Source: Candidatus Thalassarchaeaceae archaeon
GTDB lineage: Archaea > Thermoplasmatota > Poseidoniia > Poseidoniales > Thalassarchaeaceae
NCBI GenBank assembly: GCA_029940695.1
Contig: JAPYUP010000015.1
Location: 1 to 37,588, forward strand
DNA: 37,588 nucleotides
Direction of reading: 5' to 3'
In this document: positions 1 through 37,588 of the stretch, piece by piece
Layout of the letters: each line of letters begins with the position of its first letter
Numbering within the stretch: the stretch's first letter is position 1
Notes under the pieces: model-generated
Databases searched by the model: none
The model's input: only the letters and a program-made list of their open reading frames with translations
What the model was told of the DNA's origin: nothing
Translations under genes and position numbers: made by a program

Positions 1-55
1 AACCTGCGATCTTCGCTTTGTAAAAGCGACGTCATAACCCCTAGACCACGGACCC
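1..55 (-). tRNA. tRNA-Val (UAC anticodon), 3' end cut off
   Basis: Read on the minus strand, bases 55 to 1 fold as a tRNA lacking its 3' end. The acceptor strand is GGGTCCG, followed by T8 and G9. The D arm has GTC pairing with GAC around a loop containing TAGGGG. The anticodon stem is TCGCT/AGCGA, with loop TTTACAA giving anticodon TAC, which reads the valine codon GTA. The variable loop is AGATC and the T stem begins GCAGG-TT. The window ends inside the T loop, so the 3' acceptor strand cannot be checked. No intron is seen in the anticodon loop. A weak A/T patch (minus strand TTTGAATG, near 77-84) lies about 25 bases upstream and might be its TATA element. Confidence 0.88.
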
Positions 56-120
56 CGGGGGGACCGAAGAGCAATGCATTCAAATCCCCTGTGGTCAATA
101 TGGCGGTCAGAGGGTTGAGG

Positions 121-1113
121 ATGACGATGATGGTTGACTTGCTCGGGAGGCTGAGGTCTGCAGGCGTACCTCTAGACGAAGTGATTTCAGAGGCGATGGA
201 GTCTGTCGATCCCGCCGACTTCACTGACTTCCACCTAGAGCCGTTCTGGCATGACCGACCTGTTCCATTTCTGTTCACCGATTTCGGTGCTACTAGGACT
301 ATCTCAGCCCCTCACATGATAGTCACGCTGCTGCATCACCTCGAGGTTCGCGAGGGCCAGCACGCCCTTCTAATAGGGTCCAAGGGAGGGTATCTGGCTG
401 CTCTGCTAGATCACATCGTCGGGCCCAACGGGGCAGTTACGATTGTCGAGCCGCATCGAGAGGTGCGAATGCACACTGAAGAGAGGCTCGAGATGCATGA
501 CTCAGCGGGGCTGATTAGGGTGCTGCCGCCTCATGCTTTGGAACAGCAGGATGAGATGAGTAGGTCCGTGGATAGGGTCTTGATAACGGGCGCTGTCAGG
601 TCCATTCCAGATGGAATCGATCATCTGGTGTATGATGGTGGCTTCGTGTTGGGTCCCTTTGGGGGGCCAGTCCACCAGAGGCTAATCAAGAGAGAACGGC
701 AAGGCAACGATTGGTTCGATACTGATTTGGGTGGCGTTGTATTCGGGCCCATGGACGTGGGCGAGTCAGAACGGAGCCCCTTGGATCCTCGATCCCTTGC
801 CAATCACATAGAAGACGCCCTAGGACTGATTGGTGGCATTGTCGACATCGAAGAAGATACGGTTGAGAGAGTAGAAGATTTGATTTGTGCGCTTAGGGAA
901 ATGCCACCCGATCTTCCCTCCCTAGACGAAGACTCCACAGAGGAGGACATCCTCGAACACCCCGTAGTGGACCTGTTGATGTCTGAGATTGATTGGCTTG
1001 GACCGCTGTGGCCTCTCTTCAGCGAGTACCTCTCACTGGACATAGCCAACCCTGGCTCACCTGATGAGGATGAGCCGCAATACTTAGGAGGGCACGAGGA
1101 TTTTGTGCCCTGA
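121..1113 (+). CDS. Protein-L-isoaspartate O-methyltransferase-like protein with acidic C-terminal extension
   Basis: This protein of about 330 residues has an N-terminal half resembling PCMT, which methylates L-isoaspartyl residues in damaged proteins using SAM. The PCMT signature ISAPHM is at about residues 61-66. It is followed by a Rossmann motif I (LLIGSKGGYLAALL, about 83-96) and an acidic end to strand 2 (VEPH). The later segment with FVLGPFGG and VVFGPM matches the strand pattern of the family. PCMT is normally about 210-220 residues, so about 100 acidic residues are extra and match nothing I know. Several in-frame starts exist (GTG 91, ATG 100, 121, 127, 130); 121 is chosen because a GAGGG element lies about 6-8 bases upstream. 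Its 3' end overlaps the next gene's likely start, suggesting coupling. True PCMT activity is uncertain. Confidence 0.72.
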   Translation: MTMMVDLLGRLRSAGVPLDEVISEAMESVDPADFTDFHLEPFWHDRPVPFLFTDFGATRTISAPHMIVTLLHHLEVREGQHALLIGSKGGYLAALLDHIVGPNGAVTIVEPHREVRMHTEERLEMHDSAGLIRVLPPHALEQQDEMSRSVDRVLITGAVRSIPDGIDHLVYDGGFVLGPFGGPVHQRLIKRERQGNDWFDTDLGGVVFGPMDVGESERSPLDPRSLANHIEDALGLIGGIVDIEEDTVERVEDLICALREMPPDLPSLDEDSTEEDILEHPVVDLLMSEIDWLGPLWPLFSEYLSLDIANPGSPDEDEPQYLGGHEDFVP

Positions 1114-2194
1114 TTGGAATCGTAGCGTTCTAACGATTCAAGCATCTCGAAGCGGCGTGAAGCGTTCTGCGGTCTCCCGCCTTTTCCACAAGGACGAGCG
1201 TCAGAGGCGACGTGCTGTCAGGAAGCTATTCGAACTAGACGATCCCGAGTACCTCAGTGGTTTCATCCCATTGCTGAACGATGAGGATCCCTGGTTCAGG
1301 CAGAAGGCCATGGAGGCCATGGGAAGGTGGCTCCGAGATGGCCATGGAGAGGTAGTGGGGATGCTGGCTAAATCCGCTTATGTCGAGCAGAGGGTTCTCG
1401 CGACTAGGCTCGCACTCCGGAGCGGTGAGGGAGGGAGTGAGATGCTGCTCGCGTTATGCAAAGACTCGGAGTCGTCGGTGAGGCTCGCCGCTTGGAAGGC
1501 CATGCTCGGAGTTGACGGGGAGGGTGCGACTGCTGTGATTGCTCAAGCGTTCAAGAGCGAGGACTCGGGTGTCAGACAAGCTGCTATTCGAAGACTTTCA
1601 ATCATGGAAGTAATAGATGTGAATCTCCTGAGAACGGCACTGAACGATTCCAGTAATAGGGTGCTTGATGCAGCAGTCTCGCTAGTGGCCAGACGCCCCG
1701 AACTCAACGAAGATTCTGAGATCGATGGACTCCTGATTACCATTGCCACGGGTGAAGAAGGTCCAATGAGAACAGCGGCCATTGGCGTACTCGCTAGCAA
1801 ATCCCTCGGCTCCCCCAATATTGCGGCCTTAGTGCTGGATTTGACCGAGGGAGGATCAGCAGGATTAGTGAGTAGTCTCGCTACCGGTTTGAGGGGCATC
1901 CCTTGGTGGCAGGTTGAAGGGCTCGCGAACAAACTGGTGACGACCGCCGATGACAGACTTGTCGCTAGGCTACTCAGGGGAGAGAGGTCTGACGAGGCAG
2001 TTCCCATACGGAACACAATACTATCCGACCCATCCAAGAGCGTCGTATTGAGGGCTAGGCTAATCGAGGACTTGATTGGCAGACGGGTCGATGAGACTAC
2101 GCTTGACATAGTCAGTAGCCTTTCTAAATCGGATGACGAGACCCTATCAACGATTTCAAGAAGCCTGCTATCCGAAGCCAACTCACTCAACTAG
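1103..2194 (+). CDS. HEAT-repeat protein
   Basis: This soluble protein of about 363 residues is built almost entirely of paired helices with HEAT-repeat character. The repeats show recurring patterns such as DPWFRQKAMEAMGRW, SSVRLAAWKAML, SGVRQAAIRRLS and NRVLDAAVSLV. HEAT solenoids normally act as protein-binding scaffolds; no enzymatic motif is visible. The start is uncertain: a TTG at 1103 overlaps the end of the upstream PCMT-like gene, while a GTG at 1157 would start just before a basic stretch (KRSAVSRLF). The overlap suggests translation together with the PCMT-like protein. Its 3' end overlaps by 12 bases the convergent SerK/ParB-like gene. The specific partner is unknown. Confidence 0.75.
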   Translation: MCPDWNRSVLTIQASRSGVKRSAVSRLFHKDERQRRRAVRKLFELDDPEYLSGFIPLLNDEDPWFRQKAMEAMGRWLRDGHGEVVGMLAKSAYVEQRVLATRLALRSGEGGSEMLLALCKDSESSVRLAAWKAMLGVDGEGATAVIAQAFKSEDSGVRQAAIRRLSIMEVIDVNLLRTALNDSSNRVLDAAVSLVARRPELNEDSEIDGLLITIATGEEGPMRTAAIGVLASKSLGSPNIAALVLDLTEGGSAGLVSSLATGLRGIPWWQVEGLANKLVTTADDRLVARLLRGERSDEAVPIRNTILSDPSKSVVLRARLIEDLIGRRVDETTLDIVSSLSKSDDETLSTISRSLLSEANSLN

Positions 2195-2602
2195 TCTGAC
2201 CGCTGGCAATGAAAGTCTCGAAAGGGGCATCGAAATCGGTGGAAGGTGGTCAGGGAGCCTGTGACGGCTGGTCTTAGGTGGAAACAGTTTCTCAAACAGC
2301 CCGGCCTCAATCACTTCGTCCTTAGTGATGGAATCCCTGCCGCAATTAGGCCAAACGTCGAGTTCTACTGAGTCATCGCCAGTGTAGTCGACTAGGACGC
2401 ATGGTAAGCACAGGAGATTGAATCGCAAAGCCACCTGATGCCTGTGATGGCCATCGAGAATCACGCCTGTGTTCTTGTCGACGACTAGAGGAAGGACGTA
2501 GGCTTTCCACCGATGAGTTATTTTCTCTAGTTCGTCGACTTTCTTAGGAATGGTCCGTTCATGTGGTCGGAGAACTTCCATGGGAACCAATTCGACCCTC
2601 AC
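2183..2602 (-). CDS. SerK/ParB-like domain protein
   Basis: This 139-residue protein contains the conserved core of the ParB/sulfiredoxin-like superfamily. It has an N-terminal PHE motif (residues 13-15), the signature ILDGHHRH at 48-55, then VDY (71-73) and a FPPKTSRH segment at about 107-114. The DGHHR and PPKTxRH combination resembles the ADP-dependent free-serine kinase SerK described in Thermococcus, which feeds phosphoserine into cysteine synthesis. This protein is shorter than SerK, so kinase activity is inference and a generic ParB-like role is possible. It is transcribed divergently from the CCA enzyme and convergently with the HEAT-repeat protein, overlapping the latter by 12 bases. 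The ATG at 2602 is the only start that keeps the first strand intact. Confidence 0.65.
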   Translation of the reverse strand: MRVELVPMEVLRPHERTIPKKVDELEKITHRWKAYVLPLVVDKNTGVILDGHHRHQVALRFNLLCLPCVLVDYTGDDSVELDVWPNCGRDSITKDEVIEAGLFEKLFPPKTSRHRLPDHLPPISMPLSRLSLPAVRLVE

Positions 2603-2624
2603 GGGGGCCGCACGAGCCGTGACT

Positions 2625-2633
2625 CAATATATC
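2625..2633 (+). promoter_or_regulatory. Probable TATA box for the CCA-adding enzyme gene
   Basis: CAATATATC is an A/T-rich island in the 72-base gap between divergent genes. It lies about 45 bases before the ATG at 2675, so an archaeal promoter would start transcription at about 2655 and leave a short leader. Inferred from position and composition only. Confidence 0.45.
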
Positions 2634-2674
2634 TGCGCTTGAAGGCATGTTGTCTGTAAGGGGGCGCGATATCC

Positions 2675-3919
2675 ATGAGAGACTTACTTGGTCAGCTCGG
2701 AGACGATGATCGAACAGTGCTCAGCAGGTTGAGGAAACGCGGTGATGCTTGGATAGTCGGAGGGTGGGTCAGGGACACGCTGACCGAGGATCAAACAGGG
2801 GACCTAGATATCGCAACCACCCTCAGACCGGATGAGGTCAAGGATATTTTTCCACGTTCCCTGATGATTGGAGAACAGTATGGCACCGTGTGCGTCAGGC
2901 TTGACGAGTCGGATGAAGATGAGGGGACCTGGGAGGTCACCACCCTGCGGAGTGAAGGCAGCTACGGAGACGGGAGGAGGCCAGACAACGTTGAGTTCGG
3001 CGGAGACATAGAAGCCGATCTTGCGCGTAGGGACTTCACTATCAACGCTATGGCTATCGGAAACTCGGGTGAACTCGTAGATCCATTTGGCGGCTTGGGG
3101 GATCTTGTTTCGGGCATGCTGCGCTCGGTTGGAGATCCTTCTGATAGGATTGGGGAGGACGGCCTGCGGATTATGAGAGCCTTCAGGCTCCTTGATTGGG
3201 GCCAGAAGGGCGTCAGAGGTCTTGATTCGGATCTTAGCGATGCCATCATTGGGAACCTCGCTATGCTCGAGAACGTATCCAAGGAGAGAATCGGTTCAGA
3301 ACTAGCGCGAATCCTCTCCGGCGATAACGTGGGAGCTATCGTCACTCAGATGCATTCTCATGGCGTCATTGGTGAAATCCTCCCTGGCATTACGGCCGGT
3401 GTGGGCGTGGACATGACGAGTAATCGACGCGTCAACCTAGCCCTTATTTGCAGTGCTGATGAACGTGATGGGGGGGAGTTAGGCGAGGTGCTCGGCAGAC
3501 TTCTGAGGATCTCCAGAGATGATTCTAGGGCTGTTGCTTTTCTCCATGACTGCAGGAATGTCTCACTCGATGCACAGACAAGTAGCATTAGGAGATTCAG
3601 GGTCGCGCTTCCGAGGGTGCGTCAGGAAGAGTTGGTTTCATACTCTAATGGTATGCACCGTGACACCTCGGAATTCCTTGATGCTCTGAGTTCAACAGAG
3701 CCCCTGCGGGCTGGAAACGCCCCCTTGGTCGATGGGAACATGCTCTCCCAGGTGACTGGTTTGGAGCCCAGTAAGCGCCTTGGCAGGCTCAAGGGGTGGC
3801 TGCACAGGCGGCAGGTCGAGGAGGACCTAAGCAAATCAGAGGAAGTTCTAGCCCTGCTGAATGGAATCGCATGGGCTGAGACGGATCCAAATCAGTGGCC
3901 GAACTTGTCTTGGCCCTGA
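2675..3919 (+). CDS. cca: Class II (bacterial-type) CCA tRNA nucleotidyltransferase / poly(A) polymerase family
   Basis: This 414-residue protein adds or repairs the CCA end of tRNAs from CTP and ATP. The head domain carries the class II signature IVGGWVRD (27-34) followed by DLDIA (43-47), whose two aspartates are the metal ligands. It continues with RRDFTINAMA (118-127) and EDGLRIMRAFR (161-171), the nucleotide-recognition and neck region of the bacterial/eukaryotic family. The C-terminal half is helical and poorly conserved, as is usual. Archaea normally use the unrelated class I enzyme, so this bacterial-type version is unexpected. It could also be a related poly(A) polymerase, which is difficult to separate by sequence. 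It is monocistronic in appearance, and its stop abuts the stop of the convergent GcvH-like gene. Confidence 0.88.
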   Translation: MRDLLGQLGDDDRTVLSRLRKRGDAWIVGGWVRDTLTEDQTGDLDIATTLRPDEVKDIFPRSLMIGEQYGTVCVRLDESDEDEGTWEVTTLRSEGSYGDGRRPDNVEFGGDIEADLARRDFTINAMAIGNSGELVDPFGGLGDLVSGMLRSVGDPSDRIGEDGLRIMRAFRLLDWGQKGVRGLDSDLSDAIIGNLAMLENVSKERIGSELARILSGDNVGAIVTQMHSHGVIGEILPGITAGVGVDMTSNRRVNLALICSADERDGGELGEVLGRLLRISRDDSRAVAFLHDCRNVSLDAQTSSIRRFRVALPRVRQEELVSYSNGMHRDTSEFLDALSSTEPLRAGNAPLVDGNMLSQVTGLEPSKRLGRLKGWLHRRQVEEDLSKSEEVLALLNGIAWAETDPNQWPNLSWP

Positions 3920-4420
3920 TCAAATCTCGTTAAGGTACTCGATGTACTCGTCCTCATTCAAGTGCATGTCTTCTTCCCAATCGTGGGGTTTGACAATCAT
4001 GCACCAACCATCGCCGTAGGCTTCCTCATTAACCATGTCTGGGTTATCCTCCACGTCTCCGTTTAACTCGATTATCTTGCAAGGAAATGGCGAATTTATG
4101 AGAAGACGGTCTTCGGCAGTCCTTATTGTGATAAGTAGGTCGTCGACTCCTAACTCATCACCGCTTGTGAGGGGTCCGGTGGGCAAGTCATCGTCCGCGG
4201 TGTCATCATCATCATTGCGAATCTGGAACTCGCTGTCGTCCTCGGGCTTCGTCAATACCACTCTTACTATATTGCCGTATTCAGCTCGAATGAATTCGCT
4301 GACACCGATTTTCACGGTCTTGTTATCGTCATTCTCATCAAGAGTCTGAATCCAGAGGTGATCGAGGGTATACTTCCTGTCATGAGCGATACTGAACTCG
4401 AAGAAATCCCCGCTAGTCAT
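3920..4420 (-). CDS. GcvH-like protein without the lipoylated lysine
   Basis: This 166-residue very acidic protein resembles the H protein of the glycine cleavage system. It has the N-terminal motif YTLDHLWIQ (17-25), IGVSEFI (38-44) and a strand ending IVRVVL. The C-terminal part has NSPFPCKIIELN (109-120), NPDMVNEEAYGDGW (126-139). In GcvH the lipoyl lysine lies eight residues before the SP pair; here that region (96-108) contains no lysine and the position is Glu103. An extra aspartate-rich segment (about 60-80) lengthens it beyond the usual 120-130 residues. It is therefore unlikely to shuttle aminomethyl groups, and no glycine-cleavage genes are nearby. A TATA-like sequence about 28 bases before the ATG suggests a leaderless mRNA. 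Fold assignment is fairly sure; function is unknown. Confidence 0.68.
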   Translation of the reverse strand: MTSGDFFEFSIAHDRKYTLDHLWIQTLDENDDNKTVKIGVSEFIRAEYGNIVRVVLTKPEDDSEFQIRNDDDDTADDDLPTGPLTSGDELGVDDLLITIRTAEDRLLINSPFPCKIIELNGDVEDNPDMVNEEAYGDGWCMIVKPHDWEEDMHLNEDEYIEYLNEI

Positions 4421-4443
4421 TTAGATTCCGACCGGCGGCCGGA

Positions 4444-4452
4444 TAGTATAAG
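4444..4452 (-). promoter_or_regulatory. Probable TATA box for the GcvH-like gene
   Basis: On the minus strand this reads CTTATACTA, centred about 28 bases before the ATG at 4420. That spacing puts transcription initiation at or next to the start codon, as in leaderless archaeal mRNAs. It lies in the 119-base gap shared with the divergent acyl-CoA dehydrogenase gene, the largest gene-free stretch seen. Confidence 0.45.
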
Positions 4453-4539
4453 ATTTGAAGTATTCGCATGGAAAGGCAGTTTTAGGGTGACGTTACGAGA
4501 GATTAACAATGCCGTCTGCCTCCCCGGAAGGGGAGTGGC

Positions 4540-5715
4540 TTGGAAATCGCAGAGACGGAAGAGCAGAGTATGATTCGCGAAATGGTGCGCGACTTTGCCG
4601 AAGAAGTACTAGCTCCCACCTGCCTCCAGAGGGACAAGGCGCAGCAGGCGCCTCTAGATGAGTGGCAGGCCTTCTGCGAACTTGGACTCCAGGGCATCAC
4701 AATTGGAGAGCGATACGGCGGCAATCCTGTCGACGACGTGACCGAGGCCATCATTGTCGAAGAGTTAGCCAGGGTGGACCCCTCATTCTCAGTGATGTTC
4801 TGCGTGCATGTCGGCCTCTGTTCCAAGACCATATCCCTGCATGGCAGCGAAGAACAGAAGCAGAAGTACCTCAGTCGTCTCGCTGGTAGTGAAATCGGTG
4901 CCTACTCACTGTCCGAAGCAGGCGCGGGAACCGACGCTGCGTCTTTGAGTTGCCGAGCTCAGTTGAGCGACGACGAGTCCCACTACCTCCTCAACGGTGA
5001 GAAGATGTGGGTAACCAACGGGGAGAGCGCTGACATTTACATCATATTCGCCAAGGACGTCAACCACCCCGAGTACGGTCATAAGAAGCATGGAGGGACG
5101 ACCGCTTTCATCGTCGAGAGTAGTTTCGAGGGCTTCTCAGTAGGAAAGAAGGAGGACAAGTTGGGCATTCGCTCCAGCGATACCTGCTCACTCCTCCTAG
5201 AGAACTGCAAGGTCCCCGTGACAAACATTCTGAAGGAACCTGGTGAGGGATTTCCGATTGCCATGAATGCCCTTGACAATTCTCGAATCGGGATTGCCGC
5301 TCAGGCTCTCGGCATTGCGCAGGGAGCATTCGAGTCCTCACTGAGCTACGCTCATGAGCGAGAGACCTTCGGAAAGCCAATCGCGTACCACCAGGGCATT
5401 GGCAACTACCTCGCCGACATGGCAACCCGAATTGAGGCAGCTCGACTCATGGTTTACAAGGCTGCTTGGGCGAAGCAGCAGCACTACGAGCATGGCACGC
5501 CAAGACACACCAAAGAGGCCAGCATGGCCAAGCTGTTCGCTGGAGATACGGCGATGTGGGTCGCCGAGAAGGCGGTCCAAATTCTCGGGGGCTATGGCTA
5601 CACGACCGACTTCCCAGTCGAGCGATTCTTCAGAGATGCCAAAATAACTCAGATTTACGAGGGCACTCAAGAAGTCCAGCGCATCGTGATCAGTCGCTCA
5701 CTCGCTCCTGAATGA
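4540..5715 (+). CDS. Acyl-CoA dehydrogenase (short/branched-chain type)
   Basis: This 391-residue FAD enzyme introduces a trans-2,3 double bond into acyl-CoA and passes electrons to ETF. The full family architecture is visible: helical N-domain (MIREMVRDFAEEV), the beta-domain signatures YSLSEAGAGTDAAS (122-135) and WVTNG (157-161), and the C-terminal helical domain with QILGGYGYT. The catalytic base is expected at Glu374 in IYEGTQ. A TTG at 4540 is used because it follows GGAAGGGGAG at about 5 bases and there is no in-frame ATG nearby before the conserved LTEEQ-like start (here AETEEQ). The aminotransferase follows after only a few bases, suggesting one operon. Substrate chain length cannot be read reliably from sequence. 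Confidence 0.92.
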   Translation: MEIAETEEQSMIREMVRDFAEEVLAPTCLQRDKAQQAPLDEWQAFCELGLQGITIGERYGGNPVDDVTEAIIVEELARVDPSFSVMFCVHVGLCSKTISLHGSEEQKQKYLSRLAGSEIGAYSLSEAGAGTDAASLSCRAQLSDDESHYLLNGEKMWVTNGESADIYIIFAKDVNHPEYGHKKHGGTTAFIVESSFEGFSVGKKEDKLGIRSSDTCSLLLENCKVPVTNILKEPGEGFPIAMNALDNSRIGIAAQALGIAQGAFESSLSYAHERETFGKPIAYHQGIGNYLADMATRIEAARLMVYKAAWAKQQHYEHGTPRHTKEASMAKLFAGDTAMWVAEKAVQILGGYGYTTDFPVERFFRDAKITQIYEGTQEVQRIVISRSLAPE

Positions 5716-5724
5716 GGTGTTTTG

Positions 5725-6972
5725 GTGGCTGCTTTCCCTATTGATGAGGTTAGGAACAAGTTCCCAGGGCTCGCACGCGAGGTCGAAGGAGATAGGGCGG
5801 TCTTCTTCGATGGCCCTGGAGGCAGTCAGGTTCCGCAATCGGTCGCTGATGCGGTCTCAAACTACCTTCTGTACCAAAACGCCAACATCGGGATGTCGTT
5901 CGCGACCTCAAGGGAAACCGACCATCTCATGGAGGAGACGCTGCGTGCGTGTGCCGACTTCGTTGGGTGTGACAATCACCGGGAAGTCGCCTTCGGACAG
6001 AACATGACCAGTCTGAACATCCAGCTCGCAGGCGCACTGAGCAGGACGTGGGGAGAGGGCGACGAGGTAGTAGTGACGCGTTTGGACCACGATGGCAACG
6101 TCCGACCTTGGGTCCTTGCAGCAGAGTGGTCCGGAGCGACCCTCAGGAAAATCGACGTGAATCCCGTCGACTGCACGCTAGACTCTTCCTCCATCGAGGA
6201 ATCGATGAACGAGCGAACAGTCCTCGTGGCCGTCGGTGCAGCATCAAACCTCTCTGGAACCATCAACGACGTACGAAGTATTGTCGATCGGGCACATGAG
6301 TTCGGTGCTGAGGTGGTGGTCGACGCGGTGCACTACGCCCCGCACTGCCTAATTGACGTCAAGGAGATGGGGTGCGATTACCTGCTCTGCTCCTCGTACA
6401 AGTTCTTCGGGCCACATCAGGGAGTCCTATGGGGCAGGGCAGATCGGCTGGCAGAGCTTCCAGTTGCGAAGTTACGTGTATCAACCGAGGAGATTCCTTT
6501 CAGGTGGATGACCGGGACGCAGAACCACGAGGGCCTGGCAGGAACTCTCGCGGCCATCGAGCACCTTGCCTGGATTGGCAGTAGGACTTCGGAGGAGGGG
6601 TTTTCCAGGAGGGAGGCGCTCCGAGCGGCTTTCGAGGCTATCGAGTCCTATGAGAAGGATTTGTGCTGGCGAATGATCGAAGGTCTACTATGCATTGAAG
6701 GGGTGAAAATATTGGGGATCACGGACAATAATAGGAGGGATGAACGAGCCCCTACAGTCTCATTCACGCACCCCCGCAAAACGGCTTCGGAGATTGCTGA
6801 TGCCCTAGCAAAACAAGGCATCTTCGTATGGGCTGGCAACTTCTATGCTCTCGAGCTTACTGAGGAACTCGACCTAGAGCCAGAGGGTGTCCTACGCGTC
6901 GGGGTCCTGCACTACAACACGATGGAGGAGGTCGAGAGGTTTCTTTCGGCTGTGAGGGGCATCCTAGAGTAG
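5725..6972 (+). CDS. Class V aminotransferase, cysteine desulfurase-like
   Basis: This PLP enzyme of about 415 residues belongs to the cysteine desulfurase/selenocysteine lyase-like group of class V aminotransferases. The PLP lysine lies in CSSYKFFGPH (about residue 226) and the cofactor-binding aspartate and histidine in DAVHYAPH (about 200-207). The C-terminal small domain ends with GVLRVGVLHYNT, the region holding the conserved arginine that binds the substrate carboxylate. I do not see the reactive-cysteine loop expected of housekeeping IscS/SufS, so sulfur transfer is not assured. It most resembles the desulfurase-like subfamily represented by Vibrio VC1184, whose role is unclear. The GTG at 5725 follows GAGGTG with normal spacing; TTG 5722 is an alternative. 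It follows the acyl-CoA dehydrogenase almost directly and converges with HMG-CoA synthase. Confidence 0.83.
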   Translation: MAAFPIDEVRNKFPGLAREVEGDRAVFFDGPGGSQVPQSVADAVSNYLLYQNANIGMSFATSRETDHLMEETLRACADFVGCDNHREVAFGQNMTSLNIQLAGALSRTWGEGDEVVVTRLDHDGNVRPWVLAAEWSGATLRKIDVNPVDCTLDSSSIEESMNERTVLVAVGAASNLSGTINDVRSIVDRAHEFGAEVVVDAVHYAPHCLIDVKEMGCDYLLCSSYKFFGPHQGVLWGRADRLAELPVAKLRVSTEEIPFRWMTGTQNHEGLAGTLAAIEHLAWIGSRTSEEGFSRREALRAAFEAIESYEKDLCWRMIEGLLCIEGVKILGITDNNRRDERAPTVSFTHPRKTASEIADALAKQGIFVWAGNFYALELTEELDLEPEGVLRVGVLHYNTMEEVERFLSAVRGILE

Positions 6973-6982
6973 ATACTTGAGT

Positions 6983-8533
6983 TCAGGCGAACCACTCGTA
7001 GCGACGCTGGCCCTCGAGTTGACCTTCGCCGCCTATTCCTACCAAGGCGAACTCTCCATTCGGCTTAACCACAGAACGCTTGCGCTTGCCCTTATGCAGG
7101 GCCTCGTAGACCGTTTTGTTAATCGCATGTCGGGTGGACAGTCGATCGAAGAGGTGGAAGCCGGAGGCGATTTCACGCCACTGTTGTTGAACGATTCCCT
7201 CGAAGACCTTGGCCTTGGCGCCCGAGCCGTAACCGCACAGGCCTATCCTTCGGCCACTCATCTCGGTGTTGTCGATGTAGTCGGACTCCATGGCCGACAT
7301 CAACGCGAGGAAGATGGAGCCAGTGTACTGGTTACCAATTAGGCTCGAGGCGCGCTGGGTCTTCTCGATCCTCTCGTCTACGAACAAGAGGAACTCCTCA
7401 GTCTTGGAAATCCGCCTGCGGTATACGTCGTTCGCACTCTCGAACTCCTCCAAGCCTTTGGGAGTGTCTGGGAAGTCTCCTGGCAAGGGCTCTTGGCCGA
7501 TCTCATCGGTAATCTTCTCCCACATTGGCAGGTGCCTGCGGTCATGTCGGAAGACGTCCGGGAACATTCTCTTGCCTTGGAAGGCATAGGGAAGATGCAC
7601 TATGATTCTACTCCACTGGTTGGTGAGAATCTCATCCGTCTTTGGATCGTACCTACCCTCTGCAATTGACTTGGAACGGAAGTCGATGAAAGCCTGCTTC
7701 ACGGACTCGGAGTAGCACCGATTCGAGAATTGTCCGTCGAAAACAGGGGTGTCCTTGTGAATCATCAACTTCTCGTTTTCGAACAGTACGTCGTTCTTCT
7801 TGCTGGAGCGTGGAAGGTACTTCAGAATCTTCTCAGCGAGGTTCGCCTTGATGCTCTCCCCTGACTCTCTGGCGAGGTCCAAGACGTTCTCGATCACGGT
7901 ACGGGTATCGACCTCGCGTCGGGGTTTGAAGAAGTCGTGTACGGGCATGGTGGAAACCCCCCATATATCTGGAATAATCAGCAACCTTGGGTTGTGACTA
8001 ATCAAAATCGCACCCCCGCCCGCTCCTTGGGTGTATTCCCCGGACGATCCGAGATCGTACTTGGCATTGTCAGCAAACACGACGATTCCAATCCTATTGC
8101 GTTCCTCTCCACCACGGGCCGACCAGTCTAGCGTGTTGTGCATAGCATCCACGGCCCCGATGCAAGCGAAGGTGAGATCGACGACGTCGCAGTTCCTGAA
8201 GCAGTCATCCCCATAGGTCGGGGCGTAGCGTTGCTCGAGCATGTCCATGATGTAGGTAGCAGTTGGCTTGGCGCCGTCAAGGGCTGACTCGGTTCCAAGG
8301 TAGATTCTGCCAATTGAAGACGGGTCCAAGTCGTTCCTGTCGATTAGGCGAGAAACAGCATTGGCCCCCATAGTGGCCGTATCCTCATGGACATCGGGGA
8401 TGGACATCGCTGAGAGGCCGAGCCCTCTGTTGAGCTTACCGAAGTCAGTACCGCGAAGCTTCGCGAAGTCCTTCATGTCGAAGTACAGACGTGGAAAGTG
8501 AATCGCGATGTCATCTATACCGACCTCTGCCAT
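6983..8533 (-). CDS. Hydroxymethylglutaryl-CoA synthase, long form
   Basis: This 516-residue thiolase-fold enzyme condenses acetyl-CoA with acetoacetyl-CoA to HMG-CoA, the second committed step to mevalonate and archaeal isoprenoid lipids. The expected catalytic residues are Glu82 in LGTESA, nucleophile Cys124 in TFACIGA, and His313 in VHLPYAFQGKRM. The C-terminal GNQYTGS motif starts at Gly400. Most archaeal HMG-CoA synthases are about 350 residues and sit beside thiolase and DUF35 genes. This one has a roughly 70-residue insertion between His313 and the GNQYTGS motif plus extra sequence in the middle, and stands alone. In length it is nearer eukaryotic and some bacterial enzymes. The ATG at 8533 immediately precedes the conserved first strand (VGIDDIAIHFP). 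Confidence 0.9.
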   Translation of the reverse strand: MAEVGIDDIAIHFPRLYFDMKDFAKLRGTDFGKLNRGLGLSAMSIPDVHEDTATMGANAVSRLIDRNDLDPSSIGRIYLGTESALDGAKPTATYIMDMLEQRYAPTYGDDCFRNCDVVDLTFACIGAVDAMHNTLDWSARGGEERNRIGIVVFADNAKYDLGSSGEYTQGAGGGAILISHNPRLLIIPDIWGVSTMPVHDFFKPRREVDTRTVIENVLDLARESGESIKANLAEKILKYLPRSSKKNDVLFENEKLMIHKDTPVFDGQFSNRCYSESVKQAFIDFRSKSIAEGRYDPKTDEILTNQWSRIIVHLPYAFQGKRMFPDVFRHDRRHLPMWEKITDEIGQEPLPGDFPDTPKGLEEFESANDVYRRRISKTEEFLLFVDERIEKTQRASSLIGNQYTGSIFLALMSAMESDYIDNTEMSGRRIGLCGYGSGAKAKVFEGIVQQQWREIASGFHLFDRLSTRHAINKTVYEALHKGKRKRSVVKPNGEFALVGIGGEGQLEGQRRYEWFA

Positions 8534-8618
8534 GGCACACGCCCCTGATTATTCGGAATTAGACTACATTAAGAGTGCTGTCCCTGCACGGAAATAATGA
8601 ATGACGAATGAAACTGCA

Positions 8619-9737
8619 CTACTGAGAGCCAGTAATTTGGGCCATTGCGGAGAGCAGTTCACTGTTGGACTTATAATGGTCTGAAAGTGGTGAGAGGACC
8701 TCGACTAGGCCATCGGTGATTGCCATCTTGGCATCGTATGGGTGTATCTCGCCACTTCCGACAGCCTCCACGAAGGAGTCCAAGTCGGTCCACGCGGATT
8801 GCTTGCCGTACTCCGGCTTCGGATTCACTATTATCTTGCCCTTAATAGGTAATACAAAGTGCCTAGCGATTTCAAAAACAGGGGATTCGGGATTTCCGAT
8901 TCCTAGGAAGGCCCCCTTCATCTTCCTGCGGATTTCGTCTTCGTCGTCGTGTAGTAGTATGGCATTGTTAGGGCTCGATTTTGACATCTTGTGGTCGAAC
9001 GATTCCATCCGGCCCCCCGAACCCCCAAGTCCGGATAGCATAGGGGTGTGTATACAGGTCGCCTTCGTCCAGCCTTGGCGGTCAGCGACCTCCCGCATGT
9101 ACATGTGCGCCTTGCGCTGGTCCATGCCTCCGAACGCGATATCGACCTCGAGCTCGAAGATGTCGGCGGCCTGCAAGGCCGGGTAGTAGAACGCTGCGAG
9201 ATCGTGGTCAGACGAGGCTTCGTCCCTCCCCATGATGCTGAAAGTCCTGCGCACCCTCGATAGGCTCATGTTCTTTGAGCATCGAAGCACGCGTTCCCAG
9301 TACTTTCCCGAATCCATGACCTCGGAGGCGCTGAGGAACCGAAGTTGGCCTGGGCCTTCGCCCTCCTCCGGGCTGTCGAGCAAAACACGGAACACCTCCG
9401 TCATGTACTCGCCAGCCAATGCAATCTTGTCCATGTCGCGGTTGAACTTGTCATTGACCCAAGCATGCCAGTCTGCGAGCAGGATAATGACATTGACACC
9501 CTCATCAAGCATGTTTCGTATAGTGTCCGCAAGGATGACATATCCTAGATGAGCCGTGCCGCTCGGCTCGATTCCGATGTAGGCGACGAGTTGTTCGTCG
9601 CCAGAGTGGCTAGGGTCACCTGCGAGTACCGAGATGACGTGATCGGCGCCGACCACTTCGTCGCAGCCAGCGAACATCCGCTCCAGTCGAGAGCTCGCTG
9701 CCTCGTCTAGCATCGAGTGGGGGTCTTCCTTTGGCAT
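8619..9737 (-). CDS. tyrS: Tyrosyl-tRNA synthetase, archaeal type
   Basis: This 372-residue class I synthetase charges tRNA-Tyr. It has the class I signatures HLGY (63-66, the HIGH motif) and KMSKS (250-254). The amino-acid pocket favours tyrosine over tryptophan: YIGIEPSG (53-60) supplies the tyrosine at the pocket entrance. The helix YYPALQAADIF (184-194) carries the Tyr/Gln/Asp triad that in the Methanocaldococcus enzyme contacts the substrate hydroxyl, followed by GGMDQRKAHM. It is somewhat longer than typical archaeal TyrRS (about 310-330 residues), with extra N-terminal sequence and a 20-residue acidic insertion near 121-131. The upstream minus-strand gene (9747-10259) ends 9 bases before it, so both are probably one transcript. 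Confidence 0.92.
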   Translation of the reverse strand: MPKEDPHSMLDEAASSRLERMFAGCDEVVGADHVISVLAGDPSHSGDEQLVAYIGIEPSGTAHLGYVILADTIRNMLDEGVNVIILLADWHAWVNDKFNRDMDKIALAGEYMTEVFRVLLDSPEEGEGPGQLRFLSASEVMDSGKYWERVLRCSKNMSLSRVRRTFSIMGRDEASSDHDLAAFYYPALQAADIFELEVDIAFGGMDQRKAHMYMREVADRQGWTKATCIHTPMLSGLGGSGGRMESFDHKMSKSSPNNAILLHDDEDEIRRKMKGAFLGIGNPESPVFEIARHFVLPIKGKIIVNPKPEYGKQSAWTDLDSFVEAVGSGEIHPYDAKMAITDGLVEVLSPLSDHYKSNSELLSAMAQITGSQ

Positions 9738-9746
9738 TGTCTACCT

Positions 9747-10259
9747 CTAATTGAACAATTTGTTCAGTTTCCCAGCGCGGCCAGCGGCCTTGGTATTGTC
9801 GTTCGAGGCGAGCAATGTCTCAATCTCCTTGATGAGAGAATTTGCCTGGGAGATCTTGTCCTCAGGGATGCCTTCGGTCATCTCCATGAAGTGCCTAGTT
9901 GCAGAAATTGCGGACTTAGCTTTAGTTGCCTTCTTGGCCCAATCCTTCGCCTTGTCTCCACGCTTCTTGGAGTTGTATCCGGTTGCCTGATCGAGGAATT
10001 TGGTCCAACGCTTCCGTGCGTCCATTGCGGCCTTCATAGCATCGGGATCGTCGAAGTCCGGAGGCACGTTTGTGATGTCCACAATGAGGGCCCCATTCTC
10101 GTATCTAGCTTCGATAGCCGTCATGATTCCGTGTGAAGCGTTCACGGAGTTCTCGTCGGGGGCCTCGACGTTGTCGAAGAATTCACGCGCAAGCTCACCA
10201 AGGCCGCCATTCGCAGCCACGTCCTTCACAAGCCCCCTGCGTACGTCGAATCTCTCCAT
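9747..10259 (-). CDS. Small conserved protein, possible DUF5611-type
   Basis: This protein of about 170 residues has no catalytic motif that I recognise. Its N-terminal part (MERFDVRRGLVKDV, then a helix with ELAREFF) is followed by strands with IEARYENGALIVDITN. A segment with FLDQATGYNSKKR then leads into a lysine/alanine-rich helical tail (about 110-170). The pattern of an arginine-glycine start and a TGY..KKR motif reminds me of DUF5611, a family I associate with Thermoplasmata, but this is from memory. The ATG at 10259 is preferred over the upstream TTG at 10289 because the homologous-looking region begins there. It is directly upstream of tyrS on the same strand, separated by 9 bases, so co-transcription is likely. 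Confidence 0.6.
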   Translation of the reverse strand: MERFDVRRGLVKDVAANGGLGELAREFFDNVEAPDENSVNASHGIMTAIEARYENGALIVDITNVPPDFDDPDAMKAAMDARKRWTKFLDQATGYNSKKRGDKAKDWAKKATKAKSAISATRHFMEMTEGIPEDKISQANSLIKEIETLLASNDNTKAAGRAGKLNKLFN

Positions 10260-10357
10260 AGACTCGCCACGAGGCAGGCGCCACTTCAATGCTGCCGACC
10301 TGCGGCGTCCTTGAGGTATGTAGAACGGCTAAACGGACGAGACGGGTCCGGGCGATA

Positions 10358-11575
10358 ATGACCGGGGGCGTGAGGAGTAGGCTAGTCGTCGGTGTCATCG
10401 TCTTGTTCCTATTGCCAATAGTTTCTGGTGACTCCGCAGTCGAGCTAGGGGAAGTGGTGAGGCTCGGGGAAGTGGATTTGGGGCTCGAGGGCGCCACAAT
10501 CTCCCCTGACGGTGAAATCGTCATCGCGCACGGTGCGGACTCGTCAATCTTCCTGATCGAGGCGTCCCGACCCCAAGCACACTCGAAATTGATCTGGGAT
10601 GGCAGCGAGACGTTACTGGATGCGGACTTCCACCCAGGAGGACAGACGGCCTTCATCGTGGGGGATGAGGGTGTTGTCCTGAGATTCACCAGAGCCGATA
10701 GCGCAATTGGTAGTGCTGGTGGCGAGTTGTACTTTGGAGAGACCAAACTCAGAGCCGTGTCATGGAACGCCGATGGCTCATGGGCCTACATAGGAGGGGA
10801 GCTGGGATGGATTTGGAGAGCCCGGGGCCTAGAAGGCGGTGGCATGGAGGTACACCCGATAGAAGGAAGGGGGACTAGCGACGTCAATGGGATTGCATGC
10901 CTGGAGAGCATCAACATGTGCATCGTCTCGACGAGCGTCGATGGAATTGGAGTCATAGACGCTGATCACGAACTCCATTGGATTGGGGGAACGGGGTACC
11001 CTTGGATTGATGCGACCTGCCCGAGCAAAGGAGAGCACGCCTGCGTCGTAATCTCGAACGACAAGAACATCGCCACCGTCGATCTCGATGTTAGTGATAC
11101 CTCAGCATCCAAAGTCAGTATTGTGCAGCTTCAAGACGTCGATGGCCAGTTCAACGGAATCACCGAGCAGTCCGATGGAAAATCAATAGTCACCATCGTT
11201 CCGTATTCCATGATAGAGCACGACTTGTTTCTGAGGCTATCTTTCCCCTGGTTGGAGAACGCCGATGCTGTAAGTTACGACCCTGCCATCGCTGGCGAGC
11301 GCCTAGTAGCCACATGGGCAACGAGCGAGTACACGGGTTGGGTACTCACGAGTACGGGCACCGTCATCGCGTTCAGCCCATCCCCGGGTGACCGAACGGG
11401 AGGAATATTGGGAATCTGGATGGGAGTATTGATTGTCGGAAGCGCCATCGGGATAATTCTGAGCCTGATTGTTAGTTCTTCTCCAAGGCTCAGTATGTGG
11501 TTGACAATGAGGGTGGGTAGCGAGGAAGAGCGGAGGGGGGCGCGGCGTGAGCAGCGTCGAAAAGACAGACGATGA
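10358..11575 (+). CDS. Secreted, membrane-anchored beta-propeller-like protein
   Basis: This protein of about 405 residues starts with a signal peptide (basic SRLVVG, then a hydrophobic run to VSGDSA). It ends with one membrane helix (about 365-387, GIWMGVLIVGSAIGI) and a strongly basic cytosolic tail (RRGARREQRRKDRR). The body is a string of short beta-strand units with WD-like spacing, for example GATISPDGEIVIAHG, DADFHPGGQTAFIVG and AVSWNADGSWAYIGG. This suggests a propeller displayed outside the cell. Such domains bind ligands or partner proteins; no catalytic residues are evident. The ATG at 10358 is chosen because it directly precedes the signal peptide. It is followed by glutaryl-CoA dehydrogenase on the same strand, with no obvious functional link. 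Confidence 0.72.
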   Translation: MTGGVRSRLVVGVIVLFLLPIVSGDSAVELGEVVRLGEVDLGLEGATISPDGEIVIAHGADSSIFLIEASRPQAHSKLIWDGSETLLDADFHPGGQTAFIVGDEGVVLRFTRADSAIGSAGGELYFGETKLRAVSWNADGSWAYIGGELGWIWRARGLEGGGMEVHPIEGRGTSDVNGIACLESINMCIVSTSVDGIGVIDADHELHWIGGTGYPWIDATCPSKGEHACVVISNDKNIATVDLDVSDTSASKVSIVQLQDVDGQFNGITEQSDGKSIVTIVPYSMIEHDLFLRLSFPWLENADAVSYDPAIAGERLVATWATSEYTGWVLTSTGTVIAFSPSPGDRTGGILGIWMGVLIVGSAIGIILSLIVSSSPRLSMWLTMRVGSEEERRGARREQRRKDRR

Positions 11576-11626
11576 GGTAACGTGCATAGTTTGATGAGGG
11601 CATCACCTTCGGAAAGGACGAGAAGT

Positions 11627-12799
11627 ATGGCATACGAGGCCTTGGACTTCTACGATATCGATTCACTGCTGACCGACGAGGAGCGGATGGTCCGCGATGC
11701 AGTCCGAGACTGGGTCGACGAGAACGTCATACCTAACATCGAGAAGGCCTGCAGAGACGAGGTATTCTCCGACCAGTGGCGCGTCGATCTGGGTGAGATG
11801 GGTGTGCTAGGAGCTCCTCTCGAAGGCTACGGCTGCCCCGGGCTGTCTTACATCGCGTACGGCTTGATCTGCCAAGAGCTTGAGCGGGGAGACAGCGGCG
11901 TGCGCTCGTTCGCGAGCGTACAGGGCTCGCTTGCCATGTACCCGATCTGGGACTTCGGCAGCGAGGAGCAGAAGAACCACTACTTACCCAAGATGCACGC
12001 TGGCGAGTGGATCGGCTGCTTCGGCCTGACCGAGCCAGACTACGGCTCCAACGCAGGCGACATGATCACCCGAGCCGAGGACAAGGGGAGCCATTACCTG
12101 CTCAACGGTGCCAAGATGTGGATTACCAATGGCACCATAGCCAATCTAGCAATCGTCTGGGCGAAGCTCGACGGTGTTATCCGCGGTTTCATCGTAGAGA
12201 AGGAAGACCCCGGCTTCACCGCCCCCGAGATGACGGGAAAGCACTCCCTAAAGGCCAGCGTAACCAGCGAACTAGTATTCCAAGACTGCAAGATACCAAA
12301 GGACCGGATTCTTCCTGGTGTGGAGGGGCTGAAGGGGCCGTTAAGCTGCCTCAACAACGCACGATACGGAATCTCCTGGGGGGCAGTGGGTGCGGCCCAG
12401 TCCTGCTTCAGCTCGGCTAGGGAGTACGCGCTCAGCCGAATCCAGTTCGACCACCCCATCGCCTCGTTCCAACTAGTGCAGAACAAACTGGCTTGGATGC
12501 TGCGTGAAATAACCAAGGGTCAGTTGCTGGCATACCACCTCGGCAAGAAGAAGGACGACGGGACCTGGACGCCCGAGCAGATCTCTCTGGCCAAGATGAA
12601 CAACGTCGACATGGCACTCGAGATTGCTCGCATGGCTAGAGATATCCACGGAGCCAATGGAATTCTCGACGAGTATCCCGTGATGCGGCATATGGCGAAT
12701 CTCGAGTCGGTTAAGACCTACGAGGGCACCCATGACATTCACAACCTAATCCTAGGGCGCCACATCACTGGGATTCAGTCGTTCACACGCGAACTCTGA
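11627..12799 (+). CDS. Glutaryl-CoA dehydrogenase
   Basis: This 390-residue FAD enzyme oxidatively decarboxylates glutaryl-CoA to crotonyl-CoA in lysine and tryptophan breakdown. It matches the glutaryl-CoA branch of acyl-CoA dehydrogenases along its length. The DSGVRSFASVQ segment (89-99) has the arginine (Arg93) that contacts the glutaryl carboxylate in characterised enzymes. CFGLTEPDYGS (131-141) and WITNG (165-169) are the FAD-domain signatures. CLNNARYGISWG (241-252) is typical of this subfamily, and TYEGTHDIHNLILGR (364-378) contains the catalytic base Glu366. The ATG at 11627 follows GGAAAGG by about 9 bases; in-frame ATGs at 11582 and 11594 would add a tail absent from the family. EtfB and EtfA follow downstream, the natural electron acceptor. 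Non-decarboxylating variants exist and cannot be excluded. Confidence 0.93.
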   Translation: MAYEALDFYDIDSLLTDEERMVRDAVRDWVDENVIPNIEKACRDEVFSDQWRVDLGEMGVLGAPLEGYGCPGLSYIAYGLICQELERGDSGVRSFASVQGSLAMYPIWDFGSEEQKNHYLPKMHAGEWIGCFGLTEPDYGSNAGDMITRAEDKGSHYLLNGAKMWITNGTIANLAIVWAKLDGVIRGFIVEKEDPGFTAPEMTGKHSLKASVTSELVFQDCKIPKDRILPGVEGLKGPLSCLNNARYGISWGAVGAAQSCFSSAREYALSRIQFDHPIASFQLVQNKLAWMLREITKGQLLAYHLGKKKDDGTWTPEQISLAKMNNVDMALEIARMARDIHGANGILDEYPVMRHMANLESVKTYEGTHDIHNLILGRHITGIQSFTREL

Positions 12800-12841
12800 G
12801 CCCGGGCAATGTGAAACCTCACTGCGAATCTTGATAGAGGA

Positions 12842-13615
12842 ATGGCATTTCCATGTCTCGTGACGATTGCTGTCCTCCTAAAGCAGGTTCCCGACACCAC
12901 GGCCAAGATCTCTGTCTCTGGTGGAAGGGTTGACGAGTCAGCCGTCAGCAAGTGGTCCATGAGTCCCTACGACGAGTACGCTCTCGAAGCCGCACTCCAA
13001 CTGAAGGAGGCCGGTGGAGGCGATATCATTGCCATTACATGCGGCCCCGCTAGGGCTTCGAAGATGCTCACGGATGCTGCAGCCGTTGGTGCTGACACTC
13101 TAATCCACATCCAAGATAACGGAGTAACAGATAGCACCCATGTACAGTCCCTACTGGCAGCAGCGGTCAAGAAATCCGGATCGGATGTGGTACTCTGCGG
13201 GAAGCAGGCTGCCGACACCAATGGGGGTTCGACCGGCCCTGGAGTATCATACCTAATCGGTGCTGCGTGCGTAGGCATGGTTTCGGAGGTGTCTGCTGAG
13301 GGAGATGGTTTCGTCGCCCTGCGAGCTAGCCCGACGGGCAATGAACGGGTCGCAGTATCCAGACCCTGCCTCTTCACCTTCGACAAAGGGACCACAGAGC
13401 TGCGCCGACCTAACGTGCGCGGGATAATGATGGCCAAGAAGAAGCAGGCTGAAACCGTGACCCCAGAGGATCTAGGAGTGACAATAGGGGCTTCTTCCGT
13501 TTCATTGCAGTCTCACCTCCCCCCTCCTGTCAAACCGCCTGGGCAGAAGTTCGATGGGGCTGATTCTGTGGCCACTGTCGTCGCAAAACTTCGTGATGAG
13601 GCCAATGTAATTTGA
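12842..13615 (+). CDS. etfB: Electron transfer flavoprotein beta subunit
   Basis: This 257-residue protein is the AMP-binding beta subunit of ETF, which accepts electrons from acyl-CoA dehydrogenases. The family pattern is visible from the N-terminal IAVLLKQVPDT through SPYDEYALEAALQLKE, ITCGPARASKMLTDAAAVGAD and the conserved DVVLCGKQAADTNGGSTGP segment. It also has the C-terminal KKKQAETVTPEDLG region. The start ATG at 12842 gives the usual N-terminus with a short extension; the gap from glutaryl-CoA dehydrogenase is 42 bases. The etfA gene begins 9 bases after its stop, so the two subunits are co-translated. Its position immediately after glutaryl-CoA dehydrogenase supports a catabolic rather than bifurcating ETF, but that distinction is inference. 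Confidence 0.94.
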   Translation: MAFPCLVTIAVLLKQVPDTTAKISVSGGRVDESAVSKWSMSPYDEYALEAALQLKEAGGGDIIAITCGPARASKMLTDAAAVGADTLIHIQDNGVTDSTHVQSLLAAAVKKSGSDVVLCGKQAADTNGGSTGPGVSYLIGAACVGMVSEVSAEGDGFVALRASPTGNERVAVSRPCLFTFDKGTTELRRPNVRGIMMAKKKQAETVTPEDLGVTIGASSVSLQSHLPPPVKPPGQKFDGADSVATVVAKLRDEANVI

Positions 13616-13624
13616 GGTGCTAGT

Positions 13625-14554
13625 ATGGACGTGACAATCATCGCAGAAACCACCGCGGATGACCTTCACCCGGTAACATCACAACTCGTCGGTGCCGCTA
13701 TTGCCATCGGCGGAACGCCTACGGTACTATGCCCGGGTGGAACCGGGGCGGCCACTGCTGCTTCTATCAAAGGGGTTGCCAAGGTTATCGGTGTCGAAGG
13801 GGACTGCTTCGGCACCTTTGACAGCAGTGCTTGGGCGGCTGCCCTCAACCCACTCGCCTCCGACGGGGTCATCCTAGCCGCCTCGGCACCATCAGGGAGA
13901 GAGGTCGCAGCGCAGATAGCAGCTATGCGCGGCATCCCAATCTTACAGGATGCGATAGGACTCGAAGCTGGCATCACCGTCACAAGGAGCATCTACTCAG
14001 GCAAGGCGATCGAGACGGTGACTGTCTCTGCTCCCTGCGCTCTGACCGTGAGGCCGAATGCCTTCGAGGCAGCGGGTGACGGCGGGAATGCAGACGTCTC
14101 TACCGTCAATCAATCCTCCGATGTCGGCGTCGCAGTCCGGGAGGCCATCGCCAAGGCCAGTGAAAGGCTCGATGTGGCAGAAGCGGACATTATTATCTCC
14201 GGTGGGAGAGGAATGGGGGATCCATCGAACTTCGCCCATCTCTACGAGGTCGCGGATGTCATCGGCGCCGCGGTAGGGGCCAGTAGGGCGGCGGTAGACA
14301 CTTGGGGCGAGATTCCCCACAGCATGCAGGTCGGTCAAACTGGAAAGACAGTAAACCCCAGCCTGTACATCGCGGTTGGCATCAGCGGCGCGATTCAGCA
14401 CCTTGCCGGAATGCGTTCAAGCAAGTTCATAGTGGCAATCAACAAGGACCCGGACGCGCCAATATTCGGAGTTGCCGACTATGGAATCGTCTCCACATGG
14501 GAAGAGGCACTGCCAGTCCTAAAGGAGGAACTCTCTAGCCTTCTCTCAAACTGA
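13625..14554 (+). CDS. etfA: Electron transfer flavoprotein alpha subunit
   Basis: This 309-residue protein is the FAD-binding alpha subunit of ETF. The C-terminal FAD domain is complete: SGGRGMGD (192-199), the GQTGKTVNPSLYIAVGISG segment (237-255) followed by QHLAGM, and AINKDPDAPIFGVADYGIV (271-289). The N-terminal domain, needed for the complex with EtfB, has the usual IIAETTADDLHPV start. With EtfB it would receive electrons from the two acyl-CoA dehydrogenases in this window. These would go to an ETF:quinone oxidoreductase, which is not encoded here. The ATG at 13625 lies 9 bases after the etfB stop and follows GAGGTGC. It converges with purF, separated by 3 bases. Confidence 0.94.
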   Translation: MDVTIIAETTADDLHPVTSQLVGAAIAIGGTPTVLCPGGTGAATAASIKGVAKVIGVEGDCFGTFDSSAWAAALNPLASDGVILAASAPSGREVAAQIAAMRGIPILQDAIGLEAGITVTRSIYSGKAIETVTVSAPCALTVRPNAFEAAGDGGNADVSTVNQSSDVGVAVREAIAKASERLDVAEADIIISGGRGMGDPSNFAHLYEVADVIGAAVGASRAAVDTWGEIPHSMQVGQTGKTVNPSLYIAVGISGAIQHLAGMRSSKFIVAINKDPDAPIFGVADYGIVSTWEEALPVLKEELSSLLSN

Positions 14555-14557
14555 GCC

Positions 14558-16042
14558 CTAAGCCGAGTCGCCTCTGTCTTCCTCAATCATAAGGAGATAG
14601 TCTTCCGTGATACCTCCCGTGACGTATACCCCATCGAAGCAAGAGCAGTCGAAGTTGGCGAGGTCGGTGTCGCCATCACCAAGGCATGCCTCAATGAGAT
14701 CATCGAGCTCCTGGTAGATTAGCCAGTCAGCACCTATTGCCTCACATATCTCATTGACTTCCTTGCCATGTGCTACGTACTCGTTTCGTGCAGGCATGTC
14801 AATCCCGTACACGTTGGGATGGATGATTGGGGGCGATGAGGAGGCGAAGAGGACCTTGGCCGCACCCGCCTCCCTGGCCATCTGGACTATCCTACGAGAG
14901 GTGTTGCCACGCACAATGCTGTCATCAACGATTAGCACTGTCTTGCCTTGGAACTCCTCGTCGATGGTGTTGAGTTTTTTCCTGATTGAATCCTTCCTCA
15001 TCTTCTGTCCGGGCATGATGAAGGTTCGGCCGATGTAGCGATTCTTGACGAAGCCCTCGCGGTATGGGACGTCGAGCGCGCTGGCAAGTCCGAGCGCTGC
15101 AATCCTACCGCTATCCGGAACTGGGATTACGGCTTCGATTCCGTGGTCGGGCATTGACTTGCAAATGCTCCTGGAGAGGGCCTCCCCCATCCTAAGGCGT
15201 GCCGCGTGCACGGAGATTCCATCGATGGTCGAATCCGGTCTAGCGAAGTAGACGTGCTCGAACACACAAGGCGTGTGCACGGGATTCGGATGACAGATTT
15301 TGGAATGGAACGAGCCGTTCATCCTGACTATGACTACTTCTCCGGGAGCGACGTCGCGCTCGGGCTCAAATCCAAGTGCCTTGCACGCAACGCTCTCCGA
15401 GGCTACTAGGTACTCTGAAAAGCCATCAGCATCGTTCTTTCCTATGAAAAGCGGCCTGATGCCGTTCGGGTCACGGAACGCCACCAATCCCCAACCCGTT
15501 ACTAGGCAAACGACGCTGTAGCTGCCTTCAGCCCTAATGTGCGTTCGCTCGACCGCGCGGAAGACGTCGTCCTCAGATAGCGCCCCCATGCCTCCGGGCC
15601 GACCGTTGACTGAACGCTGTATCTCGGCGGCGAAGAGGTTGAGCAGAGCCTCTGAGTCAGAGCTTGTGTTGATTCGTCGGTGATCGTACTCCAAGAGGCC
15701 ACTAATGATATCAGCCGTGTTGTTTAGATTGCCGTTGTGGGCGATGCTCACGCCAAACGGGGTATTGGTGTAGAACGGCTGAGCCTCGGCGGCCGAGTTG
15801 GATCCAGCAGTGGGGTATCTAACGTGGCCGATACCCATTGAACCAAGCAGTTTCCCCATATGCCTCCCCCTGAACACATCGCGGACTAGCCCCTTGGCCC
15901 TACGGTGACAAATGTTGTCAGAATCGCTGGTCACGATGCCCGCTGCGTCCTGCCCCCTGTGCTGGAGCACAAGGAGAGCATCGTAGAGCGACGTGGCCAC
16001 TTGGGAGTCCGGGTTCCCCACAATCCCGATGATGCCGCACAT
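14558..16042 (-). CDS. purF: Amidophosphoribosyltransferase (glutamine PRPP amidotransferase)
   Basis: This 494-residue enzyme catalyses the first step of purine synthesis, making phosphoribosylamine from PRPP and glutamine. Cys2 in MCGIIG becomes the N-terminal nucleophile after methionine removal, so the start must be at 16042 even though the frame stays open upstream. The glutaminase domain has HRGQDAAGI (28-36) and AHNGNLNN (101-108). The phosphoribosyltransferase domain has VLIVDDSIVRGNTSRR (369-384), the PRPP-binding loop. The SCFDGVYVTGG end (about 467-477) is characteristic. It is preceded on the same strand by ribosomal protein L37e with a 55-base gap and probably shares its transcript. 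Confidence 0.96.
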   Translation of the reverse strand: MCGIIGIVGNPDSQVATSLYDALLVLQHRGQDAAGIVTSDSDNICHRRAKGLVRDVFRGRHMGKLLGSMGIGHVRYPTAGSNSAAEAQPFYTNTPFGVSIAHNGNLNNTADIISGLLEYDHRRINTSSDSEALLNLFAAEIQRSVNGRPGGMGALSEDDVFRAVERTHIRAEGSYSVVCLVTGWGLVAFRDPNGIRPLFIGKNDADGFSEYLVASESVACKALGFEPERDVAPGEVVIVRMNGSFHSKICHPNPVHTPCVFEHVYFARPDSTIDGISVHAARLRMGEALSRSICKSMPDHGIEAVIPVPDSGRIAALGLASALDVPYREGFVKNRYIGRTFIMPGQKMRKDSIRKKLNTIDEEFQGKTVLIVDDSIVRGNTSRRIVQMAREAGAAKVLFASSSPPIIHPNVYGIDMPARNEYVAHGKEVNEICEAIGADWLIYQELDDLIEACLGDGDTDLANFDCSCFDGVYVTGGITEDYLLMIEEDRGDSA

Positions 16043-16097
16043 CGGATTCCGTCGGGTCCTCCGGTAATAGGCAAATAGCAGTTCCGAGATGGTGGGC

Positions 16098-16283
16098 TCA
16101 CTTCTTCTGCCACATCGATCTGTTGCGCTTGCTCCATCGGAACTTCCTGAGACGGGCAGTATTACCGTAGCCACAGTGTGCGCACTGGCCCTTCTGCTTG
16201 TGATACGAGTGCCGTCCGCACCGCCTACAGCGGATGTGCGTGGGCTTCTGCCTCTTGCCCATGCTCGGGGTGCCCTTTGACAT
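16098..16283 (-). CDS. rpl37e: Ribosomal protein L37e (eL37)
   Basis: This 61-residue basic protein of the large ribosomal subunit has the family start MSKGTPS. It has an intact zinc finger with cysteines 19, 22, 34 and 37 (CRRCGR and CAHCGYG). The ATG at 16283 is chosen over the one immediately upstream because the family begins MSKGTPS and AGGAGG (minus strand, 16291-16296) sits 7 bases before it. The C-terminal tail is rich in Arg/Lys, as expected for rRNA contact. It lies between a small membrane protein gene and purF on the same strand. Confidence 0.95.
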
Positions 16284-16350
16284 CATCAGTCCTCCTTGGG
16301 AACGACGCGGCCACCGGCCGACTTGTTAAGAGGGTTATCCATTGAGATGA

Positions 16351-16710
16351 TTACTCATCCGAGGTGGTGCCTCCCAAGAGACTCAGGAGCGGGTCTTCAG
16401 GACGCCGTCTCAGACTGGTTCTGATGAGGTGGTACGTTACGAATACGAAGGCCAGAGGGAGCAGCGAGAGGATACTTGACACTGCCTCGGCGAGAGCGGC
16501 CCTAGCAGCTAATATTGGGGGATCATCGGAAATCATGGTAGCGATGGCAAGCCCGGCTAGGAATGATGCTAAGCACACAATCATCGGTGTCGCTGGCCGA
16601 TGATAAGGGTTCAAAGAGGCAACGAGATGGATGACAAAATAAGACGATGAGAGCATCAGTCCCCCTGAAGCAATGGTCATGGCGGCAGAGACCTCAATGC
16701 TCACCCTCAT
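16351..16710 (-). CDS. Small multi-spanning membrane protein of unknown function
   Basis: This protein of about 119 residues has three likely membrane segments: SAAMTIASGGLMLSSSYFVI near the N-terminus, PMIVCLASFLAGLAIAT in the middle, and ILSLLPLAFVFVTYHLI towards the end. A basic and acidic cytosolic tail (RTSLRRRPEDPLLS) follows. No family is recognised. The start is uncertain within a few codons (GTG 16713, ATG 16710, GTG 16704), with a GGAGG element inside this region. It overlaps the end of the upstream membrane-protein gene by about 17 bases, so the two are probably translated together and their products may interact. L37e follows on the same strand. Confidence 0.55.
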   Translation of the reverse strand: MRVSIEVSAAMTIASGGLMLSSSYFVIHLVASLNPYHRPATPMIVCLASFLAGLAIATMISDDPPILAARAALAEAVSSILSLLPLAFVFVTYHLIRTSLRRRPEDPLLSLLGGTTSDE

Positions 16711-17278
16711 CACCTCCCAAACGCCTAGTCAGGATGGCGTGTACCAACCTGCCCTCATCATCGGTAAGGGGGCTTGACTCCTCCCTTATCACCGAAGATC
16801 GTTCGGCGATCCCTACTCCTAGGGCGAACGCTATGACTCCCAACATCAGGCCAGGTATAACCGAAAGATCCAACAGGAATTCGTTTGCTATGGAAGTCTC
16901 GAAGTCAGGCCAAATCAGAACCCATGACAGGGAGACGGCGGCCCAACCCAGTAGCATCAAACCGGGTTTAGCCGTCCAATAGGTCGGCGCGCCCCTGAGA
17001 ACAAGAATCGTGCCCACTGTGGCAGCAGCGATCCATGGAAGAGCGGAAATCAGGGCATCGTGCATTACCTTCTCAGGTCCCATGGGTTCATCGGGCAGGA
17101 GTATGAACGCGACGAGTCCTAAGAGCGCTACTGGAGGGCCGAAGCGGCTCCTTTCGAAAGCGGGTCCCATCCTGTGCATACAGACGCCCAACATTGCGAG
17201 AAGGAGGGGGGGCCATGCCTGTAGCAGATGAGCAGCCATCACCAAGGGGCGGGAGTTCAGATTCATGTCGTTTTTCAT
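16694..17278 (-). CDS. Multi-spanning membrane protein of unknown function
   Basis: This protein of about 194 residues has five or six hydrophobic segments, for example LLQAWPPLLLAMLGVCM, PPVALLGLVAFILL, ALPWIAAATVGTILVL, GLMLLGWAAVSLSWVLIW and LSVIPGLMLGVIAFALGVGIA. The C-terminal tail is soluble and charged (ERSSVIREESSPL). No known family is recognised. The ATG at 17278 or 17266 is possible; 17278 is favoured because a TATA-like TTTAACAA on the minus strand near 17301-17308 would start transcription about there. The gene overlaps the next small membrane-protein gene, and both lie upstream of L37e and purF, divergent from the L44e operon. Confidence 0.55.
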   Translation of the reverse strand: MKNDMNLNSRPLVMAAHLLQAWPPLLLAMLGVCMHRMGPAFERSRFGPPVALLGLVAFILLPDEPMGPEKVMHDALISALPWIAAATVGTILVLRGAPTYWTAKPGLMLLGWAAVSLSWVLIWPDFETSIANEFLLDLSVIPGLMLGVIAFALGVGIAERSSVIREESSPLTDDEGRLVHAILTRRLGGDEGEH

Positions 17279-17320
17279 AGACAGGGATCTTCCAAGCAGT
17301 TTGTTAAACGCTCGACATAG

Positions 17321-17330
17321 TTCATATACG
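17321..17330 (+). promoter_or_regulatory. Probable TATA box for the L44e-S27e-eIF2-alpha operon
   Basis: TTCATATACG is an A/T-rich island in the 95-base divergent gap, about 45 bases before the L44e ATG. Transcription would start near 17350. Based on position and composition only. Confidence 0.4.
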
Positions 17331-17373
17331 GGCCATCGGTGGCTCGCGGCGCACATCGTGCTGAGGTGACTGG

Positions 17374-17655
17374 ATGGTGAAGATGCCAAGAAAGATCATG
17401 CGCTACAGCCCCGCCGCTGGCAAGCATACGGAACACACTGTGGAGCGTGTCAAAAAGAGACCTGCAAGTGAACTCAAGTGGGGACAGAGGAGGTTTCGCC
17501 GTGTTACCGCTGGGTACCGTGGCTTCCCCCGGCCGAAGCCATCCGGCGAGAAGCCGACTAAGCGAGTCAATTTGATATTCCGATGCACCGAGACTGGCAA
17601 GGCCCATTCCCCCAAGGGGAAGCGAGCTAGGAAGTTCGAACTCGTCGACAAATGA
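17374..17655 (+). CDS. rpl44e: Ribosomal protein L44e (eL42) with degenerate zinc site
   Basis: This 93-residue large-subunit protein contacts the tRNA E site. The family core is unmistakable: KHTEHTVERVKK (17-28), SELKWGQRRFRR (32-43), GFPRPKP (50-56) and PTKRVNLIFRC with the C-terminal ARKFEL. Family members usually have two CxxC pairs forming a zinc ribbon. Here the first pair is replaced (Y11-S12-P13-A14-A15) and the second keeps only Cys71, with Thr at 74, so zinc binding is probably lost. The ATG at 17374 gives MVKMPRK, matching the family start. S27e follows after 10 bases, and the gene heads a translation operon. Confidence 0.93.
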   Translation: MVKMPRKIMRYSPAAGKHTEHTVERVKKRPASELKWGQRRFRRVTAGYRGFPRPKPSGEKPTKRVNLIFRCTETGKAHSPKGKRARKFELVDK

Positions 17656-17665
17656 TAGGGGTGAG

Positions 17666-17839
17666 ATGTTGGGTGGGCGTTTCCTGAAAGTCAGCTGCCG
17701 TGACTGCGGCAACGAATGCACAATCTTTGACCGGGCCTCCACGACTATCTCATGCTCCATTTGTGGCTCGACACTGGCCGAGCCATCCAGCGGTATGGCG
17801 GACCTCACGGGCTGTACCGTCCTAGAGGTCCTGAACTGA
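17666..17839 (+). CDS. rps27e: Ribosomal protein S27e (eS27)
   Basis: This 57-residue small-subunit protein, short enough to be missed by length cut-offs, was translated by hand from the ATG at 17666. It starts MLGGRFLKVSCRDCGNE and continues with FDRASTTISCSICGSTLAEP. Cysteines 11, 14, 30 and 33 form the intact C4 zinc ribbon of the family. The FxxAST segment and the SGGxA-like turn (SSGMAD) are also characteristic. It lies 10 bases after L44e and 13 bases before eIF2-alpha, as in the conserved archaeal cluster. Confidence 0.93.
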   Translation: MLGGRFLKVSCRDCGNECTIFDRASTTISCSICGSTLAEPSSGMADLTGCTVLEVLN

Positions 17840-17852
17840 GCGAGGCGGCATC

Positions 17853-18641
17853 TTGGCAGCGGCAACGGACAACTGGCCCGATGAGGGCGAGTTACTCGTC
17901 TGCACGGTCAAGAATGTCCGCGAGAACGGCGCCTACCTGAGCCTTGACACCTACCCGGGCAAGGAGGGTTTCGTCTTCATTGGCGAAATCGCCGCCGGCT
18001 GGGTCAGGAACATCCGGACCCATGTAAGGGAGGGGCAGAGGGTTGTTGCCAAGGTCACTGGGGTCAGGGTCGAGCGGAAGAGTGTCAGCCTGTCGATAAA
18101 GGCCGTTAACGAAGAGCGGCGCAGAGCCACGCTCCAATCTTGGAAGAACGAGCAGAGAGCCACTCAGATTATGCGAGTCGCTGCTGACCGAGTTGGCTGG
18201 GACCACGAGAAGACTGTAACGGTGTCCGATGAGATGAAGGATGCCTTCGGAACTCTGTATGGCGCGCTCGAGGAGTGCGCAATAAGCGAGAACGCCCTCG
18301 CGGACTCCGGCTTCGAAGGATCGTGGATGGGCGTCGTTACCGAGCTGGCCATAGAGAACATTGTCCCTCCATTCGTGGAAATCAGAGGCAAGTTCGACAT
18401 TGAGGTGTGGGGGCCAGAGGGCGTCAATGCAATCAAGGAGGCCCTCATATCTACCGAAGCATGCGCCGATGGGCTGGAGGAAGTAATCCTGACCTGCCAT
18501 TACGACGGAGCGCCTCACTATAGAGTGGACATTCGCGCTCCTGACTACCCCTCGGCCGAGTCGGTGTGGGAAGCGGCGCAGAAGGCTGCTACTGAGAGTA
18601 TCGGATCCGTCGAGGGCTCGATAGCCATCGAACGCCTATGA
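17853..18641 (+). CDS. eif2a: Translation initiation factor 2 subunit alpha (aIF2-alpha)
   Basis: This 262-residue protein is the alpha subunit of the factor that delivers initiator tRNA to the small ribosomal subunit. An N-terminal S1 domain (about 11-85) has ELLVCTVKNVRENGAYLSL and GFVFIGEIA, followed by the family motif GWVRNIRTHVREGQRVVAKV. A central helical domain and a C-terminal alpha-beta domain (IRGKFDIEVWGPEG, then YRVDIRAPDY) complete the normal length. The only possible start is TTG at 17853, because a stop in frame lies at 17832-17834 and no ATG occurs near the N-terminus; GAGGCGG lies about 6 bases before it. It sits between S27e and Nop10. Confidence 0.95.
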   Translation: MAAATDNWPDEGELLVCTVKNVRENGAYLSLDTYPGKEGFVFIGEIAAGWVRNIRTHVREGQRVVAKVTGVRVERKSVSLSIKAVNEERRRATLQSWKNEQRATQIMRVAADRVGWDHEKTVTVSDEMKDAFGTLYGALEECAISENALADSGFEGSWMGVVTELAIENIVPPFVEIRGKFDIEVWGPEGVNAIKEALISTEACADGLEEVILTCHYDGAPHYRVDIRAPDYPSAESVWEAAQKAATESIGSVEGSIAIERL

Positions 18642-18668
18642 GTGCTCCCGACTAGGGACGATACTTCA

Positions 18669-18689
18669 TGAACCCCATCGAGGGGATCA
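18669..18689 (+). other. Inverted repeat between eIF2-alpha and Nop10
   Basis: The sequence is TGA-A-CCCC, loop ATCGA, GGGG-A-TCA. It gives a 7-pair stem with one A-A mismatch and a 5-base loop, 15 bases before the Nop10 ATG. It could be a weak attenuator, a processing site or chance. Confidence 0.35.
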
Positions 18690-18704
18690 TCCATCAGACT
18701 AATC

Positions 18705-18917
18705 ATGGCAAGGACGAAGCTTCAACGTTGCAAGGAGTGCAAGGCTTTCGGCTTGGGGCCGGAGTGCGCCGAATGCGGGGGTGTGATGGTCGCCGTAGCC
18801 CCGCTGAAGTACTCCCCTGAGGACCCACAGGGAGCTAGGCGCAGGAAGAGAGTCGATGCGGGAAGCGACGAGTGGGTCGAGTCCCTACCGACGTCGAGGA
18901 AAGAGGAAAGCGAATGA
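18705..18917 (+). CDS. nop10: H/ACA ribonucleoprotein subunit Nop10
   Basis: This 70-residue protein is part of the H/ACA guide-RNA complex that makes pseudouridine in rRNA, with Cbf5, Gar1 and L7Ae. The N-terminal zinc ribbon has cysteines 9, 12, 21 and 24 (CKECKAFGLGPECAECGG). It is followed by the conserved PLKYSPEDPQGARRRK segment that packs on Cbf5. A short acidic tail ends in EESE. The ATG at 18705 gives the normal start. The stop overlaps the PAC2 start as ATGA, so the two proteins are translationally coupled. Confidence 0.93.
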   Translation: MARTKLQRCKECKAFGLGPECAECGGVMVAVAPLKYSPEDPQGARRRKRVDAGSDEWVESLPTSRKEESE

Positions 18918-19678
18918 ATAGATCGCAGTTGCATTGGCTCGGAGAGCAGGGCCTCCCCAAGCACTGCACCATCATCGAGGCTGTACCGGGAGTGGGGAAC
19001 GTCGGGAAGTTGGTCATCGATGGGCTGCTGGACAAGCATCCATCTAGGACATTGGGATGGCTCCTACATCCCGACTTCCCGCCCCATGCAACCCTAGATG
19101 ACGAGGGGCTGATTAGACCGCCGCGTCTCGAACTGAGTTCAGTCCTTCTTCCCGACGGGAGCACAGTGGTCACTGTCAGCGGGATGATGCAACCCTTGAC
19201 CGCTGCAGGCCAGTTCGAGGTCTCCGAATCGATACTTCAGTTGGCCGCGGACTCCGATTCACCACAGTTCCTGATATTAGCAGGTCTGGCCTCTGGGCTG
19301 GATGATCGTGCCATCCACGTGATTTGCTCCGATGCCAAGGTTCGTAGCAACCTCGAGTCGGAGGACATCACGGTTAGCAGGGGCCAGCCAGAAGGAGGCA
19401 TGATCGGCATCGCCGGTATGATCCTCTCACTTGCTCCAACTCGCGGAGTACCAGCGGTTGGAATCGTCGCAGACACCGTCGGCACCAGTGCAGACGTGCT
19501 CGCAGCCGACAGGCTTGCCAAGTGGATTGAGGAGGCTTTCGGCATTCCCCTGGACTTGGACCTGGATACTACCGAGCGAACGGCGGTACATCTCTTGGAG
19601 GCCATCGATCCGACAGGAACCATAGAAGATTACCTTCGAGGCGATGAGCCAGAGGTCTCGACTGACTTCTACGTTTGA
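18914..19678 (+). CDS. PAC2-family proteasome assembly chaperone (PbaA/PbaB type)
   Basis: This 254-residue protein belongs to the PAC2 family that helps assemble the archaeal 20S proteasome. The family features seen are the N-terminal EAVPGVGNVGKLVIDGLL, ILAGLASGLDD in the centre, and GGMIGIAGMILSLAPTRGVPAVGIVADT. An AADRLAKWIEEAFGIPLDL helix follows. The protein ends in Phe-Tyr-Val, matching the HbYX docking signature used by proteasome-binding factors. The ATG at 18914 overlaps the Nop10 stop; upstream in-frame codons would fall inside Nop10. A hairpin follows the gene. Confidence 0.87.
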   Translation: MNRSQLHWLGEQGLPKHCTIIEAVPGVGNVGKLVIDGLLDKHPSRTLGWLLHPDFPPHATLDDEGLIRPPRLELSSVLLPDGSTVVTVSGMMQPLTAAGQFEVSESILQLAADSDSPQFLILAGLASGLDDRAIHVICSDAKVRSNLESEDITVSRGQPEGGMIGIAGMILSLAPTRGVPAVGIVADTVGTSADVLAADRLAKWIEEAFGIPLDLDLDTTERTAVHLLEAIDPTGTIEDYLRGDEPEVSTDFYV

Positions 19679-19686
19679 TTACTGAA

Positions 19687-19706
19687 TTGCCAGCTCCGGC
19701 TGGCAA
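19687..19706 (+). terminator. Stem-loop in the convergent gap after the PAC2 gene
   Basis: TTGCCAGC and GCTGGCAA form a perfect 8-pair stem around a TCCG tetraloop, 8 bases after the PAC2 stop. It lies in the 70-base gap between convergent genes. There is no long T run on either strand, so it may act as an mRNA 3'-end stabiliser or a bidirectional terminator. Confidence 0.5.
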
Positions 19707-19748
19707 GGTCGAGGAGTTGGGGCTGCTCGGCTTCGCCAACGACCAGTA

Positions 19749-21527
19749 CTAAACGACCAAGACTTCCTCAGCGAACTCTGGCATCTGCATGCCCGATTCG
19801 CTGAAAGCCTCCTGAACGGTACCGAAGGGCCCGTTGGAACTCCTCGCGGCCTTTGCCCTAGAACTCACGATTCTCCAGGATGATTTGCTGCCGATGCCAG
19901 GTATTGCCTCCAGTTGCTTCTGTGTGGCGCTGTTGACGTCCAGTCCGACCTCGACTCCGGTGATGCTACGCATCCCGTGGTCGGTCACAAGGATGTCCGA
20001 CCCCGTCTCGAGGGGGATCCTGTAAGGAACGCCGACAAGAATTGGATAGGCCCCAATCTGCCGCCCAAACGTGATTCCCGAGCTCCCGTGGATGTTCGGG
20101 TCCCTGTGTTCGGGGTCAATGACCTGCTCAGGCCTCCTTATTCGGTCGTTGTGAGCTTCCCACCAGACATCACGCAGTATGGTTCCAACAGGGAGCATCT
20201 CCTCGAGCAGGGGGCGGTCGACGGTCTCTCGGACCTGCCTCTTGAAGTCCTTGAAAGCACGTTCGGAGATGTCTTGGAATCCCTGTCCCTCGACCTGTCT
20301 TATGTTGATTCGTCGTAGCCAGAGGCCCTCATCCTTGAGGCTCCGGAGAAGATCCATATTCATCGCATATGTCGATTCGGTCTCGCCATTCAGTCCGGCG
20401 ATGAAGTTGAGGCCGGGCAGGAGCCGTGGCAGTCCCCTCTCACCCCTTCCCCTGCCGTACTCGTTGATGAGGCGGATGGCCGTGCGAAGCTGGCTGGGGT
20501 CGCAGTTTAGCCAGTTCTGCTCATGCACTTCAGGGTCTGCGGACTCGAGCCCGAACGAGAGCACCGCGCCGTCTGAGAGCGTCTCCACCAACGTCTTGGT
20601 AATCGCTGTGGCCGGCTCTAGGTTCTCAGCAACAATCGAGGGGTTGGCGTTGTCGACGTGGAGCACCTCGAGGCGCTCGTCCTCACGCAGGCCGTGCAGG
20701 ACCCTAGCGATGGGTTCTGGGTTCGGGATGGGGTATTCGAGGTCCTCGACTCCCTCGGCCCTGTAGGTGTAGATATCAGTGGCACCGCCGATGCGAACGT
20801 TTCGAACCCCCGAATTCAATGCGGATTCGACCTCGGCGATTACTTCATGTTCGGACCTCCACAGAGGCAGGCCCTTCTTCGGCTCAATGCAGAACCTGCA
20901 TCCGCGCTTGAAGCGGACGCAACCCTGGTAGAGCTCGACCTCGTAGGTGAGGGGGCCAGATGAGCCATTGGGCGCAATCAGGTCAGGGTGTTCCGTGACC
21001 GCATAGGAGCGGGCTCCTGCCAAGGCCCAGGCGCTCCATTGCTCTGCAGTGCGCCTCCTATGGTCCCACTTGCCGGTCGATATGAAGTGGTCGAGGGCAG
21101 CATCGGTATCCTGCACCGTGCAGAATAGGTTCTGCCTAAGCGGTATCCAACCGTCGTACCTCCAGTGCCGAATCGCCCAGCCACCACACAGCACGGGGCG
21201 ACTCTGGGGGAGGACTGAGAGCACCTCGTCGAGTTCTCTTCTGCTAATCGGCGTGCCTCGAACATACTTCCCCGGCACTACCGCCCCGGCTAGGATAACG
21301 GCCCCCTCTATGCCTACAAGCTCACTTCCGAGCCCCTCTCGCGCTTGCTGGTTGGCGAGCTTGCCCTTGTGCTGGAGCCTCCACTGGTCGATTGTCATGT
21401 ATGTGTAGGGCTTACCCCTAGCTTCGAGGACCCCGCAGATGTAGCGGATGTGGAATCCTAGGTAATTGGGCACCCCGAAGGCAGCCGGCTCGTCCTCATA
21501 GCCGTCGATTACCAGCCATCCTTCCAT
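19749..21527 (-). CDS. Radical SAM protein with C-terminal helix-hairpin-helix (COG1031-like)
   Basis: This 592-residue protein contains a radical SAM core whose cluster cysteines are spaced CX6CX2C (Cys203, Cys210, Cys213 in GCVRFKRGCRFC) rather than the usual CX3CX2C. Conserved strands follow: NVRIGGATDIYTY, LEVLHVDNANPSIV and LSFGLESADPEVHEQN. PGLNFIAGLNGET comes after these. An N-terminal domain of about 190 residues resembles the B12-binding-type or accessory domain of related enzymes. Near residues 535-560 a helix-hairpin-helix (LEAIPGIGSKSSWRIV) suggests nucleic-acid binding. The architecture corresponds to the archaeal family I remember as COG1031; its substrate is unknown, possibly RNA. 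It lies downstream of the Csl4-RRM gene on the same strand with about 50 bases between. Confidence 0.82.
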   Translation of the reverse strand: MEGWLVIDGYEDEPAAFGVPNYLGFHIRYICGVLEARGKPYTYMTIDQWRLQHKGKLANQQAREGLGSELVGIEGAVILAGAVVPGKYVRGTPISRRELDEVLSVLPQSRPVLCGGWAIRHWRYDGWIPLRQNLFCTVQDTDAALDHFISTGKWDHRRRTAEQWSAWALAGARSYAVTEHPDLIAPNGSSGPLTYEVELYQGCVRFKRGCRFCIEPKKGLPLWRSEHEVIAEVESALNSGVRNVRIGGATDIYTYRAEGVEDLEYPIPNPEPIARVLHGLREDERLEVLHVDNANPSIVAENLEPATAITKTLVETLSDGAVLSFGLESADPEVHEQNWLNCDPSQLRTAIRLINEYGRGRGERGLPRLLPGLNFIAGLNGETESTYAMNMDLLRSLKDEGLWLRRINIRQVEGQGFQDISERAFKDFKRQVRETVDRPLLEEMLPVGTILRDVWWEAHNDRIRRPEQVIDPEHRDPNIHGSSGITFGRQIGAYPILVGVPYRIPLETGSDILVTDHGMRSITGVEVGLDVNSATQKQLEAIPGIGSKSSWRIVSSRAKAARSSNGPFGTVQEAFSESGMQMPEFAEEVLVV

Positions 21528-21574
21528 GGTCGCTCATCACGACGCATGGCGACGTGGTCTTCACGGCTTCGCTT

Positions 21575-22867
21575 TCAGCGGTGCTGCCTGCGTCTGCCGC
21601 CGCCGCCCCTGCGTCCGCCGCCTCTGCTGCCGCCAGATGTCGACTCTTCGACTGAGATTCTCCGACCCTTGAACTCGGTGCCCTTCAGCGCCTTGATGGC
21701 AGCTTCCCCCGACTTCTTGCTAGCGAAGGTGACGAAGGCGAAGCCTCTGGGTCTGCCCGTCTCCCTGTCCATGGCCATGTGGACCTCCTTCAGCTCGCCG
21801 TGAGGAGAGAACAACTTCCTCAGCTCGTCCTCTGTGGCTTCGTACGAGACGCCCCCAATGAACAGCTTGGTCCCCATCGTCTCCCCTGCCTTGGATCTGG
21901 CTTCCTTCATCACCCCGCGTTCTCTCGCGAGGTCATCCTTGCTGGCCTTGCCAGCCTCAACCTTCTCCATGCAGTCCCTGCATCGCAGCGGCTTTCCAGG
22001 AGTTGGCTTGAAGGGGACCTTGGTTGCGGTGCCACAAAGAGTGCAGTCTGCTGCGTGCATCTCCCTCTGAGGCCTGCCACCGCCACCGCCACCGCCACGT
22101 CCTCGTGACGAGGGGGATCTGCGTGCGGAAGCGGGAATCTCATGCGACCAGCCACGCCTGTGGTCTGCGACTGGGGAGAGGTAGGGTCTAGCCCCATCGT
22201 GCCCCAGAGTCGATTCGGCCTCCTCGGTCCATCGCTGGCCGGGGCGGTTGAGAGGCTGGAGGTCCGAGCCCTCGGGAATCACGAAGCCGTGCCCGAAGCC
22301 GTTCGAGAGGACCCGGAAGGCCCTGTAGTCGCACCGGGGGCACGCGACGTTGAAGTCGGGGGTCGCATCACTGGTCACGAGTTCCGCTCCGCAGGAAGGG
22401 CAGCATGCGTACAGTACCCCTAGGTCGGGATTCCCCTTAGTCGAGGCCTTCAGCATTGGCTCCGTCTTGATGATCTTAGCGCGAACGATGTCTCGCTTCC
22501 TCATTGCATCCCCGGCTGAGGGAATGAAGCGATCGACCAGTTCGGAGACGAAGATGTCCGCATAGAGCTTCAGCGCGGGTACGTCCCTGTGGCCGCCGGT
22601 CCTGCCCTCGATATGGAGTACCCTAATCTCAGCGGTCTTCTCGTTCAGTCGATTGACCTCCCCTATCAGAACGTCTCCCATCTCGGGGATATTCAGGGGG
22701 GGTCTTGACGAGTCCACGGAGATTACTCCGCCGCTGCTAACGAGCGTGCCGGCGACCACTGCGACCGCCCCGCCATCAGAGACGTGGAGGCCCTTGCCTA
22801 GCTGCCCATCGCCCGGAATCCCCACGAGAGTTCCAGGCGTCACGAAGTCTCCCTCAGAGGCACTCAT
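21575..22867 (-). CDS. csl4: Exosome Csl4-like protein fused to a zinc ribbon and an RRM with RGG tail
   Basis: This 430-residue protein has several RNA-binding modules in one frame. Residues 1-60 form the Csl4 N-terminal domain (FVTPGTLVGIPG; GTLVSSGGVISV). An S1-like domain is at about 61-140 (GDVLIGEVNRLNEKTAEIRV). A Csl4 zinc ribbon has cysteines 156, 159, 176 and 179. A linker rich in Arg/Gly (250-268) leads to a second C4 site with cysteines 275, 278, 296 and 299 (VPFKPTPGKPLRCRDC). An RRM follows at about 333-409 with RNP2 LFIGGV (335-340) and RNP1 RGFAFVTF (374-381). It ends in an RGG-type tail. Archaeal Csl4 normally stops after the first zinc ribbon (about 180-190 residues). The ATG at 22867 precedes the conserved start; GTG 22918 is possible. 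It would cap the RNA-degrading exosome and add RNA-binding capacity. Confidence 0.85.
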   Translation of the reverse strand: MSASEGDFVTPGTLVGIPGDGQLGKGLHVSDGGAVAVVAGTLVSSGGVISVDSSRPPLNIPEMGDVLIGEVNRLNEKTAEIRVLHIEGRTGGHRDVPALKLYADIFVSELVDRFIPSAGDAMRKRDIVRAKIIKTEPMLKASTKGNPDLGVLYACCPSCGAELVTSDATPDFNVACPRCDYRAFRVLSNGFGHGFVIPEGSDLQPLNRPGQRWTEEAESTLGHDGARPYLSPVADHRRGWSHEIPASARRSPSSRGRGGGGGGGRPQREMHAADCTLCGTATKVPFKPTPGKPLRCRDCMEKVEAGKASKDDLARERGVMKEARSKAGETMGTKLFIGGVSYEATEDELRKLFSPHGELKEVHMAMDRETGRPRGFAFVTFASKKSGEAAIKALKGTEFKGRRISVEESTSGGSRGGGRRGGGGRRRQHR

Positions 22868-22923
22868 CGGCCCGCCGACCGGAAGACCCCCTATCAACGG
22901 TACGGCGGCCCCGAACACGAATC

Positions 22924-23517
22924 TCAGGGAGGAGTGAGGCGCCAGAACGCCGCGCGCGTTCGACCTCGCTCTCGGGAGTGGTGCGCGTAAGCCGCGGGCA
23001 GCGCTAAGTCGGCTTCGCCGTAACGCTCGACGCCCCAGCCTGCAGCCTCGAAGATTGATTGGATGTGGCCCGCCCCAGCGTTATGCATTATGTGCGCTGT
23101 CACTCCCGCTGAGAGGATTGCCTCGAGGAACGGCCGGTCGGCCCTCTCGAGCTGCTTGCCCCACGGCGGGTTCGTAATCACGAGGTCTGCGGAGGATTTG
23201 GCGAGAGTATCTTCATCAACCTCGGCTTGAACTATCTCTACTCGGTCCTCCAAGCCCAAGTCAGCTGCGTTGTTGGCACAAGCAGCGCATGCCTCCTCGT
23301 CGACCTCGATCAGAGTGGCTGATGATGCCCCCATCAGCAAGGCTCCAAGACCTAAGACGCCGTTTCCTGTTCCCAAATCCACCACAGAGCAACCCTCGAT
23401 TAGATCGCCGAAGGCGGCAATGTCACTCAGCCAACGGGCTGCCAAATCACCTTCCGTTGAGTATTGCTCCAACTCGACGCTGTTGCACGGATGAGGGTGA
23501 AGTTTGGAGAGCCTCAT
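22924..23517 (-). CDS. METTL5-like RNA methyltransferase (COG2263 type)
   Basis: This SAM-dependent methylase has about 197 residues. The N-terminal LEQYSTEGDLAARWL segment matches the METTL5-type family, in which LEQY(P/S)T is characteristic. Motif I is VVDLGTGNGVLGLGALLMGA, an acidic residue ends strand 2 (LIEVDEEA), and the catalytic motif IV is NPPWG. METTL5 relatives methylate N6 of an adenine in small-subunit rRNA; they usually have NPPFG, so Trp replaces Phe here. The ATG at 23517 fits the family; an in-frame ATG at 23538 would add seven residues. It is upstream of the Csl4 fusion on the same strand, which supports an RNA-related role. Confidence 0.82.
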   Translation of the reverse strand: MRLSKLHPHPCNSVELEQYSTEGDLAARWLSDIAAFGDLIEGCSVVDLGTGNGVLGLGALLMGASSATLIEVDEEACAACANNAADLGLEDRVEIVQAEVDEDTLAKSSADLVITNPPWGKQLERADRPFLEAILSAGVTAHIMHNAGAGHIQSIFEAAGWGVERYGEADLALPAAYAHHSRERGRTRAAFWRLTPP

Positions 23518-23572
23518 GGCCAGGGTGCGCAGGCGCATGGGGCACGCATGGCTGTTAGGTGATTGAACTACT

Positions 23573-23600
23573 GCATATTCCTGATAGTTTCTGATAGTTG
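23573..23600 (+). promoter_or_regulatory. TATA-like element and tandem decamer upstream of rmuC
   Basis: GCATATTC (23573-23580) is 34-41 bases before the rmuC ATG and could be its TATA box. It is followed directly by the tandem repeat CTGATAGTTT-CTGATAGTTG (23581-23600), a near-perfect 10-base duplication lying where the transcription start would be. This could be an operator-like site, but a chance duplication is possible. Confidence 0.35.
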
Positions 23601-23613
23601 AAATACCCTCACA

Positions 23614-24702
23614 ATGAACATAAGGTCGGGCGCGATGTCGGAGATGCTGTCATATGGCCTTCTGGCCATAGTTATTGGTTTGGCGATACTAGTCGTCTAC
23701 GCCCTATCTCTACTCAAGTCGATACAGGGGGAGTCGGCGGTTATTCGTGATTATGCCACCAAAATCCGCACACAAGGAGAAGTGCAGAAGGAAGCCATTG
23801 GTAGATTAGAAAACAAAGAAGTCAGCCCCGATGCTATTACTGCGGGAATTGCCGGTAGTGGGGAAATACTGAAGGGTGCAGTACTGAACTCCTTGAAAGA
23901 GATAAATTTCTCTAGTGATATCGAAGGAATCCGTTCTTCTGCACAACGAATAGGTGAAGAGGTTGCTGACATCAACAAGATTTTTCTCGACAAGCAGGGG
24001 GCTGCTGGTTGGGCCGAGATTGAACTTGAGACGAGACTCAAAGACTCATTTGCAAATGTACATATTCGCAAAAAGGTGGCCAAGTTGGCCGGTACTCCAG
24101 ATGCACATTTGGTGTTGAACGGTGGAAAAATACTCTGCATAGATTCCAAGTTCCCCTCAAAGTCATTCAAGGCCATGATTCCAGAGTCGGAGGGTGGAAA
24201 TGGGGATGAGCACGGGAGTAGGCGTATCACTCCCCGTAAGGATTTCATCGAGGCCATTACGAAACATTTTACAAAAGTCGCAACAGATTATGTAAGGCCT
24301 GATCTCGGTACCACTGAGGTTGCATACCTGTATGTCGCATCAGAGCGAATCTACCATCATATGGTAAATCCCGACAACACGAAAGAGTGTCAAATTGTTC
24401 GAGATGCTGCAAACAATGGTGTAATTCTCTGTTCACCCTCCACACTAATCGCAAACATGCATCTCGTCCGGGTCGCCGAGCGTGCCATGGGGATCGCTGG
24501 AGATAGCGATAAGATACTCAGAGGCCATGATAACATGCGTCGTGCAATTGCAGAACTGGTTAAGGCATGGTCAATAATGAGCGGGCATGTCAATAATGCC
24601 CAAACCAATCGCGCATTGATCCAAGACCTTCTGGATGAAGTCGAGAGGTCTATGAAGAACTTGGAGAGAGAGATTCTTGATTTGAGTGGGGATGAAGGCT
24701 GA
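23614..24702 (+). CDS. rmuC: RmuC-family protein (PD-(D/E)XK-like, membrane-anchored)
   Basis: This 362-residue protein has an N-terminal membrane helix (about 13-33, LLAIVIGLAILVVYALSLL). A coiled-coil-like stretch (about 35-125) precedes the RmuC domain. Family landmarks are GAAGWAEIELETRL (corresponding to GEWGE in bacterial RmuC), GGKILCIDSKFPSKSF carrying the putative catalytic Asp and Lys, and VAYLYVASERIYHHM. Bacterial RmuC is linked to limiting DNA inversions between repeats and is thought to be a nuclease. The gene is visibly richer in A/T than neighbours (two 60-base stretches counted by hand, from 23881 and 24361, have 22 and 25 G+C), suggesting a different origin. In-frame ATGs at 23635 and 23644 are alternatives. 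Confidence 0.85.
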   Translation: MNIRSGAMSEMLSYGLLAIVIGLAILVVYALSLLKSIQGESAVIRDYATKIRTQGEVQKEAIGRLENKEVSPDAITAGIAGSGEILKGAVLNSLKEINFSSDIEGIRSSAQRIGEEVADINKIFLDKQGAAGWAEIELETRLKDSFANVHIRKKVAKLAGTPDAHLVLNGGKILCIDSKFPSKSFKAMIPESEGGNGDEHGSRRITPRKDFIEAITKHFTKVATDYVRPDLGTTEVAYLYVASERIYHHMVNPDNTKECQIVRDAANNGVILCSPSTLIANMHLVRVAERAMGIAGDSDKILRGHDNMRRAIAELVKAWSIMSGHVNNAQTNRALIQDLLDEVERSMKNLEREILDLSGDEG

Positions 24703-24720
24703 GTGGCCCTTCGCGACTGC

Positions 24721-25302
24721 ATGGTCGACTGGTCTGCTTACGATTACCACCCGGTTGTCCACATACCTGATGAGTATACGATACTCGATCTGAGCGACGG
24801 CATCTGGACCCCGCCCCAGACTAAGTACAGCATCGGGAAGTACAACGAGATCCGCCCTAACATGTACAACACCGAGTTGTTCGGCAGTACTCGCCTGATT
24901 CACGTGGGAATCGATATTGGTGGTCCGGTCGGGACTCCATGCATGGCCTTCGCTGACGGCGAGGTCTCCCACTTCGGCTACAACCCGGAGCCGGGTGACT
25001 ACGGCAACGTCGTCATCACTCGGCACAATATAGGGGAGATTCCAGTGTGGGCGCTCTACGGCCATATGAACGCGGCCTCAATAGAGGGCAAATCGATGGG
25101 ACAGCGGGTGTCTTCGGGTGAAGAGATTGCCTGGTTCGGGGCCCACCACGAGAACGGAGGCTGGGAGCCCCACCTGCACTTCCAGCTCTCTCTCGTCGAG
25201 CCTGAGACGCATGACCTGCCCGGAGTGGTAGCGCCCGAGGACAGGGAGCAGGCCCTGATGGATTACCCCGATCCGAGGCTCGTTCTGGGGTCGCTCTACT
25301 GA
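24721..25302 (+). CDS. M23-family (LytM-like) metallopeptidase
   Basis: This protein of about 193 residues has the zinc ligands of M23 peptidases: His61 and Asp65 in HVGIDIGG, His115 in YGHM, and HLHF with His151 and His153. The surrounding GTPCMAFADGEV and YGNVVITRH segments and a YPDPRLVLGSLY end match a widespread soluble bacterial subgroup. M23 enzymes usually cut peptidoglycan peptides, but archaea lack peptidoglycan, so the target here could be a diet bacterium's wall or a surface protein. No signal peptide is seen. The ATG at 24721 is preferred; GTG 24703, directly after the rmuC stop, would add six residues. It is probably co-transcribed with rmuC and converges with the PGI/PMI gene, overlapping by 7 bases. 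Confidence 0.85.
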   Translation: MVDWSAYDYHPVVHIPDEYTILDLSDGIWTPPQTKYSIGKYNEIRPNMYNTELFGSTRLIHVGIDIGGPVGTPCMAFADGEVSHFGYNPEPGDYGNVVITRHNIGEIPVWALYGHMNAASIEGKSMGQRVSSGEEIAWFGAHHENGGWEPHLHFQLSLVEPETHDLPGVVAPEDREQALMDYPDPRLVLGSLY

Positions 25303-26339
25303 ATTGTCGCGAGGTGGGCCTTGAGGGAAACGATAGCGGGCATCTCAGAGGGGTCTTCGCCTGTGAGAACTGCTAGTCCAATAGAGACCCAATCAGTGAC
25401 GTGGGCAGCGTAGAGGAGCCGCTCTAGAAGGCTCTCTCCCTCGCACTCTACCCTCCAGGTCGGCGTGGCCTCAATCTCGGCGAGCATCCAGTCTATCCTG
25501 GCCTGCGCTCGCGGGTGCAAGCCATCGCATGACATCATCAGCAGCGCCTGGTTAGAGGCTGCATCGCCAGTCCATGCGACGACCTCGTTGTGGTTCATCT
25601 CCGGAACGTCCGCGGAACGGGCGAACTTGGCTGAATTTTCGTTTAGTTGGCAAGCGAAGCGGTAGGATGCGGGACTCAAGCAAGTCGGAGCGACGATGCC
25701 TATCTCCCGATTGGCGAGCGAGCGAGCGAGAGTGGCGGACATGCCCTCGCCGTCAGATATGTCGGCATCGGATGATGCTGCAGTCAGGCGCTCGAGCATA
25801 GCGAATCGGGCGTCCTCGCCGGGTGCGGGCAACAATCCTAGAGCCCAACACGCAGCCAACTGGGTGCCGAAGATGTGCCCGAACGCAGAGCGAGGCATCT
25901 GCCCGGAAGGCACCTTGAGGCATGCCGAGCCTTCGCTCTCCGCTAGCAGCTCCTCAAGCTCTCCGCCCGAGCAGATTCCGACCACGGTGCCACCGGAGGC
26001 TAGGACCTCTCTCACGCCGTCGAGAGTCTCCTCGGTGTTGCCTGAGTACGATGTGGCGAATACCAGCCAGTCAGGTCCCCACCAGCTGGGAACCCCGTAG
26101 TCCCTCCAGACTACGAACGGGAGTCCACCCGAATCGTCCGACAGCGCCTTCAGGAAGAGTCCGCCTGAGCCCGAGCCACCCATTCCAAGGCAGAGGACGC
26201 CGCTCCAGTCCGCGTCCTGCTCGACGTCTACGTTGGTCCCCATGGCTGTTTGTAGGTCATCTACGAAACTCCTAGTGTAGCCCGCCATGTTCTGGCCGTC
26301 CAACTCTCCTAGAAGAGCAGCGAAGTCTGGCTCGCTCAT
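25296..26339 (-). CDS. Bifunctional phosphoglucose/phosphomannose isomerase
   Basis: This 347-residue enzyme interconverts glucose-6-phosphate or mannose-6-phosphate with fructose-6-phosphate. Two SIS domains bind the sugar phosphate, with the loops CLGMGGSGSGG and VFATSYSGNTEETL. The C-terminal MNHNEVVAWTG motif carries the conserved glutamate and histidine of the archaeal bifunctional family. Length is normal for that family (about 300-350). The ATG at 26339 overlaps the NMD3 stop as ATGA, so it is translationally coupled to NMD3. It probably supports gluconeogenesis and sugar-nucleotide supply. Confidence 0.9.
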   Translation of the reverse strand: MSEPDFAALLGELDGQNMAGYTRSFVDDLQTAMGTNVDVEQDADWSGVLCLGMGGSGSGGLFLKALSDDSGGLPFVVWRDYGVPSWWGPDWLVFATSYSGNTEETLDGVREVLASGGTVVGICSGGELEELLAESEGSACLKVPSGQMPRSAFGHIFGTQLAACWALGLLPAPGEDARFAMLERLTAASSDADISDGEGMSATLARSLANREIGIVAPTCLSPASYRFACQLNENSAKFARSADVPEMNHNEVVAWTGDAASNQALLMMSCDGLHPRAQARIDWMLAEIEATPTWRVECEGESLLERLLYAAHVTDWVSIGLAVLTGEDPSEMPAIVSLKAHLATIQ

Positions 26340-27394
26340 TCGACGGCCTCCTTTCCCATCACTGGCAGGGCCACCCATCCCCCATCTATGAAGCCGATGC
26401 GCAGTTCGCTGGCCTCACCGTCGTCATCGTAGGGCAGGGCAACTGTGGACATCCGGTAGTCGCTCGGACTCATCACCTCGGCAGCAGAGCTGTCGCGGTT
26501 CATGACCTGGACGACGTGTTGCTCTTCCCTTGAACAGAGCACGCTGCACGACTCCATGTCCCTCCAAGATGCGCCGGACCTCTCAAATCTGTCCAGCCTG
26601 CGCAATATGGGGCCATCCTTCTGCCAGCTGTCGACAATCCAGAATCTTTTCTTGTGTCGAATGACGTCGCCCAGCGCATAGGCCGGCTTGCGGTAACTCA
26701 GGGTCAGCCTGGTCACTTCGACCCCGTCGTTTGACCCGACCACAGTCGAGCTTGCCTTGACAGAGCCACCGAATGCCCTCACAAGGCTCCTGCCCCAGTT
26801 CCTCGCTAGTGCCTTAGAGCCCAGTTGGAGGTCCCAGCCGCCGGGCACGGGGCCCTCCTTGGTGACGAAGAACATCGGATTAGGCTCCATGGTATCGATT
26901 AACCCGTCCAGAGTGGTCCTTAGGTCAGCAAGCTCTAGCGACTCCAGCTTCCTTCCTGCTGAGCGCAACTGCACAGTCGCCTCGAAGTATGACCCTGCCT
27001 TACGGGCACAAGCCGTGCAAACAGCATTGCTAGTCTGCAGTAGAGGGGAGTGCGTATCGTAGAATTCGTAGCCCTCGATTTCACCTCGGACCTCGATGTG
27101 GAGTCGGGTTGTCCTTTCGTCGATGGCCTCCACGGAGAAGCCCACATCCACATTGCTAGCACGTTCCCCCAGAACCAGATTCTCTTGAATGCGGAGGTCA
27201 GCAAGGTCATGATCGTCCATCTGGGGCCAACGTCCCTTCACCTCGTAGGCGTCGCACTTCGCGCAGCGGTTCTGTTGGATCCTGTCTGGCATCTTCGACA
27301 GAGTCGTACGCTTCCTCAGACATGCCTCGCAGAGCCTGTCCGAGGACAGTGGTGGCGGTGCCCCACAAGTGATACAAAATGCGCCTCCGGTCAT
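26336..27394 (-). CDS. nmd3: NMD3-family 60S/50S export-factor homologue
   Basis: This protein of about 352 residues resembles archaeal NMD3, the homologue of the eukaryotic large-subunit export adaptor. The N-terminal zinc sites are FCITCG, LCEACL, CAKCDAYE and VCTACARK, so four CxxC pairs bind two zinc ions. A two-part body follows, with LEVxxRG-like strands and the conserved DLQLGSKALARNWGRSLVRAFGG region. In archaea it binds the 50S subunit but its role is not settled. The ATG at 27394 fits the family start (MTGGAFC); TTG 27406 is a possible earlier start. It ends in an ATGA overlap with PGI/PMI and follows the Ccm genes on the same strand. Confidence 0.85.
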   Translation of the reverse strand: MTGGAFCITCGAPPPLSSDRLCEACLRKRTTLSKMPDRIQQNRCAKCDAYEVKGRWPQMDDHDLADLRIQENLVLGERASNVDVGFSVEAIDERTTRLHIEVRGEIEGYEFYDTHSPLLQTSNAVCTACARKAGSYFEATVQLRSAGRKLESLELADLRTTLDGLIDTMEPNPMFFVTKEGPVPGGWDLQLGSKALARNWGRSLVRAFGGSVKASSTVVGSNDGVEVTRLTLSYRKPAYALGDVIRHKKRFWIVDSWQKDGPILRRLDRFERSGASWRDMESCSVLCSREEQHVVQVMNRDSSAAEVMSPSDYRMSTVALPYDDDGEASELRIGFIDGGWVALPVMGKEAVE

Positions 27395-27452
27395 TGGGGT
27401 CCCCAATGCTGCGCTCGAACCGCCCGTTAGAAGGCTTGCGAAGGGCTTGCCG

Positions 27453-27602
27453 TCAATCGGAGTCAGCCTCAGAGCCGTGTGCTGGAGATTCTTCGAGTTT
27501 GGAAGACAAGCGGTTCAGTAGCACGATTTGGCGAACGGTGTAGGTGGCAAGAAGGGTGGAAAGAATGGCATATGCGGCAATCGCTTCGACCATTCCCGTC
27601 AT
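27453..27602 (-). CDS. ccmD: CcmD-like small membrane protein
   Basis: This 49-residue protein, too short for common cut-offs, was translated by hand from an ATG that overlaps the ccmC stop as ATGA. It has one membrane segment (about 5-20, VEAIAAYAILSTLLATY), followed by a basic residue (Arg24), more hydrophobic residues and a charged tail (SSKLEESPAHGSEADSD). CcmD in bacteria is a tiny protein with exactly this layout (one membrane helix, cytosolic charged tail) encoded directly after ccmC. CcmD sequences are poorly conserved, so identity rests on size, topology and position. It would help release heme-loaded CcmE. Confidence 0.55.
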   Translation of the reverse strand: MTGMVEAIAAYAILSTLLATYTVRQIVLLNRLSSKLEESPAHGSEADSD

Positions 27603-28354
27603 GCGATAGCCTCCTCGTCGAGCGTCCTCTGCCGATCTTCAAGTTCTTCCTTGAGGCTCTGAACGGCATCCGATAGTGCGACTAATCCCGCGAACAGGAC
27701 TAGGAAGGAGGCAAATCCGAGCATTAGCACCATGAGAATCTGCGGATCGAGTCCTGATTCCTCGCTCTCGATTACCACGAGTCCGGGGTGGCGGTTCTGG
27801 TACCAAGTGGTCGCCAATGCCGTGATTGGTACCAAAGCGAACCCGAACAATCCTATTACTGCTAGTGTGTCTCGAGTGTCCTCGCCATCGGGCTGGGTAC
27901 GCCTGGAGAGCACGAGGAAGAGCGCGACGGCGGTGAGCAGGCCGTAGGTATTGAGGCGGAGGTCACCCCAGTCCCAGGGAACACCCCACTCAGCAGAGCC
28001 CCATATCGGCCCTGATGTCACTACCCCAAGGCCGAACAGCAGACCCAAGTCAGAGCCTGTGACCACGAGGCGCCAGCCCCACTCGGTCCGCTTGCGGTAC
28101 CACGAGGCTGCCCCGACGAACAGCAAGCAGAAGGCAAGGAAGGACGACCAAGCGAACGGGACGTGCCAGTACAGTATCCGATAGGCCTCAGGGGCACTCC
28201 ATGCTTCTGGATCAACCAGTGGGGCCCAGTTGAAACCGAGAAATGCCGTCGTGAGCGCACCGGCAAGGCCACAAGAGGTGAGCGTGAGGCCAAGAGTTCT
28301 CGTGTCGGGCACGAGAGGACGATTCGTTACCCGGTCAAGAATGCTCGTCCTCAT
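27599..28354 (-). CDS. ccmC: CcmC-type heme-handling protein for cytochrome c maturation
   Basis: This 251-residue membrane protein has six membrane segments and the heme-handling WWD signature: GPIWGSAEWGVPWDWGD (115-131). The two axial histidines expected for CcmC are His64 (LYWHVPFAW) and His189 (NRHPG), close to positions 60 and 184 in E. coli. It would transfer heme from the inner membrane to the chaperone CcmE. The protein ends with a charged coiled-coil-like tail (SLKEELEDRQRTLDEEA) not usual in CcmC. The ATG at 28354 overlaps the stop of the CcmAB gene (ATGA), and its own stop overlaps the CcmD-like start, showing a tight operon. Confidence 0.9.
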   Translation of the reverse strand: MRTSILDRVTNRPLVPDTRTLGLTLTSCGLAGALTTAFLGFNWAPLVDPEAWSAPEAYRILYWHVPFAWSSFLAFCLLFVGAASWYRKRTEWGWRLVVTGSDLGLLFGLGVVTSGPIWGSAEWGVPWDWGDLRLNTYGLLTAVALFLVLSRRTQPDGEDTRDTLAVIGLFGFALVPITALATTWYQNRHPGLVVIESEESGLDPQILMVLMLGFASFLVLFAGLVALSDAVQSLKEELEDRQRTLDEEAIA

Positions 28355-29763
28355 GCGTCTGGGATGAACACGGCGACGATCCAAATGAGAGCAGAAGTCA
28401 CACTAGCAATAAGGCAGGTCGTGATTGGATCCCCTATCCCAAGGCCGAACGACATGCCCTCATTCATAATCGTGGCGAGGGCGTCAGTAAGCTCGAGGAA
28501 CGGCCAAACGAGGACAACAAGCAGTAGGGACGCTGCGGCGGCGTTGGCCCTGCGCAGGTCTGCGACTAGCAGGTGGAGGGCGGCGGCGGCGACCGCCAGA
28601 TCCAGCATCGAGAGTGCGGGTAGCCAAAGCCACCTCAGGACCTCGGATGACGCGTCGGAATCGAACGAGCCGGCCAGAAAAAACCAAGACAGGTATGTTA
28701 GGGGTATCGGCAGCACTAAGGAGGCCCCGGCAATAGAATTAGCCGGACGGGCCATTGGTCCGACAACAGCGTTCCACCAACGCCCGCAGTCTGCTTCCGC
28801 CAGCCTCCTGACTAAAGCGGGTGAGGCCACGGCCGTGATGAAAGCTGGAGCGAGGACCAGTGCGGCGAGTAGCCCACTCCCATGGAGGCTCATGTCCAGA
28901 TCGCCGACCAAAGCATAAGCGAGCAGCAAAGCCACAATCGCCGGAGTACCACGGCCGACGGTGTCGATGGGATTCCGCTTCTCCATCCTGAACGCCCATT
29001 TGATTAGGTGGCTTATTTGACGGGGCTCCTTGGGTGGGCACGCGTTTGGCAAATCCACGGGCTCACCAGTTGATTCGCCCGCTCTCTCAGTGAGGACTCC
29101 ACCCTGAATCGAGATAATGCGGTCAGCGCAACTAATGACGTCCTTGTCATGAGTTGCAACTAGAACACCGTGACCATTCGAAGCAAGGGCCCTGAGCCAC
29201 CCCAACAGTAAGGTCTTCGCACCGTCATCGAGTCCCTCGGAAGGCTCGTCTAGCAGTGCGACGCGGGAGTCCGCACTCAGTGCCGCGGGGGCTAGCCCGC
29301 ACAGCAAGGAAAGTCTCCTTCTGAGGCCTCCAGATAGCTGGGAGACTCGGTTGTCCGACCTGTGTTCGAGTCCCCATGCAACGAGCAGCGCGGAGATGTC
29401 GCTACCACTGGGGTCGCGCCCAGCTACTGAGAGGGCTGTAGCGAGTCGTTCCTGGATGGTCTCCTCACCGCACATGCCGTCCTTCTGGAGCGTGAGGCCC
29501 ATCGATGGAGGGGATGTGCGGCGTCCCTCTGAGTCCCGGACGACCTTCTGCATGCCAGACTCGGTTCGCCATGTCACCTTGCCCGAGCGCAGTGGGAGAA
29601 TTCCTGCGCATGCCTCAATCAAGGTGGTCTTTCCAGAGCCATTCTCACCCAATACGACCACTACCTCGCCCTCATTGAGAGAAACGGATGCGCCTTCGAG
29701 TACCTTCCTCAGACCCCGATGGACCTCTATTCCGATGGCCTCCACGAGTGTGGCTTGGTCCAT
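28351..29763 (-). CDS. ccmAB: CcmA-CcmB fusion: ABC transporter ATPase plus membrane domain
   Basis: This 470-residue protein joins both halves of the cytochrome c maturation ABC transporter. Residues 1-225 form the ATPase: Walker A GENGSGKTT (39-47), signature LSGGLRRRL (143-151), Walker B VALLDEPSEG (168-177) and H-loop histidine 205 (VATHDKD). Residues about 270-470 have six hydrophobic segments like CcmB, for example TPAIVALLLAYALVG and SLLLVVLVWPF. CcmA and CcmB are normally separate genes; a fusion gives one chain per half-transporter. It releases heme-loaded CcmE in bacteria. The ATG at 29763 is the obvious start; ccmC and a CcmD-like gene follow with ATGA overlaps. Other heme ABC exporters with fused parts are possible. 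Confidence 0.83.
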   Translation of the reverse strand: MDQATLVEAIGIEVHRGLRKVLEGASVSLNEGEVVVVLGENGSGKTTLIEACAGILPLRSGKVTWRTESGMQKVVRDSEGRRTSPPSMGLTLQKDGMCGEETIQERLATALSVAGRDPSGSDISALLVAWGLEHRSDNRVSQLSGGLRRRLSLLCGLAPAALSADSRVALLDEPSEGLDDGAKTLLLGWLRALASNGHGVLVATHDKDVISCADRIISIQGGVLTERAGESTGEPVDLPNACPPKEPRQISHLIKWAFRMEKRNPIDTVGRGTPAIVALLLAYALVGDLDMSLHGSGLLAALVLAPAFITAVASPALVRRLAEADCGRWWNAVVGPMARPANSIAGASLVLPIPLTYLSWFFLAGSFDSDASSEVLRWLWLPALSMLDLAVAAAALHLLVADLRRANAAAASLLLVVLVWPFLELTDALATIMNEGMSFGLGIGDPITTCLIASVTSALIWIVAVFIPDA

Positions 29764-29844
29764 ATCGTGGCGAGGGCGCGTCTTCGTTTGAGTCGTTCCG
29801 TCTCTACGAAGCCCTCTTGATGACCAGTCAACAGGGGTTGGGTG

Positions 29845-30915
29845 ATGACGTCGGTGGGATTTGACAGCGACGTGACTTGGAGCTATCTCGAATCAACGGA
29901 CTACGTATGGATAGCCATACTACTCGCAGTCGCAGTGGGTCCGTTCATCGCAGCTGTTCGAAACGAGACGAGCATTGCTCTAGCCATGGTGCTCTCACTG
30001 CTACTGGTAATGTTCGTCCAGTTCGCGCTCTCTACATTCGACTCCGAGTTATTCAGTTTTGAGGCCATTCACCTGTTCAGCGTTATTCCAGTGATATTTA
30101 CTGATTCATCTACTGCTGGGGATCCTTCCCAATTCCATCGCATCTTCACAGCCGCTTGGCTGCATGCTGACTGGATTCATGTTCTGGGCAACGTCCTAGT
30201 GATTGCTCTCGCTGGAGTGCCACTGGAGCAGCGTCTAGGAGCAAGGAGATGGATTGCGGTGTATGCGCTCGGCTTCATCGGAGGGAACCTAGCGTGGATT
30301 GCATCGCATCCAGATTCCGGGGTGCCGGCCATCGGGGCGAGCGGTGCCGCATTCGGCATCCTCGGGGCGTACATGGCCTGCTGGCCGGAGGACAAGATTG
30401 AGTTCCCCTTAGTGTTCCTCATTCGAGCGTGGCCGGTCTGGCTCATCGCCTTCGTGCGCCTTGGGCTCGAGGTCTTCCAGATGTACTCGGTCCAGTCTGG
30501 CACTGCGGGGGAGACAAATATCGCTCACATGGCCCACGTTGGCGGTTTCTTCCTCGCCTACGCCCTAGCGAGACCGATTGCAAGGGGTGCGCCGAGCCCA
30601 TTGGACGAATCCGGCCAACCGGCAACTGGGGCCTCGCGTGCGGAGGCCATCAGGAGTCAGACAACGTCACGAATGGGGGGGCTAGAAAACGACCCATGGA
30701 CCGGGGCGGGAAAGCCCCTCCAGGGACAGGCAGCCAGAATCCTCTCGAGGCTCCGCGAAGAGGGAGACGAACTGGAGACTAGGAGAGCTTGGCTCGAAGA
30801 GCTCGCTGAGCACACTATCTGCCCAGTCTGCGAGGGGGAGGTGCTGCCAATCATGGACAGAGGAGTATGCGAACTCAGGTGCGGAATCTCTGTTCGGCAC
30901 ATGAGGTGGCCATAA
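29845..30915 (+). CDS. Rhomboid-family intramembrane serine protease with C-terminal cysteine motif
   Basis: This 356-residue protein is a rhomboid protease cutting substrates within the membrane. The catalytic serine is Ser166 in GASGAAFG, and the likely partner is His231 in AHVGGFF. The family HxxxN feature is in WLHADWIHVLGN (106-117), with Asn116 in the oxyanion region. There are six or seven membrane helices. After residue about 250 a soluble domain follows, ending with a cysteine cluster (CPVCEGEVLPIMDRGVCELRC), which would bind zinc. The ATG at 29845 follows AGGGGTTGGG; GTG 29842 is adjacent. It is divergent from the Ccm operon and lies 43 bases upstream of the giant subtilase on the same strand. 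Confidence 0.9.
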   Translation: MTSVGFDSDVTWSYLESTDYVWIAILLAVAVGPFIAAVRNETSIALAMVLSLLLVMFVQFALSTFDSELFSFEAIHLFSVIPVIFTDSSTAGDPSQFHRIFTAAWLHADWIHVLGNVLVIALAGVPLEQRLGARRWIAVYALGFIGGNLAWIASHPDSGVPAIGASGAAFGILGAYMACWPEDKIEFPLVFLIRAWPVWLIAFVRLGLEVFQMYSVQSGTAGETNIAHMAHVGGFFLAYALARPIARGAPSPLDESGQPATGASRAEAIRSQTTSRMGGLENDPWTGAGKPLQGQAARILSRLREEGDELETRRAWLEELAEHTICPVCEGEVLPIMDRGVCELRCGISVRHMRWP

Positions 30916-30958
30916 CGATGCGAGCCGGGTACCGTCAGAGGTTGGAATTATACCAAGC

Positions 30959-33900
30959 ATGACTTTGGCTCTCTTGAGAGCCATGCGTGACAGGACATCG
31001 CCGTTCACGCCACTCCTAGCCACATGCATGATCATCGTCCTCGACCTCTCGGTGGGGGCCGTCGCGAGCATCGAACCCGAGGGAGGGTTTGATGACGTGC
31101 TCTCAGAGCTCCACGCTGACGAGCTCCATACCCTGATGTGCGGCCTTGACCCATGCTCCCTCAAAGACAGGTCTCCGACCCACTCTCCACCCGATGCGGG
31201 ACCCCCGGTCCAAGAGTTCGGCTGGTGGCAAGTATTCTGGTCAGACGCGGATTCCAACGGCATGGACGACAGGCTCCAATCAGTTCTCGTTGGACAAAGG
31301 GAGTCAGTCTCCAAGACTGCCATCACAGGGGATGACGGGCGCCTTACTGTCGCAATCATCGTCCACTACGCCTGGCACCCCGGTCCCACAGACATCGCTG
31401 CACTCATCGATGCCATATCAGCACACGGCTGGGAAAGCGAAGGGTCCTGGTTTATGCCCATGGGTCACCTTGACGCCATCGTCCTCGACCACGTCCCTGT
31501 CAGCGCTCTGATCGACGTGTGGGGGCTCGATGGGGTCATTCTGGTGGAGGAACAGAACGTCATCGTGCCATACCTAGACAAGGCGACCCGGGGCTCCAAG
31601 GTGAGGACCTCTGGACTCTACGATGAGACTCTCAGAGGTCTAGGCTACACGGGTTCTGGCATCGTTATCGCTGTGGTGGACACCGGCGTTGACAACGAGC
31701 ACTTCTCTCTTGACGACTTCTCGGACAACAACCACGACAACACGAAGGATCCGGACGAACTGTCCGACCCGAAATGGGTAGCTGGGTGTGATGCGACCGG
31801 AATCGGGCAGTCTGGATGCAACCCGGAGGACCCAGACGACGGTGACGGACATGGCACTCACGTAGGCGGGATAGCCCTCGGCACTGGAGACTGGACACGC
31901 ACCAACCAAGGCTACGCGCCGGGCTCCTACCTCGTCGACGTCAAGGTCATGGAGGACTACGGAGGTGGGAACTCGCAATCCATCCTAGCCGGGCTACAGT
32001 GGATTATCAACAATCACGAGACGGACTGGGGTAACAACGAGTCGAGCAGAGGCATAGAAGTCGTGTCCATGTCCTTCGGCCGCCAGAGCTCCCCGGGAAG
32101 CGACAACTCTGACGATGGTTCGAGCGCCGAAGCCCAACTCGTCAACCAGGCCTCGGAAGCGGGACTGGTCTGCGTGGCAGCCATCGGAAACGACGGGGAG
32201 AACTACGTCAATTCCGTTGGCGCAGCCGACACCGCCATTACTGTGGGTTGGCTGGATGACAAGAATTCCGTCGACAGAAGCGACGATACAATATCGAGTA
32301 GTTCAAACTACGGTCCGAGGGAGGATGACGGGGACGGAGACTCCTACGACGAGTTGAAGCCGTGGGTCGTCGCACCCGGCTCGAATATCAACTCGGCGAA
32401 GCACGGTGAGTCGAGCAGTATCCTCCCCGGATCCGATAATAACAGGGCATCGGATGACTACGTGCAGAAATCGGGATCCAGCATGTCGACTCCAGCGGTT
32501 TCGGGCATGGTCGCAGTCATGTTGGAGATTGGCGAGGTTCAGAGGCTCGACTTCTTCGAAGACGGGAAGGGGGTCTGGCGTAGCGAGGCCATCAGAGACT
32601 ACCTCATGAGGTACTCGGAATCGAGAGGGGGGACTACGGAGGAACACGAGGGGGAGAGCTGGAACGACCGTTATGGCTTCGGCATCATCGATGGTGGAAT
32701 GATCGCTAGCGGAATGCTGGGGGCGGAGCAGAACGATAGTGGCGGGGGGCCGGTGCCTCCTTTGGCAGGGCACTGGGTCGAGATTGAGAATCCTACAGAT
32801 CAGTCTTGGGTGGTGCAGGGCCAGACGTACAACATCCGTGGCCACATCAACGAGCATGGTGAGGACAATGGCTCAATCGAGGAGGTCCTAGTCAAGATTG
32901 AGTACTCGTTCAGACCCGGCCCCAGTGACCCCATATCCGTAACCACCTTGGTAGATTGGGACAATCCAATCGGAATAACAAACTGGACGGTTCCCCTTAG
33001 CGTACCCTACTTCCCCGAAGACTACACTGATCTCTCTATTATTGCCAAGGTCTCCGCCCGAAACGATATCGGCCGCTGGAGCAACCTGACCGATTTCGAG
33101 TACCGGATTGGCATCGTCAACATGACCTTGAATTCTCCAAGCGGTCAGGATAGCCTGAGCGGCGTCGTCAGTGTATCGGGTCAATTGGAGTCGATCGATA
33201 GTGCGACCATCCAATGGAGGCTGGGGACCGAGGATTGGGAGGACGCCGCGACTTACTCGGGGAATAGGGAATTCGAAAGCGAATGGTCGTTCAACTGGGA
33301 CACTACGAGCGTCAAGGATGGCGAGTACAGGCTGTCTGTGAGACTCGATAGTGGGGTAGGAGTCGTTACCGAGGAAATTCGAAGGTCCGTCACGATAGAC
33401 AACGTCCCCCCTACGCCGGACCTCGTGTTCGTGAGCAAGTCAATCTCTGTTCAGGAATTTGGGATTCCCATGTCCGAGGCTTTCATGAACACCTTCCTCG
33501 AAGTGAGGGCGACAGTTAGGAACACCGGGGACATGGCGGCCAACGAAGTCGGCATAATTCTTGAAGAAGACGGATCCAGAAAGGACGAGTATGTCGTACC
33601 TAACATAGACAGTGGCGACTTCATCGACGTAGTTCTGTACTGGAATCCCTCGTCATCGGGTGAGCCCTCAATCACCATCATCATCGACCCGTTGAACACC
33701 ATCGAAGAACTCGATGACTCGAACAACAGGCTCTCTGCGTCGTTTCCAGTTCTTCCCCGACCCGAAGGTGTCGACTTAGCTATCAGAGAGGGGGCAATTG
33801 TCACGACTCCGGTCGTGCCACGCCCGTTCGAGCAGATTTTGGTCGAAGCTCGTGTCGACAACCTGGGGGCTAGTGACGCCGTCGGAGTTGGGGGATCCTT

Positions 33901-35770
33901 GGAGATTTTGACGGGAAGAGGCTGGGAGCAAGTCAGCACTGCGAGCGCTGCATTCGTTCTTGGTGGGTCGTATGCCCTTCTCCAATTCCTCTACACCCCC
34001 AACCAAACTGGCCCTCAGGATCTACGGATCAATGTGATATTAGATGGGGCAACGGATCTAGACTGGACCAACAACGTCCACCAAAAGACGATACTTGTCG
34101 ATAGGACGACTCTGACAGGACCGAGGGAGGCCGAATTCAATGTAGGTGAAACTCCAATCGAGATCATCAACCTAGATGATGAGGAAGGCGGCCTAGTCAT
34201 CACCGAGAAAGAAAGGATGCTATACTTGTACAAGCTGACGCCGAACAAGGCTCTGGTAGCATGCAGTAACATCATGGAGGATCGCTGGTCAGGTGACATC
34301 GTAGTTAGGAGCACTGAGGATGGTATAGCCCACATCCTGTGGACCAGACGGTACCTCGACTCGAATGGCTTCCTGATGCAGACCCTGAGCTACTCCACCA
34401 TCGACTCCACATGCAGGATGACTCCCATCCAAGACCTGCTGAAGGGCATCCCCCTCTCTGATGGCAAGTACTGGGGTATAGACATGGATGTAAGCGATTC
34501 TGAAATCATCGTGGCTGGCTACCACAGGGACCTCTTCACAGGTGGCACCATGGGTGACATCACGAACATCTTCCTCCTCCACGCTGACGCGCCTACCTCA
34601 TCCTCCGACTGGGATCTGAGCCCCAGCATCATTGCCGGCATCGACATTCCGCAATCGGCCTCCGATCCACTTGCCATTGAGTTCGGTCACGAGCGCGCGC
34701 ATCTCCTATACCAGACTACCAGAAACGACACGACTGGCAAGGAGAGGCTAGGGTTGTGGTACGCACACGGCCTCATCGAGCAGTCACCATGGTCATACAA
34801 GAAGGCAGTAGGTGACGAAGCATCCCTTCCTCACATGACGGTGATAGTCGAGGACAAAGAGGAGAGGATAGTGGCACTCTGGAGGGAGGGCGAGGGCCAA
34901 GATTCCGAACTGCTGGCAATAGTTGCCGACTCAACCTTCGAGTCTCAGGATGACCTGAGGGCACGACTCCCTGCGAGGGGCCTGGGTGGCATCGGCATTG
35001 TAGGAACGACGCGTGGAATCCAGGTTCTCTATGATCATGTGGGTCCCTTTGGACCTCAGGTCGAATACGGCATTATCGATCATGAGGATGGCTGGATCGG
35101 ACTGTCAAACAGGATTCTGTCAGGTCAGATCGATGTGATTGACAGATCTCCAGAGAGGGGCGAGACCGTCATGCTACTATCGTCCTCAAGCGGATGGCAG
35201 ATTCGGTCCCTCGTCGACGACGGCGGCGGATCCAAGAAGGGGCAGACGATAATAGAGCAAGTCAGGTCATCCCTCGGACTGGATGAGGATAGCTTCGAGA
35301 TTCTTGTAATTGGTGTCGCATTCGCTGTACTGATTCTTGGTGCTGTCGCCTTGGTATCACTATCTGCCCAAGGTCTCAGGTGGCTTGGAAGGAGACGGGC
35401 AATCGAGGACGACGGTGCCGTATTGATGGAGGACGACGTGGTCGATCTGATAGATGACTCTGACCTTTCCATAAGCTCCGAGGATGTTGAACTTGTTCGG
35501 CCCCCAGAACCTGGACAAGATTCCATAGGGGCTGAGGGGCGCAGGGCTCGACGGGAGCGCAGGAGCGAATCGGAGCCGATTTCTGATGCCCCTGCTCTGG
35601 AGGACGTAGGCACAAAGCCGCTCCCAGAACTACCGGCCAAGATGCGGGGTCCTTCCTCGGCATTAGTGAGCCGCCCCGCCGTGTGCAGCAACTGTGGGGG
35701 TCGATTCGTGGCCAGTACCAAACTTAGTTCGACCAGATGCCCGATTTGCGAAGAAAGAGTTCCCCTCTGA
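30959..35770 (+). CDS. Giant membrane-anchored subtilisin-like protease with C-terminal zinc ribbon
   Basis: This 1603-residue protein starts with a signal peptide (16-37, FTPLLATCMIIVLDL). A pro-domain (about 40-205) contains a DADSNGMDD calcium-type turn. The S8 catalytic domain has Asp241 (VVDTGVDNEH), His298 (DGHGTHVGG), Asn411 (AIGND) and Ser508 (SGSSMSTP). After about residue 610 come repeated Ig-like/CARDB-like beta domains, recognisable by LEVRATVRNTGDMAANEVG and ILVEARVDNLGASDAVG. A long beta-rich region (about 1060-1420) follows. A single membrane helix (about 1443-1467) leads to a cytosolic tail. That tail ends in a zinc ribbon with two CxxC pairs (CSNCGGRF, CPICEE). It would degrade proteins outside the cell. 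No frameshift is seen along the whole length. Confidence 0.9.
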   Translation: MTLALLRAMRDRTSPFTPLLATCMIIVLDLSVGAVASIEPEGGFDDVLSELHADELHTLMCGLDPCSLKDRSPTHSPPDAGPPVQEFGWWQVFWSDADSNGMDDRLQSVLVGQRESVSKTAITGDDGRLTVAIIVHYAWHPGPTDIAALIDAISAHGWESEGSWFMPMGHLDAIVLDHVPVSALIDVWGLDGVILVEEQNVIVPYLDKATRGSKVRTSGLYDETLRGLGYTGSGIVIAVVDTGVDNEHFSLDDFSDNNHDNTKDPDELSDPKWVAGCDATGIGQSGCNPEDPDDGDGHGTHVGGIALGTGDWTRTNQGYAPGSYLVDVKVMEDYGGGNSQSILAGLQWIINNHETDWGNNESSRGIEVVSMSFGRQSSPGSDNSDDGSSAEAQLVNQASEAGLVCVAAIGNDGENYVNSVGAADTAITVGWLDDKNSVDRSDDTISSSSNYGPREDDGDGDSYDELKPWVVAPGSNINSAKHGESSSILPGSDNNRASDDYVQKSGSSMSTPAVSGMVAVMLEIGEVQRLDFFEDGKGVWRSEAIRDYLMRYSESRGGTTEEHEGESWNDRYGFGIIDGGMIASGMLGAEQNDSGGGPVPPLAGHWVEIENPTDQSWVVQGQTYNIRGHINEHGEDNGSIEEVLVKIEYSFRPGPSDPISVTTLVDWDNPIGITNWTVPLSVPYFPEDYTDLSIIAKVSARNDIGRWSNLTDFEYRIGIVNMTLNSPSGQDSLSGVVSVSGQLESIDSATIQWRLGTEDWEDAATYSGNREFESEWSFNWDTTSVKDGEYRLSVRLDSGVGVVTEEIRRSVTIDNVPPTPDLVFVSKSISVQEFGIPMSEAFMNTFLEVRATVRNTGDMAANEVGIILEEDGSRKDEYVVPNIDSGDFIDVVLYWNPSSSGEPSITIIIDPLNTIEELDDSNNRLSASFPVLPRPEGVDLAIREGAIVTTPVVPRPFEQILVEARVDNLGASDAVGVGGSLEILTGRGWEQVSTASAAFVLGGSYALLQFLYTPNQTGPQDLRINVILDGATDLDWTNNVHQKTILVDRTTLTGPREAEFNVGETPIEIINLDDEEGGLVITEKERMLYLYKLTPNKALVACSNIMEDRWSGDIVVRSTEDGIAHILWTRRYLDSNGFLMQTLSYSTIDSTCRMTPIQDLLKGIPLSDGKYWGIDMDVSDSEIIVAGYHRDLFTGGTMGDITNIFLLHADAPTSSSDWDLSPSIIAGIDIPQSASDPLAIEFGHERAHLLYQTTRNDTTGKERLGLWYAHGLIEQSPWSYKKAVGDEASLPHMTVIVEDKEERIVALWREGEGQDSELLAIVADSTFESQDDLRARLPARGLGGIGIVGTTRGIQVLYDHVGPFGPQVEYGIIDHEDGWIGLSNRILSGQIDVIDRSPERGETVMLLSSSSGWQIRSLVDDGGGSKKGQTIIEQVRSSLGLDEDSFEILVIGVAFAVLILGAVALVSLSAQGLRWLGRRRAIEDDGAVLMEDDVVDLIDDSDLSISSEDVELVRPPEPGQDSIGAEGRRARRERRSESEPISDAPALEDVGTKPLPELPAKMRGPSSALVSRPAVCSNCGGRFVASTKLSSTRCPICEERVPL

Positions 35771-35779
35771 GGTTCCGCG

Positions 35780-36421
35780 ATGCTGGTAGTCCTCCTTGCC
35801 TCAGCCTCAGCACGACGGCGTGAATGGCTTTCGGAGCGACTTAGGGACACTGGTGCGGCATTAGAGGTTACTTCTCTGCTCGCACCGGAGCCCCCTCCCG
35901 TATCTGGATTAGCAGTCAGGACTCAGGTCGAGCAAACGTGCCTCTCAAAGGCCCATGCTGCAGTGATGGAACTGACAGTCGGGGGCTCGCACGAATCACC
36001 TGATTTCACCCTTGTAGCAGACACCCTAGTAGAGGATCCTGATGACCCTCTGGTGCCGTTGGGGAAGCCGTCGAACAAAGCGAGTGCTATGGCTATGCTG
36101 CTCAGGCTCTCTGGTAGGAGGCACAGGGTCTGGTCTTCCACAGCAATCCTCCAGCCACCGGGCGAAACTCGGGGTACCGAGGCACTTCACGGTGGTTGGA
36201 CGGCGGACGTTTGGACTGAGGCCTCTATCGTTGAGTTCGACGAGTTGGACGATGAGAGAGTAATAGGGCTGATAGAAAGCGAATCCTGGACGGGGAAGGC
36301 GGGGGGCTATGACATGGCGGGAGAAGCGCGCTCGAACCTGAGACTAGTCGAAGGGGATGAAGTGACAGTTCTGGGCTTCGCTCCAAAGGCCATCGAATCC
36401 CTTACCGGAATGATTTCCTAA
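35780..36421 (+). CDS. maf: Maf/YhdE-family nucleotide pyrophosphatase
   Basis: This 213-residue protein belongs to the Maf family, which hydrolyses non-canonical or pyrimidine nucleoside triphosphates. The landmarks are LLASASARRREWL (5-17, phosphate-binding start), LVADTLV (about 77-83) with the catalytic aspartate, and GKPSNKASAMAMLLRLSGRRHRVWSSTA. ESWTGKAGGYDMAGEA near residue 170 matches the family W.gKAGgY motif. The first motif has Ala where most have Pro (ASASPRR). The ATG at 35780 lies 9 bases after the subtilase stop. It overlaps the convergent NifU-like gene by four bases. Confidence 0.9.
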   Translation: MLVVLLASASARRREWLSERLRDTGAALEVTSLLAPEPPPVSGLAVRTQVEQTCLSKAHAAVMELTVGGSHESPDFTLVADTLVEDPDDPLVPLGKPSNKASAMAMLLRLSGRRHRVWSSTAILQPPGETRGTEALHGGWTADVWTEASIVEFDELDDERVIGLIESESWTGKAGGYDMAGEARSNLRLVEGDEVTVLGFAPKAIESLTGMIS

Positions 36422-36915
36422 ACGAACGCGACGCCGCCGTGCTTGAGAACGAAGTCGCGCTGTAGATCGTCGAACCACTCCAGCATTGCCACACTGAAAC
36501 GAACGGATACTACCTCGGCGTCCATCAGAAGATCGTCCTGTATCCCCCTGAGGGTGCCGGGAGCAGCGCCGCAGGACACGCAGGCGCCATCCAAGTCCAG
36601 AATCAGCGACAACGCCGAACTGCCGCTGTGGGTCTCCTCGACAACCGCCTCGGTGACCACCAATCCACCTCCATGCCCGTCAAGAGCAGCCCTGACCGGG
36701 CCAAGTCTGGCCATCAAAGCAGGTACTAAATCTAGGTCGTCACCCTCCACCATCTCAACGAGCGAGAGTGTCTCGAGCCGCGTAATCTCGATAGGGTCGT
36801 GGGCCTCTGTAACTCTTCTCTGAGACTCCTTTAGTATCGAGGCCTCTATTTGGGCTCTGTAGGCCTCCTCGAGGTTGTCTGAAGTTGAATTGGAATCCTT
36901 CTCGCCGTCATTCAT
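36418..36915 (-). CDS. NifU-like iron-sulfur scaffold-domain protein
   Basis: This 165-residue protein ends in a NifU C-terminal-type (Nfu) domain. The core is ACVSCGAAPGTLRGI with Cys112 and Cys115, the CxxC that binds a shared [4Fe-4S] cluster between two subunits. Around it are the family strands (ALSLILDLDG) and helix (VRAALDGHGGGLVVTE). An N-terminal helical, acidic stretch of about 70 residues precedes it. The ATG at 36915 is preferred over the TTG at 36933. It is divergent from sufC, in keeping with an iron-sulfur assembly role as a cluster carrier. Confidence 0.82.
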   Translation of the reverse strand: MNDGEKDSNSTSDNLEEAYRAQIEASILKESQRRVTEAHDPIEITRLETLSLVEMVEGDDLDLVPALMARLGPVRAALDGHGGGLVVTEAVVEETHSGSSALSLILDLDGACVSCGAAPGTLRGIQDDLLMDAEVVSVRFSVAMLEWFDDLQRDFVLKHGGVAFV

Positions 36916-37011
36916 GCTATTCCGAGCAGGCAACCTGATTTTAGGGTGACCAAAACCTGAGGTAGGGATTGAAAAGGGGGGTGAGGTCAGCGTAGGTTCG
37001 AGGGGCTAATT

Positions 37012-37588
37012 ATGACTCGAGAGGTCCCGCTATTGGAAATTCGAGGGCTCCATGCAGGAATCAACGATACGCAAATTCTCAAGGGTATCGACATCACGAT
37101 TAATCCTGGTGAAATCCATGCTATCATGGGGCGAAACGGCAGCGGCAAGACAACCGCCGCGAACATCATCATGGGACACCCAGATTACAAGGTCGAGCAG
37201 GGAGATGTGCTGCTCTCCGGGGAGAATTTGCTAGAACTCGAGCCGTGGGAGAGAGCGCGCGAGGGCGTGTTCCTCTGCTTCCAGTACCCACAGGCCATCC
37301 CGGGACTGCAGGTCGGCAACTTCCTCAGGAAGTCCGTTGCAAGCATCAGGGGCGAGGAGGCTGCCAAGGGCGCTGGGTTCAGAAGCACCCTGAAGGATGC
37401 CATGGAGACCCTCAACATTCCCCGTAGCTTCCTCTCAAGGTACGTCAACGACGGTTTCAGCGGAGGTGAGAAGAAGCGTTTCGAGATCCTCCAGCTGATT
37501 ATCCTACAACCGAAGCTGGCGGTGTTGGATGAAACCGACAGCGGTCTTGACATCGATGGAATCAGAATCGTCGCTGCTGGAATCAACT
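37012..37588 (+). CDS. sufC: SufC, ATPase of the SUF iron-sulfur cluster machinery (3' end cut off)
   Basis: The window contains the first 192 codons of SufC, the ABC-type ATPase of the SufBCD scaffold. Walker A is GRNGSGKTT (40-48). The Q-loop region is [11 protein letters not shown], and the signature [13 protein letters not shown] is the SufC-specific form. Walker B is [15 protein letters not shown], also specific to SufC. The start ATG at 37012 lies after a G-rich segment (AGGGG, 37001-37005). The frame is open to the end of the window, so the C-terminus is missing; sufB and sufD would be expected next. It shares a divergent 96-base region with the NifU-like gene. Confidence 0.93.

Follow-up and report, generated by a model that had tools for sequence, protein, structure and literature searches.

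Archaeal Csl4, as represented by the A. fulgidus protein (PDB 2BA1), combines an N-terminal domain, an S1-like domain and a C4 zinc ribbon in a chain of 179 residues. According to parts of PMC4227792, Csl4 of S. solfataricus is anchored in the exosome mainly via its N-terminal domain, DnaG requires Csl4 to join the complex, and the C-terminal domain of DnaG is important for this binding. The same source links the archaeal exosome's selection of substrates to a preference of Rrp4 and DnaG for poly(A). When the N-terminal RNA-binding domain of DnaG was placed on the C-terminus of S. solfataricus Csl4, the engineered protein (Csl4-NT) gave poly(A) binding, and exosomes containing it degraded poly(A) faster than Csl4 exosomes with or without DnaG (PMC4227792, in part). 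In eukaryotes, RNA-binding modules serve the exosome through cofactors such as Nrd1/Nab3, NEXT (ZCCHC8, RBM7) and TRAMP (Air1/2); Nrd1 and Nab3 are described as RRM proteins, and Air1/2 and ZCCHC8 as zinc-knuckle proteins, in parts of PMC3838930.

The window, the whole 37,588-nucleotide stretch of DNA analyzed here, encodes a natural fusion built on a similar plan. A single minus-strand frame (21575..22867) runs from an ATG at 22867 to a stop codon at 21577-21575 and encodes 430 residues plus stop, with no internal stops over the 430 codons. The original prediction of one uninterrupted frame holding Csl4, a second C4 site and an RRM was borne out by this open frame and by profile matches to each part. 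For comparison, genomes were drawn from the window's own family (f1; 11 genera), its sister family in the order (f2) and the next lineage out (f3), and this arrangement of two families with a third lineage beside the order in the class agrees with parts of PMC6461757. The order is apparently Poseidoniales, a group of the ocean surface. One alignment (A1) held 26 f1 and 9 f2 sequences and another (A2) held 33 selected f1 sequences, and more loci were fetched; three f2 rows were left out, two cut by contig ends (L038 and L042) and one with unread bases (L043).

Residues 1 to 191 (22295..22867, minus strand, as are all parts of the gene) form the Csl4 core of N-terminal domain, S1-like domain and C4 zinc ribbon (Cys 156, 159, 176, and 179). 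The Csl4 equivalog model NF034126 covers residues 7 to 191 at 95.3 bits, over its curated cut-off of 90, and 2BA1 aligns to residues 8 to 194 in a PDB sequence search (E 5e-13). The Pfam S1 model had no match on the fusion protein and the EXOSC1 model stayed under its cut-off (16.2 vs 21.2); the S1 region was assigned on the basis of NF034126, the 2BA1 sequence match, and the predicted fold. Foldseek also ranked 2ba1_A first (E 2e-14; TM on target, 0.62; rmsd 8.7, reflecting shifted domains), which together with the ribbon cysteines supports the fold of N-terminal domain, S1, and C4 ribbon. Compared with 2BA1, the best Csl4 match by both sequence and fold, the fusion protein adds about 240 residues of linker, zinc finger, RRM, and tail, breaking the habit, descriptive rather than required, that a Csl4 chain ends after its C4 ribbon.

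The second zinc site (residues 267 to 305; 21953..22069) is a CxxC-x17-CxxC treble-clef finger, with Cys 275, 278, 296, and 299 at the spacing that the class requires and profile matches over cut-off to PF23477 (residues 268 to 302; 46 bits, cut-off 27) and TIGR04272 (46, cut-off 36). A connecting helix (residues 306 to 331; 21875..21952; helical at 310 to 330 in the predicted model) leads to the RRM (residues 332 to 409; 21641..21874), where RRM_1 (PF00076) matches residues 335 to 404 at 76.6 bits (cut-off 20.7). This domain has RNP2 (LFIGGV), RNP1 (RGFAFVTF), three RNP aromatics, and an RRM fold that superposes on the best solved RRMs at an rmsd of 0.8 to 0.9 angstrom (Foldseek), confirming that it is canonical with both motifs intact. 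The aromatics (F336, F376, and F378), like all eight zinc-site cysteines, do not vary among the 33 selected f1 sequences. In the family search, it was the sole RRM detected in the window's genome. Its description as eukaryote-like holds as far as the best PDB matches are eukaryotic, with poly(A)-binding protein, hnRNP A1, and many others returned by a sequence search with the RRM half, but the label does not extend to its origin, as archaea of the same phylum also have small stand-alone RRMs.

The last 21 residues (410 to 430; 21578..21640) make a basic Gly/Arg tail, which had been proposed to be an RGG module. The basic character is kept, as the tails of all 33 f1 sequences are short and 31 to 62% Arg plus Lys, but the RGG element is not conserved: the window's tail has two, 14 of 33 f1 tails contain RGG, and 19 lack it, so the conserved repeat that marks an RGG box was not found. 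In the predicted model of the whole protein (mean pLDDT, 70; pTM, 0.40), Csl4, finger, and RRM were modeled at moderate confidence, while pLDDT fell below 50 at residues 192 to 211, 224 to 266, and 410 to 430, and the placement of the domains relative to one another was left unpredicted by a pTM of this size.

Expressing divergence from six f1 relatives as pN/pS, with pS near saturation in distant pairs, allowed constraint to be compared along the protein. Values were 0.15 to 0.34 in the Csl4 core, 0.18 to 0.33 in its ribbon, 0.11 to 0.35 in the linker, 0.05 to 0.22 in the finger, 0.12 to 0.43 in the connecting helix, and 0.07 to 0.30 in the RRM. They were looser in the tail (0.09 to 1.01) and in a variable Gly/Arg/Ser-rich spacer just ahead of the finger (residues 251 to 266; 22070..22117; 0.17 to 0.80), which also varies in the f1 alignment. 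Purifying selection therefore acts over most of the joint between the fused parts.

The linker that follows the Csl4 ribbon (residues 192 to 250; 22118..22294) was missing from the original prediction. It has the core pattern LN..G.RW..AE......AD.R, and all 35 aligned sequences share R212, W213, D235, and R237. About 50 residues after the ribbon are common to f1 and f2, with a profile match of E 3.4e-9 over 39 columns that none of 200 column shuffles equaled. A search with the single linker sequence matched 12 of 180 genomes, all f1, and missed even f2, so absence of the linker elsewhere is unproven. Conservation of this segment is about that of the folded domains, yet it is largely unfolded in the prediction. 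This combination marks the linker, present in both families, as a candidate motif for docking a partner.

Searching the order with the fusion protein matched 264 of 292 genomes and showed that the fusion recurs. In f1, 132 of 148 genomes matched, and 117 of the 148 encoded the whole fusion in one open frame; 16 had no match, 2 had a weak match, 10 had a partial match, and 3 had a stop inside the matched span. The f1 total counts as f2, by sort order, eight unmatched genomes that were absent from the listing. Genomes without the whole fusion were mostly incomplete MAGs, yet one estimated at 93% complete (G013) had a weak match alone. The zinc finger was found in 12 of 12 f1 genomes tested, always within the fusion gene, and in none of 15 f2 and f3 genomes, and of the 35 f1 genomes in which the family search detected RRMs, 34 had exactly one. 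One genome labeled f2 (G234) also holds an f1-like fusion (query residues 2 to 430, E 1.7e-141), possibly through contamination.

The sister family has its own version, in which Csl4 and linker are followed by two RRMs and a tail, with no second finger, in place of the Csl4-linker-finger-RRM-tail layout of f1. Two RRM matches lie after Csl4 in the same frame in 11 of the 12 f2 genomes examined closely (11 genera). In the twelfth (G220), a single RRM follows Csl4 where a contig begins; G066 additionally has a third, separate RRM. Across the family search, 45 of 47 f2 genomes had exactly two. A predicted f2 model resembles Csl4 plus tandem RRMs of the kind found in Sex-lethal, HuD, and hnRNP A1. 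Some f2 C-termini (L033, L034, L036, and L174) carry a conserved SRExxAxxEE-type motif that is predicted, at low confidence, to be a helix, and one f2 protein (L044, from G066) has other residues at two of the four cysteine positions in its Csl4 ribbon.

An RRM tree of 45 selected rows clustered the f1 RRM with the first RRM of f2 (support, 100/98) and set the f1/f2 group apart from stand-alone RRMs (99/97). Second RRMs of f2 did not form one clade, and one of them (L033) fell in the group of f1 and first f2 RRMs. With 79 columns, too few for the purpose, the tree leaves RRM origin undecided. The RRM grouping, the common linker, and mostly the same gene neighbors together indicate that the fusion is probably older than the f1/f2 split. 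The best reading of these sequences would be a single fusion before the families separated, followed by gain or loss of the second RRM and of the finger.

Elsewhere in the phylum sample, where read, Csl4 and RRM domains were found apart. RRMs were detected in 97 of 245 sampled genomes, comprising 35 f1, 47 f2, 6 f3, and 9 others (families counted by hand). Among the matches listed, RRM frames in f3 and the nine others were 81 to 136 residues, too short to include Csl4, and small extra RRM frames were present in two f2 genomes (G066 and G029). These stand-alone proteins belong to the same RRM superfamily as the fused domain but are separate small genes on a distinct tree branch. Nine of 10 f3 genomes had an RRM and 8 of 10 had Csl4; in the seven with both, the two were on different contigs, and the Csl4 frames were 185 to 235 residues. 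Separate halves in close relatives had been named as evidence that would count against the fusion; this arrangement was seen in f3 alone, where the RRM comes from the other branch of the tree. Five of the nine other genomes (G308, G315, G325, G329, and G336) matched Csl4 only very weakly (best E 1.8e-8 to 4e-4), and Csl4 may therefore be absent from them altogether.

A Csl4 match was present in 217 of 218 phylum genomes, over cut-off in 185, and some of the weak matches are probably other S1 proteins. Long Csl4 frames were considered as possible further fusions and rejected as such: among the matches listed outside f1 and f2, 25 were at least 230 residues, and the 16 of these that were read included no Csl4-RRM fusion. 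For 12 of the 16, the extra length came mainly from a reading frame that continues upstream past the start of the gene; in G322, among these 12, a plain tail of about 40 residues contributes as well. The other four (G305, G310, G313, and G349; loci L143, L148, L176, and L177) had Arg/Gly-rich C-terminal tails; like the fusion, they extend Csl4 at its C-terminus, but an RRM and a second finger were absent from the sequence read. RNA-binding-type extensions of Csl4 have thus probably arisen more than once. The statement that Csl4 normally ends after its first ribbon describes what is usual in the phylum sample where it was read, but RG-rich and short plain tails occur too. Within that sample, where read, a Csl4-RRM fusion was seen in this order alone. 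An RRM on archaeal Csl4 was unmentioned in the titles and abstract openings of the open-licence PMC papers searched, and parts of PMC7414124 describe Csl4 as absent in Undinarchaeota and Cluster 2 DPANN, which concerns absence rather than fusion.

The genome retains the other exosome genes. Genes for alpha-proteasome, SBDS, Rrp4, Rrp41, and Rrp42 lie in a row, followed by what appears by eye to be an L37Ae-like ribosomal protein (L134). SBDS and the proteasome subunit pass NCBIfam cut-offs. The exosome models are the best for their genes but fall under the NCBI curated cut-offs (Rrp4, 141.7 vs 200; Rrp41, 298.9 vs 318.7; Rrp42, 225.9 vs 280), indicating a divergent exosome. DnaG is over cut-off, with profile positions 1 to 277 of 419 matched; sequence for its C-terminal domain is present and unrecognized by the profile, making DnaG docking unsure here. 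The idea that the fusion compensates for a lost cap subunit was unsupported, as Rrp4 and DnaG genes are both present. A bacterial-type RNase PH is also encoded (L129, 1108-1968, G000:C44; TIGR01966, 235.1 bits, cut-off 141.5) beside the RNase PH-fold subunits of the exosome.

The flanking genes were identified much as first described. Upstream on the same strand, a METTL5-like methyltransferase (22924..23538, minus strand) matches archaeal 1wy7 (E 1.3e-21), METTL5 itself (6h2u, E 2.8e-17), and 1ne2. Downstream is a radical SAM protein with a helix-hairpin-helix end (19749..21527, minus strand; PF04055 and PF12836), completing a three-gene strand that is mostly conserved. The methyltransferase and Csl4 genes are adjacent and co-oriented in 10 of 10 f1 neighborhoods, 7 of 9 in f2, and the one f3 neighborhood read; the radical SAM gene is downstream in 9 of 10 f1 and 7 of 9 f2 neighborhoods and was not found in the single f3 neighborhood read. 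The two fusions thus mostly occupy the same place.

Together, these data suggest that the gene likely encodes an archaeal exosome Csl4 cap subunit with a built-in RNA-capturing arm, a reading consistent with its intact RNP residues, with the exosome genes kept in the genome, and with the engineered precedent. Its Csl4 core would sit on the Rrp41/Rrp42 ring in the usual way, leaving a flexible linker, second zinc finger, RRM, and basic tail hanging from the Csl4 C-terminus. Judging from its residues, the arm would bind single-stranded RNA, raise the local RNA concentration at the channel entrance, and bias the choice of RNAs for degradation or tailing, while the conserved, poorly folding linker would dock a partner. 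Exosome incorporation, RNA binding with a preference, and substrate recruitment are each plausible. The layout differs between f1 and f2, which counts against an RNA-capturing arm.

A more tentative extension is that the arm could be the order's own exosome adaptor built into the cap. With a trimeric cap, each particle would have as many as three flexible arms. The arm could trace to a single acquisition at the root of the order, with later remodeling that gave one family a second RRM and the other a treble-clef finger, and the linker might dock DnaG, a helicase, or another partner. The adaptor would then be an independent counterpart, in cis, of the eukaryotic RRM and zinc cofactors. RBM7, for example, has an RRM. 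The eukaryotic cofactors are separate proteins, whereas the modules here lie within a cap subunit, and the finger here is of another type.

Other roles for the arm were judged less probable. It could serve mainly in tailing or processing, for example of rRNA 3' ends, rather than decay, or anchor the exosome to ribosomes or transcripts together with DnaG. This is rather unlikely, although synthesis of A-rich tails is another activity of the archaeal exosome, with DnaG assisting in the tailing of rRNA (PMC4227792, in part), DnaG and SBDS genes are kept, and the upstream neighbor resembles human METTL5, an rRNA methyltransferase by its PDB entry name. Nowhere does the sequence separate decay from tailing, and neighbors are weak evidence because the methyltransferase-Csl4 pair is also present in f3, where Csl4 is unfused. 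Less probable again is a protein working largely off the exosome, as a cold-shock-like RNA chaperone made of RRM and basic tail for which Csl4 is a historical anchor. Stand-alone RRM genes occur in f3 and scattered through the phylum, while in f1 and f2, G066 and G029 excepted, the RRMs among the matches listed sit within the frame of the fusion. The fusion could thus have taken over a role of a stand-alone protein; that the window's genome has a single detected RRM fits as well. However, the Csl4 core is itself under purifying selection, the other exosome genes are kept, and the f1/f2 RRMs group apart from the stand-alone ones.

That the fusion is an assembly or sequencing artifact joining two genes is very unlikely because it recurs, whole in most f1 genomes and in its own version in f2. 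Some f1 genomes do interrupt it, three with the stops noted above and one (G088) with its two parts in different frames, but the G088 break lies within a stretch of ambiguous bases, and coding-type selection continues across the joint. A sequencing error at the joint is thereby argued against. An internal start giving a separate RRM was also rejected, as the methionine just before the RRM is not common to relatives.

It appears that an entire order has built a canonical RRM into its exosome cap, following the plan of an artificial fusion that works. Csl4-NT is man-made, uses a DnaG domain, and has a measured poly(A) preference, whereas the fusion here is natural and RRM-based. It suggests that RNA catching, left to separate helper proteins in other organisms, can be built in, and it offers a direct test of recruitment in cis versus in trans. 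It also provides a marker trait for a group described in parts of PMC6461757 as lacking cultured representatives. Elsewhere in the window, a translation-related run on the plus strand (17374-19678) faces the fusion and includes a 93-residue ribosomal-like ORF, eIF2-alpha, Nop10, and a PAC2-family gene, and a 1,603-residue ORF (30959-35770) appears by eye to encode a secreted subtilisin-type protease with a C-terminal C4 motif.
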